Shown piece by piece: positions 1 to 35,743 of a stretch of DNA of 35,743 bases; the first letter of the stretch is position 1; the number at the start of each line of letters is the position of its first letter. A model generated the notes under the pieces. The model was not told the DNA's origin, made no database searches, and was given only the letters and a program-made list of their open reading frames with translations. This stretch comes from a bacterium (GTDB lineage: Bacteria; Ratteibacteria; UBA8468; B48-G9; DTJG01), in contig JAOAAW010000195.1 of assembly GCA_026418655.1 (NCBI GenBank), forward strand, positions 1-35,743, read 5' to 3'. Made by a program: the position numbers and the translations under genes.

Positions 1-1279
1 GCCCTGCGCCGACTCCAATAATTTGATTCAATGTTCCAAGCACAATCGCATTGGATTTCACATGCTTGCAGATGATGGCGGCAAATTTCAGTGCTTCCAT
101 TTCTTCCTTTGTTGGCTGGCGCTTTGTCTTTACTTCAAGTTTTTCCCAGTTAAGATTGTCGGGTGTCTGAAGTAATATCCCTGAGGATGCGCCTTTTATT
201 TCATATTCAGTGTCTTCCATCACAGGCATTTCAACGAGCCGAAGGTTTTCTTTTGCAGAAAGGATTTCCACTGCCTCTTTTGAAAAAGATGGCGCAATTA
301 TCACCTCAAAGAAAATATCCCTGATTGCTTTTGCGGTCTCTCCATCAAGGGGTCTGTTAAGCCCAATAATACCACCAAAGGCACTCAATGGGTCTGTTTG
401 CAATGCCTTTTCAAATGCCTGCTTCTGGGTGTCTCCGATCGCAGCACCACAGGGATTGTTGTGTTTTATAATACAACAGCTCGGCTGGTCAAACTCGCAC
501 GCTATTTTATAGGCGCTTTCCATATCAAGGATATTGTTGAAGGATAGCTGTTTTCCCTGTAATTGCTTCCATGATATTTTTTTATCAGCACACTGGTACC
601 ACGCTGCTTTCTGATGCGGATTTTCTCCATAGCGAAGCTGTTCTATCTTTTTGTAATAAAAGCCAATTTTATCTCTGAATTCTTCCTTCTGCGTTTCTTT
701 ATCAAAATATCTGCTTATAAGCCAGTCATAATAACTTGTGGTATGGAAAACTTCTGCAGCGCATCTTCTTGAAGTTTTTTCTGAAATACCGCCCTGTTTT
801 TCAATTTCTTGAATAATCTCAGGGTAAAATTTGGGGTCAACAACAACACAAACAAACTTCCAGTTTTTTGCAGATGCCCGTATCATTGAAGGTCCGCCAA
901 TGTCAATGTTTTCTATCAATTCTTCGTCTGTTGCGCCTTCAGAGAAAAAAACCTTCTCAAAAGGATAAAGGTTAACAACAACAAGGTCAATCCTGCTGAT
1001 ATTGTGTTTTGAAACCTGGTCAATATGCGATGGGTTATCCCTTTTGAAAAGAATTCCACCGTAAATAAAGGGATGAAGGGTTTTCACCCTTCCATCAAGA
1101 ATTTCTGGAAACCCTGTGATTTGAGAGATTTCCTTTACATCAATACCTGCTTCCCTTATGGCTTTTGCTGTGCCGCCTGTGGAAATTATTTCAACATTGT
1201 TTTTTGCAAGCACCTTTGCAAGGTCAATAAGTCCTGTTTTATCAGAAACACTTATCAATGCCCGTTTTACTTCAATCAT
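1..1279 (-). CDS. purH: Bifunctional phosphoribosylaminoimidazolecarboxamide formyltransferase/IMP cyclohydrolase, 3' end outside window
   Basis: Reverse-strand translation from ATG at 1279: MIEVKRALISVSDKTGLIDLAKVL...STGGTAKAIREAGI...GFPEILDGRVKTLHP...RYGENPHQKAAWY...IKHNNPCGAA...AFGGIIGLNRPLD. It stays open to the window edge, so it is missing from the ORF track. Confidence 0.96.
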   Translation of the reverse strand, partial: MIEVKRALISVSDKTGLIDLAKVLAKNNVEIISTGGTAKAIREAGIDVKEISQITGFPEILDGRVKTLHPFIYGGILFKRDNPSHIDQVSKHNISRIDLVVVNLYPFEKVFFSEGATDEELIENIDIGGPSMIRASAKNWKFVCVVVDPKFYPEIIQEIEKQGGISEKTSRRCAAEVFHTTSYYDWLISRYFDKETQKEEFRDKIGFYYKKIEQLRYGENPHQKAAWYQCADKKISWKQLQGKQLSFNNILDMESAYKIACEFDQPSCCIIKHNNPCGAAIGDTQKQAFEKALQTDPLSAFGGIIGLNRPLDGETAKAIRDIFFEVIIAPSFSKEAVEILSAKENLRLVEMPVMEDTEYEIKGASSGILLQTPDNLNWEKLEVKTKRQPTKEEMEALKFAAIICKHVKSNAIVLGTLNQIIGVGAG

Positions 1280-1301
1280 TTTTCCCCCTTTTTGAAAAAA
1301 A

Positions 1302-3212
1302 TCAGTCAAATTTCCAGAATTCAATAAGATGACCGGGAATTTCCTGAATAAAGATTGACTTGCGATACGAGAAGTTTCTTGGATCTGACATATGATAGGT
1401 AATGTACAGATCTTCTTTTGCCCTCGTAATTCCGACATAAAAAATTCTTCTTTCTTCTTCTATCCCGGCATAATCATTACTTGAAAGAGTATGCGGGAAA
1501 TGAAAAGCAGAGACCCCTATAATAAAAACTATTTTCCACTCAAGTCCTTTCGCCTGATGAATGGTCGATAGTATGAGAACATCTTTTGTGTCTTTGATTT
1601 CACCTCTGAAATGTTCCTGTAAACTTGTCTGACTGATAAACTCTTCAACATTATTCCATGTGCTTGAAATTTCTCTTAAACTTTCAATATCAGCAAGCCG
1701 TTGTTCCCAGTCAAGATAATGGGATTCAAGGTAATCCTTATAGAAATTATTTACAATTATTCCTATCTGTTCAGGCACCTGTTTTGCTTCTCTCATGTTC
1801 TTCAAAAGATTTTTGAGATTTTCCCATCCCTTTTCAGCAGTTGAAATAAGTTTTATTCCATCAGAATTTATTATTTCATCTATGTTTGATTTCCCTCTTA
1901 CAAACGCTATTATCTTATCCCTTGAAGATTTCCCGACCCCTCTTGTCAGGTTCAGAACTCTTACCCAGGAAAGTTCGTCCTTTGGGTTTTGATATACCCT
2001 GAAAAAGGCAATGATATCCTTGATGTGCGCCATTTCAAAAAATCTCAGGCCGCCCCTCACAACATAGGGGATATTAAGCTTGTTAAGTTCAATTTCAATT
2101 TCAGCCGACTGATATCTTGACCTGAATAGAATTCCAATGTCAGATGGCCTTACCTTTTTTAGAAGTTCTTTTACCCTGTTTACCACAAAAACGCATTCAC
2201 TATGTTTATCATCACACTCAATCACAACTGGTTTTACTCCTGACTCCTTGACACTTTTCAAAACCTTGGGAAACTGATATCTGTTATGGGATATTACACT
2301 GTTTGCAAGGGACAGAATTTCAGGAGTGCTTCTGTAATTTGTCTGCAGGTAAAAAAGTTTTGCATCAGGATAAATCTTAGGAAAATCAAGAATATTCTGA
2401 ACAGTTGCGCCTCTGAAACTGTATATACTCTGGGCATCATCACCCACAACCATGATGTTTCTGTTAATTCTTGCCAGTTGATAAAGTATCAATGCCTGTA
2501 TTCTATTGGTATCCTGGTATTCATCAACAAGTATGTAAAGGAATCTTCTTGATATTTTTTCTCCTGGCTCCTGCATTGTAAGAATCTTGAGCCAGAATGA
2601 AAGTAAATCATCATAATCAACAACACCGAGTTCCCTTTTTCTTTTTTCATATGCATCGTGAATGGTCTCCAACCTTGCAATGATGTTTGAAAAATGTGGA
2701 TAGCGAGTCATTATAAGGTCTTTTATGGTTTCTGAAGTATTGGCTGATAAACCCAGAATTTCCTGAATTACTTCAGGAGCAATTTCTTTGTCCGGCAAAA
2801 TTTTTTTTGAAACTTCTCTTATGATAGAAAGCGAATCCTCGCGGTCAATGATAACATAGTTTGGTGATAGAGAAGCATAATGGCTGTATTTTCTTAAAAA
2901 AACATTGGCAACATGATGAAATGTGCCTGCTACCAGTGTTTCAGGAACTTTTCCAAGATACTTTTCTATCCTTCTTAACATTTCTCTTGCAGCCTTGTTG
3001 GTAAATGTAAGCAGGCATATTCTTGATGGTGGGATACCCTGTTCAAGCAGATACATTGTTCTGTAAATCAGTACCCTTGTTTTTCCAGAACCAGCGCCTG
3101 CAAGAACAAGGCATGGACCATCGCCTTCCCTGACGGCTTTCAGTTGTTCAGGATTTAAAAAAGCCTCGTAATTGATCTCAACCGCTGATTCAAGATTTTG
3201 TCTGGTGTTCAC
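1302..3212 (-). CDS. UvrD/PcrA/Rep-type superfamily 1 DNA helicase
   Basis: LNPEQLKAVREGDGPCLVLAGAGSGKTRVL (Walker A), VDEYQDTNRIQ, VVGDDAQSIYSFRGA, LSTIHQAKGLEWKIVFI, EERRIFYVGITRAKEDLYITY. GTG start overlaps the pyrB stop (GTGA). Confidence 0.95.
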   Translation of the reverse strand: MNTRQNLESAVEINYEAFLNPEQLKAVREGDGPCLVLAGAGSGKTRVLIYRTMYLLEQGIPPSRICLLTFTNKAAREMLRRIEKYLGKVPETLVAGTFHHVANVFLRKYSHYASLSPNYVIIDREDSLSIIREVSKKILPDKEIAPEVIQEILGLSANTSETIKDLIMTRYPHFSNIIARLETIHDAYEKRKRELGVVDYDDLLSFWLKILTMQEPGEKISRRFLYILVDEYQDTNRIQALILYQLARINRNIMVVGDDAQSIYSFRGATVQNILDFPKIYPDAKLFYLQTNYRSTPEILSLANSVISHNRYQFPKVLKSVKESGVKPVVIECDDKHSECVFVVNRVKELLKKVRPSDIGILFRSRYQSAEIEIELNKLNIPYVVRGGLRFFEMAHIKDIIAFFRVYQNPKDELSWVRVLNLTRGVGKSSRDKIIAFVRGKSNIDEIINSDGIKLISTAEKGWENLKNLLKNMREAKQVPEQIGIIVNNFYKDYLESHYLDWEQRLADIESLREISSTWNNVEEFISQTSLQEHFRGEIKDTKDVLILSTIHQAKGLEWKIVFIIGVSAFHFPHTLSSNDYAGIEEERRIFYVGITRAKEDLYITYHMSDPRNFSYRKSIFIQEIPGHLIEFWKFD

Positions 3213-4132
3213 TGTATATTTCTGACTGTGAGATACAGCACTGCCATTCTTACAGCAATTCCATTTGTAACCTGCTGAAGAATTAGCGAATTTTCCTTTT
3301 CCGCTGCTTCTGTCGATATTTCAATTCCTCTGTTCATAGGTCCTGGATGCATCAGGAAAAATTTATTCTTTGAAAAACCAAATTTTTTTAAGTCAAAACC
3401 AAAAAAATTCCTGTATTCTGAATGAGACGGAAAAAAGTTTTCCTGCTGTCTCTCTTTTTGAAGTCGCAACAGATAAACGATATCGGCATCCTTTACAGCA
3501 TCAGATATTGAATAACAAACCCTGACTCCTGTTTTTTCAATCCCTGAGGGTATAAGTGTGGGTGGACCACATACAGTAACCTTTGCTCCAAGTTTCGTGA
3601 AGCCCCAGATATTTGACCTTGCCACCCTGCTATGAAAAATGTCTCCAATAATCGCTATTTTTATCCCTACAATTTTGCCAAAAATCTCTCTCACAGTAAA
3701 AAGGTCTAAAAGTGCCTGTGTAGGGTGCTCATGACATCCATCACCTGCATTGATGACTGCTGCCCTGACTGACCTGCTTATAAGATAAGGTGCACCTGAA
3801 ACAGAGTGTCTCACAATGAAGCAATCAACCTTCATCGCTTCAATGTTTCTGGCAGTATCAACAATGGTTTCTCCCTTTGATACACTTGATGTGCTCACCT
3901 CAAAATTTAATACATCTGCAGAAAGCCGCTTTCCAGCAAGCTCAAAAGAGGTTTTTGTCCTCGTACTTGGTTCAAAGAAAAGATTGACTATTGTCTTTCC
4001 TCTGAGTGCAGGTACTTTTTTAACAGGTCTCGTGCTGACTTCCTTAAAAGAGCTTGCAGTATCAAGAATATATTCTATTTCTTCACGGTTTAATTCTTCC
4101 AGTCCGAGCAAATCTTTTCTTTTCCAGTTCAT
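3209..4132 (-). CDS. pyrB: Aspartate carbamoyltransferase catalytic subunit
   Basis: FFEPSTRTKTSFELAGKRL, HPTQALLDLFTVRE, IGDIFHSRVARSN, MHPGPMNRGIEI motifs. Confidence 0.96.
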   Translation of the reverse strand: MNWKRKDLLGLEELNREEIEYILDTASSFKEVSTRPVKKVPALRGKTIVNLFFEPSTRTKTSFELAGKRLSADVLNFEVSTSSVSKGETIVDTARNIEAMKVDCFIVRHSVSGAPYLISRSVRAAVINAGDGCHEHPTQALLDLFTVREIFGKIVGIKIAIIGDIFHSRVARSNIWGFTKLGAKVTVCGPPTLIPSGIEKTGVRVCYSISDAVKDADIVYLLRLQKERQQENFFPSHSEYRNFFGFDLKKFGFSKNKFFLMHPGPMNRGIEISTEAAEKENSLILQQVTNGIAVRMAVLYLTVRNIQ

Positions 4133-4659
4133 TTTTTTGCTGTTATAATGACTTCTTCAACATCATCAACCTCTTTCAGTCTTACTTCAACCATCTGTTT
4201 TTTCCCTGTAACAACCTTTATACCATGATAATCTGCCTGTATGGGTAGTTCCCTGCAATTTGTCCTGTCAACAAGAACAAAGAGTTTTATAATTTTAGGT
4301 CTACCATAGTCAATAATCTGATCTATGGCTGCGCGTACTGTTCTTCCTGTGTACAGAACATCATCAACAAGGAGAATCTTTTTTCCTTCAGGCCCAAACA
4401 ATAGTTCTGAACCCGAAACAACGGGTCCACTTCCTATATCACTGAAATCGTCCCTGTACAGTGTAATATCAAGAGAACCATAGTCAATATTTCCTCCTGT
4501 TTTTCTGTCAATGATTTTTTTAATTCTTTCAGCCAGTACTGCGCCCCGCCTTTTTATACCAACTATGGCAGGGTCTTTTCCCATATCCTTTATAACCTGG
4601 CAGGCAAGTTTTTCCAGGATTTTCTTTATTTCTGTGGATGAAAGAATTCTATTTTCCAT
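4129..4659 (-). CDS. pyrR: Bifunctional pyr operon regulator/uracil phosphoribosyltransferase PyrR-like
   Basis: VGIKRRGAVLAERI, DITLYRDDFSDIG, ILLVDDVLYTGRTVRAAIDQIIDYGRPKII (PRPP motif); ATGA overlap with pyrB. Confidence 0.94.
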   Translation of the reverse strand: MENRILSSTEIKKILEKLACQVIKDMGKDPAIVGIKRRGAVLAERIKKIIDRKTGGNIDYGSLDITLYRDDFSDIGSGPVVSGSELLFGPEGKKILLVDDVLYTGRTVRAAIDQIIDYGRPKIIKLFVLVDRTNCRELPIQADYHGIKVVTGKKQMVEVRLKEVDDVEEVIITAKK

Positions 4660-4770
4660 ACGTATATTTTAACCCAGAAATTGTTTTACGGGAAAACTCG
4701 TTGCGATAAATAAATTGTTTAATTGTGTGATAGAATAAATATGAAATTTTCGGAACAAAGAGGATGAAAT

Positions 4771-5784
4771 ATGACAGAAAGAGAAAGATTGTTGAACTGC
4801 ATCGAACTCAAAGGAGATGGTGAGATATTTTCAAGTGTTTCAATTATACCGACTGTTTGGGATAACAATAAAGAATATTTTGAAAAAATACAGAAAGAAT
4901 GTCCAAATGTTCCAATTGGAGTTTCAAGGGATGAAACAAGGAGAGCAGGAAATAAAGTTAGAGATAAATGGGGTTGTCTGTGGATATATCCCCTTGACTA
5001 TCTTGATGGTCAGGTCATTGAGCATCCACTGGATAACTGGGAAAAATTAAAGGATTATAAACCACCTGACCCTGAAAAATATACTGACTGGGAAAAGGCA
5101 AAAAAAGATATAGAAGAAGCGAAGAGAAAAGGAAATTTTACTTCTGGCGGGGTTGACCATGGCTTTTTCTTTCTTCTTATCACATATCTTCGGGGTTTTG
5201 AAAATGCAATGATTGATTTTGCTGAAGGCAACAAAAACATCTTTAAATTGATAGAAATCATTGAGAATTACTGGCTTGGAGTGATAAAAAAATGGATTGA
5301 CATTGGTGTTGATATGATAGGTTTTGGAGATGATTTAGGTTTACAGACTTCTCTTCCAATGAGCCCGCAGGCATGGAGGAAATACATAAAACCATCCTAT
5401 ATGAAATTTTTCGGGCTTTGTCGTGATAACGGTGTTCACGCAGGCCTTCATACTGATGGCTGGATTGTTTCAATTATGGAAGACCTTATTGAATGCAGGT
5501 TAAGTGTGCTCAATCCACAGGATATGGTCAATGGAATTGATAATATAGAAAGATTGCTGAAAGGAAGGATCTGTATAGACCTTGATATTGACAGGCAGCA
5601 CATAACATATTCAGGAACACCTGAGGAAATTGACAGACATATCCTTAACTGTGTGAAACGACTTGGTTCAGAAAAGGGTGGATTGATTTTGAAGTTTGGC
5701 GCTTATCCTGGAACACCGGTTGAAAATATTGGAGCAGTTATTAAAGCATTTGAAAAATATCGTTATTACTGGGTGAAAAAATGA
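4771..5784 (+). CDS. Uroporphyrinogen decarboxylase (URO-D) family protein, probably not a true HemE
   Basis: GFGDDLGLQTSLPMSPQAWRKYIKPSYMKFF...HTDGWIVSIMEDLIE...LNPQDMVNGIDNIERLLKGRICIDLDIDRQ...GGLILKFGAYPGTP pattern of the UroD/methyltransferase superfamily; GAGG Shine-Dalgarno upstream. Confidence 0.85.
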   Translation: MTERERLLNCIELKGDGEIFSSVSIIPTVWDNNKEYFEKIQKECPNVPIGVSRDETRRAGNKVRDKWGCLWIYPLDYLDGQVIEHPLDNWEKLKDYKPPDPEKYTDWEKAKKDIEEAKRKGNFTSGGVDHGFFFLLITYLRGFENAMIDFAEGNKNIFKLIEIIENYWLGVIKKWIDIGVDMIGFGDDLGLQTSLPMSPQAWRKYIKPSYMKFFGLCRDNGVHAGLHTDGWIVSIMEDLIECRLSVLNPQDMVNGIDNIERLLKGRICIDLDIDRQHITYSGTPEEIDRHILNCVKRLGSEKGGLILKFGAYPGTPVENIGAVIKAFEKYRYYWVKK

Positions 5785-7487
5785 ATAAAATTATACTTTT
5801 TCTTTTCGGCCTGGTTTCAATGGTTTTCAGTCAAACAGATTTCGTAGAACCGATTTTCAATCTGGAAAAAATTATCAATGAACCCCTGGACACAAAGATT
5901 ATAAACACCAGTAAGAAAGAAAATATCGTAATTCAGGAAATTGAATTTACTTCTGAACACTATCAGGGAAAGCCAGTAAGAATTTATGGAATTATCGCTT
6001 TTCCTGAGGATGCAAAAACGTTGCCTGCAATCTTCTGGAGTCAGGCAGGAATGGCACCAGCAAATACTGGGATGCCAGAATTTTTTGCAAAAAGGGGATA
6101 TGTTTGCATGTGTATCACCCTGCCTCATTCTATCTGGAATCCAAATGTGGCATTCAATACAAAAAATCCTGAAGATGGGAATATGACACACTATGCCATA
6201 GCGCAGATGAGGGCGATTACATATCTGACCAGTATCCCGCAGGTCAATCCTGAAAGGATAGGTATTGGCGGGTCTTCTTATGGCGGCTTTTTTTCAACAT
6301 TGATTGCAGGCGCAGATCCAAGAATTAAATGTGGGATGTCATTTTTTGCTGGTGGAAATATGGCTTATGGAACGCATATCCCTCAGTTTACACAACTTCA
6401 ATCGCAACAGGATATTGAAATATGGAACAAAACAATAGACCCTGCATTGAGATTGAAATTCAAAAAGGTTCCTTTTTTATGGGGAATTGCAACAAATGAC
6501 AACTGGTTTTATTTGCCATCAGTTATTAAAACATATCAGGAATCCATAGGTGAAAAAAGGATGGCCATTGTACCCATGTGGGAACATGGTTTTCCTGAAG
6601 AAATTGATGAGCAGCTTTTTTCCTGGTTTGATATCTACCTGAAACAATCAAGAAAACCCTATAACAGGGTGTCAGAATTATCCATCAAAAGAAATGGGAA
6701 TAGACTTGTGGCTGCATGGGGTTTTAATGGTGAAAATAAAGTTAAAAGGGCAGAACTTGTCATAAGTTATGGAAAAGTTGCATTGTGGAAGTACTGGATA
6801 CATCGCAATTACATTGTCCTTCCTGCGAAAATCAAGGGAAATACTGCAACAGGTGAAATTCCTGTGGTAGAACCAGGCATTGAAATGCTTGTTTATGGAA
6901 ATATTATAGATGAAAATGAGGTTATGATATCTACTGTTCCTGTTCAGATAAAAGCAACTGATTATGGAATAAAAAAACCAAATTGTTCTACCAAATTCAA
7001 TCTTTTTCAGTGGAAGATTTTTGACCATAAAACAGAAATAAATTTCAGAAGGATGGGCTTTACAGCATTTACCTTTGATTATGAAACCAGAAAAAATGAC
7101 ATGCCATCGTTAAAGGTTGAGCCATCAAAAACAGGGAAAAAATCCCAGGTATTGCTCAAACTTCACCATGTCCCAGAGCATTCTCATAAACTCAAGATAT
7201 GGGTTAAAGCAGAAAAACCGACTGAAATAAATGTGAGTGTGAAAGCAGTACAATTGCCTGATTCACAATCAGAAATTGTAAAAAAACTCAGGAAACAAAC
7301 AGAAGATAACACGGTTCTGCCTGTTTATTCAAAAACATTTGCCATTGATGAGAAATGGAAATTGGTTGAGGTTGATTGCCAGTATAATAATGAAGACATT
7401 GAAGGATATAATCTTTTGATTTCATCAGGTCAGCAGGTGCCTTACTGGATAAACAGTATCATTTTTGAGCCGGTATGGAAAAAATAA
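5781..7487 (+). CDS. Secreted alpha/beta hydrolase (acetyl-xylan-esterase/prolyl-oligopeptidase-like) with C-terminal beta-rich extension
   Basis: Signal peptide MNKIILFLFGLVSMVFSQ; nucleophile elbow GIGGSSYGGFFSTLIAG; candidate acid in GIATNDNW; candidate His in MWEHGFP. ATGA overlap with the upstream gene. Confidence 0.82.
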   Translation: MNKIILFLFGLVSMVFSQTDFVEPIFNLEKIINEPLDTKIINTSKKENIVIQEIEFTSEHYQGKPVRIYGIIAFPEDAKTLPAIFWSQAGMAPANTGMPEFFAKRGYVCMCITLPHSIWNPNVAFNTKNPEDGNMTHYAIAQMRAITYLTSIPQVNPERIGIGGSSYGGFFSTLIAGADPRIKCGMSFFAGGNMAYGTHIPQFTQLQSQQDIEIWNKTIDPALRLKFKKVPFLWGIATNDNWFYLPSVIKTYQESIGEKRMAIVPMWEHGFPEEIDEQLFSWFDIYLKQSRKPYNRVSELSIKRNGNRLVAAWGFNGENKVKRAELVISYGKVALWKYWIHRNYIVLPAKIKGNTATGEIPVVEPGIEMLVYGNIIDENEVMISTVPVQIKATDYGIKKPNCSTKFNLFQWKIFDHKTEINFRRMGFTAFTFDYETRKNDMPSLKVEPSKTGKKSQVLLKLHHVPEHSHKLKIWVKAEKPTEINVSVKAVQLPDSQSEIVKKLRKQTEDNTVLPVYSKTFAIDEKWKLVEVDCQYNNEDIEGYNLLISSGQQVPYWINSIIFEPVWKK

Positions 7488-8146
7488 AAGACTTAAGAAA
7501 AAGGGTATATGAGGCAAATCTACTTCTACCAGAATATGGTCTTGTTGCGGGCACCCAGGGAAATGTGAGCGGTCTTGATAGGAAGAGAAACATTGTCTAT
7601 ATCAAGCCAAGCGGTGTGCCCTATGAAAAAATGAAACCTTCTGATATCGTTGGAATTGATTTTGAAGGAAATGTTATTGAAGGAAGATTAAAGCCATCCG
7701 TTGACTGGATTCACCATATTTTTATTTACAGAAACATCCCTGAAACCTGTGGAGTTGTTCACACCCATAGTGTTTATGCCACTGTTTTTGCTGCCTGCGG
7801 TATTCCAGTACCCTGCCTTACCACTGGACAGGCAGATGTTTTTGGCAGTGAAATACCTGTCAGTGAGTATGCTGACAATAAGTCAGACAATATTGGAAAG
7901 GCAATTTTGAAATACAGGAAGCCAGGTTGTCCTGCGGTAATTCTCGGCAAACACGGAGTTTTTACATTTGATACCAGTCCTGAAAAGGCAGTTTTTGCAG
8001 CCCTTATGACAGAATACTTTGCAAAAATAAACCTGTTTGCCATAATTCTGGGGAACCTGAAAGGAAAAAAATTAAGCCCTCTTTCAGAAACCGAAATAAA
8101 AAAGTGGTATGAAAGATACCATGGAAAGGGCTATGGTCAGAAATAA
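7475..8146 (+). CDS. Class II aldolase/adducin family protein (L-fuculose-1-phosphate aldolase / ribulose-5-P 4-epimerase-like)
   Basis: LVAGTQGNVSGLDR, IKPSGVPYEKMKPSDIV, VVHTHSVYATVFAACG, VILGKHGVFTFD motifs; overlaps the end of the upstream hydrolase. Confidence 0.88.
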   Translation: MEKIKDLRKRVYEANLLLPEYGLVAGTQGNVSGLDRKRNIVYIKPSGVPYEKMKPSDIVGIDFEGNVIEGRLKPSVDWIHHIFIYRNIPETCGVVHTHSVYATVFAACGIPVPCLTTGQADVFGSEIPVSEYADNKSDNIGKAILKYRKPGCPAVILGKHGVFTFDTSPEKAVFAALMTEYFAKINLFAIILGNLKGKKLSPLSETEIKKWYERYHGKGYGQK

Positions 8147-9946
8147 CTACTTATGATGCTGGTATTCCCACAATCTTGCGTAAAATCCATTTTTTTCTAT
8201 AAGTTGTGCGTGTGAACCTGTCTCTTCTATGGTTCCATTTTTCAAAACAACTATCTTATCCATATTTTTCACAGTTGCCAATCTGTGAGCCACAAAAATA
8301 ACTGTGCGGTTTTGCATGACATTTTCAATTGCCTGATGCAATATCTTTTCTGACTGGCTGTCAAGGGAGGCAGTAATTTCATCAAACAACAGTATCTGTG
8401 GATTTTTCAAAATCGCCCTTGCAAGACATATTAATTGCTTCTGACCTCCAGAAAGGGTATGTCCTCTTTCTCCAACAACAGTGTCATATCCATCCTTAAG
8501 TCTATCAATAAATTCTGAAACTCTCGCTATTTCAACTGCTCTTAAAAAATCCTCTTCTGAAACATTCTCACTGCCAAAAATTATGTTGTTCCTTATTGTA
8601 TCTGAAAAAACAATGGGCTCCTGGGTTACAATACCAATTTTTTTTCTTAAACTGCTCAGTGTGAACTCTTTTATATCTATTCCGTCATAAAGTATTCTTC
8701 CCTCCACTGGTTCGTACAGTCGTATTAAAAGATGTATCAGAGAACTCTTTCCAGCACCAATAGGACCAACAATCCCTATTTTTTCTCCTGCTTTAATTTC
8801 AAGATTAATGTTTTTCAATACAGGCTTTCCCTGATAGGAAAAAGAAACATTTTCAAACAGAATGTTGTTTTTCAGGGGCGGACATTCTTTTTTCCCAGAA
8901 TCAACAACAGTTTGTTTTTCTTCAAGGATGCTGTAAATCCTTGGTAATGCTGCACTTGCCATATACATATAGGTGATACAATTCATGATGGTTTTTGATG
9001 GTTGAATCAGGGATAATAGTCCTGCAATGAACATAAAAAGAAAGCCAGAAGAGAATTCATTATTCAATACCTTGCTTACTCCAATGACTATAACAACAGA
9101 ACCACCGATGGTGGTCAGAAGTTCTGAGAAGGGACTGACAAGAGATGTTCTTTTAATGATGGAAAGGTTTGAACGTAAAATTGCCTCGTTTTCTTCTGAG
9201 AATTTCTCTATCTGTTTTTGTTCCTGATTATATGCCTTTATTATTGATTGACCATAGATACTCTCGTGTATGATATTTCCTAAATTTGCCCAGTTTACCT
9301 GAAGTGTTCTGGAAATTTTTCTCAGTTTCTTGCTGAGATTCAGTATTGGAAGCAGCATAACAGGAAATATTACAAGCGCCATAAGGGTTAATTTCCAATC
9401 TATCAACAGAACAATTGTAAGAAAGATTATGATCTGGCATATACTGAGAACCATAACAGGTATTTCTCTTGAAAGGACATGGTCCAGCATGCTCACATCC
9501 ACGACAATCCTTGAAGTAAGCTCGCCTGTTTTTTTTCTTGAAAAAAATTCCATTGAAAGGTACTGAATTTTTTCATAAATCTTCTGTCTTATGCTGGCAA
9601 GAACTCTTGCTCCGAAACCACGCAAAAAATAATTCTGGAAATAGAATGTAATGCCCTTTCCGATAACCATAAGAATCAGAAAGCAAATTACAATTTTCAA
9701 GAGTGTCATCGGCTCCATTGAGTTCATTTTCATAATAAGATTTTTCAGAGCCGGGATGTCAGGTATTTTTTCGGGTAGTACGATTGGCTTGCGGGCAAAA
9801 ATTCTGTCCATAATGGGTACAACCGTACCCATTGAAGCACCATTGAAAATTGTTGAGATAATACTGACAAAAAAACCCAACCAGAAATTCCTGTACTGGA
9901 TTTCAATAAATCTTGTCAGTTTGAGATATTCCCTGATAACCTTCAT
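8147..9946 (-). CDS. msbA: ABC transporter, transmembrane + ATPase fusion, MsbA-like lipid A exporter
   Basis: N-terminal transmembrane domain, then VGPIGAGKSSLIHLLIRLY (Walker A), HTLSGGQKQLICLARAILKNPQILLFDEITASLD (signature + Walker B). Directly downstream of lpxB. Confidence 0.88.
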   Translation of the reverse strand: MKVIREYLKLTRFIEIQYRNFWLGFFVSIISTIFNGASMGTVVPIMDRIFARKPIVLPEKIPDIPALKNLIMKMNSMEPMTLLKIVICFLILMVIGKGITFYFQNYFLRGFGARVLASIRQKIYEKIQYLSMEFFSRKKTGELTSRIVVDVSMLDHVLSREIPVMVLSICQIIIFLTIVLLIDWKLTLMALVIFPVMLLPILNLSKKLRKISRTLQVNWANLGNIIHESIYGQSIIKAYNQEQKQIEKFSEENEAILRSNLSIIKRTSLVSPFSELLTTIGGSVVIVIGVSKVLNNEFSSGFLFMFIAGLLSLIQPSKTIMNCITYMYMASAALPRIYSILEEKQTVVDSGKKECPPLKNNILFENVSFSYQGKPVLKNINLEIKAGEKIGIVGPIGAGKSSLIHLLIRLYEPVEGRILYDGIDIKEFTLSSLRKKIGIVTQEPIVFSDTIRNNIIFGSENVSEEDFLRAVEIARVSEFIDRLKDGYDTVVGERGHTLSGGQKQLICLARAILKNPQILLFDEITASLDSQSEKILHQAIENVMQNRTVIFVAHRLATVKNMDKIVVLKNGTIEETGSHAQLIEKNGFYARLWEYQHHK

Positions 9947-11074
9947 TCATATCCTCTGTGCAACAAATTGCGCAATTTTTTCACTGACCTTTTGGTTGCC
10001 CAGGTGTTCCTTTAATTTTTCAAAGTGCTCTAACTGAATTTTTCTTTTTTCGCCTTCATTGTCAAAATTTTGCGAGAAAACCCTTTGAAATTTTAACCAG
10101 TTTACATTCTGAATAAATTCTTCAACAACTTTTCTTCCGCAGATGATATTTACTGGACTGACATAGTTCAATTGTACTATAATTCTCGCAATAATGTAAT
10201 TCAATCTGCTCATTCTGTAAAAAACAATCATCGGTGTTTTAAGCAGTGCAAGTTCAAGATTCATTGTGCCACTTGCTGCAAGTGCAATATGTGTGTGTCG
10301 GGCAATCTGATGGCAATAACCAGTCCAGACAGGACATTCAAAATTTTCTTTTTCCATAATCTGCTTTATCTGAGGAAAAAGTTTTTCTTCAGCGCAGGAT
10401 ATTACAAAAGAAACATTGTGATTTTTCTGTATCATTTTTGCCGCTTTTATCAAAAGGGGTAAAATGTGTTCTATTTCCTCTTTTCTGCTGCCAGGGAAAA
10501 GTCCAACAATGGTGTCCTTTTCACTTAATTTTGTTTTTTCAAAAAAGCTTTTATCAAATTTTGCTTCCTCAAACAAATCCAGCACAGGATGACCAAAATA
10601 AAAGGCTGGCACACCCTCTTTTTCAAAAAGTTTCTTTTCAAAAGGGAAAATTACAATAACCGCCTCAAAAAGATGTCTTATTAAAAAAACCCTCTGATAA
10701 CCATGTGCCCATATTTTGGGCGGAATATAGTAAATTTTTCTGAAACCCTGAATTTTTTTTGCCAGATTGAGATTAAATCCCGGGTTATCTATGAAAATAA
10801 TCAGGTCAGGATTTTCTTTTTTAATGGCAACTGCGCACTGATTTAAGAATTTTATGTGTTGTCTGATATTTTTAATAACTGAACTTATACCGAATGAACC
10901 CGGAAACGGATTTTCTGCAATGATTTTTATCCCGGAGTGTTTTAATTTTATTCCACCAGTACCCACTATCTCAACATCTGGTACCACTTTTTTCAGATGC
11001 AGGGCAAGCAGGGATGCATACTGGTCACCTGATATCTCTCCAGAGACAATGGCAATTTTAGGATGGTCTTTCAT
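9947..11074 (-). CDS. lpxB: Lipid-A-disaccharide synthase
   Basis: IAIVSGEISGDQYASLL, VGTGG, PDLIIFIDNPGFNLNLAKKI, YYIPPKIWAHG, FPFEKKLFEKEGVPAFYFGHPVLD, GLFPGSRKEEIEHILPLL, AASGTMNLELALLKTPMIVFYRMS. Confidence 0.96.
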   Translation of the reverse strand: MKDHPKIAIVSGEISGDQYASLLALHLKKVVPDVEIVGTGGIKLKHSGIKIIAENPFPGSFGISSVIKNIRQHIKFLNQCAVAIKKENPDLIIFIDNPGFNLNLAKKIQGFRKIYYIPPKIWAHGYQRVFLIRHLFEAVIVIFPFEKKLFEKEGVPAFYFGHPVLDLFEEAKFDKSFFEKTKLSEKDTIVGLFPGSRKEEIEHILPLLIKAAKMIQKNHNVSFVISCAEEKLFPQIKQIMEKENFECPVWTGYCHQIARHTHIALAASGTMNLELALLKTPMIVFYRMSRLNYIIARIIVQLNYVSPVNIICGRKVVEEFIQNVNWLKFQRVFSQNFDNEGEKRKIQLEHFEKLKEHLGNQKVSEKIAQFVAQRI

Positions 11075-11085
11075 ACAGAGATATT

Positions 11086-12411
11086 TTATTTTTCTGCCAG
11101 AAATTCATCAAGCAGCTGTCCTGATGCCTTTACCAGCTGGTAATGAGCGATCTGATAATCGTAAAGCGCCTGATAGTAAGATGCCTTTGTCTGAAAAAGA
11201 TAGGTCTGAGCATCAAGTACATCTGTTGTTGTTGCAAGGCCTTCCTTTCTCAATAAATCAGTGACTCTTACATTTTCCTGTGCATCTTCTACGGCTTTTT
11301 CCATCACCCTGATTTTTTCCTGTGCTGAGATGAGATTTAAATAGGACGAGGTTATATCAAGTGAAATCAAGTTTATAATTTTTTGTTTCTGCGTTTCAAT
11401 CTGAGATATCTGTGCATCCATTGCTTTAATTTTTTTCTTTGTACTCTGCCAGTTCCAGATGTCAAAATTGGCCACCAGCACAGCAGTTATATTCTGATAC
11501 CAGCTATTCAAACCTGAAGATGTTCCTTTTTCACCCCTTAAAGAAAGAGCAAAGGCAATCTCTGGATAATAATCTGCTTTTATGATTTTTCTGGCGAGTT
11601 CAAGCGTGGCTTTGTTCCTTTCTATCTGTTTTATTTCTTCCCTTTTTTTTATTGCAATATTCTTCCATGTTTCAATGTCCTTTTCTTCCCATACTTTGGT
11701 CAGTGTATCCTGAAGGTTTATTTCACAGCTATAGGGGAAATTCAAAATTGTCTTGAAGTTTTCCTTGGCAAGGTTTATCATATTTTCTGTTTCAACGAGC
11801 TTTTGCTTTGCATCAGCAAGTGCCACTTCAGTTTTCAGTATATCTGCCTTTGTCGCAAGACCTGCTTCAAAAAGTTTTTTGACATTTGATAGATGTGCCT
11901 GTCTTTGATTCACAAGAGCCAAAGCTGCCTGACGAAAATTTGACGCCTTCAATATTGAAAAGTATGCCTGTATTACCTGAAAGATGATATTCTGCTGGGT
12001 AATAAGTTTCTCACCATTGGCGATTTCAATTTCCTGTTTTTTTATTTCATATTGCGAAGTCAAGGCGCCTCCGGTAAAAACAGGTTGTGTCAGGGTTAAG
12101 CCCGCATTATAGATATCGTTCTTGCTCATTTCTATTTTTATAGGCATGCCTGGAACTGAAATTGAAGGTACTTTATCAAGTCTTGTGTATGAAAAATTAC
12201 CAGAAATTTGCGGAAAAAACTTTGTTTTTGAATCCTCTTTTTCCCACTGTTTCTGAATGATTTTTTGTTCAGATGTCCTGATATCAAGATTGTTCTCAAG
12301 CGCTATTTTCACACTATCCTGAAGTGTAAAAATCCTTTCCTGCCTTTCCTGACAATGGATACAGGCAACAAAAAATAATAAAACCAGCACAGTCGGAATA
12401 AACTTTTTCAT
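11086..12411 (-). CDS. TolC-family outer membrane efflux protein
   Basis: Signal peptide MKKFIPTVLVLLFFVACIHC; two coiled-coil-rich repeats (LTLQDSVKIALENNLDIRTSEQKI; LFEAGLATKADILKTEVALADAKQKLVE; LRKEGLATTTDVLDAQTYLFQTKASYYQALYDYQIAHYQLVKASG). Confidence 0.9.
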   Translation of the reverse strand: MKKFIPTVLVLLFFVACIHCQERQERIFTLQDSVKIALENNLDIRTSEQKIIQKQWEKEDSKTKFFPQISGNFSYTRLDKVPSISVPGMPIKIEMSKNDIYNAGLTLTQPVFTGGALTSQYEIKKQEIEIANGEKLITQQNIIFQVIQAYFSILKASNFRQAALALVNQRQAHLSNVKKLFEAGLATKADILKTEVALADAKQKLVETENMINLAKENFKTILNFPYSCEINLQDTLTKVWEEKDIETWKNIAIKKREEIKQIERNKATLELARKIIKADYYPEIAFALSLRGEKGTSSGLNSWYQNITAVLVANFDIWNWQSTKKKIKAMDAQISQIETQKQKIINLISLDITSSYLNLISAQEKIRVMEKAVEDAQENVRVTDLLRKEGLATTTDVLDAQTYLFQTKASYYQALYDYQIAHYQLVKASGQLLDEFLAEK

Positions 12412-12441
12412 TCAGTTATCCTTGTATTGAAACACGATACA

Positions 12442-12458
12442 AACAGAAAAATTCTGTT
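12442..12458. promoter_or_regulatory. Perfect 7-bp inverted repeat AACAGAA-aaa-TTCTGTT next to the -10 element (operator or 5'-UTR hairpin)
   Basis: Read directly; positioned around the expected transcription start of the promoter at 12463-12490. Confidence 0.45.
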
Positions 12459-12462
12459 GTTT

Positions 12463-12490
12463 ATTCTATCCCATGCAGGATTTTTGTCAA
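12463..12490 (-). promoter_or_regulatory. Sigma-70-like promoter for the tolC-like/lpxB/msbA run
   Basis: Minus strand TTGACA-(16)-TAGAAT, about 50 nt upstream of the tolC-like ATG. Confidence 0.65.
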
Positions 12491-12591
12491 TTGTGTGGAT
12501 ATTTTCTCAGCGTACCTGAAGAAAGAAAAAATCATAACTGCATGGCAACTGTGCCCTTATAAACAATCAGTTCTGTATCCTGCCTCAGAAG

Positions 12592-12867
12592 TTACTTTCT
12601 GATAGAATTAGAAATTTTTCTTCTTATACCCGGAAAAACTACCAGAACAGGTATCGCAAATATCATTCCTGCCAGCAAAATGCCTGTTGCGATGGAAAGA
12701 TGTGCAAAAACATATGCTGGCATAAGAATGATTCTTGTTAAACTCTGCAAAATCCCATTTTCTGCAATAAATTGTGCTATTACCGGAGAATGTTTATAGT
12801 AAAATCTAACAAATGCCTTTCCCGGTTTTGGCTGTATATCCTTGATTATTTTTCGTATGCCTGTATC
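12592..12867 (-). pseudogene. Start-less reading frame encoding a partial CFI-box-CTERM-like domain (or -1 frame extension of the 997-aa protein)
   Basis: Minus-strand frame: DTGIRKIIKDIQPKPGKAFVRFYYKHSPVIAQFIAENGILQSLTRIILMPAYVFAHLSIATGILLAGMIFAIPVLVVFPGIRRKISNSIRK*. PGKAFVRFYYKHSPVIAQFIAENGILQSLTR matches the second half of CFI-box-CTERM domains as I remember them. No ATG/GTG/TTG start upstream of the homology; overlaps the end of the 12846..15839 CDS in the -1 frame. Confidence 0.7.
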
Positions 12868-15839
12868 TCAGCCACATAAAGGCCCTTTGTTACAATTAGG
12901 CGAATACTTGATGTTTTAATCTGTGGAAAGGTGTGAACTACTTTTTCTTTTTTATTGCCGGTGTTTTTAAGAAGGGTGGTCCAATTCTTCCCCTGCTGAT
13001 ACTGGATTTCATAGTCAGAAAGGACATTGACAGGGTCAGGATAGTACCTTGGAAGCCAGGATATCATTTCTATCCTTCCTATGGTCACTTCTTCCGGGAA
13101 ATCTATCTGTAACCAGTCATTTTTCCAGGTTTCCTTCAATCTTTTTATCCAGATTTCATCATCTTCTCTCACTGGTCCAGCATTTGGTCCCCATCTTCTT
13201 GTAAACCAGCAGGTTCTTATATCACCATCAATCGCAAAGACAGGAGAATCCTTAAAACTGTGGTATGTCCAGCTGGATGAAATCTTTGCACCATTTCCTT
13301 CCCAGCAGAGATTCTTCGGGTTTTTATCTTTTTTGGGCTCACTGGCAAAAAGTGGGTCTTTCAACATTTTTTCCATTATCAGGGTGCCTTTTGAAATATC
13401 TCTATCAGTGTAAATATGGACACCAAAAGGTTCAAAAGTATCAGTAAAACAATTTTTTTGCAAGGTCAATGAACGGTTTTCTGAAACAACATTCAGGATT
13501 TTTATGTTTTTGCCTTTCAGAGAAAAACGCGCTGTTGATTTTTGTGGAGAATCATTTGCAGCAATAATAAAAACATTGTTCAGATGTTTCAGAATTTTTG
13601 TTGAGATTTTTTCATTATTAACAGAAACAACCGTATCTGGTTTTTCTTCTGAAACAAGTATATCATGAAGATAGTTCATTTCGCCTGCCAGTGCCCGCAA
13701 CATCTCCCATGCAGCAGGATTAAGATTGGGATTGGCATAATCATGAAACCATGACCAGAACAGAAATCCTTTAGCGCCTTCTATAATTGAACGATAGACA
13801 GTATACCGTTGCTCTTTTAGATAGGGCATCCTTCCAGGGAATATCTCACCGGGGTGAAACCTTTGTTCCCATGCTCTCATATCAAATATTTGAGGATCAA
13901 CCCAGACAGGCTGTTTAGTCCCGCCTATCTCAACTGCTGCCTTCACCTTTTCTATAACTCCCATAAGACGTCTTGAGTTCAAATCCGGGTTATCATAATT
14001 TGGATAGAGATAAGGATTTATTCCAAGGATGTCATTAAAAGAACGGAATATCTCCTGATAATATGCACCGGGACTTGTAACTACTGGTGTTACAGGATGA
14101 TACGGGTCTATTTTCTTCATTTTCTGGTATCCTTTTATAAGCCCTTCCAATGACCAGTTTGGATGTATCTCAGGTTCATCTCCAAAGAAGTAAGCCAGAA
14201 GAACAGGGCTGTTTTTCAATCTTTCAACTGTTTTCAATCCATCTTCAAGATATTTTTCCTTTTCCTTGATACACCATGGTTCCCAGACATTGAAATCATA
14301 ACAAAATAGTTTCAGGTTCCTTTTTGATAGCTCTTTCAGCCATGTTTCATCGGATGAAGTATCAGAAATAGTGTTAAATCCAGCAGAAGCAATGGCATCA
14401 AGGTCTCCTGTTTTGGCTGTCCAGGGATTTACTCCATGAAGACCGATAGGGAAAAATCTCTTTCCGTTTACAACAAGGACTCCATCTTCAGCAATTCTTA
14501 CTTCACTGGGTGAAGCCGGGTATCGGAAAAAGCTTATATGGTTTTCATCAATCTTTTTGCCTTCAAGAAAAAGAGACACATTTAGGGTGTATTGTCCGTA
14601 TGGGAAATTTTTTGTGTCAAAGGCAATGGAATTACCTGATGTTCTCATTGGAGATAATTTTTCTTTTTCCAACAATTTTTTCTCATCTTTGTCAATGACA
14701 GCATAACTATACTTCAATTTCTTCAACAGCGATTCGTCGCAGTTGATATTAAGGATGGCTCGCAAAACTTTGTCTTTCATTGTAGCGTAGAATGCATTCC
14801 TGTATGATGGATATTTTAATATAAGATTTGAGACAGTGCTCTGTGAGGAAATAGTTTTCCAGAATATTTTTAATGGCTCATCCGTCTGGTTTTTTATCTG
14901 AACGCAAACCTGATATCTATCTGGAGCAGCACCTGTAAACGGGATTGAAAAATACATTGCTTTTCCTGGTTCCATAAATATCTTTTTCTTTTCCTGGTAG
15001 GTTTTTCCTGTGGTCGTGGAAAAGATGTTTATTGTAAGATTGTTTTCCTGTTTCTTTCCGCTCATGTTGTGTATTTTCCCCTTCACCTGCACAACCTGCT
15101 GTCCATCTGCTGTAAGGAATCCTTCTGCCTTGAGATCTTCCACAGTATAGCAATACTTTGAAAAATCCACATTAAGCCCGAGAATCACACCAAATTTCTC
15201 TGGAATATGAAATCCATCTATTGTCGGAAACGCCTGACTTAAAGAATCCGCAAAACCAGGCATATTTCTACAAAAGTTAATGCCCCATATCGAACCTGTT
15301 TCTGGCGTGATATCAAAAATTGCATAGGGAAGAGCCATTTCAAGATACCAGGCATTCTTATCAATCTTTGTTTTCAATGGAAATTCAGCATTCCATTCCG
15401 CATTATATACACTGCCTGCCCTGTAGCCAAATGCATCGTAGTATACACCATTGCTATTAATCATAAAATGATAATAGTCAGATTTGGTTCTTCCGGGGTC
15501 AATAAAAATTTCAACACTATCATCCAAGCAAATTTCCTGGTCTCTTTTTGTACAGGTCGTTTTCATCTTTGAGATGTCTGGATGCCTGCATTCAAAAGCA
15601 ATATACAGAGCATTATCATCATAAAGTAGATACACAGTAGTCCATTGTTTTGAAATTGGTTTACCCTTTAATGTAACAAATGTGTCAATTTTTGCAGCAT
15701 TTTTCCATAGTTCTTCAAGATCGCCATCAATAACAGGTGGTTTATGTGTTTTTATTGCCCTGACAATATTTTCTTCTGTCGCAGCAAATATTCTAAAGGT
15801 AGATAAAAGAAACAACACAGCCACAATTATCCTGAACAT
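12846..15839 (-). CDS. Secreted multidomain glycoside-hydrolase-like protein: CBM9/DOMON-like N-terminus, TIM-barrel glycosidase-like core, F5/8 type C-like C-terminus
   Basis: Signal peptide MFRIIVAVLFLLSTFRIFAA; CBM9-like KPPVIDGDLEELWKNAAKID...LYDDNALYIAFECRHPD...DDSVEIFIDPG...YHFMINSNGVYYDA; core FFPIGLHGVNPW...AYFFGDEPEIHPNW...GAKGFLFWSWFHDYANPNLNP; C-terminal AIDGDIRTCWF...WLQIDFPEEVTIGRIEM...SSIRLIVTKGLYVAEIQAYEK. Confidence 0.82.
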   Translation of the reverse strand: MFRIIVAVLFLLSTFRIFAATEENIVRAIKTHKPPVIDGDLEELWKNAAKIDTFVTLKGKPISKQWTTVYLLYDDNALYIAFECRHPDISKMKTTCTKRDQEICLDDSVEIFIDPGRTKSDYYHFMINSNGVYYDAFGYRAGSVYNAEWNAEFPLKTKIDKNAWYLEMALPYAIFDITPETGSIWGINFCRNMPGFADSLSQAFPTIDGFHIPEKFGVILGLNVDFSKYCYTVEDLKAEGFLTADGQQVVQVKGKIHNMSGKKQENNLTINIFSTTTGKTYQEKKKIFMEPGKAMYFSIPFTGAAPDRYQVCVQIKNQTDEPLKIFWKTISSQSTVSNLILKYPSYRNAFYATMKDKVLRAILNINCDESLLKKLKYSYAVIDKDEKKLLEKEKLSPMRTSGNSIAFDTKNFPYGQYTLNVSLFLEGKKIDENHISFFRYPASPSEVRIAEDGVLVVNGKRFFPIGLHGVNPWTAKTGDLDAIASAGFNTISDTSSDETWLKELSKRNLKLFCYDFNVWEPWCIKEKEKYLEDGLKTVERLKNSPVLLAYFFGDEPEIHPNWSLEGLIKGYQKMKKIDPYHPVTPVVTSPGAYYQEIFRSFNDILGINPYLYPNYDNPDLNSRRLMGVIEKVKAAVEIGGTKQPVWVDPQIFDMRAWEQRFHPGEIFPGRMPYLKEQRYTVYRSIIEGAKGFLFWSWFHDYANPNLNPAAWEMLRALAGEMNYLHDILVSEEKPDTVVSVNNEKISTKILKHLNNVFIIAANDSPQKSTARFSLKGKNIKILNVVSENRSLTLQKNCFTDTFEPFGVHIYTDRDISKGTLIMEKMLKDPLFASEPKKDKNPKNLCWEGNGAKISSSWTYHSFKDSPVFAIDGDIRTCWFTRRWGPNAGPVREDDEIWIKRLKETWKNDWLQIDFPEEVTIGRIEMISWLPRYYPDPVNVLSDYEIQYQQGKNWTTLLKNTGNKKEKVVHTFPQIKTSSIRLIVTKGLYVAEIQAYEK

Positions 15840-15851
15840 CTCGTCCCCCGG

Positions 15852-17954
15852 TTAATTTCTTTCGGCTGACAAAAGTGAAAGTGCGGCAAAAACAGGTCCC
15901 TGTGTCATTCCGCCACCTTCACATGTTGACCAGCCAATTGAATAGCCATTGCCATAACCATCAACATCAAAACCACGAAAATAGGGATAATCATTTCCAA
16001 GGCCAGGCACTTCAATTCCTCTTAATCCAAGCGGCATAAATCCTGGAATTTGTTTCAGCCCTGACTTATTATCAAAAAGGTCAGCCAGATGTTGTGATGA
16101 ACTTCTGTATCCTGAACCGCCCATAAAACTGACACCCACTGGGTTCCTTCCAAAGAGCCATTGTATCTGGCGTTCTGCGATTTTTGTATATCTATGCGTT
16201 TTCAGGATTCTGTTTGCAAGAAAACAGACAATTGCGACATATCCAAAATAGGCATTTGTTCCATGTCCATTTATGGCAGTGACAAGGTTTCTGGGTCTGA
16301 CTTTTTTGTACTCCATCATGTGTCCAAAAGGAGAACATCCTGTCAGTCGCTCTATCCAGGGCATAAATCTCTTGTAGGAATTTTCTATTTTTTTCCGTAA
16401 AGGATCGTCCGGAAATATTTCTGCATATTCAAACAGGGCAATCTGCGGATAAAACCCTGCAAGGTATATGGCACTTGCTTCAATTCCACTAGCAGGAAAA
16501 AATCCATCTTTTTCCTGATAATTTAAAATTCTTTCAATATGTATTCTGGCTTCTTCTCTGTATTCTTCACTTCCAGTGTAGTGCGCTATATTAAGGGCAC
16601 TCAGGGCAAGTGTTCCATATACGCTGACTGTAAAATTCTCACCGGCGTCCGGACTTTTGTAGAAGTTGTGCATTTTTATTGCTGCATCAATACATTTTTC
16701 TGCGTTTTTGGGTTCCTGCTGTTTTACCATAATGGCAAACTTTGCAATCGCTGCTGCAAAAAGTCGTGTGTACCAGGGTATCCAGGTGCTTTTATCAGGA
16801 TGTCTGTAATAGTGATGAATCTTTGGGTCTGAATATGCAAGATACATCTGTGTCAGGAAAAATCTGCCATCTTCTGCCTGCTTAATGCCAGAGACATGAG
16901 TGCTGACATTCGCATTTCCTCTTTCATCCACCGCGCTCAAAAAAAATTCCACTGTATAACGCGCCTCCTCCAGAGCATCTGGCAAAGGTCCACCTAAAAA
17001 AAACCATTTTCTTGGTGCGAGCCAGTGTCCGAGAAGTAAACAATAAAGATTTGTAACTATATTGGTACTATGACGTTCCCAGTTTCCGCCATCGTGCCAG
17101 CCCTTTGTTATTTTTGCTGGTTCATTAAGTTTCACAAGATTATCTTCATCAGGAGCATGCCAGTTTTTGCAGCCAGGTGCTGGTTGATAAAGAATTGGTC
17201 CATCATTGCAGCCATTCCTCCATGGAAGTTTTTGGCCGCAACGGTGATTGAAAAAACCCTGTAATGAAAGCCGTAACATTTTCAGATAAACATTTTTATT
17301 TATATCAAATTGATGGCTTTCTGCTTTTGTCCCATCAGGAAAATATACCCTTAAAAGGTATGTGCCATCTTTTTTTATTGAAGAAAAATCAGCAGTCCAC
17401 CAGTATCTTTTCCAGGCATATGCTCTGTGTCTTTTCATGGTTCCACAATAAACCTTTTTTCCTGTTATAGTGTTCAGAACCACAAATTTACCACAAGGGT
17501 AGTCCTTAAGTGTCCATATCACAACGCTTTTTTCAGATTCAGGATGATAACCAATCTGACAATCCTTGAATGCAACCGGCTCTTTTCCAAGAAATTCATC
17601 ATACTCTGCGGTTATACTTATATCTACACCTGATTGTTCAAGTTCTTCCACTGCCCTCAAAATTTTTAGTGCCTCTCTGTTTCGGGGTGCCTTTTTAAGT
17701 ACCTTTTCGCAATACTGTTTGCAATTTACCAGAAAATATGGTGAATTTAATACTTTAGATTTATGATAATCCACAAGGGCATGTAGCAGATTGCCTTCAA
17801 CACTGTTTGGGTCTTCAAGGCATATGGTTCTTGCTGCCAGCCATGCACGGTTATAATCATTTTTTTCTAAAAATTTAATACCTTCATTCCAGGCGTTTTT
17901 TATTCTGAGTGGCTTTGCTTCATATGTTTTCATAAACTTTATCTCTTCAACCAT
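15852..17954 (-). CDS. Glycoside hydrolase family 9-like protein (TPR-like N-terminus, Ig-like linker, GH9 catalytic-type domain), no signal peptide
   Basis: CQIGYHPESEKSVVIW (cellulase N-terminal Ig-like), SLQGFFNHRCGQKLPW, KGWHDGGNWERHSTNIVTNLYCLLLGHWL, WLFGRNPVGVSFMGGSGYRSSSQHLADLF, WSTCEGGGMTQGPVFAALSLLSAERN. TGATG overlap with the upstream CDS. Confidence 0.82.
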   Translation of the reverse strand: MVEEIKFMKTYEAKPLRIKNAWNEGIKFLEKNDYNRAWLAARTICLEDPNSVEGNLLHALVDYHKSKVLNSPYFLVNCKQYCEKVLKKAPRNREALKILRAVEELEQSGVDISITAEYDEFLGKEPVAFKDCQIGYHPESEKSVVIWTLKDYPCGKFVVLNTITGKKVYCGTMKRHRAYAWKRYWWTADFSSIKKDGTYLLRVYFPDGTKAESHQFDINKNVYLKMLRLSLQGFFNHRCGQKLPWRNGCNDGPILYQPAPGCKNWHAPDEDNLVKLNEPAKITKGWHDGGNWERHSTNIVTNLYCLLLGHWLAPRKWFFLGGPLPDALEEARYTVEFFLSAVDERGNANVSTHVSGIKQAEDGRFFLTQMYLAYSDPKIHHYYRHPDKSTWIPWYTRLFAAAIAKFAIMVKQQEPKNAEKCIDAAIKMHNFYKSPDAGENFTVSVYGTLALSALNIAHYTGSEEYREEARIHIERILNYQEKDGFFPASGIEASAIYLAGFYPQIALFEYAEIFPDDPLRKKIENSYKRFMPWIERLTGCSPFGHMMEYKKVRPRNLVTAINGHGTNAYFGYVAIVCFLANRILKTHRYTKIAERQIQWLFGRNPVGVSFMGGSGYRSSSQHLADLFDNKSGLKQIPGFMPLGLRGIEVPGLGNDYPYFRGFDVDGYGNGYSIGWSTCEGGGMTQGPVFAALSLLSAERN

Positions 17955-20900
17955 CAGTAAACCTCCAGCTCTGAAAGGTATAATCCTTTCTTTACAACGA
18001 GCCGGACTTTTGAAGTGGTAAGCGATGGCAAGGCCAGTGTTATTGTTTCATTTGTATTTCCTGTGATACTCTTGACAGGTTTCCATTCTTTATCATCCCA
18101 TGCTTCTATGTCAAAATCAGATAAAACACAGTCAGGGTCCGGCCAATATCTTGGTTTATAAGAACGAATTACAATCTTGCTTATTTTTTTAGGTTCAGGA
18201 AATTCCACCTCAAGCCACTCAGGAGTTTTACCTGCCGGACTGACAAAGGATGGACTGAGTTTACCGTCATAAAGGGGGAACCAGCAAGTATCAGGGTCTC
18301 CATCAATGGCAAAATTACAATGTGGATACCATGTGTAATTCCTACTGCTTTTTGCCTTTGAGCCATTCTGGCTGGCTGCGATATTGCCGGGTTTGGCTCT
18401 ATAGTCAATGGATGACATAAAAAATGCGTCAGAAAGGAATTTTTCCATTATTGTGTCACCGGGTTTTTCTGTGGTGTAAATATGGACATCAAGGGGCTTG
18501 AACATGTCGGTGAACATGCCATTTTTTACTGCAATACTTCTTTTTTCTGACCAGACAAACAGTTGTGAAATGCCTTTATCTTTCAGCTCAAATGAAATTT
18601 CCTTGTTTTGTGCACCGTGATAAACCGCTATTACATAAAGGTTTTTGCCATACCTTCTTGATGAAATGCTCAATTTTTCACAAGATACTACCTCGTCATT
18701 TGTCTCTGGCTGAACCAGGACTTTTTCAAGGGAGCGGACTTCATTTCCTAAGGCGCGAACTGCTTCCCAGAGTTTTGGATTCATTCTTGGATTTGTATAG
18801 TCATGGAAATATGCCCAGAAAAGAATTCCTTTTGCCCCCCTTGCTATGGCAGCCCATACCTGGTTTCGTATTTCACAAAGCGTGAGAAACCTGCCATAAC
18901 CACTATAACCACTGCCTCTTGCCCAGTGTCCACCATAAAAATATTGTGGCCAGAGCCACCACGGTTTTTTGCCTGTGGAAAGTTTGGGACCAGGGAAATC
19001 TTTGTCAATCTTACCATTGGCAATCTCTATCATTGAGCTGCATCTATCAGCGGTTGTCAAAAACTTTTTCGCAAGTATGTCCTGGTCATCACCATACATA
19101 GGGTATGGATAGAGGTGATTCATCATAATGTCTGAAATGTAATAAAGGGATGTATACCCTCTAAAACTACCATTCATAGCGAAAGGATGATAGGGATCAA
19201 GCAAACTGGTTTGCTCGTACAATGCAACATATTCCTGCTGCCAGACGAGTTCTTCACCCCACAGATAACACAGAAGGGCAGGGTGATTTTTGAATTCTTC
19301 TACCTTCCCTTTTGCTTTTTGAAAAAGTTTCTCCTTCTGTTCTTTTGAAACAGTTTTTGACAGGGTGTTGGCTAAAGAATCAAGCAGGACAATTTTTATT
19401 CCAAGTTTGTATGCTTCATCCATAAAATCTTTGTTTACATCAAAAGCAGTGGTAACATTGAATCCTGCCTGAGCGAACATTTGAAGGTCTTCTTTTGTTC
19501 CTGTATTTCCATGGACACCTATCGGGAAAAACGGCTTTTCATCCACAAGAATATTACCATCTGTATCTATTCTTACTGTCTGTGGTTTTGTCTCAATATA
19601 TCTGAAATCGGTTTTTGCCCTGTCTATGACATTTCCTTTTAAATCAATGATATTCACCAATATTTCATAAACTCCGTACTTCAATCCAGAAACAGGGAAC
19701 TTCAGAATATTTTCAGTGTCAGGCGTTATTTCCTGTAAAAATTTTATTCGGGTATCATCCGATAATTTCAGGCCTGCCTGTAATTTTAGTTTTTTTGTTA
19801 CTGACTCTTTTGTGTCAAGGGTTATTTTTATTCTGACTTCCTTATCTTTCTGGGTTGAGAATACTATTTTCTTGTAGGAAGGGTTCAGCATTTCAATATC
19901 CGTTGCACTTGGATTGCGCAAGGAAACAAACCTCTGCCCGATTCTATTTCCTTTTTCATCAAGAATATTAAACCTGCATATAAATTCGCCTTCAATACAG
20001 GGTATCCCGACATCTTTATTGAATTCAATTTCATCTTCAGATACTAACAGAACATCCTGTTTTTCAATGTATTCCTTTCCAGAAGGGTCTTTAACGAAAA
20101 AATGTATCTGACCTGGCATAGATTTATGACAGATTAAACTGCCTTTGAAATTCAGAAATAGTCCATCTTCTGAAAGAACAGGGTTTATTTTCAGGTTTTT
20201 CACAAAAACAGAGGAAGGACTGATTATTGAAAGTGAATTTCCAATCAAACTATTGGAATCCTGTCCAGATGTTTTCTGCCAGGTGGCAAGGTCTCCTGTG
20301 GCTGCAAGTGAACTTTCAAGCCACGAACCACCGACCATCTCTTGAGATTGCCATCTGCTCACGATTGTTTCAGGCGAAAACACATTTTCATCACTGAATA
20401 GATTGACATCTCCATAAATTGCAATTGCCTGATTGCAGTTTAGAAAAAGGTTATGGATGATTAAAACATCTGTTTTTCCATAACCTCCGGTCAGAGTTAT
20501 TGCGTCTTTTGTTTCTCTGAAGATATTGTTCTGGACTGTGAAGGTTCCATTGGCAAAGGAAATTCCGTTTCCAATACATTCATTATACTCAAAAACTATT
20601 TTCTGTCCGGCGTCCAAAGGATATGTAGTAAAGGCAACAGGATTATGTTTGAAAATGTTGTTTTTTACAACAGGTACAGGACTGTTTTTGTAAACACGCA
20701 GATACACCCCGGCATTTTTGTTTTCATAAATCTTGTTGCCAATAATGGTACCTCCTCCTTCAAGACAAATACCATTATTTCCACATTGAAATACTTCTGA
20801 GTTCTTTATGGTCCAGTTACCGGGTCCCTGGATGCCTGAAAGAAATGCGTAGTTACTGGCAGGATAATTATTGTGGACCCGACAATTCTCTATGATACAG

Positions 20901-21550
20901 TAATTTCCGCCGGTGCTGATTATGTTTGTCTGTGCATTTTTACATTCTAAATTTATAAGATGATTGTAATTGCCTGCAACAGAAAAACAACTTTTTCTCC
21001 GGATACGAACAACAGAATTTTCAAGGAGGGTACCTTCAGATGGATTTATATGCAAAATAACCCTGTTTTCTTCCTTTTTTATTTCACAAAACCAGGAACC
21101 TTTTGATGCTTGAAGTTCTGTAAAATTATTTTTTTCCTGCAATTGTTTTCCATTCAACCACACGCCAGCAAGCCCTGTGTTTGTGTCTCTTACTGAAACT
21201 CCTGGAATATCAACATTCCATATTCCAGAGGCATCTATTTTAATTGCTTTTGATGGAATCTCACTTTCTCCATCTATGACAACACTTCCTTCTCCTTGAA
21301 AAACAATTGGTTGCTCTTTTGTTCCTGATACATTAAGAAAAATCTGTTCCTCATAAATTCCCTGCTGTATCAAAACAATATCACCTGGTTTGACAATATC
21401 TGCTGCCTTTTGGATTGTTCTGAATGCACCAGTAGATGTGTTTTCTTTACCGCCCGACAGGTCTGAACCATCAGTCCTTACAAAATAAGTATCGCATTCT
21501 GCAAGATTAAAAAAACCAAAGATCAGTATGACAAACTTTATTATGAGCAA
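17954..21550 (-). CDS. Secreted multidomain protein: right-handed parallel beta-helix N-terminus, TIM-barrel glycosidase-like core, F5/8 type C-like C-terminus (true start probably upstream, AUU at 21568)
   Basis: DTYFVRTDGSDLSGGKENTSTGAFRTIQKAADIVKPGDIVLIQQGIY (pectate-lyase-like); repeated NxIxxN rungs; core FFPIGVHGNTGTKEDLQMFAQAGFNV...GAKGILFWAYFHDYTNPRMNP; C-terminal AIDGDPDTCWF...WLEVEFPEPKKISKIVIRSYKPRYWPDPDCVLSDFDIE. Confidence 0.82.
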   Translation of the reverse strand: MLIIKFVILIFGFFNLAECDTYFVRTDGSDLSGGKENTSTGAFRTIQKAADIVKPGDIVLIQQGIYEEQIFLNVSGTKEQPIVFQGEGSVVIDGESEIPSKAIKIDASGIWNVDIPGVSVRDTNTGLAGVWLNGKQLQEKNNFTELQASKGSWFCEIKKEENRVILHINPSEGTLLENSVVRIRRKSCFSVAGNYNHLINLECKNAQTNIISTGGNYCIIENCRVHNNYPASNYAFLSGIQGPGNWTIKNSEVFQCGNNGICLEGGGTIIGNKIYENKNAGVYLRVYKNSPVPVVKNNIFKHNPVAFTTYPLDAGQKIVFEYNECIGNGISFANGTFTVQNNIFRETKDAITLTGGYGKTDVLIIHNLFLNCNQAIAIYGDVNLFSDENVFSPETIVSRWQSQEMVGGSWLESSLAATGDLATWQKTSGQDSNSLIGNSLSIISPSSVFVKNLKINPVLSEDGLFLNFKGSLICHKSMPGQIHFFVKDPSGKEYIEKQDVLLVSEDEIEFNKDVGIPCIEGEFICRFNILDEKGNRIGQRFVSLRNPSATDIEMLNPSYKKIVFSTQKDKEVRIKITLDTKESVTKKLKLQAGLKLSDDTRIKFLQEITPDTENILKFPVSGLKYGVYEILVNIIDLKGNVIDRAKTDFRYIETKPQTVRIDTDGNILVDEKPFFPIGVHGNTGTKEDLQMFAQAGFNVTTAFDVNKDFMDEAYKLGIKIVLLDSLANTLSKTVSKEQKEKLFQKAKGKVEEFKNHPALLCYLWGEELVWQQEYVALYEQTSLLDPYHPFAMNGSFRGYTSLYYISDIMMNHLYPYPMYGDDQDILAKKFLTTADRCSSMIEIANGKIDKDFPGPKLSTGKKPWWLWPQYFYGGHWARGSGYSGYGRFLTLCEIRNQVWAAIARGAKGILFWAYFHDYTNPRMNPKLWEAVRALGNEVRSLEKVLVQPETNDEVVSCEKLSISSRRYGKNLYVIAVYHGAQNKEISFELKDKGISQLFVWSEKRSIAVKNGMFTDMFKPLDVHIYTTEKPGDTIMEKFLSDAFFMSSIDYRAKPGNIAASQNGSKAKSSRNYTWYPHCNFAIDGDPDTCWFPLYDGKLSPSFVSPAGKTPEWLEVEFPEPKKISKIVIRSYKPRYWPDPDCVLSDFDIEAWDDKEWKPVKSITGNTNETITLALPSLTTSKVRLVVKKGLYLSELEVY

Positions 21551-21583
21551 ATTTTGGGTGATCTTAATTTTTTCCTCCTTTTT

Positions 21584-22330
21584 TCAAAGAACTAAATGTC
21601 CTGCTCGCACCCTGAATTTCTTAAATGCTTCTGCATATTTGACACCGATTTGTTTTCCATATTGTTCTGAAATTCTTATTGCCAGTTCATCAAATGCTTC
21701 CTTTCCGAGTTCCTCTACACTTTTTCTGTTTTCTGTGGTTTCTTTTTTTTGTATACCTCCCATTTCGATCTGACTTTTATGACAATAACAGGCATTCTTT
21801 TTTTTCTCAATATACCGCGTGATGTCTTCAAAATGGTTGGGTTTTTCTGTGTTATAGAAAAAGATTTCCTTTACAAAATGCGGTTCAATTCCATTCTTCA
21901 GATGTTCAGGATAAAAATGGGGAAAGCCGGCAAAAACAACTGCTTCTGCGGAGAGAATTCCCACTGTTCTGTGGTCAGGATGAACTTCATAAGGCAAAAA
22001 AGGATCAAGCGTCATTACAATATCTGGCTTAACCTGCCTGATAACCTTCATGATTTTTCCTCTTAATTTCAGGTCAGGATATAAAAAACCATCTTCTTCA
22101 CCAAGGAAAAAAACCTCTTTCACTCCAAGGACTCTCGCTGCTTCCAGTGTCTCTTTTTTCCTGATTTCAGCAAGTGTTTCAATATCAAGGTTTCTGTCAT
22201 ATGTTCCACGATTTCCCTTTGTGCATATAAGGTAAAAGATTTCACCCCCTTTATCCACATACTTTGCGATAGTCCCTCCGCAATAACATTCAGCATCGTC
22301 CGGATGCGCTTGAATGTTCAACAATTTCAT
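21584..22330 (-). CDS. PIG-L/LmbE family N-acetylglucosaminyl-type deacetylase
   Basis: LLNIQAHPDDAECYCGGTIAKY, CTKGNRGTYD, RKKETLEAARVLGVKEVFFLGEEDG, PDIVMTLDPFLPYEVHPDHRTVG. Confidence 0.93.
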   Translation of the reverse strand: MKLLNIQAHPDDAECYCGGTIAKYVDKGGEIFYLICTKGNRGTYDRNLDIETLAEIRKKETLEAARVLGVKEVFFLGEEDGFLYPDLKLRGKIMKVIRQVKPDIVMTLDPFLPYEVHPDHRTVGILSAEAVVFAGFPHFYPEHLKNGIEPHFVKEIFFYNTEKPNHFEDITRYIEKKKNACYCHKSQIEMGGIQKKETTENRKSVEELGKEAFDELAIRISEQYGKQIGVKYAEAFKKFRVRAGHLVL

Positions 22331-22393
22331 AGTAGTACTACGTGTCTGGGTGCCTCAATATTAAAATGGCAGTCCCTTTCCTTTACTGATTTT

Positions 22394-23122
22394 TCAAGGT
22401 ATATGTGGGTACCAATATTTATATAAAGCAGCAGCATCATACGGAATACCCAAATTATGGAAAGGAACCCCTTCAGCATGACCGTCGCAAAATAGAATAT
22501 TACTCACAGAATCATGGCCAGCCCTTGCTGAAGCATGAATGGTGAACCCTGGTGCCCAGAGAAGTGGGACTTTTTCCCAGTAAGGATTGTGAGCATACTC
22601 AAAAAGAAAAATTTTTGATGCAGGGTTTCTAACCCTGGCAAGTTTTCCTCCCCAGTTTACACCATTGGTTGCGCCAACATAGATCCCACCAATATCAGGT
22701 AACGCGAGATACATATTACTCACATACCTGACCTGGCTTGTTATTGCATTATAACCCGGGGGTGCATACCAATCACCCCACCAAGAAGTTCTTCGCGCCT
22801 TGGGACATTGAAAAATTTTCCATTGATTGTTTACATACAATGCAAGAGCCGAAAGATAGTTTGGTGCGGTCCGGACATCGTCGTTCCAGTAAGTCCAGAA
22901 GAAACTTGAATTCCCTGGATTTCCCAGTGGTGGAAGATAACCATTATTGTCTACCTCATACTGAGCCATTGCCAGCCCCAGCTGCTTCAGATTGGCAAGG
23001 CAAACAGCCTGTCTTGCTTTTTCTCTGGCACGGCTCAAGACAGGCAGAAGCATCGCTGCAAGTATGGCTATAATCGCAATTACCACAAGCAATTCAATGA
23101 GAGTGAATCCATTCTTTTTCAT
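22394..23122 (-). CDS. Type II/IV prepilin-like protein with H-X9-DG motif
   Basis: [65 protein letters not shown]...[16 protein letters not shown]. Start moved from the track's GTG (23131) to ATG at 23122, which has AAAGGAGGT at ideal spacing. Confidence 0.93.
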
Positions 23123-24264
23123 AACACCCACCTCCTTTCAAGATTTTGTAATGTTTGTTTTTTCTCTTCATGATCTTGAACAAAATCAGGGTCTGTGCTT
23201 TTTCTGACTACCAGTTCTGGCTTAATTTCTATGATAATTGATTTATCCTTTTGAATTTCATCTATCCCAAGAAGCAGTTTAAGGGATGCGCTTACAATTT
23301 TTTCTTTCGGTTGCCTTATTGTTGTAAGTAATACATCTGGCTTTGCTGCTTCTGGTGTATCATCAAAACCAGCAATGGCTAAATCCTGAGGGATTCTATA
23401 GCCATAGTTTTGAACCAGATTTTCAAGATAATAGATGGCAAAACAATCATAAGGCGTAAAACAAGCAGCTATTATATTTTTTTTCTCCAGTAGAAACTGA
23501 ACCCCATGGCTTATTGCAGGACCTTCGGGTGCTCCAAGAAACACCAAATCCTCGTTGAATACCTTATTCTTCTCAAGAAAATATCTGTAGGTATTGAATA
23601 TTCTTTTTCTCAATTCATTGCTGTCATCAATATAAGCAATACTGTGGTATCCCTTTGAAAACAGATGCTCCATCATCAAGGATGCTCCATAGACCTCATC
23701 AACTTTTACCTGCGTTGATGGCAGGTCAGTCCAGAAATCATTTATGATAACAAACTTCATTCCCAGTTCTACCAGTTTCTCTCTTATTTCTTCTTCTTTA
23801 GAAAGGATATTGGGAAATTTCAAAACATTTTTTATGCCTCTTTCTGCAAAACTCTGGATGAACATTTCCTCTCTTTCAATTTTATTGTCAGCATCAGCGA
23901 CTACAACATGGTAACCGATTTCGCCTGCCTGAAATATAATCTGTCTGAGAAATTCAACAAAAATAGGATTTCGCAGATGTGGGACAATAACCCCTATATC
24001 ATTCTTGCCATTTGTGGTTCCCCTGACAAAATTGCCAAGCCCCCATTTTTTCTCTATCAGTCCTTCTTCTTCAAGCTTTGCAAGTGCCCTTCGTACTGAA
24101 ATTAAACTCACATTGTAATTTTGTGCAAGGGTTCTTTCAGATATTAAAGGATCTCCGGGAAGGAGTTCACCTGTCTTTATTTTTTCTTTGATGTCAGCGA
24201 TAATGTGGTCTGTCTTAAAAACCCTCTTCAGGTCTAATCTGTTGCTTTTTTCGTCTTTAGCCAT
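23119..24264 (-). CDS. Transcriptional regulator: GntR-type winged HTH fused to a LacI/periplasmic-binding-protein-like sugar sensor domain
   Basis: [79 protein letters not shown]...[28 protein letters not shown]. Confidence 0.92.
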
Positions 24265-24279
24265 ATTGTTCCTCTACTC

Positions 24280-24294
24280 ATATCTAACTGATAT
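24280..24294. promoter_or_regulatory. Candidate operator: perfect inverted repeat ATATC-N5-GATAT
   Basis: atatctaactgatat, between the -10 element (24304-24309) and the regulator start codon, close to the expected transcription start. Confidence 0.5.
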
Positions 24295-24303
24295 TCTACT
24301 GTT

Positions 24304-24331
24304 ATTATACTCGGGAGAAAAATTTTGTCAA
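24304..24331 (-). promoter_or_regulatory. Consensus sigma-70 promoter of the GntR/LacI-type regulator and downstream genes
   Basis: Minus strand TTGACA-(16 nt)-TATAAT, both hexamers perfect. Confidence 0.8.
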
Positions 24332-24399
24332 GACATGCGGATTAAAAAAGAATTGTTTGATGAGGGTGATTTTCCAGAATTAATTGATGGGACTGATAT

Positions 24400-26010
24400 T
24401 CAGGCCAGGGTTTCGGATTTTTTTCTTAATGAGGCAAGAATAAAGGATGAAAAAAGTGGATGGCAGTCGAATGGTTTGGATTGAAACTCTGGATGGAATT
24501 GTGTGGCTATAAAAAATGGATGATTTTCAATTTCTATAATCTCAACCAGTTTTCTGTCAGGAGAATAGCCTGTAAATTTCATACCTTTTTGTTTCATGAT
24601 ATCCATGTATTTAAGGTTGAATTCCCATCTATGTCTGTGTCTTTCAAATATCTTCTTCTTTCTGTAAGCCCTGAAAGCAAGTGATTTTGGCTCAATCTCA
24701 CAGGGATAGCAACCCAATCTCATGGTACCACCAAGCACTGTGATATTTTTTTGTTCATCAAGTAGACATATCACAGGATCAGGCGTGTCAACAGCAAACT
24801 CTGTGCTATGAGCTTTACAGAAACCACATACGTTTCTGGCAAATTCAATGACAGCACATTGCAGCCCTAAACATATACCAAAAAATGGAATTTTATTTTC
24901 CCTGCAGTACTTGATTGCACTTATCATTCCTTCTACACCGCGAATTCCAAAACCACCGGGCAGTATAACTCCATCAACATCTTTCAAAAATTTTTCTGCG
25001 TCTTCCTTTTCTATTTGCTCCGAATCAACTTTTATAAATTCAACTCTGCAGTGGTTGGCAATTCCACCGTGCACAAGTGCTTCAGATATTGATTTATACG
25101 AATCCCGCAGTTTTATATATTTCCCCACAACACCAATTTTCACAGATTCTTCTGCTGTACGAAGTACATTAACAATGCTGTACCATTTTTCAAGTGCCGG
25201 ACGAGGGTGGCATGGTAGATTGAGATATTCAAGAACAATCCTGTCAAGATTCTGTTTGTGATAGATGATGGGTATCTCATATATAAAAGGTGTGTCAATT
25301 GCTTCAATCACTGATTGTTTTTTCACATTACAGAATAGTGCAATTTTTTCCTTCATCTCAGAAGAAAGGGGCCTTTCTGTACGGCACAGAAGAATCTGCG
25401 GTTGAATGCCTATTTCCCTTAAATTTGCCACTGAATGCTGGGTCGGCTTTGTTTTGAGCTCTCCGGCCGCTTTTATAAAAGGAACCAATGTAAGATGTAT
25501 AAAAACAGTATTCTGCTGTTCCTGTTCAAATCTTATCTGTCTTATTGCTTCAAGAAATGGTAAACTTTCAATATCTCCCACAGTCCCGCCAATCTCACAT
25601 ATCAGAATATCAACCTTTCTTGTTAAAGCCATTATGCGGCTCTTTATTTCATCTGTAATATGGGGAACAACCTGTATTGTTTTTCCTAAATACTTTCCTT
25701 CGCGCTCTTTCTGAATCACTGAAAAATAAATCTGGCCGCTTGTGGTATTATTTGCTTTTGTAATCTTTGCGTTTGTAAACCTCTCATAATGACCGAGATC
25801 AAGGTCTGTTTCAGCACCATCAGAAGTGACATATACTTCTCCATGCTGAAAAGGATTCATTGTACCAGGATCAACATTTATGTAAGGATCAAGCTTCATC
25901 AGGGAAACCTTATATCCATGGCTTTCCATTAAGGCACCGATAGAAGCACTTGCAATACCCTTGCCAAGGGATGAGACTACTCCACCTGTAACAAAAATAA
26001 TTTTAGCCAT
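24400..26010 (-). CDS. pyrG: CTP synthase
   Basis: MAKIIFVTGGVVSSLGKGIASASIGALMESHGYKVSLMKLDPYINVDPGTMNPFQHGEVYVTSDGAETDLDLGHYERF; GGFGIRGVEGMISAI, FFGICLGLQCAVIEFARNV (GATase). Confidence 0.98.
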   Translation of the reverse strand: MAKIIFVTGGVVSSLGKGIASASIGALMESHGYKVSLMKLDPYINVDPGTMNPFQHGEVYVTSDGAETDLDLGHYERFTNAKITKANNTTSGQIYFSVIQKEREGKYLGKTIQVVPHITDEIKSRIMALTRKVDILICEIGGTVGDIESLPFLEAIRQIRFEQEQQNTVFIHLTLVPFIKAAGELKTKPTQHSVANLREIGIQPQILLCRTERPLSSEMKEKIALFCNVKKQSVIEAIDTPFIYEIPIIYHKQNLDRIVLEYLNLPCHPRPALEKWYSIVNVLRTAEESVKIGVVGKYIKLRDSYKSISEALVHGGIANHCRVEFIKVDSEQIEKEDAEKFLKDVDGVILPGGFGIRGVEGMISAIKYCRENKIPFFGICLGLQCAVIEFARNVCGFCKAHSTEFAVDTPDPVICLLDEQKNITVLGGTMRLGCYPCEIEPKSLAFRAYRKKKIFERHRHRWEFNLKYMDIMKQKGMKFTGYSPDRKLVEIIEIENHPFFIATQFHPEFQSKPFDCHPLFSSFILASLRKKSETLA

Positions 26011-26752
26011 GTCCCAGAACCTTTATCTTTCTTAAATCACTGATCGTATCAATGGAAATAGAATCTTTGGAAATCACAACAACCTTTATTTTATAACCAT
26101 TTTCAAGTATTCTGAGTTGTTCAAGCTGCTCAAATTTTTCAAGCGGACCGAGTGGCAAACTTTTGTATTTGAGCAGAAAACCTTTTCTAAATGCATAAAC
26201 ACCAATATGTTTGAAAAAGTCCACCCTGCCAAAAAATGGTTGTTCTTTCACAAAATAAACCCTTGGAAAAGGAAGTAAACTGGCTGAAAAAAACAGGGCA
26301 AATCCATTCCTGTCCATAACCACCTTTGTTATATTCGGGTTGTACAAATCTTCTTCTGTTTTTATTCGTGTTGCTGGGGTTGAACAAACAATGTTCCTAT
26401 CTTTCAACATTTCTTTAACAGGTTCATCAATTGCTTCATCAGGAACAAGTGGTTCATCTGCCTGAATATTCACAAAAATCCTGCCAGGAATTTTTTCGGC
26501 AACCTCAGCAACCCTTTCACTGCCACATCTGCAATCAGAAGAAGTAATAAAAACCTCTGCACCAAAACTTTTTGCGTGTTGTTCTATTATGCTGCTATCT
26601 GTTGCTATTATAACCCTATCAAGGGTTTTTGCCTTTCTGGCGTGTTGGTAGACACTTTCAAGAATTGTAATCTTACCGATTCTTTGAAGGACCTTGCCAG
26701 GAAGTCTTTCTGAGTCATATCTGGCAGGTATAACCCCTATAATACCCTTCAT
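26003..26752 (-). CDS. kdsB: 3-deoxy-manno-octulosonate cytidylyltransferase
   Basis: IGVIPARYDSERLPGKVLQRIGKITILESVYQHA, VIIATDSSIIEQHA, GSERVAEVAEKIPGRIFVNIQADEPLV, HIGVYAFRKGFL, LEKFEQLEQLRILENGYKI. Confidence 0.96.
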   Translation of the reverse strand: MKGIIGVIPARYDSERLPGKVLQRIGKITILESVYQHARKAKTLDRVIIATDSSIIEQHAKSFGAEVFITSSDCRCGSERVAEVAEKIPGRIFVNIQADEPLVPDEAIDEPVKEMLKDRNIVCSTPATRIKTEEDLYNPNITKVVMDRNGFALFFSASLLPFPRVYFVKEQPFFGRVDFFKHIGVYAFRKGFLLKYKSLPLGPLEKFEQLEQLRILENGYKIKVVVISKDSISIDTISDLRKIKVLGHG

Positions 26753-27759
26753 TAAATCACCCCTGAAGATACCCAGATTTCAAACATCTTCCTCATCTCG
26801 TCAGGCGAAACATTTGCGGTTCCAAGTTTCTGTACAACAACTCCTGCTGCAAGGTTTGCAAATGTTGCTGCTTTTAATATATCAAACCCACAAGCAAGAC
26901 CAAGGGTCAGGACCGCAATTACAGTATCTCCTGCGCCTGTTACATCAAAAACTTCTTTGCTTATTGCTGGAAGATGTGTCACCCCAGAATCACTAAAAAT
27001 TGTCATGCCATCTTTACCGCGTGTAATTACAAGGTTCTCAAGCGATAATTTTTTCATAATTTTTTTACCAAGTTCAACGATATCATCCACTGTTGATGGT
27101 TCAGGAAGATGCATTCCAGCACTTGCTTCCATAAGATTTGGTGTAAGGCATGTAACATTTTTGTAATAGAAAAAGTGATTGATTTTTGGGTCCACAGTTA
27201 TTACCTTTCTATATTTGTGGCATATTCCTGAACAATATGAAATAAGAGCGGGAATAACAACACCCTTTCCATAATCAGAAATAATTACCGCATCAAAATT
27301 TTTAATTTCCTTTTCAATAAAACTCTGTATCTTGGACAATTCCTCCTGGAAAAGTTTTTCAATTTTTTCTCTGTCCACCCTGATCATTTGCTGGGACCCA
27401 GCTATAACTCTTGTTTTGATACTGGTTGGAAAATTCTTCCTGGCAAGAAGAAAAGTACCAATATGGTTTTCCTCAAGCATATTTTTAAGAATGGCTCCGT
27501 TTGTATCGTCTCCAATAATACTTGCAATGCTTACATTACCTCCAAGTCCAGTGATATTAAAACAGACATTTCCTGCTCCACCACACCTGTAAATTTCTTT
27601 TTTTACTTCAAGTACTGGAACAGGTGCTTCTGGAGAAATCCTTCTGACCTGGCCCACCACAAAGTGATCAAGGATAATGTCTCCAACAACAAGAATTCTG
27701 GCTTCAGGAATCTGTTTCAGGAATTTTTCAAGATGTTGCTGTTTTACATGCATGGTCAT
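26752..27759 (-). CDS. rfaE1: PfkB-family kinase, D-glycero-beta-D-manno-heptose-7-phosphate kinase (RfaE1/HldE-N type)
   Basis: ILVVGDIILDHFVVGQVRRISPEAPVPVLEVKKEIYRCGGAGNVCFNITGLGGNVSIASIIGDD; VITRGKDGMTIF; DVTGAGDTVIAVLTLGLACG. Confidence 0.92.
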   Translation of the reverse strand: MTMHVKQQHLEKFLKQIPEARILVVGDIILDHFVVGQVRRISPEAPVPVLEVKKEIYRCGGAGNVCFNITGLGGNVSIASIIGDDTNGAILKNMLEENHIGTFLLARKNFPTSIKTRVIAGSQQMIRVDREKIEKLFQEELSKIQSFIEKEIKNFDAVIISDYGKGVVIPALISYCSGICHKYRKVITVDPKINHFFYYKNVTCLTPNLMEASAGMHLPEPSTVDDIVELGKKIMKKLSLENLVITRGKDGMTIFSDSGVTHLPAISKEVFDVTGAGDTVIAVLTLGLACGFDILKAATFANLAAGVVVQKLGTANVSPDEMRKMFEIWVSSGVI

Positions 27760-27767
27760 TGCTAAGG

Positions 27768-29702
27768 TTAAATCCAGAATATTATGTTTCCCTGTTTTTT
27801 GGCAAAAAAGTCAATAAATACCCATATTCCTGCACAGGTATAGAAACCCAGTGGTAACCCTAAGAAAAAGTACTTACTTTTTTCATATGCTTTTACACCA
27901 CCATACTTGAGAATGATCTTTTTTATTAACCACGCAATAAAAATGGAAAACCACAACATGTCCATCAGCCACACAGGTCCAATGACAAACCCAATTGGAT
28001 GAAGTGGCCACCATAAAAACTGTTGTCTCATAAACATAAGTCCAGACATCACAGCCAGTCCGATACCACGACACAACCAGCCAATTTTGTTTGAATCAGT
28101 CGGATTGTTAATTAAATCTGTTATGTAATTAAAAGGAGCTTGAGGTCCACCTCTGAAAAACCAGCTATTAAGGTTAATACCACCGTATTTGTAAGAAATC
28201 TTGAGCATAAATATTATGGTGGTAATGATATTGACAAAAATTGCTGCCATAATTGCCCAGAAAAGATATCTTTTTACCTTGCTGAATCTGTCCATAATCT
28301 TTAATGACATGCTGCTGGCAGACATTGGAAAGGTTCTTAAATCTGCGCTGTAAACATAGGTAAGACCTAAAGCAACCAGTACTGAAACAGGAATGTGTTT
28401 ACTTCCCCACATGGAGATAATAATTGAGGAAGATATGATTGTTGCAACAAGTGTTGGGATACCTGCCTCACAGACAATCCTTGTAAGAACAAGGAAAATT
28501 ATCAGGGCAAATACATAAAATACCAGTCCTATGGTCCAATTGAGACCCGAGTATTTCAACCATCCAAGAACAACCAATGAGCCGATAATAAATCCCCAGA
28601 ACGCAGTTTTATATGAGAGAATCTCGTCAGAATCATCAATTGCTTTTTTCCCGATAGCATTTCTCCATATATCTCTGAAATGACTTCTGGCGATGTACAG
28701 ACTGTATGCTACCATTGCAAACATTGCACCTGTACCTAAATGTGCGAAGATTGCATAGCCAGCACATCCATAAATGCCTATATTTTCAGTGCTTGATATA
28801 CCTGTGATGTTAAAAATACCTCTGATAACCTGGAAAATAAGACTGAAAAACCATAAAGAAAAACTTACTTCAAGATTGGCAAGGTATACAAACCCAATAA
28901 CAGGAAAACTTATGCGAAAAACAAGGTTCTGGGTGTTTCTGAATACAGATATACTTTGCTGAAGTCTTGGAGCAGGAATAAGTTCATTGTAAGCATGTAA
29001 AGCAATAAATGTACCTGCCAGAAAGGCAATACCAAATCCAAGCCACATTAAGGGATTTTTGAAAAATCCTGGAAGATATGCACGTTTCCCCTTTACTTCC
29101 TGTTCTTTCACCATTTCTGTTGGCAAAATGGTCAGTGGATATACAAGTTTTTCTCTTTCCATCCACTGTCTTCTCAGCATAACAACTATGCATATTGTAC
29201 AGAAATAAAATACAAGAAGAAAAGGAATCCAGAGGGAAAGTGGTTTTATCCATGGAGTCCATGGGATGGTTTTACCTTTTGGAAGACCTTCAAAAAAATA
29301 TGTTACTGCATCCGGATCTGTTACAATCAAATTCTTATTCAAATGAGGAACAATCAAATTCAACCATTCATTCTGAGGGTTAGCATAATAGGTCGGCGCT
29401 GAAATCATTGGAAGAATTTGGCTTCCAAGACCCATTTCAGTAACAGAACATGCCACCAGCATCATGCAGTAAACAAGCAAAAGTTCTCCAGGTCTGAATG
29501 CCAGCTTCTGTTTTATTCTTTTCAGGAGTGTGTTTACAAAGAAAACAAGGAAGAAAAACAATGTGATGGCAGCAACAGGCATATGGTCTATTGCCAAATA
29601 TGAACCATTGTTAATGTCCACGGAAACATGGTCATAGATAGCAATAAATATTGAAAGCAATATGCCTGTTATGAATGAACGCAAAGTAAAAACTTTTTCC
29701 AC
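27768..29702 (-). CDS. Polytopic membrane protein, DUF6785/OPT-like family
   Basis: Many predicted TM segments; RPGELLLVYCMMLVACSVTEMGLGSQILPMISAPTYYANPQNEW...MEREKLVYPLTILPTEMV pattern; about 640 aa. Confidence 0.75.
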   Translation of the reverse strand: MEKVFTLRSFITGILLSIFIAIYDHVSVDINNGSYLAIDHMPVAAITLFFFLVFFVNTLLKRIKQKLAFRPGELLLVYCMMLVACSVTEMGLGSQILPMISAPTYYANPQNEWLNLIVPHLNKNLIVTDPDAVTYFFEGLPKGKTIPWTPWIKPLSLWIPFLLVFYFCTICIVVMLRRQWMEREKLVYPLTILPTEMVKEQEVKGKRAYLPGFFKNPLMWLGFGIAFLAGTFIALHAYNELIPAPRLQQSISVFRNTQNLVFRISFPVIGFVYLANLEVSFSLWFFSLIFQVIRGIFNITGISSTENIGIYGCAGYAIFAHLGTGAMFAMVAYSLYIARSHFRDIWRNAIGKKAIDDSDEILSYKTAFWGFIIGSLVVLGWLKYSGLNWTIGLVFYVFALIIFLVLTRIVCEAGIPTLVATIISSSIIISMWGSKHIPVSVLVALGLTYVYSADLRTFPMSASSMSLKIMDRFSKVKRYLFWAIMAAIFVNIITTIIFMLKISYKYGGINLNSWFFRGGPQAPFNYITDLINNPTDSNKIGWLCRGIGLAVMSGLMFMRQQFLWWPLHPIGFVIGPVWLMDMLWFSIFIAWLIKKIILKYGGVKAYEKSKYFFLGLPLGFYTCAGIWVFIDFFAKKQGNIIFWI

Positions 29703-29704
29703 AT

Positions 29705-31147
29705 TTACTCCTTTGTAAGATTCTGTTCAATATAGTAAGTAAATCTGAGTAAATCGAGTTCTTTAAATGCAGGTGCAAGAATCTGCATGCCCATTGGAAG
29801 TTTATCAGAAGAAAATCCGATTGGCAAATTTATGCCTGGAATTCCTGCAAGATTGGCACCAACCGTATAAATATCAGAGAGATACATCATTAATGGATTG
29901 GCTGCTTTTTCACCGAGTTTAAAAGCGGTTTCAGGTGTTGTCGGAGTGATGATGAAATCAACGGCTTTGAAGGCAGATTTAAAATCTTCTATTATTAGGG
30001 TACGAACTTTTTGTGCCTTCAGATAATAAGCATCATAATATCCTGCAGAAAGAACGAAAGTTCCCAGCATTATACGTCTTTTTGTTTCATCTCCAAAGCC
30101 TTCTCCCCTTGAATTTACATAAAGATCATAAACAGTATCAGAATTTTTGCTCCTGTATCCGAATTTCACTCCATCAAATCTTGCCAGATTTGTACTGGCT
30201 TCTGCTGTTGAAATTATGTAATATGTGGGAATTCCATAGTGTGTATGTGGGAGCGTAATGTTTTTTATATGGAATCCATCATTAGCAAGTAAGTCAAGAA
30301 TCTTGTTGATTTTTTCCCTTATTTGTGAAGAAAGTCCCTTTTCAAAATATTCTTCAGGAATCCCCACTGTTATTTTGCTTCTTTCAAGTGGTTTTTCAAT
30401 TTCTTTATCATACTCTGGCACAGGTATATCGCAACATGTTGAATCACACTCATCATAACCTGCAATAACCTTCAAAATCAGGGCTACATCCTTAACATTT
30501 TTTGCAAATGGTCCAATCTGGTCAAGTGAAGAACCGAATGCTACCAGTCCGTATCTTGAAACCCTTCCATAGGAAGGTTTAAGTCCAACAACCCCACAAA
30601 AACTTGCTGGTTGCCTTATTGAACCGCCGGTATCAGAACCAAGTGCACCTGGCGACATATTGGCTGCAACCGCTGCTGCTGAACCGCCACTGGAACCACC
30701 AGGTACTCTCTGCGTATCAAATGGATTCAATGTTGGTCCGAACGCAGAATTTTCTGTGGATGAACCAAATGCAAACTCATCCATATTGGTCTTCCCGATA
30801 AGAATAGCGCCGGCATCTCTGAGCTTTTTAATGACATGGGCATCAAAAGGGCTCATATAACCTTTCAAAATTTTTGAGGCACATGTGGTTGGCTGGTCCA
30901 CTGTGCAGATATTATCTTTTATGGCTATCGGTATTCCCTCAAGGGCACCTATTTCACCTTCCAGATATCTTTTTTGACTTATTTCTGCCTGTCTTAAACA
31001 TTCATGATTTATATGAAGAAAAGCATTGAGGAGTTTGTTTTTTTCATTGATTGCTGAAAGATAGGTGTTAACTAATTCAATGACTGATATTTCTCTTTTT
31101 TCAAGAAGTGCCTTAATTTCACACAGACTTAAGCGTGTGATATCCAT
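29705..31147 (-). CDS. gatA: Asp-tRNA(Asn)/Glu-tRNA(Gln) amidotransferase subunit A
   Basis: GIPIAIKDNICTVDQPTTCASKIL, GKTNMDEFAFGSSTENSAFGPTLNPFD, VPGGSSGGSAAAVAANMSPGALGSDTGGSIRQPASFCGVVGLKPSYGRVSRYGLVAFGSSLDQIGP. Met12 (31147) preferred as start because it follows the leuC-like stop by 1 nt. Confidence 0.96.
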   Translation of the reverse strand: MDITRLSLCEIKALLEKREISVIELVNTYLSAINEKNKLLNAFLHINHECLRQAEISQKRYLEGEIGALEGIPIAIKDNICTVDQPTTCASKILKGYMSPFDAHVIKKLRDAGAILIGKTNMDEFAFGSSTENSAFGPTLNPFDTQRVPGGSSGGSAAAVAANMSPGALGSDTGGSIRQPASFCGVVGLKPSYGRVSRYGLVAFGSSLDQIGPFAKNVKDVALILKVIAGYDECDSTCCDIPVPEYDKEIEKPLERSKITVGIPEEYFEKGLSSQIREKINKILDLLANDGFHIKNITLPHTHYGIPTYYIISTAEASTNLARFDGVKFGYRSKNSDTVYDLYVNSRGEGFGDETKRRIMLGTFVLSAGYYDAYYLKAQKVRTLIIEDFKSAFKAVDFIITPTTPETAFKLGEKAANPLMMYLSDIYTVGANLAGIPGINLPIGFSSDKLPMGMQILAPAFKELDLLRFTYYIEQNLTKE

Positions 31148-31148
31148 G

Positions 31149-32405
31149 TCATAAGAATTCCCTGGGATCAGAAACTTCACCCTTTATTGCCGATGCTGCA
31201 ACTGTTGCAGGTGAAGCAAGATAAATAAAAGCTTCAGGGTTTCCCATTCTACCCTTAAAATTTCTATTCGCTGTTGATATTACCACCTCACCATCAGCAG
31301 GTATTCCCTGATGGGTTCCAACGCATGGACCGCAACCTGGATTTGTTACACAGCAACCACTTTCCATGAAAATTCTTATATACCCTTTTTTCATTGCTTC
31401 AAGATAAATCTTCCTTGAGCCAGGAGTTATTATTGTACGTACATCAGGATGGACTTTCTTTCCTCTTAAAATCTTTGCTGCGATTGCAAGATCTTCCAAT
31501 CTTCCATTGGTGCATGTTCCAATAAAGGCCTGATTGATTTTAGTGCCCTTAATTTCTTCAACAGGGCATACATTATCAACGGTATGCGGTTTTGCAACAA
31601 GGGGTTCAAGTTTACTAACATCAAGATGGACTTCATTGACATATATTGCATCTGCATCTGCGAAAACAGGACTGAATTTTTCCTCGGATGCAAAACTTTT
31701 TAGATATTTTTCAAGGATTTCATCATAATCCATCACACAGTTTTTTCCACCTATCTCAGTTACAAGATTTGCTATTGTAAATCGTGCGTCCATGGAAAGA
31801 TTTTTTACTGTATCTCCCTTTATTTCAACGCTCTGGTAAACTGCTCCCCTTGCGGTAAGAGTTTTTACCATTAGAAGACCCATATCTTTTGCAAAAACAC
31901 CCTTTTTCAATTTCCCAGAAAATACAATTTTTGTGCTGTAGGGTACCCTGAACCACTGTTTTCCTGTTAGCATTGCAATAGCAATATCTGTTGAGCCCAT
32001 GCCACAGGCCATCAGATTCATCGCTCCATATGTGGGAGTATGACTATCTGCACCAAGTACCAATTGACCTGGTCTTAAGAATCCTTTTTCTGGCATAAGG
32101 ACATGGCACACTCCTTCACCAATTTCCATCTTTCTTATTCCATACTTTTGTACAAATTCTCTCATAATCTTATGGAGGGAAGAAACTCCCATATTCGGAC
32201 TTGGCGCACTGTGGTCAAAAACAAAACAGATTCTATCAGGATTAAAAACCCTGTCTCCTTCCAGGGACTCAAACGCCTTTATTACAAGTGGTGCTGTACC
32301 ATCCTGTGCCATGACGAAATCAACCTTTGCAAGACATATTTCACCTGCAGTAACGTGTTTTCCTGCATGGCTTGATAAAATCTTTTCTGCTATGGTCTGG
32401 CCCAC
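31149..32405 (-). CDS. 3-isopropylmalate dehydratase/homoaconitase-type large subunit (LeuC-like aconitase superfamily)
   Basis: MGQTIAEKILSSHAGKHVTAGEI, FVFDHSAPSPN, GADSHTPTYGAMNLMACGMGSTDIA, FIGTCTNGRLEDLAIAAKIL, ESGCCVTNPGCGPCVGTHQGIPADGEVVISTANRNFKGRMG (Fe-S Cys and substrate motifs). Confidence 0.93.
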   Translation of the reverse strand: MGQTIAEKILSSHAGKHVTAGEICLAKVDFVMAQDGTAPLVIKAFESLEGDRVFNPDRICFVFDHSAPSPNMGVSSLHKIMREFVQKYGIRKMEIGEGVCHVLMPEKGFLRPGQLVLGADSHTPTYGAMNLMACGMGSTDIAIAMLTGKQWFRVPYSTKIVFSGKLKKGVFAKDMGLLMVKTLTARGAVYQSVEIKGDTVKNLSMDARFTIANLVTEIGGKNCVMDYDEILEKYLKSFASEEKFSPVFADADAIYVNEVHLDVSKLEPLVAKPHTVDNVCPVEEIKGTKINQAFIGTCTNGRLEDLAIAAKILRGKKVHPDVRTIITPGSRKIYLEAMKKGYIRIFMESGCCVTNPGCGPCVGTHQGIPADGEVVISTANRNFKGRMGNPEAFIYLASPATVAASAIKGEVSDPREFL

Positions 32406-32419
32406 TTAAAATTTCCTGT

Positions 32420-33652
32420 TTAAGGAGTTACTGTCATCAAAAGCCTTGCTTCTTCTGGATGTCTTGCAACAAAAAGAAGTTCATCGTCTGTCAAGGGTTT
32501 CTGGGTATGAACATTTGCGTATCTGGCAAGTTCAAGGATTTTCCTTGCCTCTTCTTCATCTTTGAATTCAACCTCAAGCTTTCCATAAATATTCCTCAAA
32601 CCCTTTATTCCACTGTATTCACCAAGAATAATCATCCTTCCTGTCTCAATAATTTCTGGTTCTCCTCTGCCCAATTCTTCAAAATCGTACAGTTCATAGT
32701 TTCTTCTATCTTTCAGGGCACCATCAACATGAATGCCCGAGGAGTGAGCAAAGGCATTTGCACCAACACCAACCTGATTGATGGGTATGGGAACCTTAAA
32801 GGCATATGAAGCATAATGAGCAATTTTCCAGGACATTGACAGATTTATCCTCTCATCAAGCTGATATTTTCCAGCCATTCCAGCACCGTATTTGCAGGCA
32901 AGTAGTACAGATATAAGGTCTGCATTTCCTGCTCTTTCTCCCATTCCGTTGATTGTTGTGTTGATGTATGCGTCTACACCAGCATCAATTGCTGCCTTTG
33001 CGCCCGCAATTGAACAGGCAACAGCCATCCCCAGATCATTGTGGCAATGCAATTCCACAGGCATTTTTGTCTTTGAAGCAAGCTGGTAAACTCTTTCATA
33101 AATTGTAAATGGTGTATCATAACCGAGGGTATCACAATATCGTATTCTTTCCGCGCCATGTTCCTTTCCTGCAAGGGTAAATTCTATAAGATGGTTGATG
33201 TCAGTTCTTGATGCGTCCTCTGCATTGACCCCTATTGTTTTTGCGCCATGAGCTTTTGCGGCATCAACAGCAGATGTCATATCTTTGATAACACCTGAAA
33301 AATCCCTTTTACCCTGGAATTTACCCATTATCATCTGTTGGGATGTTGAAATTGAGAGATTTACGTGTTCAAGGTCAGGAACATTTTTGAATGCTTCTTC
33401 AACGTCTTCAACAATTGCTCTCATCCAGCCAGAAATTCTTATTGGAACCAAAACTCCCTTTTTCACAAGGGAGATGTTTGCATTAAGATAGTTGATTTCA
33501 TGTTTTGTTACCGGAAAACCCGCTTCACTTTGAAATATTCCCATCTGATTGAGATAGATATTTATAAGAGTTTTCTCAAGTTTTGCAAGGCCCAGCCGCG
33601 CTGTCTGCACTCCATCTCTATTCGTCACATCAACTATATATATTTTTGGCAT
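32420..33652 (-). CDS. Homocitrate synthase/isopropylmalate synthase superfamily; resembles Re-citrate synthase-type enzymes
   Basis: VDVTNRDGVQTARLGLAKLEKTLINIYLNQMGIFQSEAGFPVTKHEINYLNANISLVKKG...VNAEDASRTDINHL...YCDTLGYDTPFTIYE...VELHCHNDLGMAVACSIAGAKAAIDAGVDAYINTTINGMGERAGNADL (LeuA/HCS signatures). The Re-citrate subtype is from memory. Confidence 0.88.
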   Translation of the reverse strand: MPKIYIVDVTNRDGVQTARLGLAKLEKTLINIYLNQMGIFQSEAGFPVTKHEINYLNANISLVKKGVLVPIRISGWMRAIVEDVEEAFKNVPDLEHVNLSISTSQQMIMGKFQGKRDFSGVIKDMTSAVDAAKAHGAKTIGVNAEDASRTDINHLIEFTLAGKEHGAERIRYCDTLGYDTPFTIYERVYQLASKTKMPVELHCHNDLGMAVACSIAGAKAAIDAGVDAYINTTINGMGERAGNADLISVLLACKYGAGMAGKYQLDERINLSMSWKIAHYASYAFKVPIPINQVGVGANAFAHSSGIHVDGALKDRRNYELYDFEELGRGEPEIIETGRMIILGEYSGIKGLRNIYGKLEVEFKDEEEARKILELARYANVHTQKPLTDDELLFVARHPEEARLLMTVTP

Positions 33653-33677
33653 AAAAACCTCCCTTTAAAAAAACAAT

Positions 33678-34121
33678 TTATTTTATTTCAAGAGCCACAG
33701 GTTTCTGTGCCTCATGAGGATGGTTTGGACCGCGGTAGACCTTGAGTTTTTTAAGCAATGCTCTTCCCAGGCGGTTGTGTGGAAGCATCCCTTTAACAGC
33801 ATGCTCAATAATGGTCTCTGGGCTTTTTTCCATTAGGGACATGAATGTTTCCTTTTTTAAACCGCCCAGGTATCCAGAATGCCTGTAATAGACCTTATCA
33901 GTTATTTTTCTTCCTGTTACCTTCACTTTTTCAGCATTGACAACGATAACAAAATCTCCTGTATCAGCGTATGGAACATAACAGGGTTTGTGTTTCCCCA
34001 ACAAGATTCTTGCTATGTTTGATGCCAGTCTGCCAAGTGTTTTTCCCGTTGCATCCACAAGATAAAAATTTTTCTCAATCTTTGTTTTTCCATCAGGAAC
34101 AGGTGTTTTTTTCGTTTTCAT
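33678..34121 (-). CDS. rplM: 50S ribosomal protein L13
   Basis: [76 protein letters not shown]...[37 protein letters not shown]. Confidence 0.98.
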
Positions 34122-34175
34122 ATTTCCCCCAATTCACAATTAAAGACATCCTGCTGACAATTTTATTTTGCCAAG

Positions 34176-34204
34176 ATTATACCCATTTCTGCGCCTGCTG
34201 TCAA
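34176..34204 (-). promoter_or_regulatory. Consensus sigma-70 promoter for the rplM transcription unit
   Basis: Minus strand TTGACA-(17 nt)-TATAAT, both hexamers perfect, about 55 nt upstream of the rplM ATG. Confidence 0.82.
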
Positions 34205-34244
34205 AAATTGGTTTCTATAATAAAATGTGATAGTATTGGAAATC

Positions 34245-35743
34245 ATGATAAAAAAAATTTTCGTTCCTGATTTTGAAAGGCCCATCAGAATACCTTCAAA
34301 AGTTAGATTAACTTTTGCAAAGCCAGAGGTTGTTTTATCCGGTAGTAAAATCACATTGAAATTGAGATTTTTTATCCCGATTGATGTAAAATCTGATAGC
34401 ATCCTTAAACTTCAATTGTTTGGTGGAAGAAACAACAAAGGAAACTTTCTCGGAATCCAGTGCGATGACGAAGAGAAGGACGGCTTTATTTCAGTAAAAT
34501 ATAAAAATCAGACACTCAGAATTTCACAGAAGAAAAATCCTTATGGTACAATCACAATAACTCCTGATAAGCAAGGTATAAAACAGGGTGATTATATCAG
34601 TGTGATACTGAAAAATGTTGAAATCGGAAAAGACCGGTTATTAAACAAATTTTTTGTTCTTTATCAGGATGGATTTCGCTCGCCGGATATTCCACATAAA
34701 CCTGAAAGTGTATGGAATGAAGAAAACCAGAAACAAATTCTTTCTGCCTGTATCATGCATATCCTTGGTGGTAAAATCCATCATTTAGAGTTGTACGCAC
34801 CTTCAACAGTTAAAGCCAATGAAAGGTTCTCATTGCTTATCAGGCCAGAAGATAAATTTCATAATCTATCATCAGAAGTTTTTAATGGGAGAATAGAAGT
34901 TTTTAATGGAAGAACACCATTAAAAGGTATCATTAAAAAAGTACAGAACTCAACCTGTGTAAAATTTGAAACTTCATTGAGAAAAAATGGTGTTTATAGG
35001 ATTACAGTAAGATATGGTGAAAAAAATTCTGTCAGCAACCCTGTCATTTGTGATAAAAAAGGAAAGTTTAATCTTTACTGGGGAATGATTCACGGGCATA
35101 CAGAAATGTCAGATGGTACTGGAACGATTGACTATTATTTTCATCAGCTAAAAAATGAGGCATGTCTTGATTTTGGCGCACCAGGAGACCATGACCACAC
35201 ATGGGAAACAACTGAAAAAATGTGGAAAAAAACCTGTGATACTGTTAAAAAATGGAACAAACCGGGTGAATTTATTACCTTTTTAGGTTATGAATGGGCA
35301 AAATGGAGAAGAAATGGTGACGGAGACAGAAATGTTTATTACTATTATGACAACAGACCGATGTACAGGTCTGATGAAGGACATTATCCAGACCCACCAT
35401 CGTTGTTCAGAGCATTGGAAAAAGAAAAAGCCATTATAATACCACATCACACAGCCCACGGTGGGAATTTTTGTGACTGGAAGGATCATGATATTGAAAA
35501 AGAACGACTTATTGAAATTTATCAGGAAAGAGGAAGTTATGAGTGTTCTGCGGAAAAAGGAAATCCAGTACCAGAATGCAAAAGCAAATGGGAAATTTAT
35601 GAAAAGGGCTATGTTGTAAATGCGCTTCTTTCTGGCTGGCGATGTGGATTTACAGGTGGTGGAGATGACCATATAGGGCACGCAGGAACAGATTTTCCAA
35701 GAGGTAATTGTAATTATAAAGATGGTCTTACAGGAGTTTTTGC
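34245..35743 (+). CDS. DUF3604-like PHP-type metal-dependent phosphoesterase/hydrolase, 3' end outside window
   Basis: Open frame from ATG 34245: MIKKIFVPDFERPIRIPSKVRLTFAKPEVV...; YWGMIHGHTEMSDGTGTIDYYFHQLKNEACLDFGAPGDHDHTW...IIIPHHTAHGGNF...GFTGGGDDHIGHAGTDFPRG metal-binding motifs. Runs off the edge, so it is absent from the ORF track. Confidence 0.85.
   Translation, partial: MIKKIFVPDFERPIRIPSKVRLTFAKPEVVLSGSKITLKLRFFIPIDVKSDSILKLQLFGGRNNKGNFLGIQCDDEEKDGFISVKYKNQTLRISQKKNPYGTITITPDKQGIKQGDYISVILKNVEIGKDRLLNKFFVLYQDGFRSPDIPHKPESVWNEENQKQILSACIMHILGGKIHHLELYAPSTVKANERFSLLIRPEDKFHNLSSEVFNGRIEVFNGRTPLKGIIKKVQNSTCVKFETSLRKNGVYRITVRYGEKNSVSNPVICDKKGKFNLYWGMIHGHTEMSDGTGTIDYYFHQLKNEACLDFGAPGDHDHTWETTEKMWKKTCDTVKKWNKPGEFITFLGYEWAKWRRNGDGDRNVYYYYDNRPMYRSDEGHYPDPPSLFRALEKEKAIIIPHHTAHGGNFCDWKDHDIEKERLIEIYQERGSYECSAEKGNPVPECKSKWEIYEKGYVVNALLSGWRCGFTGGGDDHIGHAGTDFPRGNCNYKDGLTGVF
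34875..34916 (+). repeat. In-frame 21-bp tandem duplication (two copies) within the DUF3604-like CDS
   Basis: gaagtttttaatgggagaata / gaagtttttaatggaagaaca, encoding EVFNGRI-EVFNGRT. Confidence 0.9.

Follow-up and report, generated by a model that had tools for sequence, protein, structure and literature searches.

The reading frame lying directly 3' of the gene for a 997-aa secreted protein is, we conclude, the relic of a separate CFI-box-CTERM surface-protein gene, left beside a neighbor that is itself intact. We put the probability of this reading at roughly 0.87. The frame (hereafter the tail) is on the reverse strand of the window, by which we mean the whole 35,743-nucleotide stretch of DNA that was analysed. 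It has partial homology to the family, the rest of the family protein is missing from it, and relatives do not have it at the orthologous position, as is expected of a gene relic. The features discussed are listed in Table 1.

Table 1. Positions in the window of the gene remnant, its neighbors and the flanking promoter.
Feature	Position	Strand	Evidence
5'-truncated CFI-box-CTERM gene remnant (distal half, hydrophobic segment, basic end)	12592..12845	(-)	NF041770, hydropathy, homology end at TAA
Segment matching CFI_box_CTERM positions 30-68 of 69	12715..12831	(-)	NF041770 match; box missing
997-aa secreted protein, intact; CBM9-like domain and C-terminal F5/8 type C domain	12846..15839	(-)	Pfam, orthologue, paralogue
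Lineage-specific cluster between pyrG and tail/tolC	12846..24264	(-)	Absent at this place in relatives; homologous in L079
tolC promoter TTGACA-16-TAGAAT; marks resumption of resident DNA after the remnant	12463..12490	(-)	Conserved in three genus relatives

The 997-aa frame terminates GCA TAC GAA AAA TAA, and the -1 frame across this end is open for 91 codons, from 12867 to a stop at 12592-12594, confirming both frames as given in the preliminary description of this DNA. The earliest in-frame ATG, GTG or TTG codons of the tail (a TTG in ILQ and an ATG in LMPAY) fall within the homologous stretch or beyond it. Therefore, the tail has no usable start, again as first described. The chance of an 88-codon open stretch is about 0.1-0.2%, whether estimated with a composition model or from the wrong frames of genes in the window. 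The stop-free length, together with the homology to CFI-box proteins, indicates that the tail is a former or present coding sequence. There is nothing unusual in the run of five A's before the stop: GAA AAA TAA likewise closes tolC, elsewhere in the window, and six A's precede the stop in three other genes.

A profile search with the tail translation identified a match to the NCBIfam family NF041770 (CFI_box_CTERM), in which residues 10-48 align to model positions 30-68 of 69 with a score of 42.1 bits (E 5.5e-11; the family cut-off is 40 bits). A resemblance to the distal half of CFI-box-CTERM had been proposed from the sequence alone, along with the absence of the CFIATAAYG box. Both are borne out, since the box is located at the start of the model and the match begins only at position 30. 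Pfam gave no match to the tail. The best tblastn match is a CFI-box protein of the genus relative G007 (46% identity over 76 aa, E 9e-18). When the tail is aligned to nine intact relatives, the box is present only in the relatives, and the residues that are invariant among the nine are kept in the distal conserved half (G.AFV..YY.HSP..A..I).

The tail thus shares with CFI-box-CTERM proteins the distal half (PGKAFVRFYYKHSP..IA.FI.....L..TRI.LMP), a hydrophobic segment that peaks at residues 55-78 (mean Kyte-Doolittle value of about 2.6 over 19 residues) and the basic residues that follow it (RRK..RK). It differs from them in lacking the box with its Cys, the Gly-rich linker, the signal peptide, the start codon and the passenger. 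The alignment to CFI-box relatives extends through to the C-terminus; thus, the tail corresponds to the 3' end of a CFI-box gene. It is not fused to a secreted passenger, as it lies in a frame of its own with a stop before it and no start upstream.

Across the class, NF041770 has 97 matches in 35 genomes, and 94 of the 97 start at model position 1-2, with the box present. The three matches that lack the box are this tail and two that are clipped by contig ends (G028:C290 and G031:C301). In the relatives, the layout is a secreted passenger, a Gly-rich linker, CFIATAA(F/Y)GS, a spacer of about 20 residues and PGRAFVR.YYRHSP, then a hydrophobic segment with basic residues after it. The genome that carries the window (83% complete) yielded no other CFI-box copy with the family model up to an E value of 1; a consensus query on the same genome gave one additional weak match (E 0.4).

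The neighboring gene is complete. Its product matches CBM9_1 (4e-13) and F5_F8_type_C (1e-8) in Pfam. A scan of GTDB genomes returned a single orthologue (L079, 5983-8982), which is 72% identical over residues 2-997; no orthologue was found in seven genus relatives, where the best identity is 25%. L079 belongs to genome G041, the CFI match list of which is that of G011 (same order, another family). The L079 protein terminates with …GLYVAEIRAYGK (AYGK), at the same codon as the 997-aa protein and without a run of five A's at the stop, and its gene is followed by 156 bases of unrelated DNA that contain no tail, then by another gene. The nucleotide alignment of the two genes holds 71% identity through the TAA inclusive and ends exactly there. 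A 1198-aa paralogue (17954-21550) closes two residues earlier, at the same place in the F5/8C domain. Given the shared stop codon and the end of homology at the TAA, the 997-aa gene is complete as read and the TAA is its native end. In L079, the counterpart of the 700-aa gene (5384-5971) comprises only the last ~185 residues (83% identical), and is a 5'-truncated remnant beside the 997-aa orthologue.

The preliminary description had instead assigned the tail to the 997-aa F5/8C protein, and had set a comparison of orthologues beforehand as the refuting test. In L079 the gene stops at the same codon and the DNA downstream of the F5/8C domain is unrelated; the assignment does not stand. One route to the proposed fusion was a homopolymer sequencing or assembly error, such that the true run is six A's and the tail continues in frame from the F5/8C protein. 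A single added A would indeed bring the two frames together. However, the L079 orthologue ends at the same codon with no tail beyond it, a run of five A's is short for an error of this kind, and the fused product would still be without the box carried by almost all class matches. We therefore regard such an error as highly improbable.

The other proposed route was programmed -1 frameshifting at AAAAA-TAA, with tRNA-Lys slipping on AAA while the stop codon occupies the A site, to give a minority membrane-anchored product. Re-pairing from AAA to AAA is possible on GAAAAATAA, and the tail frame is open and closes with a hydrophobic segment and basic residues, as an anchor might. Nevertheless, C GAA AAA is not an X XXY YYZ heptamer. 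Only the AAA in the P site can re-pair, as the preceding GAA would become CGA, and a tandem slippery site is therefore lacking. The downstream RNA folds no better than shuffled sequences (z = -0.07), the site is not conserved in L079, GAA AAA TAA is a common context given that it also ends tolC, and the product would again be without the Cys box. We give programmed slippage the least credence of the readings considered. Among the options originally listed for the junction, the deletion scar is thus the one supported, and neither the homopolymer error nor slippage survives the comparison.

The position of the tail is the exact edge of an 11.4-kb cluster, which encodes a GntR regulator, a pilin-like protein, a PIG-L deacetylase, and three large proteins related to carbohydrates, of 1198 aa (beta-helix/F5/8C), 700 aa and 997 aa. 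The cluster was not found beside pyrG in G001, G003 and G007 (the contigs of G002 and G005 end too soon to tell), nor beside tolC in G001, G002 and G003. A homologous cluster is present in L079 (GntR 63%, PIG-L 78% and the 997-aa protein 72% identical). As the cluster is missing beside pyrG in these relatives, it constitutes an island in this lineage. It is likely to have been transferred, and perhaps has a role in glycan use. The tolC promoter is kept upstream of tolC in G001, G002 and G003, and the neighbor upstream of tolC varies (a divergent flavodoxin gene in G001, an oxidoreductase in G002 and a divergent glycosyltransferase in G003).

Homology switches abruptly at the TAA, and the draft genome is fragmented into 215 contigs, as would fit a chimeric assembly in which two unrelated pieces were joined at the stop codon. 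Against this, the 131 bases across the junction have no second genomic copy that could mislead the assembly, and downstream of the junction lpxB/msbA and tolC, including the conserved promoter of tolC, are syntenic with relatives. A chimera is thus very unlikely.

We propose that the relic arose by loss of the 5' part of a CFI-box gene, either during insertion of the GntR-to-997 cluster upstream of tolC or afterwards, through a deletion at the cluster edge. The signal peptide, passenger domains and CFIATAAYG box of the parent gene would have been lost, leaving the last ~88 codons. The broken end would have been joined at the TAA of the 997-aa gene (12846-12848) or within about 20 bases after it, and the -1 relation of the tail to that gene would be a chance by-product of the join. 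We infer this order of events, and also that the tail yields no product that is used. The 5' part of the parent gene was not found in the same genome (83% complete), and neither a junction repeat nor an insertion element that could explain the break was identified.

Both negatives weigh against a relic, as does the remnant frame, which is still open through the hydrophobic segment and the basic end. The open frame implies a recent break or a constraint that still acts on it. A close homologue of the tail that would allow a test for selection was not found. The remnant could conceivably have been co-opted in this one species, through reinitiation at an inner start codon or a low rate of slippage at AAAAA-TAA, either giving a small membrane anchor without the box, but we consider this hardly probable. 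Continued translation of the tail would mean that a C-terminal anchor had been gained through a change of frame; nothing that we found supports this. One good orthologue was sufficient to resolve an apparent frameshifted fusion into a complete neighbor and a leftover tail. The relic reading keeps a false fusion of an F5/8C domain to a CFI-box anchor out of annotation.

A comparable scar is present in G007, where a CFI-box gene (L063, 3250-3933) has no signal peptide and its frame starts mid-domain. Over 173 aa it shares 73% identity with an internal portion of a 511-aa protein that is whole in G001. Like the tail, of which it is the closest relative, this gene has lost its front and is located close to genes found next to tolC in a relative; unlike the tail, it retains the CFI box and ~170 residues before it. 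It adjoins an oxidoreductase, a 97%-identical copy of which adjoins tolC in G002. These scars hint, short of proof, at a CFI-box gene that once resided close to tolC in the genus and suffered repeated truncation. Alternatively, the CFI-box gene may have arrived with the island; the data favor neither account over the other.

Among the papers searched, none names CFI-box-CTERM. Intact CFI-box proteins resemble MYXO-CTERM and GlyGly-CTERM sorting tags (PMC11980579, PMC3237569), which consist of a short motif, a hydrophobic helix and a basic end. Unlike these tags, the tail is without the motif part. The MYXO-CTERM motif contains an invariant cysteine (PMC11980579). By analogy, a sorting function without the Cys box is doubtful.

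In eight genes of relatives (L006, L007, L010, L011, L014, L015, L018 and L021) the segment made up of CFI box, hydrophobic stretch and basic residues lies inside the protein rather than at its C-terminus. Their open reading frames run on, past what resembles an internal signal peptide, for example KKGILILIAFSVLAVATPSFA, to a domain of ~270 aa, for which all Pfam matches are sub-threshold (DUF3187 and DUF5777), one of them to a beta-barrel family. The combination of a surface protein with an apparent outer-membrane barrel in a single open reading frame merits separate study.
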